NCBI RefSeq assembly: GCF_963665995.1
Contig: NZ_OY762512.1
Span: 434,001 to 498,000, forward strand
DNA length: 64,000 bases
Source: Pleurocapsa sp. FMAR1
Lineage (GTDB): Bacteria; Cyanobacteriota; Cyanobacteriia; Cyanobacteriales; Xenococcaceae
Reading direction: 5' to 3'
The notes beneath the pieces are model-generated. The model had not been told where the DNA came from, searched no databases, and saw only the letters and a program-made list of their open reading frames with translations. Of this stretch, positions 1 to 64,000 are shown in pieces. How positions within the stretch are numbered: the stretch's first letter is position 1; each line of letters begins with the position of its first letter. Position numbers and translations under genes: made by a program.

Positions 1-42
1 GGCAAATTCCCAATTATCGCTATAACTATTGCTATGCGTCAT
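1..42 (-). CDS. Start of a group II intron-encoded protein (partial)
   Basis: An ATG at 42 (minus) is preceded by the strong ribosome binding site GGAGGA (56-51), 8 nt upstream. Only 14 codons lie in the window (MTHSNSYSDNWEFA). The position, 670 nt inside a probable group II intron, and the short polar N-terminus leading to a Trp-Glu pair agree with cyanobacterial intron reverse transcriptase/maturases. No catalytic motif is visible, so the product is inferred from context only. Confidence 0.4.
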   Translation of the reverse strand, partial: MTHSNSYSDNWEFA

Positions 43-90
43 AATTTCTGTCCTCCGTGGTTGAACATTCTTCTGATATCCTTTTGGCGC

Positions 91-297
91 GGAAAGCAAA
101 GCTTTCCCAGTCGTCTTCGACGACGATCTGAGTGCGAAGCACTCAGATCGCCTCATCCTACCCGTAGCCAGAATTTCCGATGCTCGTCCATCCTATCTAG
201 GTTTCTTACCCCTAGAATCTGGTGCTACGTTTTTATTCCTTCGCAGTCTGGAGACTGCCGACAATGCCGAAGGCATTGGCGAACAAACGTAGTTTGT
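91..297. repeat. Cluster of six perfect short hairpin palindromes
   Basis: Six separate perfect inverted repeats occur here: 91-107 (GGAAAGC/GCTTTCC), 110-124 (GTCGTC/GACGAC), 124-150 (12-bp arms CGATCTGAGTGC), 243-258 (GCAGTCTC/GAGACTGC), 262-278 (CAATGCC/GGCATTG) and 283-297 (ACAAACT/AGTTTGT type). Each resembles the small GC-rich palindromes that insert into cyanobacterial genomes. They lie in the presumed domain IV leader of the intron, where added sequence is tolerated. Confidence 0.7.
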
Positions 298-975
298 TGT
301 TAGATTGTCTAATGTTTTAGGGCGGTTCAATTTGCCTATTACTTTCTCAGAGAAACAGCTAAGACGCAAAACTTGCTGTGAGAGTTATAGTAATAAAAAT
401 CCACATTGTTCGTTCAGATTGTGGTTTGGGCATGAGACACTTTTGTAGAACCTGTTTACCCGTGACATTTCCCTATTAGCGGTAGTGTGGCTATCTGTTT
501 TGCCTCTAATTCCGCCCTGATGCACGCTTTAGTCTGTAGGATTTTGAGCCTACTCGCTAGTGCCAGGTAAGGAGTCATCAATCTCTTTGCTGATGGGACT
601 TTAACCCACATCTATCTATCAGTTCAGAGTACTTGCGGTTTTCTCCCCGCCATCTTCTGGAAGCCTCTACTTCCCTATTTTCTAGAGCTTCGCAGCTTCA
701 ACGAATCACACTTGCGTATGCCCTACGCTACCTGAGTTGCCTCAACAGCGCGAGATATGCTGCTTATTCATTCACCGACTTTAATCGATTACTGCGCTGT
801 TTTGAGAGTTTTCGCTACCTCTTGCCTTTTTATTTTTTCCTCAAAAGTGTCGGTTTATTTCGCCCGAAATTTCCGCATCGGTGCGACGGTATTTCAACCT
901 GGAGACAATCTTATTGTATAACGATTTAGACCATTAATATTATGAAGATCTTGTGTCTAAAATGCAAAGTTATCG

Positions 976-1016
976 CGCCTTATATCCTACGCCTTTCAAG
1001 CGTAGGATATAAGGCG
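976..1016. repeat. 17-bp perfect inverted repeat (stem-loop)
   Basis: Arms 976-992 and 1000-1016 are exact reverse complements with a 7-nt loop. This would form a very stable hairpin in RNA of either strand. No T-run follows on either side, so it looks more like a dispersed palindromic element than a classical terminator, although it could insulate glsF from the intron side. Confidence 0.7.
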
Positions 1017-1363
1017 ATTTCTGTAAAAAATTATATTACCCAAATCTTGAGTAAATTAGAGATGCGCGTAGCGTAGCCATGCTGAAGGCTTATCGCATTG
1101 CGGCTGTTTGGGCAAAAGAAAATTTAAGCTAAGATTTCGCTCAGGCATTAAAATTGCTAGATGTTTAATCGATTTAAGTATATCCCCCCTACAGTTTTTA
1201 ACAATTTGCGTGCTTTGTGTAACCAAATATTATTAAAATTTAAGTATTAATCGGTAGCGTTAGATTATCTGGAATATTCTGATAATTAATTTAGCTACTT
1301 ATATTTAATGGCTCAATTATCTATCAAAAGCTAGTTTGTAAAATTTTATACCGATAAAGTACG

Positions 1364-1406
1364 GTATCCATTTGTATTCTGTAAATAATTAGGGGTGCAT
1401 TATTTT
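1364..1406 (+). promoter_or_regulatory. Possible NtcA-type promoter of glsF
   Basis: GTA-N8-TAT (1364-1377) is one base off the NtcA consensus GTA-N8-TAC. It is followed 23 nt later by TATTTT (1401-1406), a fair -10 of the form TAN3T; class II NtcA promoters use about 22 nt. Control of nitrogen assimilation genes by NtcA is known, so the placement makes sense. The match is imperfect and the region AT-rich, so chance is possible. Confidence 0.3.
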
Positions 1407-1513
1407 TGTCAGTATTTAATCGATGTTTATATATTTAGCTTTAAAAACAAAATAAAAACAGCAATCAACTGTTTAAAAGTTATCTAAAATAATCTATTAC
1501 ATTTGTAATTTGT

Positions 1514-4500
1514 ATGAGCAAGCAAGAAATGGAATCAAAAGAAGCAATGGGCAATAATGTGCATCAGTCTCAACTATCTGATAAGCCAGCAAACAAACCT
1601 TTTCAGGGTCAACGTTGGTTAGTAGAAGAAAGAGATGCTTGCGGTGTGGGGTTTATTGCTTACCAAGATGGTCGACAAAGTAATAAGCTAGTACAACAAG
1701 CTCTTAAAGCTTTAGGATGTATGGAGCATCGCGGCGGATGCAGTGCCGATCGCGATTCTGGAGACGGTGCAGGTGTTATGACTTCATTGCCTCTCAAGAT
1801 TTTTGCTGCTTGGTTTGCAAATAATAATATTTCTCAGCCACCAGAAGAAGCTTGGGGCGTGGGGATGGTATTTTTACCTCAAGATAAAAGTCAGGCTGAA
1901 GAATTAAAAAGGTTTATCGAAGAAACAGTAAAGCTGGAAAATCTAACGGTATTAGGTTGGCGAAAAGTTCCAGTTCGTCCCGAAGTATTAGGGGAACAGG
2001 CAAGAGCCTATCAGCCTCATATTGAGCAAATTATCGTTAGTTCACCAGAAAATCTAACGGGGGATGATTTAGAGCGCAAACTTTACATAGCGCGATCGCG
2101 CGTAGGCAAGAGACTATCGGATGATTTTTATATCTGTTCTTTTTCTTGTCGTACCGTGGTTTATAAAGGCATGGTGCGCTCGGTTATTCTAGGTGAATTT
2201 TATCAAGATTTAGCTAACTCAGATTACGAAAGTAGCTTTGCTGTTTATCATCGTCGCTTCAGTACGAATACGATGCCCAAATGGCCCTTTGCTCAACCAA
2301 TGCGGATGTTGGGTCATAATGGCGAAATAAACACCCTCTTGGGCAATATCAACTGGATGTCCAATCGGGAGAAAGAATTAATTTCTAACTCTGGCGAAGC
2401 ATCTTTGCCTGGTTGGACTCAAGATGAAATTGAAGGATTAACGCCGATCGTCAACAACGAGAATAGCGACTCTTACAATTTAGATAGCGTGATGGAGTTG
2501 TTGGTGCGAACTGGTCGTAGCATTCCTGAAGCAACTATGATTTTAGTTCCAGAGGCATATAAAAATCAACCATCCCTCAAAGAATATCCTGAGATAGTTG
2601 ATTTTTACGAATATCACAGTGGACAACAAGAGCCTTGGGATGGTCCTGCACTACTAGTTTACAGCGATGGAAAAACAGTAGGTGCAGTTTTAGATCGCAA
2701 TGGCTTGCGTCCTGCTCGCTATACCATTACCAAAGATGGTTATGTAGTTGTCGGCTCAGAGACAGGGGTTGTAGATTTGCCCGATGAGGAGATAGTAGAA
2801 AAAGGTAGATTAGGCCCTGGTCAAACTATAGTAGTCGATCTACAAACAAAAGAAGTGTTGCGTAACTGGGAAGTAAAACAGCGTGTTGCCAAAGCGAATC
2901 CTTATGGAGAGTGGATACAGCAACATCGTCAGTCTATTAAACCTCAAAACTTTGGGACTGAAAACCTAATAACTTCCTTGGAACTATTACAACGACAAAC
3001 TGCTTTTGGCTACACCGCAGAAGATCTGGAATTAATTATTCAATCAATGGCAATTAACGGTAAAGAGCCGACTTTTTGTATGGGTGATGACATTCCTTTG
3101 GCGGTGCTTTCAGATAAGCCAAGGCTACTCTACGATTACTTTAAACAAAGATTTGCTCAGGTGACAAATCCAGCGATCGATCCTCTTCGAGAAAGCTTAG
3201 TTATGTCTTTGTCGATGCAGTTGGGAGGCAAAGGAAATCTGCTTAACTTAAAACCTGAAGATGCTAGATTGCTGAAGTTGGAATCTCCTGTGCTAAATGA
3301 TGAAGAGTTAGCTGGCATCAAGGCTTCAGAGTTTAAAACTCAAGAATTATCTACTCTATACAAAATTTCTACAGGGCCTAATGGATTAAAAGAGGCGGTA
3401 AACCTGCTTTGCCAAGCTGCTACGACTGCGGTGCAGGCTGGAGTGGAAATAATTATTTTAAGCGATCGCTCTGGATCGCAAAGCATTGGCACAGAATATA
3501 GCTATATTCCTCCCTTACTAGCAGTAGGGGCAGTTCATCATCATCTAATACGCCAAGGATTACGCTTACGAACTTCTTTAGTGGTAGATACGGCTCAATG
3601 TTGGAGTACTCATCACTTTGCTTGCTTGATTGGTAATGGTGTCTCAGCAATCTGTCCTTATTTAGCTTTGGAAAGTGTCCGTCAGTGGTGGAACGATCCT
3701 AAGACGCAAAAATTAATGCAAAATGAGCGAATTGTGTCTGTAAGCTTGGACAAAGCTCAAAAGAACTATCGCAAGTCTATTGAAGCGGGGTTACTCAAAA
3801 TTCTCTCTAAAATGGGAATCTCATTGCTGTCTTCCTATCATGGAGCGCAAATATTTGAAGCATTGGGCTTAGGAGTAGATCTAGTTGACTTAGCTTTTGC
3901 TGGTACAACTTCTCGCTTGGGTGGTTTAACAGTATCTGAGTTGGCTCAAGAAGTTGTTGCTTTTCACCACAAGGCTTTCCCAGAAATTCACGGCAAAAAG
4001 CTGGAAAACTACGGCTTTGTTAAGTATAAAAAAGGCGGGGAATATCACATGAACTCCCCTGAAATGTCTAAGGCATTACATCAAGCTGTAGCCAGTAGAG
4101 ATTATGACCACTACGAACTATATAAAAAACATCTTCATGGACGACCAGCAACGGCATTACGGGATTTATTGGACTTCAAGCCAGACCGTGAATCTATTCC
4201 GATTGAAGAAGTCGAATCAGTAGAAAGCATCGTCAAACGCTTTTGTACTGGAGGAATGTCTTTAGGTTCTTTATCACGGGAAGCTCATGAAACTTTAGCC
4301 GTGGCAATGAATCGGATTGGCGGAAAGTCTAATTCAGGAGAAGGAGGAGAAGATTCTGTTCGCTTTAAAGTTTTAGATGATGTTGCAGCAGATGGAAAGT
4401 CTCCTACTTTGCCTCATCTTAATGGCTTGCAAAACGGCGATACTGCTAGTTCTGCTATCAAACAGGTGGCATCAGGACGTTTTGGAGTTACTCCTGAATA

Positions 4501-6184
4501 TTTAATGAGTGCCAAACAACTGGAAATAAAGCTAGCTCAGGGGGCAAAACCAGGAGAAGGAGGGCAGTTACCAGGTAAAAAAGTCAGCCCTTATATTGCT
4601 TCTCTGCGTCGTTCTAAACCTGGAGTAACTTTAATCTCTCCTCCACCGCACCATGATATTTACTCTATTGAGGATTTAGCGCAGCTAATTTTTGATCTGC
4701 ATCAAATAAACCCTAATGCTAAAGTTTCCGTCAAGTTAGTGGCAGAAATAGGCATAGGCACGATCGCCGCAGGGGTAGCTAAAGCTAATGCTGATGTGAT
4801 TCAAATTTCAGGACATGATGGAGGTACAGGGGCATCACCTCTTAGCTCGATTAAACACGCAGGAGTTTCTTGGGAATTAGGGCTAACAGAGGTACACCGA
4901 GTCTTGCTAGAAAATCAGTTGCGCGATCGCGTTTTATTAAGGGCTGATGGTGGCTTAAAAACTGGCTGGGACGTAATCATGGCTGCTCTGATGGGCGCAG
5001 AAGAATATGGCTTTGGCTCAATTGCGATGATTGCCGAAGGCTGTATCATGGCAAGAGTTTGTCACATGAACACCTGTCCTGTGGGCGTGGCAACACAGCA
5101 GCAGCATTTGCGCGATCGCTTTAAAGGTATACCCGAAAACGTGGTTAACTTCTTTTACTTTGTGGCAGAAGAAGTAAGACAGTTGTTAGCGAAATTAGGC
5201 TACCGCAATTTAGATGAAATTATTGGACGTACTGATTTACTGGTTCAAAATCCTGAAGTGGAGATCGCTAAAACCAACGGTTTAGATTTAAGCTGCCTAA
5301 TTAATTTGCCAAGTGTTAAAGAAGATCGCAGTTGGTTAAAGCACGTTGATGTTCATACCAATGGCAAAGTATTAGACGAGGAAATCTTAGCTGATGATCG
5401 AGTAGCTGAGGCGATCGCGTTTCAGGGTCAAGTCATCAAAGACGTAACTATCATCAACACCGATCGTAGTGTTGGAGGTAGGATAGCTGGTGAGATCGCT
5501 TCTAAATATGGCAACAGCGGTTTTGAAGGAGAGATTAACTTAATATTCCGAGGTTCTGCTGGTCAGAGCTTTGGAGCATTTAATTTACCTGGAATGAAGA
5601 TGATCCTCTCTGGTGAAGCGAATGACTATGTTGGCAAAGGAATGCACGGGGGCGAAATTATTATTGCTCCCCATACCAAATCTACTTACGATGCCGCTAC
5701 AAACGTAATTATAGGTAATACCTGTCTCTATGGGGCAACTGGTGGTGCGTTATATGCCAATGGTAGGGCTGGAGAAAGGTTTGCAGTGCGCAACTCCCTA
5801 GCTAAAGCGGTTATTGAAGGTGCGGGAGATCACTGTTGTGAATACATGACAGGCGGTTTAGTTGTGGTCTTAGGTGAAGTCGGGCGTAACGTTGGCGCAG
5901 GGATGACAGGTGGATTAGGTTATTTCTTGGATGAAAATAACCTCTTTCCTGATAAGGTTAATCCCGAAATTGTCAAAATTCAGAGAGTTAGTTCTCCCGC
6001 AGGAGAAAAACAACTAAAAGAAATGATTCAAAAGCACGTTGAGAAAACTGGCAGCCCTAAAGGAAAAACTATTCTAGCTGATTGGGACAATTATTTAGGT
6101 CAATTTTGGCAGGTAGTTCCTCCATCAGAAGTAGATAGTCTAGAAACAGGTGCAACAGAAACTAAGACTTTGACCTCTGTATAG
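1514..6184 (+). CDS. glsF: Ferredoxin-dependent glutamate synthase (GOGAT)
   Basis: Converts glutamine plus 2-oxoglutarate to two glutamates with electrons from reduced ferredoxin, the second half of the GS/GOGAT cycle. Length 1556 aa, as expected for the plant/cyanobacterial enzyme. The N-terminal Ntn amidotransferase nucleophile is Cys43 (DACGVGF); in the family the preceding propeptide is removed. A central domain follows, then the FMN-binding synthase barrel (about 830-1230) with three cysteines for the 3Fe-4S cluster at 1177, 1183 and 1188 ([13 protein letters not shown]), and the C-terminal GXGXG beta-helix (about 1290-1500). There is no separate small subunit nearby, supporting the ferredoxin rather than NADPH type. 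The first ATG lacks a good SD, so the exact start within the propeptide is not certain. It ends at a strong terminator. Confidence 0.96.
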
Positions 6185-6222
6185 TCTATATCGATCATTA
6201 GATACCTTAATCTTACATAGTT

Positions 6223-6259
6223 AAGGGCGATCGCAGTTTAACTGGCGATCGCCCTTTTT
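6223..6259 (+). terminator. Rho-independent terminator of glsF
   Basis: Perfect 12-bp stem (6223-6234 with 6245-6256, built around GCGATCGC), 10-nt loop, then TTTTT. It begins 39 nt after the glsF stop codon. The stem is made of two HIP1 octamers. Confidence 0.85.
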
Positions 6260-6436
6260 GATATTTTGCTCATACGCCGACTTTTGGTAAACAATTGTTT
6301 GATTTTAGCTTTAACCTTGAAAACTTTTAACAATCCTGCTACAAGTTAAAACATAAAACTTAAGCGTATTTTCAGGACAATATCTTCAGCGTAGTTTACT
6401 TTTTAAATATAATTGTTAAATTAGTAGTTTATTTTT

Positions 6437-7615
6437 ATGACAAATCCATCTCCTCAAGATCCGCAAAACCCGATTCCAGAACGCAGAAGGAGACCTGCCT
6501 CTGGTGTAACTTTTGATGAAATGATCGGCATAATTGTTGCCTTTACAACTATTGGGGCAATATTATTTTGGACGCTAGGCGGAAAAAAAAGCGGTCTTGC
6601 CAATTTTGGTGGTTTAGGCGGAGGCAATAGCTTACTTTCTGACTCTATTACTACCTCAACTGGTTTTGGTTTAAATAATGGAGTCATCGGTTCAAAATCC
6701 GATACTAACGCTAGCATGACAAAATCTGATGAGCGAGAAATACTTAATAAATTGAGTCAGTCAGAATCACCTGTTGCTTTTGTTCCTCCATCCCAAGAAC
6801 TTAATTTACCTGCTAAAGTCCAAAAGCAATCTTATCAGCTTGATTCTGGAGCCAAGCTAGTTCCTTTAGCTGGAATTGCTGCTCTTCCTGCCATTACAGC
6901 TAAACCCGAGCAAAATAAAAACAATATTACTACTCAAGCTCCCGCTAAGAAAAAGCCACAGCCACCTGCTTTCGTTGAAACTCCTGCCAAGAAAAAGCCA
7001 GCAATTGTTCCCATTGGAATGCCTAAAGATATTACTGATAAAGATTGGATTTATCCGTTTGTAAAGCAGATGAATGATAATGGGTTAGCAAGTGCCTTGA
7101 TAGGCGATAAAAAGTTTGAACCAAATAAGCTGATTACTAGAGCTAGTATGGCTACTTTAATTAGCCGAGCTTTTGATATGCAGCCTGAAACTCAAGGAAT
7201 TATAAAATTTAATGATGTAAGTAATGGAAATGAGATCGCCCAGGATGTGGATAAAGCAGTTCGCCTTGGCTTTATGAAAGGCTATTCTAAAAATACGTTT
7301 CGTCCTTTAGAAAACATCCCTCGCTATCAGGTACTAGTTGCTCTGGCGACTGGATTGGGTTTAAAACCATCTCAAAATGCCGACCAAGCTCTCCAAAAGC
7401 TCAAGGGTAGTGAAAACCTACCCGATTGGGCAAAAGAACAGGTAGCAGCTGCTTATGAAGCAAACTTAATTGTTAATCGTCCTGGTTTTGGTGAAGATTC
7501 TCTGATGCCCAATAAATCAGCAACTCGCGGTGAGGTTGCAGCTATGATTCACCAAGCTTTAGTCCAAAAAGGGAAACTCAAACCTTTGGAGTCTAAATAT
7601 ATTCTTAAACCGTAA
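6437..7615 (+). CDS. SLH-domain membrane-anchored protein
   Basis: 392 aa. A short basic, proline-rich N-terminus (ERRRRP) precedes one hydrophobic segment (about 30-47, IGIIVAFTTIGAILFWTL), then a low-complexity Gly/Ser linker and a Lys/Pro-rich region with the repeated phrase AKKKP. The C-terminal half (about 195-380) holds two to three S-layer homology repeats (DWIYPFVKQ...FEPNKLITRASMATLI, then a unit containing FRPLENIPRYQVL, then one ending TRGEVAAMI). SLH modules bind pyruvylated cell-wall polymers, so the protein probably bridges inner membrane and peptidoglycan or outer layer. No OprB porin barrel is present, unlike the SLH porin at 54439. A standalone gene with its own terminator. 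Confidence 0.75.
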   Translation: MTNPSPQDPQNPIPERRRRPASGVTFDEMIGIIVAFTTIGAILFWTLGGKKSGLANFGGLGGGNSLLSDSITTSTGFGLNNGVIGSKSDTNASMTKSDEREILNKLSQSESPVAFVPPSQELNLPAKVQKQSYQLDSGAKLVPLAGIAALPAITAKPEQNKNNITTQAPAKKKPQPPAFVETPAKKKPAIVPIGMPKDITDKDWIYPFVKQMNDNGLASALIGDKKFEPNKLITRASMATLISRAFDMQPETQGIIKFNDVSNGNEIAQDVDKAVRLGFMKGYSKNTFRPLENIPRYQVLVALATGLGLKPSQNADQALQKLKGSENLPDWAKEQVAAAYEANLIVNRPGFGEDSLMPNKSATRGEVAAMIHQALVQKGKLKPLESKYILKP

Positions 7616-7711
7616 AATTTATTTTAAGCGCGATCGCGCGTTAACCTCAGAACTCTATTGTTAAGCTATAGCTATATCTGAGCCATGAAAATAGCTTTTG
7701 CCAACTGATAA

Positions 7712-7744
7712 CCATAGCCCCTAGATTAATCTATGGGGTTTTTT
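7712..7744 (+). terminator. Rho-independent terminator after the SLH gene
   Basis: CCATAG/CTATGG stem (7712-7717 with 7731-7736), extendable as CCCCTAGATT/AATCTATGGGG with one bulge, followed by TTTTTT. It lies between the SLH gene and rbgA, so rbgA has its own promoter. Confidence 0.7.
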
Positions 7745-7766
7745 ATTGTTTCATCCTTAAATACTT

Positions 7767-8657
7767 ATGTCTGCTCCGCCAATTCAATGGTATCCAGGTC
7801 ATATTGCCAAAGCCGAAAAGCAACTCAAAGAACAGCTAAAGAAAGTTGATGTAGTCTTAGAAATATTAGATGCTAGAATTCCTTTTGCTTCTCATCATCC
7901 TCAAATCGATAGCTGGATTGGCAGTAAACCACGTATAGTAGTCTTAAATCGTATGGACATGATTTCTGAATCAGCTAAACAGGATTGGACAAGATGGTTT
8001 CAAGCACAGGAAAAACAACCATTTTTTACTAATGCCAAACAGGGAAAGGGAATCAAAGCCATTAAAAGTGCTGCTCAAAAAGCAGGTGTGGCAACAAATC
8101 AACGACGACGAGATCGCGGTATGCGCCCTCGTCCTGTAAGGGCTGTGGTCATTGGCTTTCCCAACGTGGGCAAATCAGCTTTAATCAACCGCTTAGTCGG
8201 TCAAAAAATTGTTGTTAGTGAGCGTCGCGCTGGTGTAACCCGTCAGTTACGTTGGGTAAAAATTTCTGATGAAATTGAATTATTAGATGCTCCTGGGGTA
8301 ATTCCCTGGAGATTAGAAAATCAGCAGGATGCAATAAAATTAGCTATTTGCGAAGATATTGGTGAGGCGTCTTATGACAATCAAGTTGTAGCAGCAGCAG
8401 CAGTAGATTTACTCTTAAGCTTAGGCTGGGAAAAAGCATTACAATCTCGCTTCAATTTTGAGCCTACGGGAATGACAGGAGAAGCTTTTATTCAAGAAGT
8501 TAGCGCTCGCTCTTTCAAGGGAGACAAAGAACGAGTTGCCCGCCAAATACTACATGATTTTCGTACAGGAAATATGGGACAGATTTCCTTGGAGTTACCG
8601 AGTAGTGTAGGGGCGGTTCGCGAACAGCCCGTACGGGAAGGGAGTAGTGAAGTGTAA
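7767..8657 (+). CDS. rbgA: Ribosome biogenesis GTPase RbgA/YlqF
   Basis: 296 aa circularly permuted GTPase that helps late assembly of the 50S ribosomal subunit. The motif order is permuted as in the YlqF/YawG family: G4 NRMD (61-64) comes before G1 GFPNVGKS (130-137) and G3 DAPG (174-177), and the N-terminus WYPGHIAKA is the family signature. The last 18 residues (VGAVREQPVREGSSEV region) are encoded by a copy of a dispersed GTAGGGGC repeat at 8607-8638, so the C-terminus is lineage-specific. It overlaps the start of the next gene by 11 nt, suggesting translational coupling. Confidence 0.93.
   Translation: MSAPPIQWYPGHIAKAEKQLKEQLKKVDVVLEILDARIPFASHHPQIDSWIGSKPRIVVLNRMDMISESAKQDWTRWFQAQEKQPFFTNAKQGKGIKAIKSAAQKAGVATNQRRRDRGMRPRPVRAVVIGFPNVGKSALINRLVGQKIVVSERRAGVTRQLRWVKISDEIELLDAPGVIPWRLENQQDAIKLAICEDIGEASYDNQVVAAAAVDLLLSLGWEKALQSRFNFEPTGMTGEAFIQEVSARSFKGDKERVARQILHDFRTGNMGQISLELPSSVGAVREQPVREGSSEV
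8607..8638. repeat. Dispersed GTAGGGGC repeat inside the rbgA 3' end
   Basis: GTAGGGGCGGTTCGCGAACA... is an internally palindromic element related to the copies at 14893, 17307 and 28239. Here it is read in frame and forms part of the RbgA C-terminus, 19 nt before the stop codon. Confidence 0.6.
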
Positions 8658-8949
8658 GCGGTTGTTTTTGTTAGTGTTGCTGATATTTTGGCTAGGGTTT
8701 GCAACCAGAGCTAATGCTGCGATGTGTGGCGATCGCAATGGGCAACAGGTGTGTATTCTTAAGCTCAAGCGGAGTGCTAAAAACTATTGGGAATATCGAG
8801 CTAAGGTAAGTATCAACGGACAAAAGCAAACAGACAAAGAAATTTACAATTGTCGCGATCGCACTTTGACCCGCAAAGGCAAATATCCCATCCCTTTCCA
8901 AGCTAATAGTCCAGGGGAACTTGTCTGTAATCTGTTTCAGAAATATTAA
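8647..8949 (+). CDS. Small secreted cyanobacterial protein, unknown function
   Basis: 100 aa. GTG start overlapping the rbgA end by 11 nt. A clear signal peptide (KCKRLFLLVLLIFWLGFATRANA, probable cleavage after ANA near residue 24) precedes a mature part of about 75 residues with four cysteines (AMC, QVC, YNC, LVC), enough for two disulfides in the periplasm or thylakoid lumen. No known domain recognised. The overlap makes this start convincing even though ATG is absent. Confidence 0.7.
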   Translation: MKCKRLFLLVLLIFWLGFATRANAAMCGDRNGQQVCILKLKRSAKNYWEYRAKVSINGQKQTDKEIYNCRDRTLTRKGKYPIPFQANSPGELVCNLFQKY

Positions 8950-8975
8950 AATAGTAATTAAATTATTTAAGAAAA

Positions 8976-9587
8976 ATGGAAGCGATCGTCAAAGGCATGA
9001 CTTTTCCCTTTACTATCCCCCAAGGATTCCGCATAACTTCAGAACAGTTTGAGCAATTAGCCGAAGTCGAACAATTAGCACGTTTAGAGTTGACTGCAAA
9101 TGGAGAACTGATTGTCATGAGTCCTACAGGTGGAACAGCAGGAGGAAAAAACTTTAATCTTTATATTGATATAGGAATATGGAATCGTCAAACTAGATTG
9201 GGCAAAGCTTTTGATTCATCCACGATATTTGCGTTACCCAATGGAGCGAGAAGAAGCCCTGACGTTAGCTGGATTGTACTGGAGCGTTGGAATCAGCTGA
9301 CTCAAGCACAACAAGATGGATTTCCTCCTATTGCTCCCGATTTTGTAATTGAACTTGTGAGTCCGAGCGATCTCAAAAATCAGCGATATAGAGACTTACA
9401 GGCAAAAATGAACGAGTATCTAGACAATGAAGTCAATCTTGGCTGGTTAATTGAACCATCAGCGAAGACAGTAGAAATATACCGCTTAGGACAACCTGTA
9501 GAAATATTAAACAATCCCCAATCTCTATCTGGAGAAGATGTATTACCAGGATTTACTTTAGAACTAACTGAAATTTTTACTGCTTAA
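8976..9587 (+). CDS. Uma2 family (DUF820) restriction-endonuclease-fold protein
   Basis: 203 aa. Shows the Uma2 signatures: [10 protein letters not shown] near 47-56, RSPDVSWI near 89-96, and [13 protein letters not shown]...[18 protein letters not shown] in the C-terminal half, which places the PD-(D/E)XK-like acidic residues. These proteins are greatly expanded in cyanobacteria and the function of single members is unknown. A nuclease or transposon-related role is often suggested but not shown. Its stop overlaps the stop of the convergent MurG-like gene by 4 nt. Confidence 0.88.
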
Positions 9588-10651
9588 CTTACTGAATTAG
9601 TAATCAAATCAAACAATTTAGCTAAAGAGCGATCGCTATTCCAATTGTCCATTTTCTTGATATAGTTTTCTCGATTACTATAAACAGTGTGAATTGTGTT
9701 CAACAAGCTATCTTCAGTTAAGTTTTCTTCTAAAATCACTTCGGCATATCCCTGTCTTTCAAATACTTTAGCATTGTCAATCTGATCGCCACGACTAGAC
9801 TTTTTCGGTAGAGGAATTAAAATCATCGGTTTTTTAAGAGCTAGAAATTCAAAGAGAAAATTAGAGCCAGCGCGAGAAATCACCAGATCTGCTAAACACA
9901 TCAAATCTGCAAGCTCATTAGCTACATATTCAAATTGCTTATAGCCTTGGTGTTCTAAACTTCGATCTATATTGCCCTTGCCACAAATATGAATAATTTG
10001 AAACTCTTGGAGCAATTTATTGAGCAGTGAACGTACTGTTTGATTAATATATACAGAGCCAAGACTACCACCAGTAACTAGAATTACTGGTTTAGTAGAA
10101 TCAAATTGGCAGAAAGTCCTTCCTCTTTCGCGATCGCCTTGTTTTAACTCTGGACGTACTACAGCACCGATAAATTCTCCTTTATCTTTGGGTAAATGCT
10201 GCAAAGTCTCAGGAAATGTAGTGCAAATTTTCTGAGCAAAATTCATATTGATGCGGTTTGCTAATCCCGGTGTCAAGTCAGACTCATGGGTAATTACAGG
10301 TATATTGTTTAATCGACTACTTAGCACTACAGGAACAGAAACAAAACCACCCTTAGAAAAAACAATCTTCGGTTGCTCCTGACGAATAATTTTGTAAGCC
10401 TCAATGATGCCTTTCAGCACGCGAAAAACATCGCTAAAGTTTTGCCTATCAAAGTAGCGTCGTAGTTTACCTGTGGGAATTGCGTGATAAGTAACTTCAG
10501 GAAAATCGGCAATGAGTTCCCGTTCAATTCCTGCAAAAGAGCCAATATATACAACTTCCCATCCAGACTTAATTAATAGAGGAATTAGAGCCAAATTGAC
10601 CGTAATATGTCCAGCAGAACCGCCACCCGTGAGCAAAATCTTGTTCTTCAC
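9584..10651 (-). CDS. MurG-like UDP-GlcNAc glycosyltransferase (GT28)
   Basis: 355 aa, GT-B fold. An N-terminal glycine-rich acceptor-side loop GGGSAGH (9-15), then [12 protein letters not shown] in the first domain, where standard MurG usually has HEQN, then VTGGSLGS and the donor-binding end ([25 protein letters not shown]). MurG adds GlcNAc to lipid I in peptidoglycan synthesis. The HESD variant resembles Firmicutes-type or paralogous MurG. Cyanobacteria keep murG with other cell-wall genes, but none is here, so this may be a second paralogue acting on another lipid-linked sugar. Start ATG with no strong SD. Confidence 0.8.
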
Positions 10652-10722
10652 TATTGGTTATTTATCTGTTAATACCTTCATAGTGTATGCTGCCTCAAAG
10701 AGTCAATAAAACCAAAAAATAA

Positions 10723-11565
10723 ATGTCGATTAAAACAGATAAAATCCAGGTGGGTAAGTTTCAGTGGTTTTATCGTCAAACTGAGTTAGAAAGCGAACGT
10801 ATTCCCGTACTTTTTTTACATGGTTTGCCATCCCATAGCTATACTTGGCGACAAATTATGTCCCTATTAGCGGATGAAAATATTCCCAGTATTGCCGCCG
10901 ACTGGCTCGGTTGCGGATTTTCTGACAAACCTAATCAAAAAGATTTTGCCTACACTCCTGAAGCTTTTTTAACAGGCTTACAAGAATTAATTACAGCTTT
11001 AAAGTTAGAGAAATTTTACTTAGTTGTGCAAGGATTTCTTAGTTCAGTTGGGTTGCAATATGCTATTCAAAATCCTCAGCAAATTGAAGGGTTAATTATT
11101 CTTAATACTCCTATTACTTCAAGTGCTAAACTTCCTTGGCTGATGAAGCAGTTGAGTTTACCCGTGGTAGGAGACATGATGACTCAAGATCCACTTTTAG
11201 TCGATCGCACCATCGAAAAAGGCAGTGGCTTTGTAGTCGCCGATCGAGATCTTGATGTGTTGCGTAAACCCTTCTTACAAAGTTCAGACGTGGGTAGATC
11301 TTTGATGGTTATTCTTAAAAAATTGCAGCTAAATCGAACTATGCCAGAAATCGAAGCTGGTTTAAGTCAATGGTCAAAACCAACCTTGATAATTTGGGGG
11401 ACAGCCGATAAATGGCTGGATATTACTGATGTCCAGAAACTAGCTGCTGCTAATTCCAATATTACTTTAATCGAATTGCCAGAAGCCAAGCATTATCCTC
11501 AAGAACATTGGGCATCAGACATTGCTAAAGAAATTGTGCAGTTTTTTCGCCGTAAAGTTTTTTAA
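10723..11565 (+). CDS. Alpha/beta-hydrolase-fold protein lacking the nucleophile
   Basis: 280 aa. Fold signatures are intact: FLHGLPSHSYTW oxyanion region (31-42), DWLGCGFSDKP (60-70) and late LIIWGTADKWLD with a terminal His (EAKHYPQEH). The nucleophile elbow that should read G-H-D/S-x-G reads VVQGFLSS (101-108), with Gly104 where Asp or Ser should be. The same altered elbow is known to me from chloroplast homologues in plants (VVQGYFS type), annotated as haloalkane dehalogenase-like. So this is probably a conserved non-hydrolytic member of the cyanobacterial/plastid lineage and not a damaged gene. Divergent from the MurG-like gene, 71 bp apart. Confidence 0.8.
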   Translation: MSIKTDKIQVGKFQWFYRQTELESERIPVLFLHGLPSHSYTWRQIMSLLADENIPSIAADWLGCGFSDKPNQKDFAYTPEAFLTGLQELITALKLEKFYLVVQGFLSSVGLQYAIQNPQQIEGLIILNTPITSSAKLPWLMKQLSLPVVGDMMTQDPLLVDRTIEKGSGFVVADRDLDVLRKPFLQSSDVGRSLMVILKKLQLNRTMPEIEAGLSQWSKPTLIIWGTADKWLDITDVQKLAAANSNITLIELPEAKHYPQEHWASDIAKEIVQFFRRKVF

Positions 11566-11618
11566 GATGCAGGTTTCCTGAGAAAATTAAGACATAGTAA
11601 TATACATTTTTGAGCAAG

Positions 11619-12269
11619 ATGAAAATTTTTCGCCCTATTCTCTCTTTAATATTGGTATTGGTAACAACCCTATTAGTTAGCTGTGGCGGTTCTAATGTCT
11701 CTGCGCCACCAACCTATACCCCTGAAAAACTACAAAAAATTGAAACCTACCGTATTCCGCTGGATATCGCCCGCCAGAGGATTTCTGAACTGGGTGAGTC
11801 TATTAGCAATGAAAACTGGTCAAACGCAAAAAGTTTTCTTCATGGTCCTTTAGGCTCGATTAGAAGAGACTTAACCTACTTATCCAAAGCTTTACTACCT
11901 GATGAGCAAGAGCCAGCTTTAGAGCAAGCTAAAGATATTTTTAGGCATCTGGAAAATATTGATGCTGCCGTTAGCGAAAATAACTATAGCGTAGCAACTG
12001 ACCAGTATAAGAAAGTTGTATCTGATTTGGATACTTATGCTAGTTTGATTCCTCAAACTGAGAAACCAGCTAAGCAGGCACAAAAAGTAACTAACAAAGT
12101 AGAAAAGTCAGTTAATCAAGCACAAAAAGCAACTACAAAAGCAGCAGAAAAATCTGTCAACCAGGCAGAAAGAGCAAAGTCACAAGCTGAAGATGTATTT
12201 GAAGGAGTTAAAGCTGAAGTAAATGAAACCATCAAAGAGATTACTCCTAATTTTGGTGAAGATACTTAA
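11619..12269 (+). CDS. psbQ: Photosystem II lipoprotein PsbQ (CyanoQ) with coiled tail
   Basis: CyanoQ is a lumenal lipoprotein stabilising the PSII oxygen-evolving side. From the ATG at 11619 (216 aa) there is a signal peptide with lipobox LVSC, lipidated Cys22, then the four-helix-bundle core (about 35-150) containing YRIPLDIARQRISELGESI, WSNAKSFLHGPLGSIRRDLTYLS and a Y-DLDTYASLIP end, all typical of PsbQ. A TTG three codons upstream is possible but less likely. Unusually, about 65 extra residues follow: an Ala/Lys/Gln-rich, probably coiled-coil tail with repeated KSVNQA units. Cyanobacterial PsbQ usually ends near 150 residues. Ends in a strong terminator. Confidence 0.85.
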   Translation: MKIFRPILSLILVLVTTLLVSCGGSNVSAPPTYTPEKLQKIETYRIPLDIARQRISELGESISNENWSNAKSFLHGPLGSIRRDLTYLSKALLPDEQEPALEQAKDIFRHLENIDAAVSENNYSVATDQYKKVVSDLDTYASLIPQTEKPAKQAQKVTNKVEKSVNQAQKATTKAAEKSVNQAERAKSQAEDVFEGVKAEVNETIKEITPNFGEDT

Positions 12270-12293
12270 GTAACTCAATAGTAATTATAAGCT

Positions 12294-12324
12294 AAAAGGC
12301 TTGGCTTGCCGAGCCTTTTCTTTT
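12294..12324 (+). terminator. Rho-independent terminator of psbQ
   Basis: AAAAGGCT/AGCCTTTT stem (12294-12301 with 12312-12319) that continues inward through TGG/CCG to a CTTG tetraloop, followed by CTTTTT. It lies just ahead of the next gene and excludes the upstream TTG as that gene's start. Confidence 0.85.
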
Positions 12325-12347
12325 TAATCAATTTTTTGTCAGCAAAG

Positions 12348-13445
12348 ATGAGCAAAATTGTCATAATTGGCTGTGGGATAGTGGGCGCAGCGATCGCCTA
12401 TGAGCTTAGTCTAATCTCAGGGTTAGACATTACCGTAATTGAAAAGAATACTCCCGCTTCTGGTTCAACGGGGGCAGCTTTAGGCGTATTAATGGGTGTC
12501 ATTAGCCACAAGCAAAAAGGCAGGGCTTGGCGGTTTCGTGCCACTAGCTTAAAACGCTATGAAACTTTAATTCCCGAACTTGAAGCCAAAACAAGGTTAT
12601 CTATTCCTGTTAATCGTCAGGGAATTGTCAAGCTGTTGTTTGAAGGGGAAAATTTAGAAAAATGGTATAAGTTACAAGCATTTCGTGCCTCAGAAGGTTG
12701 GGAATTAGAAATTGGCGATCGCAATTATGCCACTCAAAAATGTCCCCACATAGTTAATGACCAGATTATTGGTGCGGTTTATTCCCCTCAAGATAGACAG
12801 ATAAATCCTGTCAAATTAACCGAAGCTTTAGTAGCTGCTGCCACTGCTAACGGGGTCAAGTTTCATTTTGGCATTATGGTCAAAGATTTTATTACTCAAG
12901 CTGCAAATGACAATGAACTATCAAGCTGTCAACAGTTAGAAACCAACGCAGGGAAAATTGAGGTTGAACAACTAATTATTTCGGCAGGTTTGGGTTCAAC
13001 CCCCTTAACTCAGTCTTTACAGCAAACAATTCCAATTCGCCCTGTATTAGGACAGGCAATCAAATTCAAGTTAGACAAGCCTTTAGGCAATGCCAATTTT
13101 CAACCCGTAGTTACAGGCAATGATATTCATATCGTACCGTTGGGCAATCAAGAATACTGGCTCGGTGCAACCGTAGAATTTCCGAATGAAAGAGGAGAGG
13201 GTGTTGCTGATGCTCAAATATTAGAACAGCTAAAGCAAGAGGCAATTAATCTTTGCCCTCAATTAAAAAATGCTACTATCCTCAAAACTTGGTCTGGTAA
13301 ACGCCCTCGCCCTGACGGTATTTCCGCCCCAATTATCAATAAGCTATCAGGTTACGATAATGTCTTATTAGCTACAGCCCATTATCGTAACGGTGTCTTA
13401 CTAGCCCCAGCAACTGCTTTAGAAGTAATTAGCTTAATTGATTAG
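12348..13445 (+). CDS. FAD-dependent amine/amino-acid oxidase (DadA/ThiO-like)
   Basis: 365 aa from the ATG at 12348; a longer reading frame from 12306 would begin inside the psbQ terminator and is rejected. N-terminal FAD-binding dinucleotide fold IVIIGCGIVGAAIAYEL (4-20), then EKN..ASGSTGAALG, a substrate domain, and a C-terminal flavin motif (HYRNGVLLAPATA). The layout and size fit the DAO family of glycine/D-amino acid oxidases; ThiO in thiazole synthesis is one member. Which amine is oxidised cannot be told here, and no thi gene is adjacent. Confidence 0.8.
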   Translation: MSKIVIIGCGIVGAAIAYELSLISGLDITVIEKNTPASGSTGAALGVLMGVISHKQKGRAWRFRATSLKRYETLIPELEAKTRLSIPVNRQGIVKLLFEGENLEKWYKLQAFRASEGWELEIGDRNYATQKCPHIVNDQIIGAVYSPQDRQINPVKLTEALVAAATANGVKFHFGIMVKDFITQAANDNELSSCQQLETNAGKIEVEQLIISAGLGSTPLTQSLQQTIPIRPVLGQAIKFKLDKPLGNANFQPVVTGNDIHIVPLGNQEYWLGATVEFPNERGEGVADAQILEQLKQEAINLCPQLKNATILKTWSGKRPRPDGISAPIINKLSGYDNVLLATAHYRNGVLLAPATALEVISLID

Positions 13446-13808
13446 ACCTCTTGCACGAATCAGAAATATCGGTTGAGAATGAGGTCAATTCGAGCATTCC
13501 CTTGCGCCATTAGGCGACGCGGTGAGACAGTTGCGTTGCGGTGAAGCAGTTCGTTGGCGGGGTTCCCCCGCTTAAAGAAACTGCTGAACCCGAAGGGGGG
13601 TTTCCCCCGTTGCGAGACAAAACCGTTGCGGGGGTTCCCCCCGTTGAGGTTATTGTCGAGGGCGAGCAAACTGTTGAACCCTTTAGGGGGTCTCGAATGA
13701 GGTCAGAAGTTAGCAAGGTGTAACCATCGCAGCTAGTCAGAGGTCAGGAATTTAAAACTAGTATCGAAAAAATATATTCATGCAAAAAATCTATTATTGA
13801 TAATTGAT
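13446..13808. repeat. Repeat block with GC-rich iterated units
   Basis: No gene. 13490-13700 is a patchwork of related units: GGCGGGGTTCCCCCGCTTA, GAAGGGGGGTTTCCCCCGTTG and GCGGGGGTTCCCCCCGTTGAG, each a GGGGG/CCCCC mini-hairpin joined by GAAACTGCTGAACCC-like linkers. It opens with GCATTCCCTTGCGCC-N-GGCGACGCGG (13495-13522), which recurs at 51350-51380. Short open frames on both strands here come from the repeats. Base composition differs sharply from the flanks. Confidence 0.75.
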
Positions 13809-14189
13809 TTAAACATCATAAATATCAGTAATCATTCTTAGCAAAAAGGTATTACCATTTAGGTCTTGAAAACAAGATTTCTTGGTAACAAGTATTTTCT
13901 CATTTCCTTCGGCATCAGTAAAAGGTTCTTCGTCTACTTCGTCAGTGCCTGTTAACATGACTAATTCATCTTTTGCCCAATAAATATCGGCTTGTTCTTG
14001 TGGATAAAAATCTGGTTCGGATTTGCCTAACATTTTAGCTTTGGCATAACCGACAAATTTGCAGTAAGCATTATTAACTAATACCCAACGATGATTGGTA
14101 TCCTTGACAAAAACAGGGTTACTAATACTATCAAACGCTTTTTCTAAGAAGTCTTTGGCACTTTGTGTTTGCTGTTTTTGTTGAAAGTA
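13809..14189 (-). pseudogene. PAS sensory-domain remnant
   Basis: Open from a stop at 14190 to the stop at 13809 (126 codons) and clearly a PAS fold: KAFDSISNPVFVKDTNHRWVLVNNAYCKFVGY, then MLGKSEPDFYPQEQADIYWAKD and a terminal FLLRMITDIYDV. There is no plausible start codon before the domain; the only internal ATG (14033) would cut it in half. No kinase or cyclase follows. It sits directly downstream of trxA, whose 3' end is 15 nt away. I infer a broken-off PAS module of a histidine kinase or diguanylate cyclase. Confidence 0.6.
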
Positions 14190-14204
14190 TTACCCCTCAT
14201 CCTT

Positions 14205-14540
14205 TTAAAGTTTCAGTTGAGTCTCTAAAATATTGCTATAGGTTTCGTAAGGTTTGCTACCAAATAAACTTTCTACTACTTCTCCATCACGAAACACTAG
14301 CACCGCAGGAATACTTCGGATACCGTATTTTTTGGCAATGTCTTTGTTTTCGTCAATATCAATTTTGATAACGGTAGCGCGATCGCTGTACTCTGAAGCT
14401 AATCGATCGATTAAAGGCGCGACTACACGACAAGGGCCACACCAGGTTGCGCTATAGTCAGCGACTACAAGCTTTTCATTACTCAGCAACTGATTAAATT
14501 CACCTTCGTTTGCAAAATTAGCTTTGGTTACAGAAGTCAT
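14205..14540 (-). CDS. trxA: Thioredoxin
   Basis: 111 aa. Active site WCGPCR with Cys34 and Cys37, preceded by VVADYSATW, and the cis-Pro loop GIRSIPAVLVFRDGE near 77-91. Full-length for a single-domain thioredoxin that reduces target disulfides with electrons from ferredoxin- or NADPH-thioredoxin reductase. Cyanobacteria carry several types (m, x, y, TrxA/B) and I cannot assign the type firmly. ATG start with a modest AGAGA upstream. Confidence 0.93.
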   Translation of the reverse strand: MTSVTKANFANEGEFNQLLSNEKLVVADYSATWCGPCRVVAPLIDRLASEYSDRATVIKIDIDENKDIAKKYGIRSIPAVLVFRDGEVVESLFGSKPYETYSNILETQLKL

Positions 14541-14686
14541 TTTTTATCTCTCTAATTAATTGGATACTGTGTCTTTTGCTCAACAATTGGGTCTTAATTG
14601 TCGCTCATCAACAGATTTACTTAAACTATTAATAAAAGAGTAGCATTATCGGTTCTTAGTAATCAGTATTTTTATCGCTTAAAATT

Positions 14687-14896
14687 ATGAACGATTTAAC
14701 AGCACAGTCTCATATCAAGCTAGATCAATTTCTCAAATGGCAAGGAGTTGCTCAAACTGGAGGAGAAGCCAAAATTATTATCAAACAGGGACAGGTAGAA
14801 GTAAACGGAGAAGAAGAGATTAGACGAGGACGCAAATTAGTTACTGGCGATCGCGTTACCGTGGCAGGAATAACCCATCGAGTAGAGTTACAGTAG
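14687..14896 (+). CDS. S4-domain RNA-binding protein (YaaA/RlbA type)
   Basis: 69 aa and nothing but an S4 domain: IKLDQFLKWQGVAQTGGEAKIIIKQGQVEVNGEEEIRRGRKLVTGDRV. Matches the short stand-alone S4 proteins of bacteria (YaaA/RlbA, YbcJ), thought to bind structured RNA, possibly ribosomal. The stop codon TAG is supplied by the first bases of the dispersed GTAGGGGC repeat. Confidence 0.88.
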   Translation: MNDLTAQSHIKLDQFLKWQGVAQTGGEAKIIIKQGQVEVNGEEEIRRGRKLVTGDRVTVAGITHRVELQ

Positions 14897-14914
14897 GGGC
14901 GAACGGTCGTTCGT
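14893..14914. repeat. Dispersed GTAGGGGCGAACGG repeat at the S4 gene stop
   Basis: GTAGGGGCGAACGG-TCGTTCG, a partially palindromic element of the family also seen at 8607, 17307 and 28239. It provides the S4 gene's TAG stop codon. Confidence 0.6.
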
Positions 14915-14940
14915 TATAATCTATTGGAGAATTAATTATT

Positions 14941-15396
14941 ATGCTCAAACAAGAAATAAAGACTCAAGGTATTGCAGCAGGAAGTTTACGTCGTGTGCAT
15001 CATATTGCTTTCAATGTCCAAGATATGGAAGCATCAAAGTATTTTTACGGCAATATTTTAGGACTACACGAACTTAAGGGAGAAGAAGTTCCCTCAACCT
15101 TAGTTAAATTAGTTGCAGCAGGAAAAGTATGCAACTTTAAAACCCCCGACGGTACAATACTCGATCTATTTGCCGAGCCTGATTTATCACCTCCCGATCC
15201 CGATCCAGATAAGGGTTTTACCCGTGCTAATCATCTGGCTTTTGATATCAATCCACAGCTATTTGATGATGCAGTTACAACCCTAAAAGAGCTTCAAGTT
15301 CCTATTGCTATAGACGTGGTAACTCGTCTTACTGGCAGAGGTTTTTATATTTACGATCCTGACGGATTTATGATCGAAATTCGCTGCGATCCCTAA
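14941..15396 (+). CDS. VOC (glyoxalase/bleomycin-resistance fold) family protein
   Basis: 151 aa. Two beta-alpha-beta-beta-beta modules: RVHHIAFNVQDMEASKYFYGNILGL (about 19-43) and a second with NHLAFDI, ending GRGFYIYDPDGFMIEIRC. His22, His99 and Glu147 are in positions that bind a metal in glyoxalase I-like enzymes. The substrate is unknown. Single gene, 44 nt after the S4 gene, possibly co-transcribed. Confidence 0.85.
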   Translation: MLKQEIKTQGIAAGSLRRVHHIAFNVQDMEASKYFYGNILGLHELKGEEVPSTLVKLVAAGKVCNFKTPDGTILDLFAEPDLSPPDPDPDKGFTRANHLAFDINPQLFDDAVTTLKELQVPIAIDVVTRLTGRGFYIYDPDGFMIEIRCDP

Positions 15397-15473
15397 AAAA
15401 TAAAGCAGTTAAAAAAAACGACCGCAAAAACAGTCGCTAGCCATGAGGTATGAATCAGCAGTTGATATTTAAA

Positions 15474-16106
15474 CTATCGATGTTCAAAAACATTTTGATA
15501 TTGCAATATATCTAAGGTAACAAATATGGGAATTGCTTGAAAGCACTGTTGCGCTAATTGATAGCGATTTTCTCGTTTTAACATCGTTGTCAGCTTGTCC
15601 TTGACATCTAACAGATAACGAACATCGTTGGCAGCGTAACTATATTGTTCGCTAGAAAGATTCTCTGCATCGCCCCAATCAGAACTTTGAGCTTTTTTAT
15701 CTAACTCTACTCCCGCTAACTCCGTAACTAAACTTTTCAATCCATGACTAGAAGTATAGGTACGAGCTAGCTTACTGGCAATTTTGGTACAAAAAATGGG
15801 TGCAGTTTCAATGCCAAAGGTAATATTAAATTGAGCCACATCAAAACGAGCATAATGAAAAACTTTAGTAATATCCCATGAAGTCAATAATTTTTGCAAA
15901 TTGGGAGCTTCGGTTTGTCCTTTAGCAATGCGAATTGCCGTGACATAACCCTGAGGATCGCATAGCTGCACTAAACACAGGCGATCGCGTCCCAAAACTA
16001 AACCCATAGTTTCCGTATCTATGGCAATCTCATCAGCAGACATATAGCGAGCTAGAGTGGCTGTATCTAGATCTTCATCATAAACTTGAACGTTTTCTAA
16101 AACCAT
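15474..16106 (-). CDS. Ribonuclease D-type 3'-5' exonuclease
   Basis: 210 aa, a single DEDDy exonuclease domain. Exo I is IAIDTETMGL with Asp30 and Glu32, Exo II lies around HYARFDVAQF, and Exo III is YSYAANDVRYLLDVKD with the Tyr-x3-Asp pattern. There are no HRDC domains, so it is shorter than E. coli RNase D (about 375 aa) and matches the compact cyanobacterial/alphaproteobacterial type. Probable role in tRNA or small RNA 3' maturation. Confidence 0.88.
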   Translation of the reverse strand: MVLENVQVYDEDLDTATLARYMSADEIAIDTETMGLVLGRDRLCLVQLCDPQGYVTAIRIAKGQTEAPNLQKLLTSWDITKVFHYARFDVAQFNITFGIETAPIFCTKIASKLARTYTSSHGLKSLVTELAGVELDKKAQSSDWGDAENLSSEQYSYAANDVRYLLDVKDKLTTMLKRENRYQLAQQCFQAIPIFVTLDILQYQNVFEHR

Positions 16107-16465
16107 ATTTTTGATTTATTCTCGAATAAAAATTTGAGTAAAGTAGTATTTTTCTGGTTGATTTTTTGCTACTTCAATAACTGTTAAATTATAGTTTCTC
16201 ACCATGCTTTGTCTAGATTAAAATACTTGTGGAATTGGACTATTTCTAAATATCGGTAAGTTTTCTAACTAATGTGACGTAAATTTACTCTGTCTCAAAA
16301 GCCGAGTAAAAGTGGATTAGATTCAGCCTGAAATGGCTTTACCTCAAAACGAACCTAATAATTGTATAGTTTGGGTGTATGCTTTTCGTTAGGTCACAGA
16401 TTACTATAGTGTTTGTGCAGCAAACTAATCTATGATCATTGGTCAGCGTGAGGAGTAGCGAATTA
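16107..16465. other. Intergenic region between divergent genes
   Basis: 359 bp between the divergently transcribed RNase D gene and the squalene/phytoene synthase-like gene. AT-rich, with no gene, tRNA or convincing operator seen. It must hold both promoters. Confidence 0.5.
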
Positions 16466-17293
16466 ATGGATTTTCGTCAAAGAGCATTAGAAACTCTAAA
16501 ACAAACTAGCAGGACTTTTTATATTCCTATTGCTCGCTTGCCAGGAGAGTTACAGGATGCAGTAGCATCAGCTTATCTTTGTATGCGCGCGATCGATGAA
16601 GTTGAAGATACTCCTGACCTTGACAATCAGACTAAAGCTCAGCTTTTACGCAGCATCAGTCTAAGTTTACAAGAAACAACAGATGTTGACTCTTATCAGC
16701 GCATTGGGGCGAATTTAGCTGCTTATAATCATGTTTTGCCCGAAGTTAGTCTAAATATTGGAAAATGGGCTAGTCTAGCACCAGAAACAATCGCTCCGCG
16801 GATTTGTGACGCTACGGCTGCAATGGCAGATCGGATGGCTTATTGGGCAGAGCAAAACTGGACAATTACTACCGAAGCAGATTTAGACCGTTACACTTTT
16901 AGCGTCGCTGGAGCAGTAGGCTTATTATTATCAGATCTTTGGGGTTGGCACGACGGTACAGAAACAAATAGAACTCAAGCGATCGCTTTTGGACGAGGTT
17001 TACAGGCAGTTAATATTGTTCGTAATCGACAAGAAGACTCTTTAAGAGGAGTTAGCTTTATGCCTGAAGGCTGGACTAATGAAGATATTCAAGCTTATGC
17101 TCGTCGTCAACTTCAAGAGGCCAGTTTGTATATTCAAGCATTGCCTAAAAACAGTCCTGCTTTAGATTTTTGTCAGATTCCCTATATTTTAGCTAAAGGT
17201 ACATTGGAAGCGATCGCTTTAGGCAAGCCTAAACTAAGTCGTCATGATGTTTTGAATTTGGTTGGTAAGCTAACTAAGATTAAATCTGCTTAA
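16466..17293 (+). CDS. Squalene/phytoene synthase family protein
   Basis: 275 aa from the ATG at 16466, chosen because GAGGA (16450-16454) lies 11 nt upstream; an in-frame TTG at 16439 is not needed. The first aspartate-rich motif DEVED is intact (44-48) after TSRTFYIPIARLP. The second, normally RDxxED, reads RNRQED (186-191), with Asn187 replacing the first Mg-binding Asp. Family members condense two prenyl diphosphates head to head (CrtB, squalene synthase, HpnC/D). Given the substitution it may be a divergent paralogue with altered or lost activity. It is not beside pds, crtQ or hopanoid genes. Confidence 0.8.
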   Translation: MDFRQRALETLKQTSRTFYIPIARLPGELQDAVASAYLCMRAIDEVEDTPDLDNQTKAQLLRSISLSLQETTDVDSYQRIGANLAAYNHVLPEVSLNIGKWASLAPETIAPRICDATAAMADRMAYWAEQNWTITTEADLDRYTFSVAGAVGLLLSDLWGWHDGTETNRTQAIAFGRGLQAVNIVRNRQEDSLRGVSFMPEGWTNEDIQAYARRQLQEASLYIQALPKNSPALDFCQIPYILAKGTLEAIALGKPKLSRHDVLNLVGKLTKIKSA

Positions 17294-17306
17294 TTAAATA
17301 AATAAA

Positions 17307-17338
17307 GTAGGGGCGAACAGCCGTTCGTTCGCTCCTAC
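17307..17338. repeat. Dispersed GTAGGGGCGAAC repeat between convergent genes
   Basis: GTAGGGGCGAACAGCCGTTCG...CTCCTAC spans the gap between two convergent genes and is palindromic enough to form a stem. Its right end, read on the minus strand, provides the TAG stop codon of the CbiG-CobJ gene (17337-17335). Confidence 0.65.
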
Positions 17339-19191
17339 GATGCTGTAAATCCTAAATAACCTCTGGGGGTAATCATCCAGTTGGCATGATTGCGAGTGGT
17401 GGTATTGCCAATAATTACGGTAGTAAGCATATCGATGGACTGATCTAGCATTTTGTCGAGAGTGGTTAAAATAACCTGTTCGTCTTCTCGATAAGCACTA
17501 TGAACGATCGCCACAGGAGTATCGGGCTGGCGATGTTGGGCGAATATTGATTGGGCGGTAACGATTTGTTGAGTGCGCTTTAGCGATCGCGGATTATATA
17601 AGGCGGTGATAAAATCTCCGCTGGCTGCTGCGGTTAATCTTGTTTGAATTACTTCCCAGGGGGTCAATAAGTCGCTGAGGCTAATGGCACAAAAATCGTG
17701 CATCAAAGGTGCGCCAACTTTAGAGGCTGCTGACTGTAGAGCTGAAATTCCTGGGTAGATTTTTACTTGAGGTGTTTTACCATTCCAGCCTCCCGCCTGT
17801 AATTCTTCTAATACTAAACCCGCCATACCATAGATACCGCAGTCTCCAGAAGAAACCACCGCCACGGTTAAACCCCATTGAGCTAGTTCTATAGCTCTTT
17901 TGGCTCGTTGTTGTTCTTGGGTAATAGGCGAAGCTTCCACTATTTGTCCTGGACGCTTTAGAGATTTAATTAGATCGAGATAGAGACTGTAGCCAATCAC
18001 CACATCAGCTTCAGTGATTGCAGTCTGTGCTGCGGGGGTAATTTGTTCTAAGTTACCTGGACCAATGCCGACTAAATATAGCTTTCCTGTTCGTCCAAGA
18101 TATTCAACGGTAGCTTGAGCGATCGCAATTGTTACCGCCCCTCCCAAAGCATCTGCTTTAAAGATTTGCTTAGACACTAAAAGATTTTCTCCTGCCAAAA
18201 TAGCAGCAGCCTCCGCAACACTGGGAGTCCCTACCTCTTGCTGTACCACATCTGACGGGGTAGGCACATCTACCTGATTTAACTGTTGGGCATCAAAGGT
18301 TTTAAAGACTAAGTTGCGTCGCTGGCATATTTCGAGAATGCCTATCTCGTCAGCTTTGAGATTAATACTCGCAATTCCCGCGATCGCTTCTGAAGCCAAG
18401 TGATAGGTTCTACAGGTTTCATCAATAGCCTGCTCAATTAGTTCTCCTGATGTGCCTCGCTCACAACCAATGCCAAGCCACAATACTTTAGGATGCCACT
18501 GTACTTTAGGAAAGTCTCCTTGCGGAGCAAACTTTCTTTTAGTTGAACTAATCCAAATTCGCCCTTGGGGGCGAGTTTCTGCTTGAGCGTCGGCAAATCC
18601 AAAGCTAAATGGATGTTTTGCGGGTAAATGTTCCCGCCACAGAATCGAGCCAGCCTCTTGAATTACCTGAACTGTTTCTTGTTTAGCGATCGCTGCCATT
18701 ACTCCTGTCCAATCTCCTTTTCCTTTACGCCAACCGTAGGTAAAGCCAAAAGTATCAATTGCTGGTAATGATAGATTATGGGATGCCCCTGTAATAATTG
18801 CGGTTGCACCGATTTGAGTAGCTACTAATTGAGCTAACAAATCTGCTTGACCCTGATGTCCGCTACAAAGACTGATTACATAGTCACCTTGAGCATCAAT
18901 TACTACTACCGCAGGATCTTCTGCCTTACTTTTGAGTAATGGAGCAATTAGTCTTACCACCGCACCAGCAGCCAGGCAAAATACAAATGCCTCATGTTCT
19001 GTCCAAATAGACGCTAAATGTTCTTTAAGAGAGCCTTGGTAATGGTGAGAATTGCCTTGTTTCTCTATAGTAGAAGGTAGCCATAGTTGCAGGCTGGTGC
19101 TTTGAGATAAAGGCGTTAATATTTGTGCTGCTTGAGGATGGGTGGCGATCGCGGCAATAGAAGTAAACTGACTAAAAGAAGAATTGTCCAA
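17335..19191 (-). CDS. cobJ: CbiG-CobJ fusion: cobalt-precorrin-5A hydrolase / precorrin-3B C17-methyltransferase
   Basis: 618 aa bifunctional corrin enzyme. Residues about 10-360 are CbiG-like, with FVFCLAAGAVVRLIAPLLKSKAEDPAVVVID and LCSGHQGQADLLA in the N-part and WLGIGCERGTS in the C-part. Residues 370-615 are an S-adenosylmethionine tetrapyrrole methyltransferase: LYLVGIGPGN start, VISSGDCGIYGMAG, YPGISALQSAASKVGAPLMHDF and NTTTRNH near the end. It contracts the corrin ring on the way to cobalamin or pseudocobalamin. This fusion is usual in cyanobacteria. CobL, acting later, is at 62323. No cobalamin riboswitch was noticed upstream. Confidence 0.93.
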   Translation of the reverse strand: MDNSSFSQFTSIAAIATHPQAAQILTPLSQSTSLQLWLPSTIEKQGNSHHYQGSLKEHLASIWTEHEAFVFCLAAGAVVRLIAPLLKSKAEDPAVVVIDAQGDYVISLCSGHQGQADLLAQLVATQIGATAIITGASHNLSLPAIDTFGFTYGWRKGKGDWTGVMAAIAKQETVQVIQEAGSILWREHLPAKHPFSFGFADAQAETRPQGRIWISSTKRKFAPQGDFPKVQWHPKVLWLGIGCERGTSGELIEQAIDETCRTYHLASEAIAGIASINLKADEIGILEICQRRNLVFKTFDAQQLNQVDVPTPSDVVQQEVGTPSVAEAAAILAGENLLVSKQIFKADALGGAVTIAIAQATVEYLGRTGKLYLVGIGPGNLEQITPAAQTAITEADVVIGYSLYLDLIKSLKRPGQIVEASPITQEQQRAKRAIELAQWGLTVAVVSSGDCGIYGMAGLVLEELQAGGWNGKTPQVKIYPGISALQSAASKVGAPLMHDFCAISLSDLLTPWEVIQTRLTAAASGDFITALYNPRSLKRTQQIVTAQSIFAQHRQPDTPVAIVHSAYREDEQVILTTLDKMLDQSIDMLTTVIIGNTTTRNHANWMITPRGYLGFTAS

Positions 19192-19526
19192 GATGCTTTT
19201 TTGACTACAAACGAACAGACATCAACAATATAACAGCCTGAACTACTGAGTTTGTTAAAAGTATTAAAAGATATTGTGTCATTTAACATTCTTAATTATA
19301 GCAGTCGAAGTAAAGGTTAAGACGTTAAACAACTATCTCACGCAAAGACGCAGAGAGGTCATAAAGATGTCCTAATCTAATACCAAAAAGTATCGATCAA
19401 ATAGATAGAGAAAAACAAATAAAAAAACCAATCGCGCATTGAAACACCATTAAAACAAGTATATTTAAGTTAAGATAATTCAATAAAATTAAAGAAAATT
19501 AAATTATTTGCAAGTCTGACGTTTAA
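19192..19526. other. Intergenic region, mostly featureless
   Basis: 335 bp between the divergent cobJ and membrane-protein genes. Contains CTCACGCAAAGACGCAGAG (about 19337-19355), a dispersed motif common in cyanobacteria, and then AT-rich DNA. No RNA gene seen. Confidence 0.5.
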
Positions 19527-20264
19527 TTGTGTTATCAATACAAAATAAGCTCCCGTGATGTAATTCTTAATTGGAATATTGTCTATTTCTATTTTATTGT
19601 CTATTTTTTTTTGTGGTTTTTTAAAGCGGAAGTTTTTCACTTCTTAGTTAATCTTACGTTTCTTCAATGGGTTTTGATACTGGGAGGGTTTTGCGTATGC
19701 TTATTTTTTGCCAAAGATAAAATTAAATATTTTGTGATCTCATCTGTGAAGAAACTCAGGTATTTCAGCCCAAAAAAATACAGAATAAAATTACTAAGAT
19801 CGATTCAAGAAAAGAATGCAGAAGAAAAAGGGGAAATTCTTGCAGCTTGGCTTAAAAACAATCTGTCAATTAACTTTGGTTTGATGATGTTATCTATGGT
19901 GGTCTTCAGTCATTATCCCCTTAAGATGCTAAATATGGTATCAGCAGCTATACTTATGTTCACTTTAATAGCTTACTTTTTTGTAAGTTTGGCTTTTGAA
20001 AAAAGAGCTTTGATTACCTTTGTTGGAACATATTCTTTAGTACCTGTTGCGTTTTATCCTTTTGCTTTTATAAGTGATTATACAGGTATCAACCTTTTTG
20101 AAACTTTGCCTGCTGATGTCATAAATTTCCTCAATTTAAACGTTTATAATCTTATTGAGACTGCTAATAAATTGTTTTTTTACTGCTCCTGGATGTGCTT
20201 TTATAGTTCTCTTTGTCATTTTATCTTCTCTCTTTACCAGGAATACTCTAACGTGGTTTTTTAA
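19527..20264 (+). CDS. Orphan polytopic membrane protein, unknown
   Basis: 245 aa, not recognised. Hydrophobic segments near 18-34, 40-63 (with FLQWVLILGGFCVCLFF), 116-158, 165-185 and 215-240 suggest five or six membrane spans. Between the second and third spans is a basic cytoplasmic stretch (KKLRYFSPKKYRIKLLRSIQEKNAEEKGEIL). The only in-frame start ahead of the first span is TTG at 19527, without SD, so the true N-terminus is uncertain. AT-rich relative to neighbours and isolated beside the decayed transporter locus, so it may be a recent arrival. Confidence 0.5.
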   Translation: MCYQYKISSRDVILNWNIVYFYFIVYFFLWFFKAEVFHFLVNLTFLQWVLILGGFCVCLFFAKDKIKYFVISSVKKLRYFSPKKYRIKLLRSIQEKNAEEKGEILAAWLKNNLSINFGLMMLSMVVFSHYPLKMLNMVSAAILMFTLIAYFFVSLAFEKRALITFVGTYSLVPVAFYPFAFISDYTGINLFETLPADVINFLNLNVYNLIETANKLFFYCSWMCFYSSLCHFIFSLYQEYSNVVF

Positions 20265-20420
20265 TAAATTTTAAAACCCGCTTCAATCACTAAACCCAAC
20301 ATAGACAAATAATAAAGGCTTTACTAGAATAAAAAATGTGGGCTGTAATATTTGATTTGCTAAAAGGTTGTTATCGTCTAATGAAGCAATTTATTAAGTC
20401 ACTTTTTCTATAAAGATAGA

Positions 20421-20904
20421 TTAATCCTCATCATGGGCAAAACGCTCAAACAGAAATTCTAGAGCGCGATTGCGGAGATTATAATAGAGTGGATCTTCCA
20501 TAATCTGAGTGCGATCGCGGGGACGCTCAAAAGGGATATCCAACACTTCACCCATTAGTCATCATCATTCCCGCAATCGGCAAGAAAAAAAGCTTCATCG
20601 ATATCCTGGGTAATCATTAACACCGTACAACGATGTTCGTTCCAGATAGTCAGTAGTTCTTCTTGCAATTCCTCTTTGGTAATGGCATCTAATGCTCCAA
20701 AAGGTTCGTCTAGAATTAGCATACGCGGACGAATAGCTAAAGCACGAGCAATGGAAACTCTTTGTTTCATCCCGCCAGAAATTTGAGTCGGTTTTTTGTC
20801 GGCTGCTTCGGTTAGCCCCACTAAGGCTAGATGATCGCGACAGTATAATCACCGTTGCGAGTAGGATAGGATTTAGCCACATTTTCGATTAATAAGAAGG
20901 GCAT
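20421..20904 (-). pseudogene. nrtD/cmpD ABC-transporter ATPase, internally deleted
   Basis: Starts as [20 protein letters not shown] (from 20904), then jumps without the Walker A region to [23 protein letters not shown] (ABC signature), Walker [13 protein letters not shown] and ITQDIDEA (Gln where the H-loop His should be). A frameshift after FFLAD drops the middle of the C-terminal part, which resumes in another frame as GEVLDIPFERPRDRTQIM and ends NRALEFLFERFAHDED. The product would be NrtD/CmpD, the second ATPase of the nitrate or bicarbonate importer. About 484 nt remain of roughly 820. Non-functional. Confidence 0.85.
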
Positions 20905-20969
20905 TGTTTGCTGGGAAGTTTTAGCGGGGTAATTGGAGATTAGATCTAATTTGTTTATTTTTTAGTTAT

Positions 20970-21050
20970 TAGTTGGTAGGGTGGGCAAAATTATCTTTTG
21001 GCGAAGTCATTTGGTTTCAGTTTGTAGATTTGCCCACCTAGTTATTAGCA
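20970..21050. repeat. Inverted repeat around GTGGGCAAA
   Basis: TAGGGTGGGCAAA on the left and TTTGCCCACCTA on the right (about 20976-20990 and 21030-21042) form a stem around a 40-nt loop between the two transporter fragments. This looks like a small dispersed element. Confidence 0.4.
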
Positions 21051-21070
21051 GATAGCAAGTATTTGGTCGG

Positions 21071-22440
21071 TCAAGCAGCACGAGAATGAGGATCGAGGAC
21101 AATTTCGGCAACGCTGAAATCTCGTTTTATTTTGAGGTTGTTAAGGTAGGTAATGGGATCGTCAGCGTCGAAGGTCGTGCCATCGAAAAGTTTTATTTTG
21201 CCGCGATTGTATTTAGTATCTAGTGAGCCAAGTTCTCTGACTGCGGTACTAAAGACGGTGACGCGACAGACTCTTTCCATGAGTTATAGCCAATTGCGAG
21301 AGAAGGGCGTATGTCCCCATCTGGCTAACTGAGTTGTGTGCCACCGATGTTCGGTACGACTTGAGCGATTGATTCTAGCACCATAAAATAGATGATGGGC
21401 ATATTCGCGCATGGACAGATTAGGATTGCAGGTATCTGCGTTGGGACTAGCAAGATGGATGTATTCAAGGGAAGTTCCTATATACTGGCGTTGGGCTAGT
21501 ATATGCTCGATTTATAAAGCATTATTTTCATCGGCACAATAATGGCAAGCTTCAAGCAAGGCTTTAACTAAAGCAACGGGCGTTGGTAAATCAAAGTATG
21601 GTTTTTCAATTTTGTATCAAACTTTATTCAAAAAAAGCTTAAAGCTGCACGCTGCGGATGCAGCGAAGTCGTTCCCTTGAGGCGACGATCTGGGCGTTAG
21701 CCCTGCGCTTATAGCTTAAAGCTACGAGCAGAAACACTTTGTACGTCATATATTAAATTACCAACGCCAAGCAACGTAGGTATTGGGATAAGCATTTGCC
21801 CAATCTTCTCTGACTCCTAAAACCTTGCCTGGATGTCCGTTCCAAATTTCAAGATCCGTGGCAACGGTAAAGCCAATACCTTCGGCAGCAGCGCGATAGT
21901 TCTAGGGTTCGCCCACGCCGTAACCATCAATACTGTTGTTCTGCAAGTCTACCATCATCTGAGCGGGAGGAATGTTTTGCAGTTCCACATCGAGATCGCG
22001 GTTGATATCCCCTGCTGCTAACCAATAGCGCAGAATTAGATTGTGCATTGATGAAGGATGAACTACCCCCATAATGTGCCATTTATCTCTAGTCTTGAGA
22101 AGATACTGTTTAAAATCGGCTAAACTTCTGACTCCTTGGTCATAAAAGCGACGGTCGAGAGTGATAGCATTACCGTTGCCCTTATGGTTAACGCCGATAC
22201 CACCGAAAGTCTATCTTGATGACCTCTCAAAGTTAACCATAAGGGCATTCCCGAAGGCATCTGGGCTGCATCCACATAGCCTCCAACCATACCATCGACG
22301 ATGCCCCGCCAACTGGTTTCCCTGACTAGATTCACTTCATCTAAGCCGTGTTTTGTAAAGAAGCCTTTTTCTTTGGCTACTGCTAAAGGCGCACAGGCGC
22401 ACTAAGTTGACTTTTTCTAAACCGTGACGGGCGATCGCCG
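21071..22440 (-). pseudogene. nrtC/cmpC C-terminal (NrtA-like) domain, broken and MITE-interrupted
   Basis: Minus-strand fragments in several frames rebuild the substrate-binding domain of NrtC/CmpC (or NrtA/CmpA): AKEKGFFTKHGLDEVNLVRETSW, DAAQMPSGMPLWLTLRGHQD, frameshift, NAITLDRRFYDQGVRSL, HPSSMHNLILRYWLAAGDI, an in-frame TAG after DGYGVGEP, LEIWNGHPGKVLGVREDWANAYPNTYVA, then a 190-bp insertion, ALVKALLEACHYC, another stop, and finally MERVCRVTVFSTAVRELGSLD...RDFSVAEIVLD to 21071. A second partial copy of the HGLEKVNLVR phrase at about 22440-22402 shows rearrangement between paralogous segments. The position just before nrtD favours NrtC. Non-functional. Confidence 0.8.
21579..21768. mobile_element. 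MITE-like insertion with TIRs and 8-bp target duplication
   Basis: 190-bp element with terminal inverted repeats GGCGTTGGTAA (21579-21589) and TTACCAACGCC (21758-21768), flanked on both sides by AAGCAACG (21571-21578 and 21769-21776). Removing the element and one copy of the flank restores the transporter reading frame exactly (NTYVALVKALLEAC). It has no ORF. The interior includes a cyanobacterial repeat-like stretch (CGTTCCCTTGAGGCGACGATC). The matching transposase is not in the window; several IS families produce 8-bp duplications. Confidence 0.85.
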
Positions 22441-22537
22441 CTGCTCGTAGTCGCCTTTCGTCTGCGAAGGAAGAATCAGATACTAGAGAAATTGAGTAAA
22501 GCAAAGGCTATGTTAAAACTAAACTTCAGCGTATTAC

Positions 22538-22570
22538 ATCATTTTGAAATACACTGTATTCCAAAATGAT
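22538..22570. terminator. Stem-loop downstream of sbtB
   Basis: Arms of 16 nt (ATCATTTTGAAATACA and TGTATTCCAAAATGAT) with one mismatch and a one-base spacer. It lies 130 nt beyond the sbtB stop on the minus strand, with no clear T-run. It may act as a transcript end or be an insertion element end. Confidence 0.45.
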
Positions 22571-22697
22571 AGAAATGGTTCGTTGCTGTCGCCCGCTCAA
22601 TAACGTGGCGATCGCCTCCGAGCATGAGTGCGTCTCCTCTTGACTGATTGATGGTATTTCCTTCGTCGACTCGTGTTAAGGTCTGCGTCGTCTCCAT

Positions 22698-23066
<369 letters not shown>

Positions 23067-23175
23067 TTATATAGAAACTCAGGAAAACGGCAGCACCGCG
23101 CATTATCGCGCTGATCTAGCCACCGCGTTGGTCGCTGGGCTAGGGTCGCACCGGCAAACCGCGACCCGTCTGGGA

Positions 23176-24294
23176 TTAGCCGCCCATCAGCGCCTGGGCA
23201 AGCCCGATGTAGAGCGGTATTCCCAAGGCGATCGCAACCGGCGTGCCGATGGCTGTGGACGAGCCTATGTAGGCGGAGGGATTAGCCGACGGGATACCGG
23301 CCCGTAAAGTAGGCGGCCCTGAGATGTCTGAACTGGAGGCGGCGATGACGGCAAGGAGCACAACTCCGCCAGGGCTGAATCCCGTGGTGTAGTGAGCAAT
23401 CATACCGAGACCGAAGGCGATGAACCCATGGAGCAGAGGTGCCACAAAGGCATATACGGCGAACCACTGGGCTACCTTGCGCAGCTCTTTAAGCCTTGCT
23501 GCGGCCTCCATGCCCATGATCAGCATTAGCACCGAAAGCAGGCCAGCGAAGAGGGGAGAGTAGAAGCTTTCATAGACAGTTTCTGGCTGGGTTATCAGAC
23601 CTAGCGCGAGGCCGAGTAGCAGTGCTGATAGGGCAGAACCCTGAAGGCTTTCCTGCACGATGGGCCATACCCTAACCCGCTTGCTTGCGGTACCGCGCCG
23701 CTTGCTGGGATACTCTCCTGCGGTACCGTGCGGCTCGCTGGGATACTCGCTTGCGTTACCGCCTACGGCAACGCGCTGCTTGCTGAGAGACTCGTTTGCA
23801 GTACCGCGCCGCTTGCTGGTATAAATGCTGGCTAAGACGATTGCAGTCACAAGCGCTGGGATGTCCATGAAGGGATAGAGTGCGGCGGCCCAGGGTTCGT
23901 ATGCCATGCCCTGCTGGTCCATTAGCTCCAAGGCTGCCGCGAGGGTAGAACCACTCACGGCACCGAATAAGCCTGCGGTCGCAATGCCATCCTCGGTTTT
24001 GACGTTCGGCAGCTTGCACAACGTGTAGCGTCCTATGAACACGATAAGAATCCCTATTACTACGGCGAACAGCGCAGGCAACAGTATCTCCGCCAGATTG
24101 GCGTCGCGGATTGCCTGTCCACCAGTTAAGCCAACTTTCATAAGCAGCATAAAGACGATGAACTTATAGACTGGATCTGGAATTGATAGTCGGCTACCGA
24201 CGGAGGCAATGACCATACCACCAATCAGAAAGCCGAGTGTTGGGGACTGTAACTGCGCCAGGAAGCGCGTCAAGAAATCGGACAAAAAATCCAT
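23176..24294 (-). CDS. sbtA: SbtA, sodium-dependent bicarbonate transporter
   Basis: 372 aa inner-membrane protein giving high-affinity HCO3- uptake for the carbon-concentrating mechanism. About ten spans in two inverted halves; signatures are TLGFLIGGMVIAS, KVGLTGG, FGAVSGSTLAAAL (110-122), then in the second half FSPGGVVLLAVIAASSSDISGPPTLRAGIP and SSTAIGTPVAIALGIPLY. Between the halves, residues 160-207 are an in-frame run of 11-residue units (see repeat), a region that in Synechocystis SbtA is the cytoplasmic loop near the SbtB contact. GC content and codon use differ from neighbours, and it lies between fragments of a decayed ABC importer, so it is probably acquired or transposed. Confidence 0.93.
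   Translation of the reverse strand: MDFLSDFLTRFLAQLQSPTLGFLIGGMVIASVGSRLSIPDPVYKFIVFMLLMKVGLTGGQAIRDANLAEILLPALFAVVIGILIVFIGRYTLCKLPNVKTEDGIATAGLFGAVSGSTLAAALELMDQQGMAYEPWAAALYPFMDIPALVTAIVLASIYTSKRRGTANESLSKQRVAVGGNASEYPSEPHGTAGEYPSKRRGTASKRVRVWPIVQESLQGSALSALLLGLALGLITQPETVYESFYSPLFAGLLSVLMLIMGMEAAARLKELRKVAQWFAVYAFVAPLLHGFIAFGLGMIAHYTTGFSPGGVVLLAVIAASSSDISGPPTLRAGIPSANPSAYIGSSTAIGTPVAIALGIPLYIGLAQALMGG
23674..23817. repeat. 33-bp-unit repeat read in frame inside sbtA
   Basis: Four imperfect units of about 33 bp with the core TACCGCGCCGCTTGCTGGGA. On the sbtA strand they read SKRRGTANESL, SKQRVAVGGNASEYP, SEPHGTAGEYP and SKRRGTASKRV (residues 160-207). The reading frame is kept throughout and the block ends where conserved SbtA sequence resumes (VWPIVQES). 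Confidence 0.85.
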
Positions 24295-24507
24295 GTTGTA
24301 ATTCCTTCTTAATCAAATTTTAGGGTTTGGTATCGATTGAATTAAATCAATCACTATCTCATTTATCATTGAATTTAGTCTATTCTATTAGCTGCGCAAA
24401 AGCTGACTAAATTTCCAAAATTTGAGACGTATTATTTTATTGGATTAATAATCTAAGCTTATAATTTAAGCCTGAGTCATATCTAATCGTCGTGACCAAT
24501 AGTCAAT

Positions 24508-24789
24508 CTATCCCCAAGGGGAATGAACTGGTAGGCTCAGTGCGGAAACCATCTCTAGAGATGGTTTCAGGGGTTGGTGAAAAGTTTGTTTAATGCTTGG
24601 TATTGCTTGAGAAGCTATGGGACGATAGAGCGCAGACCACACAATGGCTACTAGAAGACCCACCCCAATGCCCCAACTGAACGCCAAAATATGCGAAGGC
24701 TCTAGAGTAAACCGCAGGTGGCGATCGCTATCGTCAACATGGACAGCCCACCCTTAGCCTGTGGATGGTTTCGCCTTTGTCTTATTCAT
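24508..24789 (-). pseudogene. Small one-span membrane protein gene, frameshifted
   Basis: Starts with an excellent SD (GGAGGA, 24802-24797) and ATG at 24789: MNKTKAKPSTG then TAA. In the next frame the sequence continues immediately as GWAVHVDDSDRHLRFTLEPSHILAFSWGIGVGLLVAIVWSALYRPIAS to a stop at 24508. Restoring one base gives about 93 residues with one membrane span (roughly 43-60). It lies between the nrtA remnant and sbtA. Family not recognised. It contains a perfect 24-bp palindrome at 24545-24568. Either a pseudogene or a sequencing error. Confidence 0.5.
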
Positions 24790-24862
24790 AATGGTATCCT
24801 CCTATTTTTAAAATAGATAAATTCAAAAAGAGATAAATCAATGCTTACTATTACTCTCATTG

Positions 24863-25135
24863 CTACCGACTAAAAAGAGCACTCGTATCTTTGGCAAAAA
24901 ATCCTTTTTCCTTGGCAATGACTAAAGCCGCTGCTTCGACAATGGGGATATAACCTAAAACAGCTTGAGTAGTTTCAGGCATCATTTCAGGGCTAAGATC
25001 GACTGGTTTAGCTTGTTCTGTAGCCGTTTCACCTCCAGATTCGGGAGGATTGCCCAGACAAGCATTAAGCAATACCGCACTGGCAGCAGACACCCCAGCC
25101 GTATATAAAAATTTTCTTCTAGGAAACTGATTCAT
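24863..25135 (-). pseudogene. nrtA/cmpA N-terminal fragment
   Basis: MNQFPRRKFLYTAGVSAASAVLLNAC is a twin-arginine/lipoprotein signal as in NrtA and CmpA. A Ser/Thr/Pro linker follows, then LGYIPIVEAAALVIAKEKGFFAK, the beginning of the nitrate/bicarbonate-binding domain. Homology stops there and the frame ends after eight unrelated residues (DTSALFSR). About 90 of 450 residues remain. The break falls at the same EKGFF-AK-HGL point where the fragment at 22440 resumes, suggesting that the sbtAB segment or a recombination junction split this gene. Confidence 0.85.
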
Positions 25136-25982
25136 AAAATCTCCTGACAGCTTGATTTATATACTCTTTGACCGTCACTCAAGTAAAGTTGAATTGGTAT
25201 AAGAAGAACCAAAGTTATAGATAACTCCTGGCAATTTTCATAGACTAAAGTAAATCTAAAGATAAAAGTCATTGATTTATATCTATTGCAAAATAATACA
25301 CCAAAAACTCCAAAAATAATCAATTGGTATTATAAAAATTGTTAATTTGACTCTCAATACTTTCTTATTAGCAATATTTAAATATTTAAACAAATGGTTT
25401 TGATTGAGAAATATCAATACTATAAGTAGTATTGATTTTAAAATTTATTATTTTATACTTTGACTTACAAAATGTTTTGGGTTTCTCAATTATCAAGATT
25501 GATTTTTCTCAATACAAATTTAAACCTGCTGGCTCAGGTATTTATACTCAGAGAGAAATAGACAAAATCAATGAGAGTAAAAAAAGAATTTGTATATTAT
25601 TAAAGTCAATTGCTATAGTGTTTTTATTGTTTTCGGCTTTTCAAAGCAAATTTGATTATAGTTTGCTCGATATAAAAACTATTAATATTTATCTATAACA
25701 AAACGATAGTCTTTGTATTTTTTGATTCTTTAAAAGATTTTGGTTTATTACTATAAGTCTTGCTAATCGGTGTATTTAAAAATAAGTATTTTACAAATAA
25801 GTAGATTGCACGTAAATATAAAGAAAGAAAGAAAAAAGTATTTTTTGTTTTAGTAAACCGCATTAATTTATGTAATAGATAGTGAGTAAAAAATTCTGTC
25901 ACCTTCGATATACCACAGTGGTATTTAACTGAAATATACGCCCAGAAAATTTGAAGTACTTAAATCCAAGAGGAACTGACTT
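25136..25982. other. AT-rich region upstream of flv4
   Basis: 847 bp with no convincing gene. An 88-codon plus-strand frame (25432-25698, TTG start, one hydrophobic segment near its end) and a 69-codon minus-strand frame (25902-25693) have extreme AT bias and no recognisable domain; I do not call them. The last 80 bp must contain the flv4 promoter and include a near-perfect operator-like palindrome (25910-25924). Confidence 0.5.
25910..25924. promoter_or_regulatory. Palindromic operator candidate upstream of flv4
   Basis: ATACCAC-A-GTGGTAT is a perfect 7-bp dyad with a one-base centre, centred 66 bp before the flv4 ATG. It has the size and position of a transcription-factor site. The flv4-flv2 operon is known to respond to low CO2 in Synechocystis, so a carbon-responsive regulator is possible, but the dyad does not match the usual LysR (NdhR/CmpR) spacing closely. 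Confidence 0.45.
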
Positions 25983-27710
25983 ATGGTTGCATTGACAAAT
26001 ATCCAGCAAACAACTGATACTGCTAGACTAACTTTACAAACCGTCGAAATTGCCCCAGAAACCATTGCTATTCGTTGTCTCGATTGGGATCGCGATCGCT
26101 TTGATATTGAATTTGGCTTACAAAACGGGACAACCTACAATTCTTTTGTGATTCAAGGGGAGAAACTAGCTTTAGTTGATACTTCTCACGCCAAGTTTCG
26201 TCAGCTTTATCTCAATCTGTTAACAGGTTTGATCGATCCCTGGCAACTTGATTATTTAATTATCAGCCATACCGAACCCGATCACAGCGGTTTGGTTAAA
26301 GATATTTTGGCGTTAGCACCTCAAGTTACGGTAGTCGGTGCAAAGGTGGCAATTAAGTTCTTAAGCGACATGGTGCATCAACCTTTTGAACATATAATCG
26401 TTAAAAATGGCGATCGCCTGGATTTAGGCAACGGACATGAATTAGAATTTGTTTCTGCGCCTAATTTACATTGGCCCGATACCATTTTTACCTACGATTA
26501 TAAAACTCAAGTTCTCTATACTTGCGATGCCTTTGGGATGCACTATTGCGATGATCCGACTTTTGATGAGGATTTGGACTTAATCGAGGCAGACTTTGAA
26601 TATTATTATGACTGTCTGATGAAACCTAATGCCCGTTCGGTATTAGCAGCTATCAAACGGATGGGCAAATTGGAACTAGAAACGATCGCCACAGGGCATG
26701 GACCCTTACTGAAACACCATCAACCTGAATTAGTCAATCGCTATCAGCAATGGAGTCAAGCACAAACTAAGACTGAAACCCTAGTCGTGCTGGTTTACTC
26801 TGAAGACTATGGTTACAGTGACGATCTGGCAAGAGCGATCGCTCAGGGAATTACCAAAACAGGAGTAGCGGTAGAGTTAGTCAACTGGAACGATACTGAA
26901 CCTCAAGAAGTAAGAGAATTAGTCTCCCAAGCAGCAGGTTTAGTAATCGGTATGCCAGCCCAATCAGATAAAGAAGCTCATGCTATTCTCAGCACTATAC
27001 TTGCAGCAGCAAACGGTAAACAAGCAATTGGTTTATTTGAATCTGGTGGTGGTGAAGATGAACCTGTTTATCCTTTACGTAACAAGTTTCAAGAGATTGG
27101 ACTAATCGAAGCCTTTTCACCAATTTTAGTTAAAGAATCTCCCAATCAAGTCATTAATCAAGTCTGCGATGAGGCGGGTATAGATTTGGGACAGTGGCTA
27201 ACTCGCGATCGCACCGCTAAACAAATCAAAGCCATTGATAACACTCTAGAAAAAGCTTTGGGCAGAATTAGCAACGGCTTATATATTATTACTGCTACCA
27301 AAGGCGAGATAAAAAGCGCGATGGTTGCATCTTGGGTAACCCAAGCTAGTTTAACTCCTTTAGGAATTGCGATCGCGGTTGCTAAAGATCGGGCAATTGA
27401 ATCTTTCTTACAGATTGGCGATCGCTTTGTCTTAAATGTCTTAGAAGAAGGAAATTATCAGCATCTAATTAGACATTTTCTCAAACGCTTTCCCCCTGGT
27501 GCAGACAGATTTGCAGGCATTAAAACCGTACCTGCTAGCAACGGTTCACCGATTATTGCCGAATCTCTAGCTTACATCGAATGCGAAGTAAGTAACCGCT
27601 TGGAATGTAGCGATCACTGGATTGTTTATAGCAATGTACAAGCTGGCAGAGTCGCTAAGTTAGATGTCTTGACGGCGGTGCATCATCGTAAGGTTGGCAA
27701 TCATTATTAG
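25983..27710 (+). CDS. flv4: Flavodiiron protein Flv4
   Basis: 575 aa cyanobacterial (class C) flavodiiron protein: metallo-beta-lactamase domain (about 30-260), flavodoxin (about 262-405) and C-terminal flavin reductase (about 425-575). The diiron ligands are canonical, with HTEPDH (His96, Glu98, Asp100, His101), later Asp in CDAFGMHYC and GHGP for a final His. With first position in the operon this marks it as Flv4, partner of Flv2, rather than Flv1/Flv3. In Synechocystis the Flv2/Flv4 pair relieves PSII excitation pressure by moving electrons to oxygen at low CO2. ATG at 25983 preceded by AGAGGAA. Confidence 0.93.
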   Translation: MVALTNIQQTTDTARLTLQTVEIAPETIAIRCLDWDRDRFDIEFGLQNGTTYNSFVIQGEKLALVDTSHAKFRQLYLNLLTGLIDPWQLDYLIISHTEPDHSGLVKDILALAPQVTVVGAKVAIKFLSDMVHQPFEHIIVKNGDRLDLGNGHELEFVSAPNLHWPDTIFTYDYKTQVLYTCDAFGMHYCDDPTFDEDLDLIEADFEYYYDCLMKPNARSVLAAIKRMGKLELETIATGHGPLLKHHQPELVNRYQQWSQAQTKTETLVVLVYSEDYGYSDDLARAIAQGITKTGVAVELVNWNDTEPQEVRELVSQAAGLVIGMPAQSDKEAHAILSTILAAANGKQAIGLFESGGGEDEPVYPLRNKFQEIGLIEAFSPILVKESPNQVINQVCDEAGIDLGQWLTRDRTAKQIKAIDNTLEKALGRISNGLYIITATKGEIKSAMVASWVTQASLTPLGIAIAVAKDRAIESFLQIGDRFVLNVLEEGNYQHLIRHFLKRFPPGADRFAGIKTVPASNGSPIIAESLAYIECEVSNRLECSDHWIVYSNVQAGRVAKLDVLTAVHHRKVGNHY

Positions 27711-27758
27711 GTAATAGGTAATAAGAAGCTAACAACTAATAACTAATAACTAAATATA
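27710..27758 (+). repeat. Spacer made of seven heptamers (flv4 to psiE-like)
   Basis: Starting at the last base of the flv4 stop, the spacer divides exactly into GGTAATA, GGTAATA, AGAAGCT, AACAACT, AATAACT, AATAACT and AAATATA, ending immediately before the next ATG. These are variants of one heptanucleotide family. Confidence 0.75.
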
Positions 27759-28268
27759 ATGTATGAACCCGTTGATAAGCCCCCAACTCCCTGGTATAAA
27801 TGGCTAAATAATGGCGGAGTGATTAAAGTTTTAGAATTTATCCAAGACTTTATTATTATTTCTCTCTGTATCGGTTTATTTGGCTTCATGACGCTTCAGT
27901 TGCGAGAGATGTTTGTCTCTTTACTACCGCCTATAAACTTCACGCAAGTCACGGCTGATATTCTGTTTATCCTGATTTTGGTCGAATTATTTCGCTTATT
28001 AATCATTTATCTCCAAGAACGTCGAGTTTCTATTGGTGTGGCAGTAGAGGTTTCCATTGTTTCGGTTTTGAGAGAAATTATCGTCAAGGGAATTTTAGAT
28101 ATTCATTGGAGTCAGGTATTAGCCACCTGTTCTTTCTTATTAGTTTTAGCGGTTTTGTTAGTAGTCAGAGTTTGGCTACCGCCTACCTTTGAAGGTGTCG
28201 ACCCCGAACAAAAAATAACCGAACGATATAAACAAAAAGTAGGGGCAAACGGTAAAACAGAGTATTAG
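27759..28268 (+). CDS. PsiE-like membrane protein of the flv4-flv2 operon (Sll0218 type)
   Basis: 169 aa with four membrane spans (about 30-50, 65-88, 93-115, 121-140) and the PsiE-like pattern FIIISLCIGLFGFMTLQL...ILILVELFRLLIIYLQERRVSIGVAVEVSIVSVLREIIVKG. The position between flv4 and flv2 matches Synechocystis Sll0218, a membrane protein reported to help PSII stability and assembly in low carbon. The last ten residues (VGANGKTEY) are encoded by a degenerate GTAGGGGC repeat (28239-28252), so the C-terminus is not conserved sequence. Confidence 0.85.
   Translation: MYEPVDKPPTPWYKWLNNGGVIKVLEFIQDFIIISLCIGLFGFMTLQLREMFVSLLPPINFTQVTADILFILILVELFRLLIIYLQERRVSIGVAVEVSIVSVLREIIVKGILDIHWSQVLATCSFLLVLAVLLVVRVWLPPTFEGVDPEQKITERYKQKVGANGKTEY
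28239..28252. repeat. GTAGGGGCAAACGG repeat at the 3' end of the psiE-like gene
   Basis: Truncated member of the repeat family at 8607, 14893 and 17307, read in frame as VGANG just before the stop codon. Confidence 0.5.
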
Positions 28269-28341
28269 CTCTTAGCTTTTAGCTCTTTACTACTTTTCTC
28301 CTTATAGCCTATTTCCTTATCCCTCATCCCTCATCATTCAT
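28265..28341 (+). repeat. Spacer made of eleven heptamers (psiE-like to flv2)
   Basis: From the stop codon the spacer reads TTAGCTC, TTAGCTT, TTAGCTC, TTTACTA, CTTTTCT, CCTTATA, GCCTATT, TCCTTAT, CCCTCAT, CCCTCAT, CATTCAT, then AAAGCC and the flv2 ATG. Exact or near copies alternate in blocks with a strict 7-nt period. The TAG stop of the preceding gene is part of the first unit. Confidence 0.75.
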
Positions 28342-28347
28342 AAAGCC

Positions 28348-30084
28348 ATGAAACAAACAACTATTCAACCAACAGCTAAAAAAAGAGATGTTCAAGTAGC
28401 AGAAATTGCTACTAATACTCAAGTATTGCGATCGCGTACTTGGGATAGATTGAAGTTTGAAGTTGAATATTCCCGCCAAAAAGGCACGACTTCTAATTCT
28501 TATTTGATTCAAGCCGATAAAATTGCTCTAATCGATCCGCCAGGACAATCTTTTACGCAAATTTATTTGGACACATTAGAACAGCAGCTTGACTTAAAAA
28601 AGCTAGATTATATTATCCTACAGCACGTTAATCCTAATCGCTTGGCAACCATACAGGCTTTAGCAGGACAAGCACCCCAAGCCAAAATAATTTGCTCAAA
28701 ACCAGCCGTTAATGCCCTCAAGGGTGCTTTAATGTTTCCTCAACGGCGATCGCGAATTCAAGTAGTTAGAGACAATGATACTTTAGACTTGGGACAGGGA
28801 CATCAACTAAAGTTTATCAGCGTAACTACTCCTCGTTGGGTTGATGGACTATGTACCTACGATCCTCAAAGCAAAATTCTTTACACTGATAAGTTTTTTG
28901 GGGCGCACTTATGCGATGATTCTATCTTTGATGATCATTGGAAACAATTAGGTATAGACCGCCGTTTCTATTTTGACTGTCTTCATGCTAGCCAAACCAA
29001 ACAATTAGAAGCTGCTTTAGCTAAATTTGCGCCTTTAACTGCTAAAGTTTACGCCCCTGCTCATGGTTCGTTAGTTAGATATAGCCTCAGTCGTTTTAGC
29101 TACGATTATCAGCAGTGGTGTCAAGAAAAAACTGCTCAAGAATTTAAAGTAGTTCTGCTTTATGCTTCTGCTTATGGCAGCACTGCCACTATTGCTAATG
29201 CGATCGCCCATGGATTAATACAGTCGGGAGTAGCAGTAGAATCAATTAACTGCGAACTTGTTACCTCTGAAGAAATTACCACAGCAATTCAAGCCTGTGA
29301 TGGTTTTATCATTGGTTCGCCGACATTAGGGGGTCATGCACCAACTCAAATTCAAACCGCATTAGGAATCGTGTTAGCTACCGCAGCGAAAACCAAGTTA
29401 GCAGGTGTGTTTGGTTCTTATGGTTGGAGTGGTGAAGCGATCGCCATGTTAGAAAATAAGTTAAAAGATGCTCATTATAGCTTCGGATTTGAACCGATCC
29501 GTGTCCGTTTTAGTCCCACTACCGCTATTTTAAAAGAATGTATCCAGGCAGGACAAGAATTTACTCAAAGACTGAAAAAATCGAAAAAACTGCGTAGTCC
29601 TCGTCAAGCTGTCACCGAAATTCAGATCGATCGCACTGAACAAGCAGTGGGTAGAATTGTTGGTTCGATCTGCGTCTTAACTACCTGTCAGGATAATAAT
29701 CATAGGGGTGTGTTGACTTCTTGGGTGTCTCAAGCAACTTTTAATCCTCCTGGGGTAATGGTTGCGGTGGCTGAATCACAAAATATGGATTTAATAAGTA
29801 ACCCAGGAGATAAGTTTGTGCTAAATATCCTTGAAGAAGGTAGAACTATTAGAAGAAACTTCAGTAATCAGAGTAGTGATTCTTTTTATAATGTAACTAC
29901 CAAAACCGCCACCAATGGCTGCTTGATTATTGAAGAAGCATTAGCTAACGTTGAATGTACTGTCCACAGCCGTTTGCCATCAGGCGATCGCACTTTAATT
30001 TATGCAGTGGTAGACCAAGGTGAAGTGTCAGAATTAAATGGGATTACGGCAATTCAACACCGTAAGTCAGGCAGTCATTATTAA
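28348..30084 (+). CDS. flv2: Flavodiiron protein Flv2
   Basis: 578 aa, same three-domain layout as Flv4. The diiron site is altered: the segment aligned to HTEPDH reads HVNPNR (93-98), so Glu, Asp and the second His are replaced by Asn, Asn and Arg. Replacement of metal ligands by neutral or basic residues is known for Flv1/Flv2-type subunits. Flavodoxin (about 265-410) and flavin-reductase (about 430-578) domains are intact. It is expected to work as a heterodimer with Flv4. Third gene of the operon. Confidence 0.93.
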   Translation: MKQTTIQPTAKKRDVQVAEIATNTQVLRSRTWDRLKFEVEYSRQKGTTSNSYLIQADKIALIDPPGQSFTQIYLDTLEQQLDLKKLDYIILQHVNPNRLATIQALAGQAPQAKIICSKPAVNALKGALMFPQRRSRIQVVRDNDTLDLGQGHQLKFISVTTPRWVDGLCTYDPQSKILYTDKFFGAHLCDDSIFDDHWKQLGIDRRFYFDCLHASQTKQLEAALAKFAPLTAKVYAPAHGSLVRYSLSRFSYDYQQWCQEKTAQEFKVVLLYASAYGSTATIANAIAHGLIQSGVAVESINCELVTSEEITTAIQACDGFIIGSPTLGGHAPTQIQTALGIVLATAAKTKLAGVFGSYGWSGEAIAMLENKLKDAHYSFGFEPIRVRFSPTTAILKECIQAGQEFTQRLKKSKKLRSPRQAVTEIQIDRTEQAVGRIVGSICVLTTCQDNNHRGVLTSWVSQATFNPPGVMVAVAESQNMDLISNPGDKFVLNILEEGRTIRRNFSNQSSDSFYNVTTKTATNGCLIIEEALANVECTVHSRLPSGDRTLIYAVVDQGEVSELNGITAIQHRKSGSHY

Positions 30085-30133
30085 CTACCTGGACTCACTA
30101 TAAATTGGAGTTAAGCAGCATCGAGACAATTAG

Positions 30134-32155
30134 TTAGTTCATTGGAAAATGTATTACTAAGATTGAAACATCGTTATGGCTACGAGCGATCGCTTCGGGG
30201 ATAGTACCGACAGCCGATCTTTGGCGCAGTCTGGCTTCTGTACTTTTGACAGGAAAGAGTAATAGATCGTCACGGTGAATTTTCTGGGAAACTTCCTTGA
30301 TAAAATTGCCCTGTGCTTGATCGATAACAACATCTTGATTGAGTTTAGCTAATTCTTTAGAAGTCAGTTGAATTTGCTTTTTGCTGACTACCACTAATAC
30401 TTCCAAGCTAGTTTTTAATTCGCTAGCTAACATTTGCGCAATATTAATAGTTTGTTCAAATTCATCTGCTAGTGCCTGTCTTTTGGTAACAGTTAAGAAA
30501 ACTCTGGCGGTATTGGCAATAGGCTGAACAAAGCGAGTAATTAAGACAGGAATAGGTAGTTGCAAGGCAACGTTATCGATTACACTGCCAAAAAAGTTGT
30601 CTTGATAGGTAGAATAGCCTTTCCAACCACAGACTACCAGACTGACATCCCGTTCAATTGCTGTACGCACAATTCCCCGATCGATTCCATCATCTACTCT
30701 AGCGATAGTTTCTACCGTCGCATTGGCAGCATGGGCAAGAGTTTCTGCTGTTTCCAATAGCTTGCGCTGCTGTATTCTCGCATCAAGAGAAACTGCTTCG
30801 TGGCGATCGCTTAAAATATTGAGAGGGAAAAGAATTCCATTGGAAGTTTTGGCAAGAATTAAAGCTAAATTTAATAGGTTGTCTTCGTTATTAGGATTTG
30901 CTACAGGGACTAAAACCCGCTGTGCCAAAACTTTAGTCTTACTAATAGCAGTTGGAGTCTTCTCAGCAGTGGTAATTTGTCTACCCCATCTTTCGGTTAC
31001 CAAAGGAGAGGCAATACAGGTAAAAAGAATCATTGCCACAATGCCATTTACCGTAGTGCGATCGACTAACTTGATTTCATAAGCCACGGTAATTGCGGCT
31101 AGGGTAGATGCAGCTTGCGCGATGGATAGCCCAAACATAACCATCGTGCTGGGAAATTTAAAGCCAAACCATTTTCCCGCACCCCAAGCAGCAAGAAATT
31201 TACTAATTAATTCGGCAACAATCATTACTGCTGCGATGACTAATGATTTAGGTTCACGAATTAAAATTAGCGGATCGATCAGCATCCCGACAGATATCAG
31301 GAAAAACGGCACAAATAAGGTGTTGCCAATAAACTGAATCCGATTCATTAAGGGACTTAATTGGGGAATTAAGGGCGTTAAGGCAATTCCTGCCAAAAAT
31401 GCGCCAATAATCGGCTCAATTTCGATTAAACCCGCAACGTAGGAGACAACAAACAATGTTGCTAAGACAAAAATAAATTCGGCACTTTCATCATGTCCAA
31501 ATTTAGCAAAAAACCAGCGTCCAATTTTGGGTACACCCCATAAGGTTGCCAAAGTATAAATGGTTAACGCAGGAATCAGAAACAGCCAAAAACTTATAGT
31601 AAGTTCGCCTGAAAAGGCTTTGACTACTACCGCTAAAACCAGTAAAGCCAAAACGTTGGTGATTAATGTCCCTCCCAGGGTGACATTAACCGCTGGCGAT
31701 CGCATAATGCCCAGTTTGCTTAAGATTGGCAGTGCTAGTAAAGTATGGGAAGCAAAGCAGGAAGCCACCAATATTGCTGGCAAGATGCCGTATCCCACCA
31801 GCATCATCGCCGCCGTACCGATAATCATCGGCGCTAGAAAAGTGGCTAGACCAAAGATAATGGCTTTATCCCTGTTGTCTTTGAGATCGTCGAGGCTAGT
31901 CTCTAAACCTGCCATAAACATTAGAAACAACAGACCAATCGTACCCAACAAGATAATATTGCTGTTTCTTTCTAACAATCCTAGTCCTTTAGGGCCAAAA
32001 ACTACCCCAGCTAAAATTAAGCCAACAATACCAGGCAGGCGAAATCGCTCGAATAATAGAGGCGCAACCAACATGATAGCCAAAATCATCAAGAAAACGG
32101 CTACAGGATCGCGTATAGGTTTCAATGCTAAAGAAAAAACTGCAAAGGTTATCAT
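30134..32155 (-). CDS. CPA2 cation:proton antiporter with C-terminal universal-stress domains
   Basis: 673 aa. The N-terminal 400 residues hold 12-13 spans of a Kef/NhaS type Na+/H+ exchanger: LLFERFRLPGIVGLILAGVVFGPKGLGLL, FMAGLETSLDDLK, ASHTLLALPILSKLGI and EPIIGAFLAGIALTPLIP. After span 13 come two UspA-like domains (about 410-545 and 550-670; RVLVPVANPNNEDNLLNLALILA...SLVVCGWKGYS and ARVFLTVTKRQALADEF), probably nucleotide-binding regulators in the cytoplasm. Cyanobacterial NhaS paralogues of this shape are known; substrate Na+ or K+ is not determinable. Divergent from the radical SAM gene, 79 bp apart. Confidence 0.9.
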   Translation of the reverse strand: MITFAVFSLALKPIRDPVAVFLMILAIMLVAPLLFERFRLPGIVGLILAGVVFGPKGLGLLERNSNIILLGTIGLLFLMFMAGLETSLDDLKDNRDKAIIFGLATFLAPMIIGTAAMMLVGYGILPAILVASCFASHTLLALPILSKLGIMRSPAVNVTLGGTLITNVLALLVLAVVVKAFSGELTISFWLFLIPALTIYTLATLWGVPKIGRWFFAKFGHDESAEFIFVLATLFVVSYVAGLIEIEPIIGAFLAGIALTPLIPQLSPLMNRIQFIGNTLFVPFFLISVGMLIDPLILIREPKSLVIAAVMIVAELISKFLAAWGAGKWFGFKFPSTMVMFGLSIAQAASTLAAITVAYEIKLVDRTTVNGIVAMILFTCIASPLVTERWGRQITTAEKTPTAISKTKVLAQRVLVPVANPNNEDNLLNLALILAKTSNGILFPLNILSDRHEAVSLDARIQQRKLLETAETLAHAANATVETIARVDDGIDRGIVRTAIERDVSLVVCGWKGYSTYQDNFFGSVIDNVALQLPIPVLITRFVQPIANTARVFLTVTKRQALADEFEQTINIAQMLASELKTSLEVLVVVSKKQIQLTSKELAKLNQDVVIDQAQGNFIKEVSQKIHRDDLLLFPVKSTEARLRQRSAVGTIPEAIARSHNDVSILVIHFPMN

Positions 32156-32234
32156 GGCAAGATTGTGTTACATTTTCAGATGCTACATAGCTATCTAATG
32201 ATAGTTGCAAATTTACCAAGAATAGGTGTGTATT

Positions 32235-33212
32235 ATGCGGGTGAAACAACCATTGCGATCGGCGATCGATTTACTTTTTTTGAAATCGCCCTTAGAAGCT
32301 CAACTGATTGTAACTCGCCGTTGTAACTTAAGTTGTGGTTACTGTACCGAGTTCGACAACTATTCTTCTCCAGTACCTCTAGAGCTTTTAAAAGAACGAA
32401 TTGATGCGATTCATCGATTGCGCGTCGTCAATACTTCTCTTTTAGGTGGCGAACCATTAATGCATCCCGACATCGTTGAGATTATTAAATATTCTAATCG
32501 AAAAAATCAGGTTTCGATTACTACCAATGGGTTTTTATTAACTGAAAAGTTAGTAAAAAAACTAAACGAGGCTGGATTGAGTAATTTACAAATCAGTATC
32601 GATGCTTTAGATACCGATTCAACTGGTTATATTCAAAAATCACTCAAAAAATTACTGCCAAAATTAGAAATTTTACGAGAACACGCAAATTTTGACGTTC
32701 ACGCCAATATAGTGTTATGCGAATCTACTAAATTAACTTTTATGGAGACTTTAAGCAAAATTCGCGCCTTTGGCTTTAATGTCTCAGTTGGTTTGATGCA
32801 TGACGAAAAAGGACAAATTGAGATCGAAGGTGAGGAATATCTCAAGCTTTGGGACGAATATTTTACAACAAGTGGAGAACTATATCCCCTAAGCGATTAT
32901 GATTATGGAAGAAAACTCTTGCAGGGTCAAAAGCCTAAATGGAAATGTCGTTCTGGTTCGCGTTATCTTTACGTTGATGAATTCGGATTAGTACAATACT
33001 GTTCTTCCCAGCGCGATCGCTTGAATAAACCGCTTATAGAATACAGCCTTGGAGATCTAAAACAACAGTCGCAGCAATCTAAAGGTTGCGAAGAAGGTTG
33101 CTCTATTATGTGTGTTTACCGAGATTCGATGTTGGATAACGAGCCAAAAGAGATATTGAAAGGGATTTACAAAGTCTTGTCTCAAAAGTTTCTCGTACCA
33201 TCAAAAAGCTAA
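32235..33212 (+). CDS. Radical SAM protein with SPASM-like C-terminus
   Basis: 325 aa from the ATG at 32235; a GTG nine bases upstream is the alternative. The 4Fe-4S/SAM site is CNLSCGYC (Cys30, 34, 37), followed by LLGGEPLMHPD, the GGE motif, and SITTNGFLL. The C-terminal part has C-x12-G-x4-C (WKCRSGS...FGLVQYC) and GCEEGCSIMC, the spacing of a SPASM/twitch auxiliary cluster. Such enzymes modify peptides, nucleosides or carbohydrates. No small precursor peptide is seen next to it. It is followed in the same direction by the alpha-mannosidase gene 100 bp on; a functional link is not established. Confidence 0.82.
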   Translation: MRVKQPLRSAIDLLFLKSPLEAQLIVTRRCNLSCGYCTEFDNYSSPVPLELLKERIDAIHRLRVVNTSLLGGEPLMHPDIVEIIKYSNRKNQVSITTNGFLLTEKLVKKLNEAGLSNLQISIDALDTDSTGYIQKSLKKLLPKLEILREHANFDVHANIVLCESTKLTFMETLSKIRAFGFNVSVGLMHDEKGQIEIEGEEYLKLWDEYFTTSGELYPLSDYDYGRKLLQGQKPKWKCRSGSRYLYVDEFGLVQYCSSQRDRLNKPLIEYSLGDLKQQSQQSKGCEEGCSIMCVYRDSMLDNEPKEILKGIYKVLSQKFLVPSKS

Positions 33213-33253
33213 TATAAGCTTAGTTTGAATTGGCTTCGTTCAAATTTATAGGT

Positions 33254-33274
33254 TTTTAGCTATTAGCTATTAGC
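33254..33274 (+). repeat. Heptamer repeat TTTTAGC/TATTAGC/TATTAGC
   Basis: Three 7-nt units between the radical SAM and mannosidase genes, of the same TAGC-containing type as in the flv4 operon spacers. Confidence 0.5.
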
Positions 33275-33327
33275 TTATTGAGCAAGAAGCTAATAGAATT
33301 TTCACCTAAAGTTAAACTTTGATTGCT

Positions 33328-36300
33328 GTGTCTGATAATTTCGTCCCAACTATTGAGCAATTTATTGTTCAATTACGTCAACTAATTCAATTAGAGGTAC
33401 AACATAATTGGCGAGATATTACACTCTTAAGTATAGTCAATATTGGCAATAATTTAGCAAAGGTCAATCTGCAAGAATGCAAAACCGCAGCAGTTAACGA
33501 GCAAGGTTATATTGTTTTTGCTAAAGGAAAACAGATCAAATGGCTGGCGCAACAAATTATTATTCCGCCAAGATTACAAGGATACCCAATACCAGGATTA
33601 AGTTTACGCTTGGTCTTAACTTGGTGGGCGGAAGATGCGCAAATATTTATTAACGGGAAATTGGTACAGCAAGGGGACTTATTTGATTCTTCAGCGCGGG
33701 TACTAATTACAAATTATGCTCAACCAGGACAAGAATATTTAGTAACTATCCGACTTATTAGTCCTAATCATGACATTGGGGCATTAATGCGATCGCATTT
33801 GCTTTATGAAAAGTTAGACACTCCTGAAAATATCGATCCAGGCTTGATAGCCGACGAGGTAACAGTACTATATAAATACCTGGCTCAATTTGAACCCGAA
33901 CACCTGGACGTATTAGCAACAGCATTAGATAAGTTTAACTGGGACAATCTGGAAAATGGAGACAAGTTCGGAGACGATTTGGCTGAATTGCGATCGAGCC
34001 TGTTACCTTTAGGGAGAAATATTAAACAGCGTCGCTTTAATTTACTCGGTCATGCTCATTTAGATATGGCGTGGTTATGGACAACAGATGAAACTTACGA
34101 AGTAGCCGAGCGTACTTTTAAATCTGTACTTAGCTTACAACAAGAATTTCCTGCTTTAACTTTTGGTCATACTAGCCCTGCTTTATATCAATGGCTAGAA
34201 ATTAATCGTCCTCAACTGTTTGCAGAAATTCAAGATGCAGTCAGGTTGAATAAATGGGAAGTGCTAGGGGGAATGTGGGTTGAACCAGAAACTAATCTGG
34301 TTAGCGGTGAGTCGTTGATACGGCAGTTACTTTATGGGCAACAATATTATCAAGAGAAGTTTGGCAAGATAACTAAAGTTGCTTGGCTACCCGATAGCTT
34401 TGGTTTTACTTGGCAACTACCCCAAATCTTTAAACAGTGTGGGATTGAATATTTTGTAACGGGTAAGCTGCACTGGAATGATACTAATAAGTTTCCTTTG
34501 GGCTGTTTTTGGTGGGAGTCTCCTGACGGAACACGATTACTAACTCTGATGTCTCCTCCCAACGTGACAGGAGTGATGGATACTAACCCAATTACCATGA
34601 CTGATTACGCTCTTGACTGGGAAACTCAAACAGGCTTGCAAGATATCTTTTGGTTACCAGGTGTTGGCGATCATGGCGGAGGACCAACGAGGGATATGTT
34701 AGAAGTGGCTCAGAAATGGGATAACTCGCCCTTCTTTCCTAAGATCGAGTTTTCGACGGCGATTGATTATTTTGCCAAAATATCTGCGGATAATTCCTCA
34801 GCCGACAACTTTCCTGTCTGGAATGATGAACTATATCTAGAGCTACATCGTGGTTGCTATACCGTCCATGCAGATCAAAAAAAATATAACCGCTACTGTG
34901 AAAGATTGCTCTATCAGGCAGAGTTATGGTCAACTCTTGCAACTCTGCTTTGTAAGGACAGGTTCGTTGACCAGCCACTATTTTCCATTATGAACAGAAT
35001 AATCGGAAAAGAAGGTCTTTGTCAAGGGGACTGGCAACAATTAATCGAAATAGCCTGGAAAAAAGTTTTATTTAATCAGTTTCACGATATCTTGCCAGGG
35101 ACATCTATCCCTGAAGTCTTCACCGAGGCTAACCAGGACTGGTCAGACGCGATCGCAATTGGCAAGAATATATTACACAATGCTTTAGGTGCGATCGCCT
35201 CAAGCATTAAGCTACCAACACCACCTCAAGCAGACGCGCAACCTCTAGTTGTGTTTAATTCTTTGAACTGGAAGCGATCGCAGGTGGTAACTATCGAAGG
35301 CTCTAAATCTAGAGTATATGATTGCGAGGGGGATGTGGTGCGATCGCAATTAATCAAAGACAATCAATTAGTTTTCTTAGCTAAAAATATTCCATCTATA
35401 GGCTATCGTTTATTCTGGCTGTGTAGTAATCATAATTCTTTGACAAGTAAAGCTTTAGAACAGCAAAATTACGTTTTAGAAAATCAATATTTGCAAGTGG
35501 TTGTCAACCCTGATACTGGCAATTTGGATAGTATTTATGATCGAATAAACAATAAAGAAATACTTAGGGATTCAGGTAATGTAATTCAAGCTTTTGAAGA
35601 TCGAGGACAATACTGGGATGCTTGGAATATCGATCCAGAATATGAACAAAAACAATTATCGACCACAGAATTAGAATCAATTGCCTGGATAAATGTTGAA
35701 TTAATAAAAGGTATTAGAGTAGTAAAGAAACTAAACAACTCAAAATTTATTCAAGACTATATCTTAGAACCAGATTCATCTATTTTAAAAATAAATAATA
35801 CGGTCGATTGGCAAGAAACTCATGTGATGGTTAAAATTGCTTTCCCTTTGAATATCAAGAGCAACTATGTAACTTATGAAATACCTTGTGGAGCAATAAA
35901 AAGAACTACCCAACCCCAGACAGCAGAAGAAAAAGCCAAGTGGGAAGTGTCAGCATTAAATTGGGCAGACTTAACTGATAACGATGGTAAATATGGCGTA
36001 AGCTTGCTCAACGACTGTAAATATGGTTATGATGCCAAACCCGATCTATTGCGCTTAACTTTATTGCGTTCTTCTGTCTGGCCAGATCCTCAAAGTGACA
36101 AAGGTACTCATCACTTTACCTATGCTATTTATCCCCACGTAAATGACTGGAAAAAAGCAAAAACAGTGCAAAAAGGTTATGAACTAAATACGCCGTTGCA
36201 GACAATAATACCAGCTCAAAATAGCTTGAACAATCAACAAAATAATCAGTTATCCCCGAGCCAAGAGCTATTAAATTTATCGGCAGATAACTTGGTTTTA

Positions 36301-36507
36301 ATGGCATTTAAGCTAGGTATCGATCGGCAGCCAATTATGCGCTGTTATGAAGCTCATGGGGAGAAAACTAAACTAACTTTTAAGAATAATATAGATTTAC
36401 AGATTGATAGTTTTATTAATTGCTTAGAAGAAAAACAAGATATTAATAGCATACATAATTATAAAATTCAACCATATCAAATTGTATCTTTAAAATTTAG
36501 AGTTTAA
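33328..36507 (+). CDS. Alpha-mannosidase, glycoside hydrolase family 38
   Basis: About 1059 aa from the GTG at 33328; a TTG at 33319 is also possible and no SD decides. The N-terminal 235 residues form the family's beta-sandwich extension. The catalytic domain begins with FNLLGHAHLDMAWLW, whose His/His/Asp bind zinc (residues about 242-246), and contains the nucleophile Asp in WLPDSFGF (about 356). A three-helix middle (LFNQFHDILPGTSIPEV) and long C-terminal beta domains follow. No signal peptide, so cytoplasmic. It removes alpha-linked mannose from glycans, probably recycling mannose-containing polymers. Neighbour of a GT4 gene transcribed toward it. Confidence 0.9.
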   Translation: MSDNFVPTIEQFIVQLRQLIQLEVQHNWRDITLLSIVNIGNNLAKVNLQECKTAAVNEQGYIVFAKGKQIKWLAQQIIIPPRLQGYPIPGLSLRLVLTWWAEDAQIFINGKLVQQGDLFDSSARVLITNYAQPGQEYLVTIRLISPNHDIGALMRSHLLYEKLDTPENIDPGLIADEVTVLYKYLAQFEPEHLDVLATALDKFNWDNLENGDKFGDDLAELRSSLLPLGRNIKQRRFNLLGHAHLDMAWLWTTDETYEVAERTFKSVLSLQQEFPALTFGHTSPALYQWLEINRPQLFAEIQDAVRLNKWEVLGGMWVEPETNLVSGESLIRQLLYGQQYYQEKFGKITKVAWLPDSFGFTWQLPQIFKQCGIEYFVTGKLHWNDTNKFPLGCFWWESPDGTRLLTLMSPPNVTGVMDTNPITMTDYALDWETQTGLQDIFWLPGVGDHGGGPTRDMLEVAQKWDNSPFFPKIEFSTAIDYFAKISADNSSADNFPVWNDELYLELHRGCYTVHADQKKYNRYCERLLYQAELWSTLATLLCKDRFVDQPLFSIMNRIIGKEGLCQGDWQQLIEIAWKKVLFNQFHDILPGTSIPEVFTEANQDWSDAIAIGKNILHNALGAIASSIKLPTPPQADAQPLVVFNSLNWKRSQVVTIEGSKSRVYDCEGDVVRSQLIKDNQLVFLAKNIPSIGYRLFWLCSNHNSLTSKALEQQNYVLENQYLQVVVNPDTGNLDSIYDRINNKEILRDSGNVIQAFEDRGQYWDAWNIDPEYEQKQLSTTELESIAWINVELIKGIRVVKKLNNSKFIQDYILEPDSSILKINNTVDWQETHVMVKIAFPLNIKSNYVTYEIPCGAIKRTTQPQTAEEKAKWEVSALNWADLTDNDGKYGVSLLNDCKYGYDAKPDLLRLTLLRSSVWPDPQSDKGTHHFTYAIYPHVNDWKKAKTVQKGYELNTPLQTIIPAQNSLNNQQNNQLSPSQELLNLSADNLVLMAFKLGIDRQPIMRCYEAHGEKTKLTFKNNIDLQIDSFINCLEEKQDINSIHNYKIQPYQIVSLKFRV

Positions 36508-36563
36508 CAAAGCCGTTTATGAAAGCAGCTTTAATCTGTGACTTGAACAGTAAGGAAAAAAGT

Positions 36564-36593
36564 CTATTAAAAGCTAATATTAGCTTTTAATAG
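36564..36593. terminator. 30-bp perfect palindrome between convergent genes
   Basis: CTATTAAAAGCTAAT followed by its exact complement ATTAGCTTTTAATAG, with no loop bases, between the converging mannosidase and GT4 genes. AT-rich, with A/T runs on either side, so it can serve as a bidirectional terminator. Confidence 0.6.
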
Positions 36594-36630
36594 TATTAGT
36601 ATGTTTCATACCTCAATTCAGCAACGTTCT

Positions 36631-38076
36631 TTAAGTTACCCTAATATTTCTATCAGCTTTTTCATGCTTCTGATTGACGTTTATACGCTCACTGCTGACA
36701 TTTATATTTAAAAGATCACAATACTGTTGAGCAATAATTTGAGGTATAAAGTTTTGCTTCATATAGACACGTCCAGCATGACCCATTTGTGCAGCCAATG
36801 CAGAATCATCAGCTAGTTTCATAATAAAATTTGCCAGATCTTTACTGTGATTATTATTAAAATAAGCTCCACAGTTAGCATTATCAATTAATTCACGCAG
36901 ATAAGAATGAGGTTCACATATAGCCGCGATCGCTTTTCCCGCAGCCATAATGCCATATACTTTACTTGGGGCAACAACTCCTTCTAAACCAGGTGCGATC
37001 GTTACTAGGGCTAAATCACAGGCAGTTAGAGAATAGGGCAAGTTAGTTCTGTCTTGATATGGCAAAAAGATACAGTTGTTTAAGTTTAATTCGGCTACCG
37101 TTTGGCGGCATATTTCATGTTTAGTTCCCGCACCAATAAACACAAATTGTACTGGTTGGTCTTTGAGTAATTTGATTGCACCCAAAATTGTATCTAAATC
37201 ATGACAAAGACCCAAATTTCCAGAATATAAAACTGTAAATTTTTCATTTATTTTATGTTGTCCAGCAAACCAATTATTTTGTTTCGCCAGAGGTTTAATC
37301 CAATCTGCATCCGCCCAATTATGAACAATAGAAACCTTTTCAGCCAGGCTGGGATGTTTGGCGACAATTCTTTTTTTCATGGTTTCACTTAGCACCACTA
37401 CCTTTTTGCTTTTTCCCCAAACAATAGCATTTACTTTATTCCATAATTTAGCAATGAAACTAATTTCAGAAATTATCTTTAACTCTATAACTGCGTCAGG
37501 ATATAAATCGTAAACTAAACAAACATAATCAATTTTAAATAGCAAATTAGCCAAATAACCAATGACTAAAAGAAAAGGTGGTGCAGTAGTCAACAAAATT
37601 ACATCGTTTTGGCGAGCATTTTTTAATAAGTATAAAGCCGATCTAAAAGTAAATATTAGACCATTCAGGGTTTTTCCACGGATTCTTTGTGACCAAATTT
37701 TAGTAATTCTAGTACGTTGAATCTGAACATTATCTTTGATTTCTAAATTTGAAGCTTGCTTTTTTTCAAAAGCATACCCAGGTTGCCCTGTAAAAACTTT
37801 TACTCGAACATTTTTTTCTCCTAAATGTTTGGCTAACTCTTCAATTAGTTGACCTGTAGCAGCATAATCTGGTGGATAAAACTGCGTAATAATCAGGAGA
37901 TTAAATTTTCTAGATACTAATTTGCTTGTTTTAGTTGTATTGCGAAAAGCTTCAGCAAATAGCTTTTTAGTTTTTTTAGACCAAAGTTTAGATATTTTAC
38001 GCACTACGTTTATTGTTAATGACTGTAGGAATATATCAAAAGAAATACTTATTTTATTATTCCCAAAACATCCCAA
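36631..38076 (-). CDS. GT4 family glycosyltransferase (WcaI-like)
   Basis: Up to 481 aa. The conserved part begins near residue 58 with FNLLIITQFYPPDYAATGQLIEELAKHLG, the donor-side pattern of WcaI/ExpE-type GT4 enzymes. FTVLYSGNLGLCHDLDTI, FIGAGTKHE and the EX7E-type end APSKVYGIMAAGKAIAAICEP mark the UDP-sugar-binding C-domain. The first 55 residues (Lys-rich, no homology seen) may be non-coding, in which case the start is internal; no good SD distinguishes. Makes an exopolysaccharide or glycolipid linkage; the sugar is unknown. No wzx/wzy genes nearby. Confidence 0.85.
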   Translation of the reverse strand: MGCFGNNKISISFDIFLQSLTINVVRKISKLWSKKTKKLFAEAFRNTTKTSKLVSRKFNLLIITQFYPPDYAATGQLIEELAKHLGEKNVRVKVFTGQPGYAFEKKQASNLEIKDNVQIQRTRITKIWSQRIRGKTLNGLIFTFRSALYLLKNARQNDVILLTTAPPFLLVIGYLANLLFKIDYVCLVYDLYPDAVIELKIISEISFIAKLWNKVNAIVWGKSKKVVVLSETMKKRIVAKHPSLAEKVSIVHNWADADWIKPLAKQNNWFAGQHKINEKFTVLYSGNLGLCHDLDTILGAIKLLKDQPVQFVFIGAGTKHEICRQTVAELNLNNCIFLPYQDRTNLPYSLTACDLALVTIAPGLEGVVAPSKVYGIMAAGKAIAAICEPHSYLRELIDNANCGAYFNNNHSKDLANFIMKLADDSALAAQMGHAGRVYMKQNFIPQIIAQQYCDLLNINVSSERINVNQKHEKADRNIRVT

Positions 38077-38226
38077 TTTCTATCAGCCAAAAACAACATA
38101 TTTACTAAAACACTTACAAGCTTGATGTCTTATAAAGTACGCTATTAAATTACATATTTATAAAATATAGGTAGCTGGGTGAAATTAAATATAAAATGGT
38201 GATCAAAATATATTCGTCCAATCCAA

Positions 38227-39195
38227 ATGAGTGATAACTGGCAAGCGTCGCAAGTAGAAAACAAAATTGGCATTAATTTTAAATACGATCAAACCCTTCG
38301 CTTGGCTCTAATTCATCCTTCCTATGCCAAGCAACTTAATGAGCCTGAGATTAATAATCAGCGTTTGGAATATCTTGGTGAAACGATTTTAAATTTAGTC
38401 GTAGTTGATTATCTTTTCTGGAACTTTTCCCATTTTCAAGTTGGTAAGCTCAAGGCGTTGCGGGATAAGATTATTGAAACAGATAGGTTGACTACACTTT
38501 GGTACGATCTTCAGCTTGGGGAGGCATATCCATTTTTAGCTTTAGCAGAAGAAAGACACCGCCTGAGGGTTAAACAAAATAATCCTTTTGAAAAGGGATT
38601 CAAGGCTTTAATTGGCGCAATATTTATCGATCGCGGTTTTTCTCAGACACGCAACTGGCTGCACAAACGTTTGATTGTGCCAATGCTAAAAAAATATTTA
38701 AAACCAGAGTTAGAGCATTCTGCCACCGACAAGCATTTACAGTTTTTAGGTGAAGCTTTACTACAAGCGGTAGCAGTAGATTATCTGTATCATCATATTC
38801 TTCAGGCAAATCCGACTAAGTTAAAACCTCTGACGAAAAAAATAACTTCCAAAGATAGTCAAAATAAATACCTAAAGCAGATCTCAGAATCAGACTGGTC
38901 AAAAATTGTGCCAGAAAAAGATAAACCTAAATCTTTTAAAGACTTGCTTGCCGCAATGTATCTTTATTTAGATAGGGAAAACAGTAAGAGCAGCTTTCGT
39001 AAAACTAGTAGTTTCTTTGCCGAAAAATGCTTAGAAGATGACGAAATCATGGAAACAGCGATCGCTTTGTTGCTCAAAGATGGTAAGCCTCAAAAATGGA
39101 TTATTCACCAGGTGATGGGCTATCCTAGCAACAGATACAACGAGGGACGAGAAAAATTTTACAGATTAACAGGACAATCAGCAGAATCGAACTAA
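38227..39195 (+). CDS. Tandem RNase III-fold protein without catalytic residues
   Basis: 322 aa. Two RNase III domains in a row: residues 12-150 with signature QRLEYLGETIL (46-55), and about 165-260 with KHLQFLGEALL (169-179). No double-stranded-RNA-binding domain. The catalytic set is broken twice. Domain 1 keeps Glu48 but has Glu52 for Asp, and the downstream D-x-x-E pair is Lys123/Lys126 (EKGFKALIGAIF). Domain 2 has Gln172 and Glu176 and Lys235/Lys238 (PKSFKDLLAAMY). So it should fold and perhaps bind RNA but not cleave it, as in mitochondrial ribosomal RNase III-like proteins. It is distinct from mini-III, which is a single active domain. Confidence 0.8.
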   Translation: MSDNWQASQVENKIGINFKYDQTLRLALIHPSYAKQLNEPEINNQRLEYLGETILNLVVVDYLFWNFSHFQVGKLKALRDKIIETDRLTTLWYDLQLGEAYPFLALAEERHRLRVKQNNPFEKGFKALIGAIFIDRGFSQTRNWLHKRLIVPMLKKYLKPELEHSATDKHLQFLGEALLQAVAVDYLYHHILQANPTKLKPLTKKITSKDSQNKYLKQISESDWSKIVPEKDKPKSFKDLLAAMYLYLDRENSKSSFRKTSSFFAEKCLEDDEIMETAIALLLKDGKPQKWIIHQVMGYPSNRYNEGREKFYRLTGQSAESN

Positions 39196-39201
39196 CTTAA
39201 A

Positions 39202-39483
39202 TTAATTATTTCGATAGTCTGGACAATCAATTGCCTGCTCGGTATTGGCAACATGAGGATTTACGGTACATTTGAGACGATAATCCCCAGTAAAAAAACG
39301 GCATTTAGTACAGGGGATCTGGTGCATTTCTTTAGCTCTGGCTACCGTATCCATAACAAAACTTAGCAAACTCCAGGCAACAAGTCCTAATATAGAACAC
39401 GCTCCAATAAAACGGAGTTGGAGCATTACTGGTTTAAACAAACTGGCAAAATGAACAGCGAATTGAAACACAGCTAATAGCAA
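39202..39483 (-). CDS. Small membrane protein with four-cysteine tail
   Basis: Up to 93 aa from a TTG at 39483; an internal ATG at residue 20 would leave 74 aa. A hydrophobic region with one long span (about 23-45, LRFIGACSILGLVAWSLLSFV) is followed by a soluble tail CTKCRFFTGDYRLKCTVNP...DCPDY with four cysteines in C-x2-C...C...C order, suitable for a zinc or iron-sulfur site. Looks like a conserved cyanobacterial protein, but I cannot name it. The converging stop lies 6 nt from that of the RNase III-like gene. Confidence 0.6.
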   Translation of the reverse strand: MLLAVFQFAVHFASLFKPVMLQLRFIGACSILGLVAWSLLSFVMDTVARAKEMHQIPCTKCRFFTGDYRLKCTVNPHVANTEQAIDCPDYRNN

Positions 39484-39571
39484 TCAATGAACTTAGTTTA
39501 TTAAGTCATTATTATGACACATATTAAATTTATTAAATTGACAAATCTAATATTAGGTCAAGAAATATTAA

Positions 39572-40456
39572 TTAAATTCGACTTTTGATAATTTGGAATA
39601 TCTGCATGATTTGTTGCTTATTGAAAGTTTTTAACAACGCCAATGCTGCGCCCTGGGGATCTTTGGGTATAGATACTGTACCAACTACAGCACCAGCAGT
39701 TCCCCCAGCCGATGCTGCTAGCTGCTGTAGATTTCGACTAGGAACTAATTTATTTGTTTGACCAGAGTTTAAATAGTCTCCCGCCTGCTTAATTTCTTTG
39801 ATAACTACCTGGGCGATAGTATTGTAAGGATATTTCTTATTAGTAATTGCTGTTTGAGTTGTAGATACCAGCTTTTGCCAATTTGCTTCATTAGGAGCTA
39901 TTTCACCCAGCTTTTTACAGGCAATATGCAGTTTTTGTCTGCTTTCTGGGCTATCTGGCTGCTTAAACAATAGCAGCATTTGTTTGAGGATTGTGGTTAC
40001 TTTTTGGCTAACATCAGCATTTTCTGCTGAACTACCTAATAGTAGCTGTTGAAGATATTGATCTAATAGAGCAAAATTAGATTCTGCCTGCTTCAAAATT
40101 TCTACAGCATCTCGATCGCTAAAATCGGCAGAGTTTTCTAGACGTTCAATTAGATCTTGAAGATGATCGTAGCCATTAAGGAACAGTGTTTCCAGCTTTT
40201 GATCGACATCTACAGGATTGTCTTTAAGAATTTTAAAAGAATCTTCTAAACGATGAGCAGTTTTTTGAATACTTGTATAACCCAGCATTGCAGCACCACC
40301 TTTGACTGAATGAGCAGCCCGAAACATTTCATTAACAGTTTCTGCATCCTTTACAGATTTTGCTAGCTGTAAAATGCCTTGCTCTAAGGTTTGCAAATGT
40401 TCTTTCGCTTCTTCTATAAAATATCCTAGAATCCTTTGCTGATTAGCTGTATCCAA
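39572..40456 (-). CDS. Hpt (histidine phosphotransfer) domain protein
   Basis: About 294 aa if started at TTG 40456, which follows the strong GGGGGAT SD; an upstream TTG at 40507 is the alternative. N-terminal Hpt domain of five helices with the phosphorylatable His in FRAAHSVKGGAAMLG. The rest (about 115-294) is helical without a kinase, CheW or receiver domain and ends with a Gly/Ala stretch and FNKQQIMQIFQI. The N-terminus resembles CheA P1, but the protein is a stand-alone phosphotransfer intermediate, perhaps linking a hybrid kinase to a response regulator encoded elsewhere. Confidence 0.82.
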   Translation of the reverse strand: MDTANQQRILGYFIEEAKEHLQTLEQGILQLAKSVKDAETVNEMFRAAHSVKGGAAMLGYTSIQKTAHRLEDSFKILKDNPVDVDQKLETLFLNGYDHLQDLIERLENSADFSDRDAVEILKQAESNFALLDQYLQQLLLGSSAENADVSQKVTTILKQMLLLFKQPDSPESRQKLHIACKKLGEIAPNEANWQKLVSTTQTAITNKKYPYNTIAQVVIKEIKQAGDYLNSGQTNKLVPSRNLQQLAASAGGTAGAVVGTVSIPKDPQGAALALLKTFNKQQIMQIFQIIKSRI

Positions 40457-40520
40457 AGCTTCTATCCCCCGTTTTTTGAACTTCGTAAAAGTGCATATAT
40501 AAAGCAATATAAAGACAAGT

Positions 40521-41243
40521 TTATCCCAGACTACTTAAATTGGGTAGTTGATCTTCAATATCCAATGAAGATGAATCACGATTTAACCAAAATGAGCTAA
40601 TTCCTGCATTCTTTGCTCCTTGATAATCTTCAATCAGACTGTCTCCAATATGCCATGCTTGTTTAGCAATAATATAGTGTTTTTTTAAAGCAATTTCAAA
40701 AATATTTTGGTCTGGTTTAGCAAATCCTACAGCAGAAGAAATTGTCAGACTAGTGAAAAACTGCTCTAGTTCAAGCAACTTTAGCACAGTAATTAAGCGG
40801 GTATCAAAATTAGAAATAACTCCCAATTGAATGCCTTGCTGCTGCCAAAGCTGCAAAGTAGGAATAACATCAGAAAATACATACCAAGGTTCTTTAGTGG
40901 CAAAATATAAATATATATCCTGAAAAAAGTCAGCAAAATTACTGAAATTTTCTAGTACACCAATCTGTGCCAATGCAATCTGAACTACATTTTTCCACCA
41001 AGCAAATTCTTGTTGCTTAATCGACTCTAATTCGGTAGTAGAAAATGCTAAAGGAGGAGCAGATTTAAAGCTTCTAAGAAAAGCACTATTAAGTAATTTA
41101 GCATCTACTTTTACTCCATGTTTGAGAGCGTATTCTTGATATATTTCGCCAACGCTGCTTTTGAGATCGAACAATGTTCCCATCGCATCTAAAAAGATTA
41201 CGTTCGGTAAATTTTGGGCTGAGGATGAGAGTGTCATAGGCAA
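40521..41243 (-). CDS. HAD superfamily hydrolase, haloacid-dehalogenase type motif
   Basis: 240 aa subfamily IA. Motif I is FLDAMGTLFD with nucleophile Asp19 but Met21 where phosphatases have the general acid Asp. The DAxGTLFD pattern is that of L-2-haloacid dehalogenases and HDHD3-like proteins. Motif II is GVISNFD; motif III/IV are VGFAKPD and HIGDSLIEDYQGAKNAG. The helical cap occupies about 27-105. The missing acid suggests it is not an ordinary phosphatase; the substrate is unknown. Confidence 0.82.
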   Translation of the reverse strand: MPMTLSSSAQNLPNVIFLDAMGTLFDLKSSVGEIYQEYALKHGVKVDAKLLNSAFLRSFKSAPPLAFSTTELESIKQQEFAWWKNVVQIALAQIGVLENFSNFADFFQDIYLYFATKEPWYVFSDVIPTLQLWQQQGIQLGVISNFDTRLITVLKLLELEQFFTSLTISSAVGFAKPDQNIFEIALKKHYIIAKQAWHIGDSLIEDYQGAKNAGISSFWLNRDSSSLDIEDQLPNLSSLG

Positions 41244-41280
41244 AGATTGATTTGGCTAAGGAATGAGAATTGAATACAAT

Positions 41281-41330
41281 TCAAAATTTAAATTTGGTGC
41301 GTTACGCTTACGCTAACAACACCCTACTTA
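41281..41330. repeat. GGTGCGTTACGCTTACGCTAAC repeat
   Basis: GTGCGTTACGCTTACGCTAAC (around 41298-41320) is a widespread cyanobacterial intergenic repeat motif. It lies between the HAD and acyltransferase genes. Confidence 0.4.
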
Positions 41331-41372
41331 TACATAGTCTGTAAATTGTTTGGTTGACGATTCTATGAGTAA

Positions 41373-42548
41373 TTAATTTAGATAGGCTTGAACTTGTTGC
41401 TGTATTTCTTGAGTTAGATTATTAATTACTTGTTGGCGAGAAGAATCACTGTTTATATTTTGATAATATTTTTTAAGGTTAATTGGTGTAGCAGTTTTAA
41501 CCACTGCCTGACGTAATCCTTTAGGTTTAGGTCTATCTATATTGAATACTTCTCTCTCCAGACGATCTAAAGTAGCAAAAAACCTTTCTGGGGTAGGATT
41601 ATCTGCTACGTAACCATCATAGATTGCATCAAAATTAAGCAAGCGAACAGTAGTTTGATAAAGATGTTCGTAATTTATCTGAGATTGTTTGGCTGTAGTA
41701 TTATCTAAAGATCTTAAAATTGCCTGAACCTTATAAATCCTTTCTCGATTGGGTAGCTCAGTTGCAGGTGTAATATCTAGTTTCTCTTCGCAATAGTCTA
41801 ATAAGTGCTTTCTTAGATACTCAATGCGTTGATTCCAATCTGTTAAATCGAGAGTTACATTATATTCAGCTTCTAAATTAGCTAGTACTTGAGCAGATAT
41901 AGCTCTTAAGCGTAAATAAAAATCTTCTTTGACTGGCTGGATGGATAAAGCTGCCTCTAAACCGCCTAGAGATTCTGCAATTTTGGCATCTGTAGCCTGG
42001 GGATAAGTATACTTTAAGCTTACAGGTACTAAATAAAAATCGGGTATATCTGCTTCTTGTTTAATTAGCTTCTCCATCGCCTTAAAAGATAGCTCAATTG
42101 CTCCTGTGCGAAAAGGAATTACGGTATCATTTTGATAGGAGCAACCGCCTTCTGGAAAAATTACTAGCTTAGATTCAGGCTGCTGAAGTATTTGCAGAGT
42201 TTGCTTGATGCTATAGCGATCGCCAACTCCGCGCCGAATTGAATAAACTCCTACCATAGGCATCAGCTTGCCGATTAAGCCCGCAAAAGCTTCGTAAGCC
42301 ACAATATAATGAAATAGCTGCCCTAAACGTGCAGACAAAAGAAATACTACTAGTCCATCATCTAGATTAGAATGATTTGGCAGATAGACTACTCGCTGAT
42401 GAGAAATTGCTTTTAATTGAGCCACGTCGCGATCGTCAATTACGAATTTTATTTTGTATCCAAAGTAAGCTACAAGATAGAAAATGCTTTGGATTAAGCG
42501 AGTAAATAAAGGATTTAACTGGGGCGGTATGAATCTTGCATCAGACAT
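41373..42548 (-). CDS. PlsC-type 1-acyl-glycerol-phosphate acyltransferase
   Basis: 391 aa. Acyltransferase block I is PNHSNLDDG with the HX4D catalytic pair (His58, Asp63 region), block II YSIRRGVGDR and block III IFPEGGCSYQN, then PFRTGAIELSFKAM and a VPVSLKY strand. About 180 residues beyond the usual PlsC domain (from about 210) are helical and of unknown role. One weak hydrophobic segment near 15-33 may anchor it to the membrane. Likely transfers acyl groups in phospholipid or glycolipid synthesis. Confidence 0.85.
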   Translation of the reverse strand: MSDARFIPPQLNPLFTRLIQSIFYLVAYFGYKIKFVIDDRDVAQLKAISHQRVVYLPNHSNLDDGLVVFLLSARLGQLFHYIVAYEAFAGLIGKLMPMVGVYSIRRGVGDRYSIKQTLQILQQPESKLVIFPEGGCSYQNDTVIPFRTGAIELSFKAMEKLIKQEADIPDFYLVPVSLKYTYPQATDAKIAESLGGLEAALSIQPVKEDFYLRLRAISAQVLANLEAEYNVTLDLTDWNQRIEYLRKHLLDYCEEKLDITPATELPNRERIYKVQAILRSLDNTTAKQSQINYEHLYQTTVRLLNFDAIYDGYVADNPTPERFFATLDRLEREVFNIDRPKPKGLRQAVVKTATPINLKKYYQNINSDSSRQQVINNLTQEIQQQVQAYLN

Positions 42549-42603
42549 GGAGATATCTTTTTACTATAGCTGTTCTTCCCTACCTATAAATTGCCATAGC
42601 AGA

Positions 42604-43794
42604 TCAGGATGACAATAGTTCAACTAGAGGTTGAGTAATCCAGTTTAGCCCAACCGTTAGCTGATGTTTTAAAGTTGGTAAACGATAGAGATAGATTAAG
42701 CGACGGGCTATATAAGCCATTGAGCCATCTAATTTTATTCCCAAACCGCTGATCGTGGCGTTATCTACCCCCAAAGTCATCATTTCACCTAAAGGCTGAT
42801 AGCGGAAAGATAACAAGGGACGGTTAGTAGCAGATGCCCACAAATTCCAGGCACAATAGTCAGACTGTTGAAAAGCAACCTGTGCCGTAGCGGGAACTGG
42901 GTTACCCTCAGCATCGTAGCAGTCAGCCACATCGCCGATCGCATAGACATCATCTCTACCCTTAACTAACAGGTTTGGTTCAATTTTAAGCAGCCCTTTT
43001 TCGTTTTGTTCTAGAGGAAGTTTGGTGACTAACTCCGAAATCTGATTACCAACTGTCCACAATACCAAATCTACAGGTATGACATCAGTTTGCCCTTTAT
43101 ATTCAAGGGATATACTCTGGGCTTCAAGCTGTGCTACCTCTGTTTCTAAATCCTGCCAAATATGATTTTTTTCTAAAGCTTCAATTGCAGTTTCACGATT
43201 GAAATCAGGACTATCCTTGAGGATCTGTTCACCTCTTTCTATAATGCGAATTCTCCCTTTTTCACCTAAACGGGCTGCTAGCTTACAAGCCAACTCTACC
43301 CCGCTATAACCACCGCCAACTACTGCCACTCTAATTTTATCGTGGTTAGCTTCTTCTAGTAATCTTAGTTCTTCCTGGAGGCGAAAGGCATCGTTTAGAG
43401 AACGAAATGGGAGAGCGTATTCCTTTGCTCCTGGTACAATATCTACAGGAGTTTTGCCACCTGTAGCCAGAACCAATTTATCGTAATCAATTGTTATATC
43501 GCCATCGACAGTGACTTTTTTGGCTTCAATATCAATATCGGTAACGCTACCCTGCTGAAACATCACCCCTGTATTTGCCAAAATTTCAGCAAAGGGCGGT
43601 GCTATTTCCCAACTTTGCATTTCTTCGGTGATTAGTTCATACAACAGGGGAGAAAACAAAAAGCGATCGCTCTTATCAATCAGAGTAATCTCTGGCTTGG
43701 CTCCGTTTTGCCAAGGGAATTCACTCAGTCTTAAGGCGGTATATAAACCCCCAAATCCACCACCAACGATACAAATCCGCGATTTTTCGCTCAT
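42604..43794 (-). CDS. ndbB: Type II NAD(P)H dehydrogenase / demethylphylloquinone reductase NdbB
   Basis: 396 aa. FAD-binding fold RICIVGGGFGGLYTALRL (5-22), EMQSWEIAPPF, NAD(P)-binding fold RVAVVGGGYSGVELACKLAARLGEKGRI (about 155-182) and the flavin motif DDVYAIGDVAD, with the C-terminal AWNLWA...RYQPLGEMMTLG...LYRLPTLKHQLTVGLNW typical of Synechocystis NdbB (Slr1743). NdbB reduces the demethyl-naphthoquinone before the last methylation of phylloquinone and may also feed the quinone pool. I chose NdbB over NdbA/C by remembered end-to-end similarity and lack of a C-terminal extension. Confidence 0.8.
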   Translation of the reverse strand: MSEKSRICIVGGGFGGLYTALRLSEFPWQNGAKPEITLIDKSDRFLFSPLLYELITEEMQSWEIAPPFAEILANTGVMFQQGSVTDIDIEAKKVTVDGDITIDYDKLVLATGGKTPVDIVPGAKEYALPFRSLNDAFRLQEELRLLEEANHDKIRVAVVGGGYSGVELACKLAARLGEKGRIRIIERGEQILKDSPDFNRETAIEALEKNHIWQDLETEVAQLEAQSISLEYKGQTDVIPVDLVLWTVGNQISELVTKLPLEQNEKGLLKIEPNLLVKGRDDVYAIGDVADCYDAEGNPVPATAQVAFQQSDYCAWNLWASATNRPLLSFRYQPLGEMMTLGVDNATISGLGIKLDGSMAYIARRLIYLYRLPTLKHQLTVGLNWITQPLVELLSS

Positions 43795-43972
43795 AAGATT
43801 ACTTAGCTTAAGCCAACAAGCTAATTATTTTGGTTAACTTATGTTGATTCTAGCGACTTTAGCAGATTTTTGATCTTGAACTAAGTAATTAAGTGAGAGA
43901 AGATTTTACCTAGCGCGATCGCTAAGCAAATATCTGCTAAGTTAATTAATAGTTCTTAGAACCTGATAATTT

Positions 43973-44179
43973 ATGAATTCCGACCAAAAATTTGCTTTAT
44001 TAGTCCTTGGTATCCCTTTAATCGGTCTAGTTTACTGTGGTTTGGGATTAGCGATTATGAGTTCTAGCATGACCGTTAGAACCCATCCTGTAGCTTCTGG
44101 AGCAATTTTTATTCTGTTGCCGTTTGGCATTGCTGCTTCTACTTGGATTTCCGCTTCAGCTAAAGCCTATAAAAAGTAA
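43973..44179 (+). CDS. Small two-span membrane protein, unknown
   Basis: 68 aa. Two hydrophobic segments (about 7-29 and 43-60) joined by a short polar loop (SSMTVRTHP), ending AKAYKK. ATG start. The composition and clean stop make it a likely real gene, but I recognise no family. It is followed closely by tandem repeats. Confidence 0.55.
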   Translation: MNSDQKFALLVLGIPLIGLVYCGLGLAIMSSSMTVRTHPVASGAIFILLPFGIAASTWISASAKAYKK

Positions 44180-44215
44180 TATTAACTGATGTTACGCACT
44201 CATCGATCTTAGGGG

Positions 44216-44241
44216 CTTGGGGACTTGGGGACTTGGAGAAT
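44216..44241. repeat. GGGGACTT tandem repeat
   Basis: GGGGCTT-GGGGACTT-GGGGACTT-GGAG. Similar octamers occur at 59320-59350. Confidence 0.7.
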
Positions 44242-44265
44242 AATTTTCTACCTGCGTAGTTGCTC

Positions 44266-44350
44266 CTCGACACCCGACACCCCGACACCCGACACCCGAC
44301 ACCCCGACACCCCGACACCCCGACACCCCGACACCCCGTCACCCCGTCAC
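44266..44350. repeat. GACACCC(C) minisatellite
   Basis: About eleven head-to-tail units of 7 or 8 nt (CGACACC and CGACACCC) ending with two CGTCACCC variants. Pure C/A/G composition with strand asymmetry. No unique spacers, so not CRISPR. Lies 100 nt before glcD. Confidence 0.9.
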
Positions 44351-44432
44351 AGCAGTTAAATTAAATACGTAACGTCAGATATTGATAGTCAGATATCATT
44401 GTTAATACGGGTAAATTAACAGAGATTTGGTC

Positions 44433-45920
44433 ATGGCGATGGTATTTAGTAAGTTTTTTCCAGGCATTAAAGACAAATGGCAGCCAATTATCAAACAGTT
44501 AGAAACTGTAGTCGGTAAAGACGGGGTAGTACGTCGCAAAGAAGAGTTATTGACCTATGAATGCGATGGTCTAGCCAGCTATCGTCAACGTCCTGCCTTG
44601 GTAGTTTTGCCTCGCACCACAGAAGAAGTGGCAGCAGCAGTTAAGGTTTGTCATGACAATAATTTACCCTGGGTTGCCAGAGGTGCAGGGACAGGTTTGT
44701 CTGGAGGAGCATTACCCGCCCCAGACTGTGTATTAATCGTCACCGCCAGAATGAATCGTATTCTCCATCAAGATTTAGACAATCACTATATTACCGTTCA
44801 GCCAGGAGTGATTAACAACTGGGTAACTCAGGCAGTTAGTGGTGCGGGTTTTTATTATGCTCCCGATCCTTCTAGCCAAATTATTTGTTCTATTGGCGGT
44901 AATGTGGCAGAAAATTCTGGTGGTGTTCACTGTCTTAAATATGGTGTAACAACTAATCACGTATTAGGTTTGAAAATCGTTACTACCGATGGTTCAATTA
45001 TTGACGTTGGCGGTATTGTCCCTGAAATGCCTGGATACGATTTAACTGGCTTGTTTGTTGGCTCAGAAGGCACATTAGGCATTGCTACAGAAGTAACTCT
45101 GCGCATCCTTAAACGTCCTGAATCTGTATGTGTAGTGCTGGCAAACTTTCCCACTGTGGAAGATTCAGGTGCAGCCGTAGCGGATATTATTAGTTCGGGT
45201 ATTATTCCTGCGGGCATGGAAATTATGGACAATTTGAGTATCAATGCCGTAGAAGATATTGTGGCTACTGGTTGTTATGAGCGAAATGCTCAAGCAGTTT
45301 TACTGATCGAGTTAGATGGTTTAAAAGTGGAGGTAAAAACCTACAAACAAAAAGTCGAAGCAATTTGTCGGCAGAATAATGCTACTGGAATCACTACTGC
45401 GAATGATATTGATACGAGGGCAAAACTCTGGAAAGGAAGAAAGGCTGCTTTTGCTGCTGCTGGACACATAAGTCCTGACTATTTTGTCCAGGATGGGGTA
45501 ATTCCTCGGACTAAGCTTGCCGAAGTCTTAGCAGAAATAGAGGCTTTAGGCGATCGCTATGGCTATAAAATTGCTAATGTCTTTCATGCTGGAGATGGCA
45601 ACCTTCACCCTCTAATTCTCTATGACAATTCTGTGCCAGGGGCATTTGAAACAGTAGAAGAAATTGGCGGGGAAATATTAAAGCTATGTGTTGATGCGGG
45701 AGGCAGTTTATCGGGAGAGCATGGTATTGGTGCAGATAAGAATTGCTATATGCCCTATATGTTTAATGCTACTGACTTAGAAACAATGCAGTATATTCGC
45801 TCTGCTTTAAATGAAAAGGGATTGGCAAATCCAGGCAAGATTTTTCCGACTCCTCGCAGTTGTGGCGAAGCAGCCAATGCTAAAAAAGCACAACAGTTTA
45901 CCAATGCTGAACTTTATTAA
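44433..45920 (+). CDS. glcD: Glycolate oxidase/dehydrogenase subunit GlcD
   Basis: About 495 aa from ATG 44433; TTG 44427 and ATG 44439 are alternatives. FAD-binding PCMH domain with ARGAGTGLSGGALP, PDPSSQIICSIGGNVAENSGGVHCLKYGVTTNHVLG and LFVGSEGTLGIATEVTLRI, then the C-terminal FAD-linked oxidase domain with NVFHAGDGNLHPLI and GSLSGEHGIGADK, and a C-terminal NPGKIFP. Oxidises glycolate from photorespiration to glyoxylate, passing electrons to the quinone pool. glcE/glcF are not adjacent. The same signatures could fit a D-lactate dehydrogenase. Confidence 0.88.
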   Translation: MAMVFSKFFPGIKDKWQPIIKQLETVVGKDGVVRRKEELLTYECDGLASYRQRPALVVLPRTTEEVAAAVKVCHDNNLPWVARGAGTGLSGGALPAPDCVLIVTARMNRILHQDLDNHYITVQPGVINNWVTQAVSGAGFYYAPDPSSQIICSIGGNVAENSGGVHCLKYGVTTNHVLGLKIVTTDGSIIDVGGIVPEMPGYDLTGLFVGSEGTLGIATEVTLRILKRPESVCVVLANFPTVEDSGAAVADIISSGIIPAGMEIMDNLSINAVEDIVATGCYERNAQAVLLIELDGLKVEVKTYKQKVEAICRQNNATGITTANDIDTRAKLWKGRKAAFAAAGHISPDYFVQDGVIPRTKLAEVLAEIEALGDRYGYKIANVFHAGDGNLHPLILYDNSVPGAFETVEEIGGEILKLCVDAGGSLSGEHGIGADKNCYMPYMFNATDLETMQYIRSALNEKGLANPGKIFPTPRSCGEAANAKKAQQFTNAELY

Positions 45921-46140
45921 TAGATTGATCCCTCTTTTATGACTACAGTAATAGGTCTCTGCCCAACGTTTGAGATGGCGTGGGGCGAAAAACCATTACC
46001 TCGCAAGTTTATATGAAAGAAAAACCGCGATAAGAAAGACGCTGTTTCATTCTCACGTTCATTGATTTGTTGTGCTGCGTCGTTATTTTCAAAAACCAAT
46101 GTTTATTAAAACGCGGTTACTAAAACTGAAAGCCGAAACA

Positions 46141-46539
46141 TCATTGCTCATTGGCAGTTTTTGTCTTTTGAATCATCTCTTGTATTGTTTCGGTCTCGTC
46201 AATTTCATAAAGACTTATCAACTCATCCTCAATGGTAAAGATTTGCTGAACTGTTGTATCAGCGAGTAAATTGCCTTGCAAATCTCTGATGATTTGATGG
46301 ACGGTGACGACGTTGCGATTATTTTCGTCCGTCTCGAATTTTAATGTCTCAAGCTGCGGTTGAATACTCTTAAATTGATTAGTCCAATAGTCGCGCACCG
46401 CATCGCGTCCATAAACGAAACCGCCTTCCACTCCGTTCGCCCATTTCACATCTGGGCGCATAAACGAGATGATTGTTTCGATCTTGCGTTTGTTGAAGGC
46501 TTCATATAAAATTTGCAGAAACTGTTGATTTGAACTCAT
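46141..46539 (-). CDS. NTF2-like (SnoaL fold) protein
   Basis: 132 aa. A single cone-shaped NTF2-like domain: FLQILYEAFNKRKIETIISFMRPDVKWANGVEGGFVYGRDAVRDYWTNQF, then VTVHQIIRDLQGNLLADTTVQQIFTIEDELI. No catalytic residues can be assigned with confidence. Related proteins range from isomerases to polyketide cyclases and stress-inducible proteins. Isolated gene with ATG start. Confidence 0.75.
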   Translation of the reverse strand: MSSNQQFLQILYEAFNKRKIETIISFMRPDVKWANGVEGGFVYGRDAVRDYWTNQFKSIQPQLETLKFETDENNRNVVTVHQIIRDLQGNLLADTTVQQIFTIEDELISLYEIDETETIQEMIQKTKTANEQ

Positions 46540-46645
46540 AATTGTTTACTATTAATTGGTTTTGAATTTAATTTTTGTATATCTTGAATTCTATACATTA
46601 GTTTAAACGAACATTAGAGCGATCGCGCACCTCTTGAATCATTAT

Positions 46646-47440
46646 TTACTGAAACTCTCCCCGCATTACGGTTACCGCTTGTCCCTGAAGAAAAACGCGA
46701 TCGCCACCATCGTAGTGAACTTTGACCACTCCGCCACGATTAGAAGCCTGATAAGCTAAAAACTGGTCTTGATGCAGGCGATCGCGCCAATAAGGAGCAA
46801 GGCAACAATGAGCAGCACCAGTGACAGGATCTTCATCTATGCCTAGTCCAGGGGCAAAAAATCGGGAAACAAAGTCGTATTCGGAGTTTTCGGCTGCCAA
46901 ACTGGTCACTATGACGTTAGATATCGGCAATTGCTTCAATAGGGCAAAATTAGGTTCTAGCTGTTCTAACTGCTTAGAAGACCGAATTTCTACCAAATAT
47001 CCTAAAGAATTATAAGCAAAGGTTTTAATCGCTACTCCCAAGGCATCTTGTAGCTTAATAATAGGGGGAATATCTTGCGATCGATTGACAGGAAAATTCA
47101 ACTCAATCCAATTGTCCTGACATTTTGCCGTCAACAAGCCACTTTTGGTCTGAAAGCCGATCGCTTGTCCTGTAGAAGCATAACCTTCTGTCCAAAGTAC
47201 GTGGGCGCTAGCAAGAGTAGCGTGACCACATAAAGGAACTTCTGTAGTGGGAGTAAACCAGCGCAATATGTAGTGCCGATCTTGTCTAAGCAAAAATGCT
47301 GTTTCTGATAGATTCATTTCTTGAGCTACTGACTGCATCCACTGCTCATCTCGCTCTGACTCAAGCACGCACACAGCAGCAGGATTTCCTTGAAAAATCT
47401 GGTCAGTAAAAGCATCTACCTGAATTATCGTCTGTTTCAT
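46646..47440 (-). CDS. PhzF family isomerase
   Basis: 264 aa, two-domain diaminopimelate-epimerase-like fold. Begins IIQVDAFTDQIFQGNPAAVCVLE, with MNLSETAFL carrying the catalytic Glu (about 46), PTTEVPLCGHATLASAHVL, and the second-domain counterpart GIDEDPVTGAAHCCLAPYW. PhzF itself isomerises a phenazine precursor, but most members, including this one without other phz genes, have unknown substrates. Confidence 0.88.
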   Translation of the reverse strand: MKQTIIQVDAFTDQIFQGNPAAVCVLESERDEQWMQSVAQEMNLSETAFLLRQDRHYILRWFTPTTEVPLCGHATLASAHVLWTEGYASTGQAIGFQTKSGLLTAKCQDNWIELNFPVNRSQDIPPIIKLQDALGVAIKTFAYNSLGYLVEIRSSKQLEQLEPNFALLKQLPISNVIVTSLAAENSEYDFVSRFFAPGLGIDEDPVTGAAHCCLAPYWRDRLHQDQFLAYQASNRGGVVKVHYDGGDRVFLQGQAVTVMRGEFQ

Positions 47441-47601
47441 TGAATTTTGCCAAGTATTAAGTGATAGAACTCAAATTTGCCAGTAAATATCAAGAAGCAA
47501 AATTATTCTTGTTTAAGTCAAAGAAAAAATAGTTTATCTTTGTTCTATAAAAGCTTAAAATTCATACAATAGTAAGTAAAGAATACATACAAACTAAACT
47601 G

Positions 47602-47793
47602 ATGAAGTCTAACAATACATCTTGCCTACTGTCTTTTCTGGGATTAAGTATCGCCACTAGCCCTTTTATTTTCAGTATTTTGACTTTATATCTATTAACT
47701 GAATTCATGACTGAATTGGGCAAAGCTAGTGAAGAAATATTTCGCTCAGAACGTTTGCCTCTGTTAAATTTCCCTAACTTTGACAATAACTAG
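47602..47793 (+). CDS. Small membrane protein upstream of ppc
   Basis: 63 aa: a hydrophobic N-terminal half (CLLSFLGLSIATSPFIFSILTLYLLTEFM) and a charged tail (ELGKASEEIFRSERLPLLNF). ATG start without a clear SD. No family recognised. Amphipathic order and codon pattern suggest a real gene, but this is uncertain. Confidence 0.4.
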   Translation: MKSNNTSCLLSFLGLSIATSPFIFSILTLYLLTEFMTELGKASEEIFRSERLPLLNFPNFDNN

Positions 47794-48063
47794 ATAAACT
47801 CAGTTTTGACTATAAAGCAGTGTAAGCTAGAAACTACATTTAAGCTTGATTATGGTGGTATATTTGAGACTATATGCCCCAACATAATAATCTGAGATAT
47901 TATCATGCAGATTTTTTTGATTCGAGATTCAAGATTCTGTTGAGCTAAAGAAGAAGGCTGTTGTCACGGTGATAGAACAATATAGCCATTGTGAATTGCT
48001 AAATCTTGAATAATTACAATTGTCACCAAAATTACAACACACATACGCCAAGCAGAGGTCTTT

Positions 48064-51000
48064 ATGAGTTCGGTTGTTCAATCTTCCATAGCCAACCAAG
48101 AAGAAGAAAGGGTACTTGCTGCTTCTTATTTGCTGTTGCAACATCGACAAAAGTTAATTGAGGATCTTTGGAAGTCTGTACTGCGTTCTGAATGTGGTCA
48201 GGAAATGCTCGATCTGCTGCAAAAAATGCGATCGCTTTCTTCGGCTGAAGGGCAAGTAACAGATACATTTCCCCAATCGACAGTGCCACAGTTAATCGAG
48301 AAGCTAAGTTTAAATGACGCTATTGGCGCAGCTAGAGCATTTGCCCTTTATTTTCAGTTGACTAATATAGTTGAACAACACTACGAATCTAAAGAACAAA
48401 AACAGGCTCGTCGTGTTACCCATAAACTATCCTCATCTAACCACAACGGTAACGGTTCTAAAGCTCACAAAACTGCTACAGCTATAACTCAACCTCAAAT
48501 AGAGCAGCTAGAAGGCAACTGGGTTGAACCAACTATATCTAGCAGTAATCAGGCAGGTTTATTTCACTGGCTTTTCCCGTATCTAAAAAAGATTAATATG
48601 CCACCTCAAATACTACAGAGGTTATTAGATCAGCTGGATATTCGCCTAGTGTTTACGGCTCACCCTACAGAAATTGTGCGCCATACCATTCGCAAAAAGC
48701 AACGGCGCATATCTCATCTGTTAGAGCAGTTAGATGCTGCCGAAGAAGTGATGCGGGAAATTGGACTAGCTGATTCTTGGGAGTCTAACGAAGCCACAAG
48801 TCAGTTAACAGAAGAAATTCGCCTTTGGTGGCGCACAGACGAACTACATCAGTTTAAGCCTAAAGTGTTAGACGAAGTAGATTACTCGCTGCACTATTTT
48901 CAAGAAGTCTTATTTGACGTAATACCTCAATTGGCAACTCGCCTAAAACAGTCTTTAGGAGAGTCTTTTCCTGGTCTAGTTGCTCCCACCCATAATTTTT
49001 GCTACTTTGGCTCTTGGGTCGGTTCAGACCGCGATGGCAACCCTTTTGTTACCCCGCAAGTGACCTGGGAAACTGCCTGTTATCAAAGAAGTATCGTAAT
49101 TGAGAAATATCTCAAGTCTATCGAGCAACTGCGAGAGTTACTAAGTCTTTCTCTGCACTGGAGCGATGTTAGACAAGAGCTTCTAGACTCTTTAGAACAA
49201 GATCATCAACAGATGTCTGGAATCTATGAAGAATTGGCAATTCGTTATCGTCAAGAACCCTATCGCCTCAAGCTAGCGTACATTGCTCAAAGACTCAAAA
49301 ACACCTGGGAGCGTAATCAAGCTTTATCTTCGGTGGCGGGTAGACAGGCAATCTCAGAAATTCATACCGAAAATATGTACGCTTCGGGAGCAGAGTTTGT
49401 CGCCGAGCTAAAATTAATGCAGAGTAGCCTGAGTGCAACTAGTTTACAGTGTCGTGAGCTAGATAATCTGATTTGTCAAGCAGAAGTATATGGCTTTACT
49501 TTAGTAGAGTTGGATTTTCGTCAAGATTCATCTCGGCATTCAGAAGCGATCGCTGAGATTACTGCATATTTACAGGTTCTTCCCAGACCCTATGAAGACC
49601 TATCTGAAGCCGAAAAAACTGCCTGGCTGATTCAGGAATTAAAAACCCGCAGACCTTTAATTCCCTCGGAAATGCCATTTTCCGAAACGGCTTGTGAAAC
49701 GATTGAAACCTTTAAAATGTTACGTTTGCTCCAGCAGGAATTTGGGCAGGGTATTTGTCAAACATACATCATCAGCATGACAAATTTCGTGAGTGATGTT
49801 TTAGAAGTACTGTTGCTCTCTCAAGAAGCAGGACTATACGACCCTGTTACCTGTCAAACCAGCATTAGAATTGTGCCGCTTTTTGAAACGGTAGAAGATC
49901 TCAAACGCGCTCCTGAAGTGATGAAAGAGCTATTTGAACTGCCTTTTTATCGGGCTGCTCTTTCTGGTGGATACAAGCACGTATCAGCGGTTCAAGATAA
50001 AATTAGTACCCAGCAAGCTCCATTGAAACCTAACGATCTCCAGGAAGTAATGTTGGGTTACTCTGACAGCAATAAGGATTCAGGCTTTTTAAGCAGTAAT
50101 TGGGAGATTCATAAGGCGCAACGAGCATTACAGAAGGTTGCCTCAGAATTTGGCATTTCCTTGCGAATTTTTCATGGTCGTGGAGGCTCGGTCGGTCGTG
50201 GAGGCGGTCCTGCTTATTCAGCGATTTTGGCACAGCCAACGGATACCATCAAGGGCAGAATCAAAATTACCGAGCAGGGAGAGGTGTTGGCATCTAAATA
50301 TTCCTTACCAGAATTGGCTCTGTATCATCTTGAAACTATGACTACGGCGGTGATCCAGTCAAGTTTACTAGGAAGTGGATTCGATCGTGTTGAGCCGTGG
50401 AATCAAATCATGGAAGAACTATCAGCGCGATCGCGTACTGTATACAAAGCCTTAATTTACGAGGAGCCAGATTTTGTTGATTTCTTTCATTCTGTTACTC
50501 CAGTAGACGTAATTAGCCAACTACAGATTGGCTCTCGTCCCTCTAAACGTCCTGGTAAAGGTAATGCCAATAAGAAAAAAGACATGAGTAGTCTTCGGGC
50601 TATTCCTTGGGTATTTAGCTGGACTCAAAGCCGATTTTTATTGCCTGCTTGGTATGGAGTTGGTTCGGCTTTACAAGGATTTTTAGACCAAGAGCCAGAA
50701 AAAAATCTCGATCTGCTCAAATACTTCTATGTCAAATGGCCCTTTTTTAGAGTACTAATTTCCAAAGTTGAAATGACCTTAGCAAAGGTCGATCTGCAAA
50801 TAGCCGAACATTATGTCAATGAACTATCTCAGCCAGAGGATTTAGAGCGTTTTCATAAGCTGTTTACGCAAATTGCCCAGGAGTATTATTTAACCAGAGA
50901 TTTAATTCTTAAAATTAATGGTCAAATGAAGCTGCTAGACGGCGATCCTGAGCTACAAAGATCGGTGCAGTTGCGTAACGGTACTATTATTCCCTTGGGC

Positions 51001-51144
51001 TTTTTGCAAGTGGCTTTAATTAAGCGTTTACGTCAGCACGATAAGTCTCAGGCACTCCACTTCCGCTTTAGCAAAGAAGAACTATTGCGGGGAGCTATGT
51101 TGACTATTAACGGCATTGCTGCGGGAATGCGGAATACGGGTTAA
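48064..51144 (+). CDS. ppc: Phosphoenolpyruvate carboxylase
   Basis: 1026 aa. Carboxylates PEP to oxaloacetate, refilling the TCA branch and aspartate pool. Active-site pieces are [20 protein letters not shown] with His200, [10 protein letters not shown] with its Lys, [14 protein letters not shown] (703-716), and the C-terminal AAGMRNTG (allosteric-site end). An insertion with Asn/Gly/His repeats and Gln near 120-160 is typical of cyanobacterial forms. No N-terminal phosphorylation Ser of the plant type is obvious. ATG preceded by CAGAGG. Confidence 0.96.
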
Positions 51145-51417
51145 GAAGTAAGAAGTAAGAAGGTTTACGGCGAATTAATGTAGCTTTGATTATTCAGATG
51201 GTTTCTATTTGGAATGAGTATAGTTTAAAAGCTTAGAGCTACCCTAACTTTATAGTTTTTTTCCGAACTTATTGCACTGCGTGTAAACGTTAGGACTGTT
51301 ACTATCTACTACCTACGAGCCGACAACTTGAATATGTCCTGTCTTGGTGCGCATTCCCTTGCGCCTTCGGACGACGCGGGGTCGCACTGCTAATCTAACT
51401 GTGTACGGCTATAAGTA
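51144..51417. repeat. Intergenic region with heptamers and a dispersed repeat
   Basis: Directly at the ppc stop come AGAAGTA, AGAAGTA, AGAAGGT (51144-51164), heptamers like those in the flv4 operon. At 51350-51380, GCATTCCCTTGCGCC-TTCGG-ACGACGCGG repeats the element at 13495-13522. No gene in the 273 bp. Confidence 0.6.
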
Positions 51418-52686
51418 ATGGTTGAACTATACTTAGGTATTGATTTTGGTACTTCTGGTGCAAGAGCAATAGTTATCGATGGAGAAAAAAGTATTGTTGC
51501 CAGCACCAGTGCCAAATTTATCGATATTGCACCAAATCAACTAGCGCAGATTTGGCAAGCTACCTTGTATAAGTTAATCTTGCAATTACCAGTTGAGATT
51601 AGAAAACAGCTAAAGGCGATCGCAATTAACGGAACTTCTTCTACAGTCTTACTATGCGATGCTACAGGTAAACCCATTACCGCGCCACTGCTATATAACG
51701 ACTCAAAAGCTAAAGAAGTATTAGCAGAAATTGAGGCTATTGCTCCAAAAGATCATGTAGTAATTAGTGCGACTTCCAGTTTGGCAAAACTACTTTGGTG
51801 GCAACAGCAGCCTTATTTTACCCAAGCTCGCTATTTACTGCATCAGGCTGACTGGTTAGCTTATTTATTACATGGCAAGCTGGGCATTAGCGATTATCAT
51901 AATGCCCTCAAGCTGGGTTACGATGTAAACAATTTTAACTACCCTGATTGGCTGCAAAATTTGCCATGTAGTCGCCTGTATCCTCAAGTGCTGCCTCCTG
52001 GTGCGCCTGTGGGGGAAATAACCCCAGAAAATGGCGACCGCTTTGATATTGCTCCTAACTGCGTTATCTGTACAGGCACTACCGATAGCATTGCAGCTTT
52101 TCTTGCCAGTGGTGCTAGTCAACCAGGTGAAGCAGTTACCTCCCTTGGTTCAACTTTAGTTTTGAAGCTATTGAGTAAAACCAAAGTTAGCGCGTCTAAA
52201 TATGGTATTTACAGTCATCGCTTAGGACAATTATGGCTAACTGGCGGTGCTTCTAATACAGGTGGTGCTGTTTTGCGACACTTCTTTGATGAGCAACAGT
52301 TAGAAGATTTATCAAGGCAAATAAACCCTGATGTTATCAGTCCTCTAGAATACTATCCTTTATTAAAGCCAGGCGATCGCTTTCCCGTTAATAATCCTAA
52401 TTTACCACCTCAGTTAGAACCTCGCCCGACAAACTCAGTAGATTTTTTACATGGCTTACTGGAAAGTGTTTCCCGTATTGAAAAGTTAGGTTATCAAAAG
52501 TTACAAGAATTAGGTGCTAGTAAATTAACTCATATTTATACCGCAGGTGGAGGTGCAGAAAATGCGGTATGGCGCAAAATTCGTCAACGACACTTAAAAG
52601 TACCAGTTAGCAAAGCTACTAACACGCAAGCAGCCTATGGTACAGCTTTGTTAGCTGCTGGAAAATCTATTATTAAAGTCCATTAA
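51418..52686 (+). CDS. Small FGGY sugar kinase (D-ribulokinase / XK1-like)
   Basis: 422 aa, shorter than ordinary xylulokinases (about 480-500). N-terminal ATPase motif LYLGIDFGTSGARAIVID (4-21), substrate-side LLYNDSKAKE and HQADWLAYLLHGK, CTGTTDSIAAFLASGA, and the adenosine loop THIYTAGGGAENAVWRKIRQRHLKVPV followed by AAYGTALLA. The size and sequence fit the cyanobacterial SePSK / plant AtXK-1 group, reported to act on D-ribulose. Single gene preceded by repeats. Confidence 0.85.
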   Translation: MVELYLGIDFGTSGARAIVIDGEKSIVASTSAKFIDIAPNQLAQIWQATLYKLILQLPVEIRKQLKAIAINGTSSTVLLCDATGKPITAPLLYNDSKAKEVLAEIEAIAPKDHVVISATSSLAKLLWWQQQPYFTQARYLLHQADWLAYLLHGKLGISDYHNALKLGYDVNNFNYPDWLQNLPCSRLYPQVLPPGAPVGEITPENGDRFDIAPNCVICTGTTDSIAAFLASGASQPGEAVTSLGSTLVLKLLSKTKVSASKYGIYSHRLGQLWLTGGASNTGGAVLRHFFDEQQLEDLSRQINPDVISPLEYYPLLKPGDRFPVNNPNLPPQLEPRPTNSVDFLHGLLESVSRIEKLGYQKLQELGASKLTHIYTAGGGAENAVWRKIRQRHLKVPVSKATNTQAAYGTALLAAGKSIIKVH

Positions 52687-52860
52687 AATTAAATCTTATA
52701 AAATCCTAACTGCTCTAACTGTTGCTCTATACCTTTTAAATACATGGACAGAAATGTTTATAGTTAATCTTTTCTGACCTTATTATCCTCCTTGAGTAGA
52801 CTGACCTCTGACCTCTGAACAGCAAATCATGAGGAAATTAATTGGAATGACTATAAATAC

Positions 52861-53601
52861 TTATGCTGTCACTCGATCTTTAGGAACAAGCATTTGTTCT
52901 GTGCTAGGCAACTCTAAACAATATCCTGCACCATAAACAGTTTTAATATAGCTAGGATGACGAGGATCTGGTTCTAGCTTAGTCCGTAGGTGGCGAATAT
53001 GAACCCGAATAGTTTCGATATCGTCATCGGGATCGTAACCCCAAACTTCTTTAAGAATTTCTGGAGGCGCGACAGTTTGTCCGTGACGCTGCAACAGACA
53101 GTGAAGTAATTCAAACTCTAAATGAGTCAGCTTAACTGTTTTCTCAAACCAAATAGCTTCAAAACGTTCGGGAATTAAGGTCAAAGGTCCAAAGTTAAGA
53201 ATTTCTGAGTGCTTGGCTGCTTGCGGTATGCGGTCTGTACGACGCAACAAAGCTCTTACTCTGGCCAGCATTTCTTCTACTTCAAAAGGTTTAGTTAGGT
53301 AGTCATCTGCACCAGCATTAAAGCCTTCTACTTTATCTTGGGTTTGTCCCAAAGCACTCAACATTAAAACTGGAATATCAGAGGTGCGATCGTCTCGGCG
53401 TAATCGTTGGCAAACTGTAAAGCCATCGACTTTAGGCAACATCAGATCTAGCATTACTAAGTCAGGCTGTAGCTGCACCGCCAAAGCCTGACCCTTGATT
53501 CCATCTTCTGCTTGGTTGACATCATAGCCAGCCATCTCCAGGTTGATAGAGACTAATTCAGAGATTGCGGGGTCGTCGTCAATTACAAGTATTCTGGGCA
53601 T
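52861..53601 (-). CDS. rpaA: Response regulator RpaA, circadian output master regulator
   Basis: 246 aa from ATG 53601 ([10 protein letters not shown]); the reading frame continues upstream to 53670 but those residues are not part of the family. Receiver domain with Asp8-10 and phospho-acceptor Asp52 ([10 protein letters not shown]), and KPF, followed by an OmpR/PhoB winged helix ([43 protein letters not shown]). Near identity, from memory, to Synechocystis RpaA rather than RpaB. It receives phosphate through SasA, set by the KaiABC clock, and controls class I/II genes. Confidence 0.92.
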
Positions 53602-53973
53602 ATTATAGTATGTGGTAGATATTATATTTTGAGTAAAATGGCGATCTCGTGATTTTTTGGTTAAACACAAGTATTAAGGATTAGGTAACAAACCTTTTCA
53701 TGATTATAAGTAAAAATGCTCATTGTGCTGGATTCACTACTGTATTTAACATACATAAAGTTTAATTTCAGATACTGTGCATTTGTTCTGGATTATATAC
53801 TTGTATTTATTTACGTTAAGTATTATGACTTACAACCAGACTGATTGTTAAACATATTTTTCAGTTGCGGTCTTGGGGAGGCTCACTTCATTTCCTCCGC
53901 TCAAAATTAAATGCTCATTTAAAATCTTGGCGAAAATCGACAAAAATTAGCCGTTTCCTTGGTTAAGGAACAT

Positions 53974-54013
53974 TGAAGGTGAGGCTTTCTAACCGAAAGC
54001 CTTTCTCACCTTG
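53974..54013. repeat. Stem-loop GAAGGTGAGGCTTTC/GAAAGCC-CTCACCTT
   Basis: A 14-bp stem with a 4-nt bulge in the right arm and a short loop. It overlaps the end of the unrecognised minus-strand fragment and could be its terminator or the end of an old mobile element. Confidence 0.5.
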
Positions 54014-54117
54014 TTGAAATTAACTACATCCAGTAATTTAAAAACCTCATATCCTGCCTCTTCAAAAGCAGCAATAATATTTTTGCGAGCCTGATCGTGT
54101 TTTTTGTAGGGACATAA
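53989..54117 (-). pseudogene. 3' fragment of an unidentified gene
   Basis: 43 codons open between an upstream TGA and a TAG: ILCPYKKHDQARKN, IIAAFEEAGYEVFK, LLDVVNFNKVRKAFG. Alternating helix/strand pattern and codon use look protein-like, but there is no start codon and no recognised family. Probably the tail of a decayed gene. Confidence 0.3.
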
Positions 54118-54438
54118 TATTCAAGCTGCTGTTGAGATTAACTAATAGTGATTTTATTAATTATCAAAAATAAAGCGATCGCCTGTAATTATTAAAAATA
54201 AATTACTAAATTATTAAGCAACCAAATTTTATCTTGATTATTTAATCATAGCCAGAGAAAAGATTAGAAATATGACATAATAAATAAAAATTTTCCTATT
54301 AATTATTGACAATAGAAAATATGATTTATTGATGTTTGTCTATGTAATTAATATATTGTAACTATAATGTTTAAACCAATCAAAGTAGAATATTTTATGA
54401 CAATTAAACAATAATAAATTTGGGTGTAAGGTTCATAG

Positions 54439-56217
54439 ATGAAAAAGTCAGGTGCTTTATTTATCATAGGAATTTCTGTCTTTTTGCTGGCTACGCCTCA
54501 AGTTGAAGCACAAGTAGTTGAATCTGGCAATAAGTTTACAAGAAATTTTAAAGCTAATAATATTAATAACGATCTCGATCAAATTGACCTGCAAAATAAC
54601 TCGAAAAATGATCTAGGTCAAGTAACAAATGTAGAAAGTTTACGAGATGTTGCCCCTACAGATTGGGCTTATCAAGCTCTCGCTAACCTAGTCAATCGCT
54701 ATGGCTGTATTGCAGGTTTTCCCGATCGCACATTTAGAGGTAGTCAGCCCTTAACCCGTTATGAATTTGCTGCTGGTCTAAATAGCTGTTTAAATCAAAT
54801 TGAACGTTTGATTGCTAGCAATGCCAGTGTTAGCCCAGAAGATTTGGCAACCATTCAAAGTTTACAACAGAAGTTTGGAACAGAATTGAAGTTACTAGGT
54901 AACAGACTAGATAATCTTTCAGAAAGAACGGCCTCACTTGAAGACAATCAATTTTCTGCTACCACAAAATTAAGCGGTGAAGCTATTTTCTCCTTGGCTG
55001 GTGCAACTGGAGGAGATCCAGTTGCAGGAGACGATCCTCAAATTGTTTTTAACAACCGCCTCCGCCTGACTTTGAATACCAGCTTTTCTGGTAAAGACTT
55101 ATTAATTACGGGTTTGCAGGCTAATAATTTTGGCGGTGCAATAGATGGTTCTGGTAGCATTCAAAATAGTTTATTTCCTACAGAATCTTTACTAAGTGCC
55201 GGCTCGACCAAACTTAGTTTTGAACCTCAGTTTCCCCGCTTCAATCCCCAAGATACCTCCCAAGAGGTTGGAAGCAATTCCATCGAGCTTTACAAACTAC
55301 TTTACATTTTTCCTTCGGGTTGGGATAAACTTACTTTGTTTGCTGGAACGGCAGTCGAAGCTACCGATGCTTTTCCAACTATTATTCCTTTTGCCGATGA
55401 AGGACAGGGGGCAGTTTCTCGATTTGCTGCTTTAAATCCAGTGCTACGCATATCGGGAGGAACTTCTCAAACTGGATTAGCCTCGGCAACGGGTTTTATT
55501 TTTAACCTCTCCGATAAAATAGACCTGCGGGCTTTATATGCTAGCGTTAGTGCTGCTATTCCCGAAAAAGGAGATAATAATGTTTTAGGTGCGGGGATAT
55601 TTAATGGCAGTATCTTAGCTTCAACTCAATTGACCTTGAAGCCGACAGATAATATCGATATAGGCTTGAACTATGCTTATAGCTATCACGAACTAGATAT
55701 ATTAGCCACGGGACTAGATAGATTTTCGGCAACTGCTTTAGCAATTCCCAATCAAACTGTCAATCCAGATGGAACTGTTAATGTTGGCGGTATTCTAGAC
55801 ACGCCCGTACAAATTCATTCAGTCGGGGCTTCTTTTAACTGGAATTTTTTGCCCAAGCTGGCTTTTACAGGATATGGATCTTACTTTTTTGTTAATTCCG
55901 CATCTGGCGCAGATGCTTCTTCAGAATTTCTTAGCTGGATGACGGGTCTTTATGCTCAAGATTTATTAAAAGAAGGAAATACGGCAGGACTCATTTTTGG
56001 ACAACCCTTAAACCGAGTTGATGCTGGTGGTGTAGCACAACTAACAGAACCCAATGTTGATCGAGGAATACCTTATCATTTAGAATTTTTCTACAATTAC
56101 AAAGTTAGCGATAATTTAAGTCTGACCCCTGGAGTGTTTGTTTTGTTTAATCCAGAAGGTAATAAGAATAACGATACAACTACGGTGGGTGTTTTGCGAA
56201 CTACTTTTGCTTTTTAA
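54439..56217 (+). CDS. Iron-uptake SLH-domain porin
   Basis: 592 aa outer-membrane protein. Signal peptide to about residue 24 (LLATPQVEAQ), a linker, one SLH domain (VESLRDVAPTDWAYQALANLVNRYGCIAGFPDRTFRGSQPLTRYEFAAGLNSCLNQIE, about 70-130) that grips peptidoglycan-linked polymer, a short coiled coil (LQQKFGTELKLLGNRLDNLSERTASLE), and an OprB/carbohydrate-selective-porin barrel ending with aromatic Phe (TTFAF). This is the SomA / Slr1908-type porin family that passes small solutes and inorganic iron. The ATG follows GGTGTAAGG. Confidence 0.9.
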   Translation: MKKSGALFIIGISVFLLATPQVEAQVVESGNKFTRNFKANNINNDLDQIDLQNNSKNDLGQVTNVESLRDVAPTDWAYQALANLVNRYGCIAGFPDRTFRGSQPLTRYEFAAGLNSCLNQIERLIASNASVSPEDLATIQSLQQKFGTELKLLGNRLDNLSERTASLEDNQFSATTKLSGEAIFSLAGATGGDPVAGDDPQIVFNNRLRLTLNTSFSGKDLLITGLQANNFGGAIDGSGSIQNSLFPTESLLSAGSTKLSFEPQFPRFNPQDTSQEVGSNSIELYKLLYIFPSGWDKLTLFAGTAVEATDAFPTIIPFADEGQGAVSRFAALNPVLRISGGTSQTGLASATGFIFNLSDKIDLRALYASVSAAIPEKGDNNVLGAGIFNGSILASTQLTLKPTDNIDIGLNYAYSYHELDILATGLDRFSATALAIPNQTVNPDGTVNVGGILDTPVQIHSVGASFNWNFLPKLAFTGYGSYFFVNSASGADASSEFLSWMTGLYAQDLLKEGNTAGLIFGQPLNRVDAGGVAQLTEPNVDRGIPYHLEFFYNYKVSDNLSLTPGVFVLFNPEGNKNNDTTTVGVLRTTFAF

Positions 56218-56399
56218 TTCCCTAGCTGTAGATTGATAAAAGAGTAAATCTAATGATTTTTAAGGCTGTCTTTTGATGTAAGAATTCTTAATAACAATTC
56301 TCATTAATTCAGTTTAATCTAGAAGATTAGGCAGTATTTTAGATCTTTTGTAAAAAAAAAGATCGGAAAGTTAATCATAAAAAAGCGGGAAATTTTAGT

Positions 56400-57116
56400 A
56401 TGAGCGTAAATTTAGCCACAATGTTACGGGAAGGGACAAAAAAGTCTCACTCAATGGCAGAAAACGTTGGTTTTGTTAAATGTTTTCTTAAAGGAGTAGT
56501 CGAGAAAAAATCCTATCGGAAACTAGTTACTAGTCTTTACTTTGTCTATTCGGCAATGGAAGAAGAGATGGAGAATCTTAAAGATCATCCTGTAGTTTCT
56601 AAAATTTATTTTCCTGAACTTAATCGCAAAGAAAGTTTAGAACAGGATTTGCATTTTTACTACGGTGCTAACTGGCGCGAAGAAGCTAAAAATTCTCAAG
56701 CGGGAAAAGCTTATGTCGCTCGCATTAGAGAACTAGCCAAATCTCAGCCAGAATTGTTAGTAGCTCACTGCTACACGCGCTACTTAGGAGATCTCTCTGG
56801 AGGACAAATCCTTAAGAAAATTTCTCAAAGAGCTATGAATTTAACTAATGGCGAAGGAACAGCTTTTTATGAGTTTGAAGACATCGCTGATGAAAAAGCA
56901 TTTAAAGACAAATATCGTCAAGCAATGAACGAATTGCCTATCGATCGCTCTACTGCTGAAAAGATAGTCGATGAAGCTAATGATGCTTTTGCCATGAATA
57001 TGAAGTTATTCCAAGAGCTTGAAGGTAACTTGGTCAAAGCGATTGGGGTTATGTTGTTTAACACCCTAACTCGTCGTCGCGTTCGTGGTAGTACAGAGCT
57101 TGCTACTGCTGAGTAA
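56400..57116 (+). CDS. ho1: Heme oxygenase (biliverdin-forming)
   Basis: 238 aa. Proximal haem ligand His17 in REGTKKSHSMAEN, distal helix glycines in YLGDLSGGQILKK, and the C-terminal helix AFAMNMKLFQELEGNL. Opens haem with ferredoxin as reductant to biliverdin, the precursor of phycobilins and phytochrome chromophores. Size and sequence fit the constitutive HO1. Lies 182 bp after the iron porin, which suits a shared link to iron, but each gene has its own leader. Confidence 0.95.
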   Translation: MSVNLATMLREGTKKSHSMAENVGFVKCFLKGVVEKKSYRKLVTSLYFVYSAMEEEMENLKDHPVVSKIYFPELNRKESLEQDLHFYYGANWREEAKNSQAGKAYVARIRELAKSQPELLVAHCYTRYLGDLSGGQILKKISQRAMNLTNGEGTAFYEFEDIADEKAFKDKYRQAMNELPIDRSTAEKIVDEANDAFAMNMKLFQELEGNLVKAIGVMLFNTLTRRRVRGSTELATAE

Positions 57117-57165
57117 TCAATTTAAGGTTTTAAGCTTAATTATTCAAAAAAACAAATATCACTAA

Positions 57166-57241
57166 GAACAGCCTCAAAAGCTGGGTTGCGGTTATTAGAC
57201 TTAAATTCTAAAGAGATCGCTATCTAGCTCTTGAGGTTGTT
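57166..57241. terminator. Possible bidirectional stem between ho1 and uppS
   Basis: AACAGCCTCAAAAGCT (57166-57181) and AGCTCTTGAGGTTGTT (57226-57241) are complementary at 14 of 16 positions across a 44-nt loop, between two convergent genes. A T-rich stretch follows. Confidence 0.4.
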
Positions 57242-57290
57242 TGGTGTTTTAAGAGATTAGAAAAAAATTATCCCTCAAAAAATTGCCAAA

Positions 57291-58040
57291 TCAGCCAATT
57301 TTTTTGCCAAAACGGCGATCGCGCTTTTGATATGATTGTAAAGCCCGATCAAACTGCTGATGATTAAAATCAGGCCAAAGTGTATCAGTGACATAAATTT
57401 CTGTATAGGCTAGTTGCCACAGCAAAAAGTTACTCAAACGCATTTCTCCACTGGTGCGAATTAGCAAATCAGGATCGGCACTGGCAGAAGTATAAAGGTG
57501 TTGAGCGATCGTCTCTTCGTTAATAGAATCGGCAGAAAGTTCTCCTAGCTGCACCTTTTCGGCGATCGCCTGACAGGCTTTTACCATTTCGTGACGACTA
57601 CCATAGTTAATTGCTACGTTAAAATACACCCCTTGATTATTCTTAGTCCGCTCCATCGAATGACGCATTTCCTGCTGCAAAGATGTGGGCAAAGGCGATA
57701 AATCACCAATAAAGTTGATACATACCTCTTCGGCTTCCATTTCTTTTAATTCTTTCTGTAAAAGCCTTTCAAACAATGCCATCAGGAAATTGACTTCCCC
57801 AGTCGGACGACCCCAGTTTTCAGTCGAAAAGGCATAGGCGGTTAGAATTTTAATACCCAAATCTTTGCAGTAGCGCAGCATTTCCTTGAGAGTTTTTGCC
57901 CCTTGCCGATGTCCTTCAATGCGGGGTAGACCTTTTTGTTTTGCCCAGCGACCATTGCCATCCATAATTACAGCTACATGGTGAGGCAATTTTGCTAGAT
58001 TCAGTTCGGTGGCTAAAGTGGTTAATAGTTGGGCTGTCAT
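57291..58040 (-). CDS. uppS: Undecaprenyl/polyprenyl diphosphate synthase (cis-prenyltransferase)
   Basis: 249 aa. Catalytic Asp27 in [27 protein letters not shown], then STENWGRP, and the C-terminal [25 protein letters not shown]...LWPDF. Adds isopentenyl units to farnesyl diphosphate to make the lipid carrier for peptidoglycan and surface sugars. Full length. Transcribed together with the upstream ferritin-like gene is possible (91 nt gap). Confidence 0.95.
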
Positions 58041-58131
58041 GGGAATTATCTTAAATTAAGGACGTTAAATTAAAAATTTTAGTATTACTGCTCAGAAAAT
58101 GCTGATTTCAAGGCAATCATCCTCAAAACTA

Positions 58132-59142
58132 TTATTCCCCAAAAAATTCTGGGGTTGCACAGCATGATTGTAAATATTCTGGTGTCAATTGGCTACTCCA
58201 GTGCCACATAAGTTTTAATACCCAAATAAAAGTGTAAATTAATTCGCCTCTAGATAAGATTGACCAAGACTGCCAATCTAAAGCTGACATCATACGTTGA
58301 AAGGTTGATTTCAACAACTTGATCGGGCATGGTGAGGTTTCTTCGCCACCCCTCTCGTTCAAATTTAACTGAGATTGTAAACTTACTTCACAGGATATAG
58401 GTAAGATAGTATGAATTTGGCTAAGAAGATACTGAATTAGGTGTTTTGCACCATGAGGATATAACCACATTCCCATCCCCCAAAACTTAACTAGATGATT
58501 AACTTCATCCTTTAATAATTCTGCTAGTATTTCTTGAATTGTGCCTGTAGTGTGAGACATCAACCACAGATATAAACAAGCTGCGCTGTACTCTGTAGCT
58601 ACGCGGTGCAGTCCATGTTTGTAGAGATCTTGATAAGGATTTTCCCAGGCTTGATAGCTTTTAGCTGTTCGCAGTTGGGGAATAATTTTTTGATTGGTAA
58701 GCTGCTGATAAATTTTAGCTAAGGCTGGAGTATGTAGTCGCTCTTCTTTTTCCCATAAACCTAATTCAATTATTTTGCCGTCTTTGTTGATCTCTCCGCC
58801 GACAAATTTTGCCATAGTCGGATGAATAGGTTCAAGATACTGTCTACTGGTTTGGGTGTAATCCCTAATTGGTGCTTCTGTGTCTAACGCACCTTTGATA
58901 ATCGACAAAAAAACATCCAGTTCAAGACCAACGACTTGTTCTGGATTTATATCCTGCCAATTTATAGTAGCCCACTGTCGGGGTTGGGGATTCTCAAACT
59001 GTCGGGGTAAATCTTCTAAGCGATCGCCCAATTCTTCTGGACTTAAATATTCATCAATTAAATAATTAATTCTGGCTTTGGTTTGAAAAAAGTTAGGACG
59101 AAAACAAACTTCTCCCGCTAAATCTCTGGTTGGTTGGTACAT
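58132..59142 (-). CDS. Ferritin-like di-iron protein, unknown role
   Basis: 336 aa. Helical, with two E/D-E-x2-H type sites: LWEKEERLHTPAL (near 128-140) and LKDEVNHLVKFWGM (near 212-225), the pattern of the ferritin-like/acyl-ACP desaturase superfamily that binds two irons. The start PTRDLAGEVCFRPNFFQTKARINYLIDEYLSPEEL and the Trp-rich end are not ones I recognise. Could be an oxygenase or desaturase-like enzyme. The substrate is unknown. ATG start, followed downstream by uppS. Confidence 0.65.
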   Translation of the reverse strand: MYQPTRDLAGEVCFRPNFFQTKARINYLIDEYLSPEELGDRLEDLPRQFENPQPRQWATINWQDINPEQVVGLELDVFLSIIKGALDTEAPIRDYTQTSRQYLEPIHPTMAKFVGGEINKDGKIIELGLWEKEERLHTPALAKIYQQLTNQKIIPQLRTAKSYQAWENPYQDLYKHGLHRVATEYSAACLYLWLMSHTTGTIQEILAELLKDEVNHLVKFWGMGMWLYPHGAKHLIQYLLSQIHTILPISCEVSLQSQLNLNERGGEETSPCPIKLLKSTFQRMMSALDWQSWSILSRGELIYTFIWVLKLMWHWSSQLTPEYLQSCCATPEFFGE

Positions 59143-59316
59143 ACTGCTCCCAAAAGCTGTGTTTTATTTGTATGACTTACAGCTTATGTAAATTTTCGTA
59201 GTTTGTCTGTCGGCGAAAGTCGGGAGTTTTTGTCTCAGGTTAAGTCGGAAAAAGTCGGTCAGCTTGAAGACGAATTCCCATTAAGTAGGCAGGGAATAAC
59301 AAACCTTGGTATAGAT

Positions 59317-59350
59317 TGACTAGGGGACTGGGGGACTAGGGGACTAGGAG
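59317..59350. repeat. GGGGACTA octamer repeat
   Basis: GACTAGGGGACTGGGGGACTAGGGGACTAGG, three to four 8-nt units between the DUF1400 hydrolase stop and the ferritin-like gene, related to the array at 44216-44241. Confidence 0.7.
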
Positions 59351-59390
59351 AATTCTATTTTCAGTTTAACTATGTCGCTCTACTTAGTAA

Positions 59391-61019
59391 TCAATTATTA
59401 GTAATTATCTCCTGAAGTTTGGTAGGAGTTAAAGAACGGATCAAAGAAAACTCAAACGCATCATTACTTAATATATCTAGGCGATCGCTTTGGAGATAGT
59501 TTTTATATTTTTCTTGATGAGCCAGATAAGCTTTAAAGAAGGCAGTGCTTAGGGCTTTTAGTCCAGGATAAGCTGAAGATGGGCTTGGTCCTACTATACC
59601 TTCAGGAACAGGTAAAACGCCCAAACCTTCTTGCAAAAAACTAAAGTGGGTTCCTGGTTTGACTAGCACAAGATATTTATCAACGTCTCGATTTAGCCAG
59701 GTAAAAGGTTTTAATTGCTCATCAACAGAAGGCGTAATCAAATCATGAGTTCCTGAAATTAGCATAGTCGGAATTTTGATTGCACCCATTCCCTCTTTAC
59801 CAAATATTTTGCCTAGGGGGTTGATGGCAACTACCGCTTTAATTCTGGGATCTTGTAACTGATAGTGAGAATCTTTTAGATCATCAAAAGTACATTTAGC
59901 TAGAGAAGATAAATCCAGCAAAACATCTCGATAGTTTTCTGGCTGACATTCCTCAGCCATTTTATCGGCAGTTAGTTTTCCACCAGCTAACGCCAGAGAC
60001 GTATAACCCCCTATCGATTGTCCAAGTACTCCTACCTCTTGCAAATTCAATTTATTTTGCAGCCGAGGATTTGTTGCTGATTCTTGTTCTAAACGATCTA
60101 GAACAGATTTAACATCTAAAGGCTGATCGATTAAATTATTAGGTTCAGGAAATCTTGTCGAGCCTGATAAAAAGCGATCAAACTTATTTAAGCTAATATC
60201 GTCATGTTCAACTATGGCTACGGCGAAACCATGAGAAGCAAAGTGTTCACCTAAATAGGCAAATGTTTGACGATCGGAAGCAAGACCATGAGAAATAACA
60301 ATTAAAGGAACAAGCTGATTTACTTTTGGCTGATATAGATCAAAGTATCCCTTGCTGTCGCGACGAGGATTTTTATAGCTGAGGGTACGCTTATTCCAGG
60401 TATACGTCCCTTGAATTTGTAGCTCTTGAAGTTCGGATTGAGCTTTGCTGCTGGCTGAGTTTTGAGCATGATTTAAAAAAGCGCGATCGAGTACTTTTCT
60501 ATTTTTAAGCAACGTCGATCCTCGCTTAATGTACTGCTCTATCACCTTTGGATCTACATATACAGTTTCTAAGGGAAATTGACGCAGCAGGTTGATAATC
60601 GTTAATCCTCGATCATCAAATGCAGCAGCAATAATTGCGCCTCTAAGAGCAAAAAAACCATTAATATTGGCATCGGCTCTAATACCTTTACCAAAGTTTT
60701 TAATCACTGCTTCGCCTACAGTCGAGTTACTAAAATTAGAGATGCTTAAAGGATTAACTTCTAGAGGAGTAGACAATAGCTTGGGTAATTTTTCTACCTG
60801 CTGAGGAGGTAAACGATTAAGGTAGTAAGCAAGCTCAGAAGATACTTCTCCAGTATCTACAAAGGTTTCAAGGTCATCAACTTGGATATTAAACTGACCA
60901 AAAGGAGATAAGTTAAAGGTAATTTTTTCGGCTGCTATTGCTGTAACTGGAAATACAGTTGCAAATATACCTAAAATGAAAGAAGCGATCGCAAACCTAG
61001 TTGACTGAGCAAAATTCAC
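59391..61019 (-). CDS. Secreted alpha/beta hydrolase with DUF1400 domain
   Basis: 542 aa. Signal peptide (about 1-29, FILGIFATVFPVTAIAA). DUF1400 (about 30-150; AEKITFNLSPFGQFNIQVDDLETFVDTGEVSSEL...RLPPQQVEKL), then an alpha/beta hydrolase domain with the nucleophile Ser335 in GQSIGGYTS, acid in ISGTHDLITP and a late His in PGTHFSFL. The fold resembles platelet-activating-factor acetylhydrolase/dienelactone hydrolases. Probably acts in the periplasm on esters; the substrate is unknown. This two-part layout is characteristic of cyanobacteria. Confidence 0.85.
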   Translation of the reverse strand: MNFAQSTRFAIASFILGIFATVFPVTAIAAEKITFNLSPFGQFNIQVDDLETFVDTGEVSSELAYYLNRLPPQQVEKLPKLLSTPLEVNPLSISNFSNSTVGEAVIKNFGKGIRADANINGFFALRGAIIAAAFDDRGLTIINLLRQFPLETVYVDPKVIEQYIKRGSTLLKNRKVLDRAFLNHAQNSASSKAQSELQELQIQGTYTWNKRTLSYKNPRRDSKGYFDLYQPKVNQLVPLIVISHGLASDRQTFAYLGEHFASHGFAVAIVEHDDISLNKFDRFLSGSTRFPEPNNLIDQPLDVKSVLDRLEQESATNPRLQNKLNLQEVGVLGQSIGGYTSLALAGGKLTADKMAEECQPENYRDVLLDLSSLAKCTFDDLKDSHYQLQDPRIKAVVAINPLGKIFGKEGMGAIKIPTMLISGTHDLITPSVDEQLKPFTWLNRDVDKYLVLVKPGTHFSFLQEGLGVLPVPEGIVGPSPSSAYPGLKALSTAFFKAYLAHQEKYKNYLQSDRLDILSNDAFEFSLIRSLTPTKLQEIITNN

Positions 61020-61135
61020 TGAATTTAAGTGATTTATCGAAACTTGGATATTTTCTAGTTTAAACCATTAATTTATCAGCTGCTGTTTGCTATTTGAGCT
61101 TGAATACTAGAATTAAAGCGCAGTATGTTAAATAT

Positions 61136-61789
61136 TTAAATTTTACGATCGAGCAATTTCCACAAAACCTCATCATTAAAATCTTCGATCGTCATCCTTG
61201 CTCCTGCATCCATTAAATGCTCTGAAGGATAGCTAGACGTGATACCGATAGTATAGATTCCAGCACTAACTGCGGAGTTTATACCTGCTGGCGAATCTTC
61301 AAAAGCGATCGCTCTTTTGCTTTTCACTCCTAAACTTTTTAAAGCTAACTTATAAGGAGCGGGATCTGGTTTTCCTGGAGGTGCATCCTTTGCCATAATC
61401 ACTGTGGGAAACGTCCCTGTTAAACGCAGTATTTTAAGCATATAAACGGCATTTTCTTCGGGCGCATTGGTCACAACAGCACGTTTTAAAGAGGCGGTGT
61501 CTGTCAAACGGATTAATCTATCCAACCCAGGGGTTGGTCGCAGAGAATTAGCAAGTCGCCGATAAGTTTCTTCTTTTTCTGTAGCCAGTTTCCAAGCCTC
61601 TTCTAAAGTTAGCTGGGGAATAATATCTTTAATTATCTTCGAGTTGGTTCTACCAGATATTCTTTGGCGATAAAAAGTGCGATCGATATCAAGCTCGAAC
61701 CTGACTAATATATCTTGCCAGACGGCAAAGTGAATTGAGTCAGTATCAGCCAAAGTACCATCTAAATCAAATAAAATCGCTTTTAACAT
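61136..61789 (-). CDS. HAD phosphatase, beta-phosphoglucomutase-like
   Basis: 217 aa. Complete HAD set: AILFDLDGTLADTDSIHFAVW (Asp8, Asp10), cap domain, VVTNAPEENA, GKPDPAPYKLAL and AFEDSPAGINSAVSAG. Resembles phosphoglycolate phosphatase or beta-PGM type sugar-phosphate enzymes. The arginine triad needed for mutase activity cannot be assigned. ATG start. Confidence 0.85.
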   Translation of the reverse strand: MLKAILFDLDGTLADTDSIHFAVWQDILVRFELDIDRTFYRQRISGRTNSKIIKDIIPQLTLEEAWKLATEKEETYRRLANSLRPTPGLDRLIRLTDTASLKRAVVTNAPEENAVYMLKILRLTGTFPTVIMAKDAPPGKPDPAPYKLALKSLGVKSKRAIAFEDSPAGINSAVSAGIYTIGITSSYPSEHLMDAGARMTIEDFNDEVLWKLLDRKI

Positions 61790-61974
61790 TAACCTTACAC
61801 CACGTTTTTGTCTGTAATTAGTACTGATATTTCACAAGTAGCATTTCTCTGTAGTCAGCAATCATATCTTAGTAAATACAGATAAGCTTATCTAGGCGGA
61901 AATTTCTACAGCCTTAATCAAACTTTGTTTGCTACCCTAAAAGATAGTAGTAGATCAAAGCGAGAGAAATAATC

Positions 61975-62301
61975 ATGAGTTCAGAACGTGATTTACAAAG
62001 TAAGTTAGACGACCTAGAAGCAGAACTAAATCAAAAAACTGTTTCTGATTCTCAAGAGTCTAGCACCAAGACGGTTTTTCCCCAGATCGAAGCCGATCCT
62101 TCAACACGGTTTAAAGGCTGGATTAATTACGGCAACGAACGGTTTAGCACCTTACCCAAAGCTGGCAAAGCTGCTGTAGCTGTTGGCGGAGTTTGGTTAG
62201 GATTTTCAATTTTAGGGGCAGTACTTCATGTAGTTAGCAGTGTGGTTAGTATTGCAGTTGTTGGCTTTGTTGTCTATATTGGCTATCGCATTTTTAAATG
62301 A
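61975..62301 (+). CDS. Small coiled-coil membrane protein
   Basis: 108 aa. An N-terminal Glu/Leu coiled coil (SERDLQSKLDDLEAELNQK), a soluble stretch (FKGWINYGNERFSTLPKAGKA), and a C-terminal hydrophobic third (AVAVGGVWLGFSILGAVLHVVSSVVSIAVVGFVVYIGYRIF) forming two close spans or a hairpin. ATG preceded by GAGAGA. No named family recognised. The 21-nt gap to cobL suggests co-transcription. Confidence 0.65.
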   Translation: MSSERDLQSKLDDLEAELNQKTVSDSQESSTKTVFPQIEADPSTRFKGWINYGNERFSTLPKAGKAAVAVGGVWLGFSILGAVLHVVSSVVSIAVVGFVVYIGYRIFK

Positions 62302-62322
62302 ACAATTATTAATTATCATTAA

Positions 62323-63573
62323 ATGGTAATTGCCGTTGTTGGTATTGGCTTAGATGGTGAAAAAGGATTAACTTTAAATGCTAGAAATATAGTAGAACAA
62401 GCTACGATTTTGGCAGGTAGCAAACGCCATCTAAATTATTTTGCTGAACAGGCAGTAGAGAAAATAGAGCTAACTAATCTTCAAACAGGATTAGAGGCGA
62501 TCGCACAACTAAACTTGGCTGAACATAATGTTGTTATTTTAGCTAGTGGCGATCCACTTTTTTTTGGTTTAGGACGATTGTTATTAGAAAAGTTTTTTCC
62601 CGAACAAATTCAATTTTATCCCCACGTTAGTTCAGTTCAATTAGCCTTTAGTCGTCTAAAAATTCCTTGGCAAGATGCTCAAACAATAAGCGTTCATGGG
62701 CGAAGTACCGATGAGTTGGTTAAGCTTTTGAAGCAAGGAAAGGAGAAGATTGCCCTATTAACGGATAGTCATAACAATCCTGCTGCGATCGCATCTCTTT
62801 TTCTCAGTTTAGACCTGCCTCTTAACTATAGTTTTTATATCTGTGAAAACTTGGGAGATATAGCAGAAAAGATACATCATTTCTCCTCTGAACAAGTAGT
62901 TGAATTAAGTAATTTAGACGATAATTATTTTGCTTCTCTAAATGTTTTAATACTATTGCGTCAGACACAAAATGAGAATTTAGAACTTAATAATTTGCCC
63001 TTAATCGGATTACCTGATAGTAGTTTTCTAAGCTTTAGCGATCGCCCTAGTCTAATTACCAAAAAAGAAATTCGTTTATCTATCCTGGGAGAATTATCAC
63101 TACAGCCAAAGCAAACGGTATGGGATATTGGCGCAGGAACAGGTTCTGTCTCCATTGAAATAGCTAGATTATGTCCTACCTCTAAAGTATTTGCGATCGA
63201 AAAGACTAGTATGGGTTCAAATTTAATTACCAAAAATTGCCAGAGATTTAAAGTCGATAACATTAACAGTATTAACGGCAAAGCACCAAAAGCACTATTG
63301 GATTTACCCAATCCTAATCGCATTTTTATTGGTGGCAGTGGCGGAAACTTAATTGATATTCTAAATTATTGCGGTCAAAAGCTAACAGAAAAGGGAATTA
63401 TCGTCATGGCATTTGCTACTATTGAGCATCACTTGCAAGCAATCAACTGGTTTAATAATAATTCCTGGCAATATCGCTTATTACAGCTACAGATATCTCG
63501 TTCCATGCCAGTACATCACCTAACCCGCTTTACGCCTTTAAATCCCGTTACCCTAATTACGGCTTACCGCTAA
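62323..63573 (+). CDS. cobL: CobL: precorrin-6Y C5,15-methyltransferase (decarboxylating)
   Basis: 416 aa fused CbiE-CbiT. Residues 1-200: VVGIGLDGEKGLTLNARNIVEQATILAGSKRHL and VVILASGDPLFFGLGR, PHVSSVQLAFSRLKIPWQDA (CbiE SAM-methyltransferase). Residues about 215-416: ITKKEIRLSILGELSLQPKQTVWDIGAGTGSVSIEIARLCP and FIGGSGG (CbiT, class I methyltransferase, decarboxylase). Acts in corrin ring methylation after CobJ. Confidence 0.93.
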   Translation: MVIAVVGIGLDGEKGLTLNARNIVEQATILAGSKRHLNYFAEQAVEKIELTNLQTGLEAIAQLNLAEHNVVILASGDPLFFGLGRLLLEKFFPEQIQFYPHVSSVQLAFSRLKIPWQDAQTISVHGRSTDELVKLLKQGKEKIALLTDSHNNPAAIASLFLSLDLPLNYSFYICENLGDIAEKIHHFSSEQVVELSNLDDNYFASLNVLILLRQTQNENLELNNLPLIGLPDSSFLSFSDRPSLITKKEIRLSILGELSLQPKQTVWDIGAGTGSVSIEIARLCPTSKVFAIEKTSMGSNLITKNCQRFKVDNINSINGKAPKALLDLPNPNRIFIGGSGGNLIDILNYCGQKLTEKGIIVMAFATIEHHLQAINWFNNNSWQYRLLQLQISRSMPVHHLTRFTPLNPVTLITAYR

Positions 63574-63685
63574 CAGCAATAGCTTTCAAATTATGATTCT
63601 TTTAAAATAGCTTGAGCAAAAATTGCGATCGCCTGAACTAAATGATTAGATAATTGTTTTTATAATACTCAAATAATATTAATGA

Positions 63686-64000
63686 TTAATTATTATTCAT
63701 TGTTTTTGCTACCACCACTGCACCTATCACCCTAGTATTGTGTTGTTGCAAAACATTAGCTGATTCTTTGATTGTAGTTCCCATTGTATAAATATCATCC
63801 AGCAATAAAACGGGATGTTTAGGTAATTTGCCTACTAGTCGAAAAGCATCGTGGAGGTTTTTAACTCTGTCTTCAGGGCTTAAGTTAAACATTGCTTGCG
63901 TATCCCGTACCCGAACCAAACTCTTCGTATTTAGACCATATCCTGTTAACTGACAAAAACTTATAGCAATTATTTCCGCCTGATTAAACCCTCTATCTTT
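63686..64000 (-). CDS. comF: ComF-family phosphoribosyltransferase-like protein (5' end off window)
   Basis: 104 codons to the stop at 63686; the frame is open to the right edge (KDRGFNQAEIIAISFCQLTGYGL...). LVRVRDTQAMFNLSPEDRVKNLHDAF and the PRPP-binding LLLDDIYTMGTTIKESANVLQQ are the ComF signatures. ComF in competent bacteria helps DNA uptake; cyanobacterial ComF is tied to natural transformation and phototaxis. The N-terminal zinc-finger part lies outside. Confidence 0.9.
   Translation of the reverse strand, partial: KDRGFNQAEIIAISFCQLTGYGLNTKSLVRVRDTQAMFNLSPEDRVKNLHDAFRLVGKLPKHPVLLLDDIYTMGTTIKESANVLQQHNTRVIGAVVVAKTMNNN

Follow-up and report, generated by a model that had tools for sequence, protein, structure and literature searches.

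The cytoplasmic loop between transmembrane segments 5 and 6 (TM5-TM6) of the sodium-dependent bicarbonate transporter SbtA of Pleurocapsa sp. FMAR1, encoded in the 64,000-nucleotide stretch of DNA analysed here (the window), contains a genuine in-frame repeat array whose tandem similarity goes beyond chance. Our results indicate, with good though not full confidence, that this loop is a disordered or flexible linker evolving by in-frame tandem gain and loss of a native 11-residue unit. According to this reading, the feature is the ordinary TM5-TM6 loop of SbtA, acting as a flexible linker, and the 11-residue (33-bp) unit belongs to it. Units would be gained probably through replication slippage or recombination between copies and lost through the same process acting between direct repeats, and changes that keep the frame would survive, given the need for an intact transporter. 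The FMAR1 gene has four units, and its nearest relatives, from Leptolyngbya, have a loop resembling the single unit that a collapse of 111 bp would leave.

The product of this gene is predicted to be a member of the SbtA family on the basis of both the family profile and the ligand-binding residues. The Pfam profile PF05982 (Sbt_1) covers the whole protein (residues 18-367 on profile positions 1-308 of 308, E 3.2e-92), and phmmer aligns it end to end (1-371 on 1-373, E 5.8e-157) with Synechocystis SbtA (PDB ID: 7cye). The residues named as binding Na+ and bicarbonate (PMC8352866) are all kept (F110, G111, A112, S114, Y140, A318, S320, S322 and S325, in a numbering taken from the 7cye alignment and shifted by two in the C-terminal half), and these nine columns are invariant in both alignments that we built, of 14 and 39 rows. 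The sbtB gene lies downstream of sbtA (Table 1). A search of NCBIfam returned no family for SbtA, SbtB or a neighboring CmpA fragment, and between 22500 and 24900 no terminator-like sites were found and the number of promoter-like sites was near that expected by chance.

Table 1. Positions in the window of sbtA, sbtB and the units of the loop array.
Feature	Position	Strand	Evidence or comparison
sbtA, sodium-dependent bicarbonate transporter, 372 aa	23176..24294	-	Pfam PF05982 and phmmer
sbtB, PII-like partner of SbtA, 110 aa, C-terminal end CGPDGC	22698..23030	-	P-II PF00543, E 1.2e-13
Whole array, TM5-TM6 cytoplasmic loop, SbtA residues 160-207	23674..23817	-	four in-frame units fill it exactly
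Unit 1, residues 160-170, SKRRGTANESL	23785..23817	-	25/33 bases identical to unit 4
Unit 2, long form (45 bp, 15 residues), residues 171-185, SKQRVAVGGNASEYP	23740..23784	-	repeat search
Unit 3, residues 186-196, SEPHGTAGEYP	23707..23739	-	24/33 bases identical to unit 1, 21/33 to unit 4
Unit 4, residues 197-207, SKRRGTASKRV, continuing into TM6	23674..23706	-	repeat search

The self-match of the loop DNA peaks at a lag of 33 bp, with a score of 31, a value that none of 300 codon shuffles (mean 8.6) reached, and TRF reports a period of 33 with 2.3 copies (score 112) at 23686-23762. The repeat search recovered the four loop copies at 100, 82, 70 and 88% to the reference copy, with spacings of 33, 45 and 33 bp, as well as a fifth match (61%) outside the loop, at 23110, which looks like chance. 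These results bear out the location, reading frame and repeat nature of the array as described in an initial annotation made from the sequence alone. Its description of four copies of about 33 bp holds for the number of copies and for three of their lengths (11, 15, 11 and 11 residues along the array), unit 2 having 15 residues and hence one spacing being 45 bp. This longer unit aligns with the segment ES-SKQPVAAG...YP in the loops of relatives. The core SKRRGTA is present twice in the loop, and the starts of units 1 and 4 are separated by 37 codons (111 bp). The array was also said to add many Arg and Lys residues, and their content is indeed on the high side, but only moderately so: they make up 10 of its 48 residues (20.8%, against a median of 17.4%), a share equaled or exceeded in 26 of 132 loops, and its net charge of +6 is matched or exceeded in nine of the 132, FMAR1 being included in both counts.

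The initial annotation further considered that the repeat interrupts SbtA as an insertion, a reading that we reject. SbtA aligns over its full length with 7cye and with its relatives, showing no gain in length over the Synechocystis protein (372 versus 374 aa), and a TM5-TM6 loop, mostly of similar length, is present in the SbtA proteins that we examined. The region of residues 160-207 is not absent elsewhere, and orthologs from other genera present the motif S-x-Q-x-x-T-A-G-x-Y-P at that same place, a finding of the kind that the initial annotation had named as refuting an insertion. Coding palindromic repeats insert into genes in some genomes, and the double occurrence of the SKRRGTA core, together with the first impression of an insert, would suit a dispersed or mobile short repeat that had entered sbtA. 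This origin is nonetheless highly improbable. Searches of the FMAR1 genome by BLAST with the DNA, by pattern with the consensus (up to three mismatches) and by peptide with protein comparison placed the unit at sbtA only, the single place at E <= 0.001, with one further peptide match that falls short of significance (E 0.83, 36% identity). Across 80 genomes, FMAR1 included, a composite unit peptide matched 23 times (E <= 0.1), in 21 of the genomes, and all 23 matches fall in sbtA. A dispersed repeat is rejected on these searches and, at this sensitivity, the unit is native to sbtA. The suggestion that a repeat had colonized a tolerant site and evolves as coding DNA therefore comes close to our reading as regards coding evolution in a tolerant site; of its arrival from elsewhere there is no sign, the unit being found only in sbtA and the loop being no insertion.

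To place the array among other loops, we delimited the segment between DIPALV and WPI in 142 distinct SbtA proteins, a set to which a few genomes contribute two and from which one truncated row and one lacking the N terminus were left out. The loop spans 23 to 103 residues (60 in FMAR1; median of 62 in a 132-row set) and measures 36-103 residues in 133 of these proteins, the other nine being short. Among the 128 testable loops of the 132-row set (four short ones were not testable), 91 presented significant internal DNA repeats, compared to one of 256 length-matched control windows taken from the transmembrane halves of the same genes, in a codon-shuffle test (300 shuffles per loop, 100 per control) that ignores the relatedness of the sequences; the remaining 37 loops showed no significant repeat. 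The most common lags are 33 bp (27 loops) and 18 bp (22 loops), corresponding to 11 and 6 residues, followed by 51 bp (10) and 72 bp (9). The lag is in frame in all 91 significant loops, yet the same is true of 30 of the 37 non-significant ones, and we dropped this observation as proof of selection on the frame. A strict 11-residue unit occurs 61 times, in 46 of the 142 loops, its commonest letters being S-[KE]-Q-[RG]-[IV]-T-A-[GS]-G-Y-P, with part of these positions fixed by the search pattern. About six copies are found in the loop of Calothrix MO_192.B10 (L071), and the loops of Chlorogloeopsis (L107) and Baaleninema (L086) are built of 7- and 6-residue units, respectively.

Copy number differs among close relatives, both between FMAR1 and two Leptolyngbya genes and in other close pairs; the comparison comprises one genome per species, and changes in copy number are read between species. 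Proteins L108 and L025, for instance, are 97.8% identical outside the loop and differ by 6 aa in loop length, and L049 and L071, at 96.3% identity, differ by 31 aa. The difference in some close pairs amounts to roughly whole units, although steps of one to three residues are more common. In 326 overlapping pairs with at least 90% identity, length differences of 0, 1, 2 and 3 residues predominate (37, 26, 25 and 22 pairs), with a modest bump at 11 residues (18 pairs, versus 14 at 10 and 11 at 12). In one relative of the same genus, a single contig carries two sbtA genes separated by about 4 kb (G004:C100:1922-3061 and 6010-7149), with units in both loops.

The closest relatives of the FMAR1 protein outside the loop are the SbtAs of Leptolyngbya foveolarum and Leptolyngbya sp. 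BC1307 (93.2 and 93.8% identity over 324 positions), all other rows being at most 88.9% identical. Both of these proteins (L035 and L036) have a 23-residue loop and 335 aa, 37 fewer than in FMAR1. A crossover between units 1 and 4, given the 111 bp between their starts, yields exactly this short length, and a collapse between direct repeats is the best explanation for the Leptolyngbya loop. The loop DNA of L035 matches the predicted join of units 1 and 4 at 37 of 42 bases, compared to 34 for the end of unit 4 alone and 27 for the end of unit 1 alone, a signal that rests on three bases; in L036 and L156 the best join exceeds the match of the unit 4 side alone by one base, and in L123 and L124 by none.

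The same 23-residue length recurs elsewhere, in the beta-type proteins L123 (Pseudanabaena PCC 7367), L124 and L156, and in four loci of family f34 (L157-L160) that are taken, from their identity and place in the tree, to be alpha-cyanobacterial and Cyanobium-type. L123 is taken as plasmid-borne. To elucidate the history of these short forms we inferred trees of SbtA without the loop (protein, LG+G4), in which the FMAR1 gene is sister to the Leptolyngbya pair (bootstrap 100, SH-aLRT 97) and the trio lies inside the long-loop genes. The AU test rejects grouping the five beta-type short forms in one clade (p-AU 0.002), and the best trees show four beta-type lineages with exactly 23 residues, L123 falling among weakly supported branches. 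The nine short forms take five changes on the 142-row tree, of which supported branches force four with the f34 group counted in, and four are again forced on a 62-row tree rooted on three distant paralogs. Short forms have thus arisen separately several times on these trees. Five of seven hand-picked distant paralogs have short loops as well, suggesting that the family probably started from a short loop, which would have been expanded in the beta group, the expansion being several times lost again.

This probable older state also lends some credit to the opposite direction of change, in which the 111 bp were gained in FMAR1 and the Leptolyngbya pair kept a short loop like that of the paralogs and the f34 loci. 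We consider such a gain unlikely, since the trio nests in long-loop genes and since L006, from the pair sister to the trio, has the core (SKQRGTA) at both loop ends, as FMAR1 does, although L034 of that pair does not. A collapse in Leptolyngbya is the direction that we favor. Relatives from the same genus (G002, G003, G006 and G008) encode a different type of SbtA, 66-68% identical to that of FMAR1, and the nearest SbtAs found are those of Leptolyngbya, so sbtA has probably moved between cyanobacterial lineages.

Divergence among units was then compared with that of the rest of the gene. Pairs of units within a loop have a pN/pS of 0.98 (22 pairs) and units of different loci one of 0.57 (1500 random pairs, with pN lowered by the pattern through which units were selected). 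The remainder of sbtA yields 0.125, 0.127, 0.20 and 0.25 for FMAR1 against L035, L036, L034 and L006, respectively. These values fit a tolerant linker inside a constrained protein. Codons are shared at identical residues slightly more often in units (0.774) than in the rest of the gene (0.719; 400 sampled pairs), as would also be expected from selection on codons or DNA, and conservation of the unit at the DNA level is rejected given the small size of this excess.

It had also been proposed that the array alters the binding of SbtB, and neither structural nor functional data support this view. Cryo-EM structures of the same transporter from Synechocystis, alone and with SbtB (7CYE and 7CYF; PMC8352866), lack residues Ser166-Trp212, consistent with a flexible loop, and place the T-loop of SbtB in a cleft of TM2, TM7, TM9 and TM10, between the gate and core domains. 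In the available part of the report by Du et al. 2014 (PMC4275256), six SbtAs were active in Escherichia coli, including three short-loop proteins of transitional strains, and their kinetics did not follow loop size. With SbtB co-expressed, uptake was abolished in the 7942, 6803, 7001 and 5701 pairs, with 6307 unaffected, and two of the three pairs from transitional strains were inhibited; furthermore, SbtA7942 bearing a c-Myc tag in the loop still copurified with SbtB. Docking of SbtB through the loop is thus not supported by either the published complex or the short-loop pairs, and the two closest relatives of the FMAR1 gene, which have no array, keep an adjoining sbtB. Transport of bicarbonate by short-loop SbtA, together with inhibition by SbtB in two of the three short-loop pairs, makes it probable that neither activity depends on the extra units: by analogy with these published assays on other SbtAs, the array is unlikely to be required for transport, for which it would be dispensable, and is probably dispensable for inhibition by SbtB too.

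Downstream sbtB genes were identified at 69 of 97 loci with at least 600 bases of downstream sequence, L035 and L036 included, and they also follow the short-loop genes L156, L157, L158 and L159. A motif scan found no sbtB in about 1.35 kb downstream of L123 and L124 (L163 and L162) or in about 0.5 kb downstream of L160. A joint loss of sbtB and the array was considered, and no clear link emerged, as a downstream sbtB is likewise missing from 28 of the 95 long-loop loci that have 600 or more bases of downstream sequence.

By analogy with Synechocystis, a regulatory role of the loop is possible, and it is kept open by the phosphorylation of Thr189 within the Synechocystis loop (QPVAAGDYGDQpT189DYPR), which was lowered on nitrogen starvation in experiment 1 of the phosphoproteomic source, as given in its available part (PMC4379935). 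In its strongest form, such a role would make the array a tunable tether whose Ser/Thr and basic residues in each unit are read by kinases, the membrane surface or SbtB/SbtC, with copy number setting the response. Beyond the phosphosite, the retention of a long loop in 133 of 142 proteins and the presence of Thr as the sixth residue of 48 of the 61 strict units (a position where the pattern allowed only T, I, V, N and S) agree with this possibility. However, Thr189 lies in T-D-Y-P and does not correspond to unit position 6, just 36 of the 142 loops contain [ST]xYP, units within one loop diverge freely (the pN/pS of 0.98 above) and the array has been lost in several lineages, all of which leaves a tunable tether quite unlikely. 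Amplification of a phosphosite, Thr189 having no fixed position in the unit, was likewise set aside as the main reading and kept as a rival. Very unlikely, too, is a broader scenario of the loop as an evolutionary dial, in which units of 11 and 6 residues enlarged an ancestral 23-residue linker, in the beta group, into a tether open to phosphorylation, with copy number adjusting the post-translational control of bicarbonate uptake, and in which a single recombination between end repeats lets a lineage turn the tether off and return to the ancestral length.

The loop examined here is the helix 5/6 loop of Du et al. 2014 (PMC4275256), already known to be variable and to be 35-40 aa shorter in transitional (Cyanobium-type) strains. 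In the portion of that report available to us, a partial deletion is mentioned as an earlier suggestion for the short loop and the role of the loop is called undetermined in a comparison of short and long forms; loop variation is not ascribed there to a repeat array, whereas here it would trace to gain and loss of units, and the recurring 23-residue short form is a feature of the present analysis. In the open-access literature, mostly surveyed at a level short of full text, we found no description of this loop as an array of repeats. By eye, the Synechocystis loop (ESFSKQPVAAGDYGDQTDYPRTRQEY) presents no clear tandem 11-residue units. The array resembles the in-frame repeats of Borgs, which, in the available part of their description (PMC9879509), are coding tandem units divisible by three, often disordered, fast-evolving and similar in homologous proteins. 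Borg repeats are mostly perfect and extend across extrachromosomal genomes, in contrast with the imperfect array of SbtA, which is confined to one transporter gene in many cyanobacteria.

Repeat history is therefore put forward as an explanation for the variation in loop length, short forms included, and the FMAR1 gene and the two Leptolyngbya genes, at 93-94% identity outside the loop, provide a natural comparison that isolates the loop. The use of SbtA to engineer carbon concentration in the chloroplasts of crops is under consideration (PMC4275256, available part), and for this it would be useful to know a part of the protein that evolution discards freely.

Upstream of sbtA, a 90-aa open reading frame (24863-25135, minus strand) matches the N-terminal part of a bicarbonate-binding protein (PDB ID: 2i48) over residues 27-82 (E 9.1e-14) and the Pfam family NMT1_2 (E 7.1e-6), and then stops; it is apparently a cmpA-like remnant adjoining sbtAB. 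Between this remnant and sbtA lies a perfect 24-bp palindrome, GAAACCATCTCTAGAGATGGTTTC (24545-24568), of which the genome holds one further near copy with two mismatches. Elsewhere in the window, the 8-bp unit CGACACCC is repeated in tandem, with 10.8 copies, at 44268-44350.
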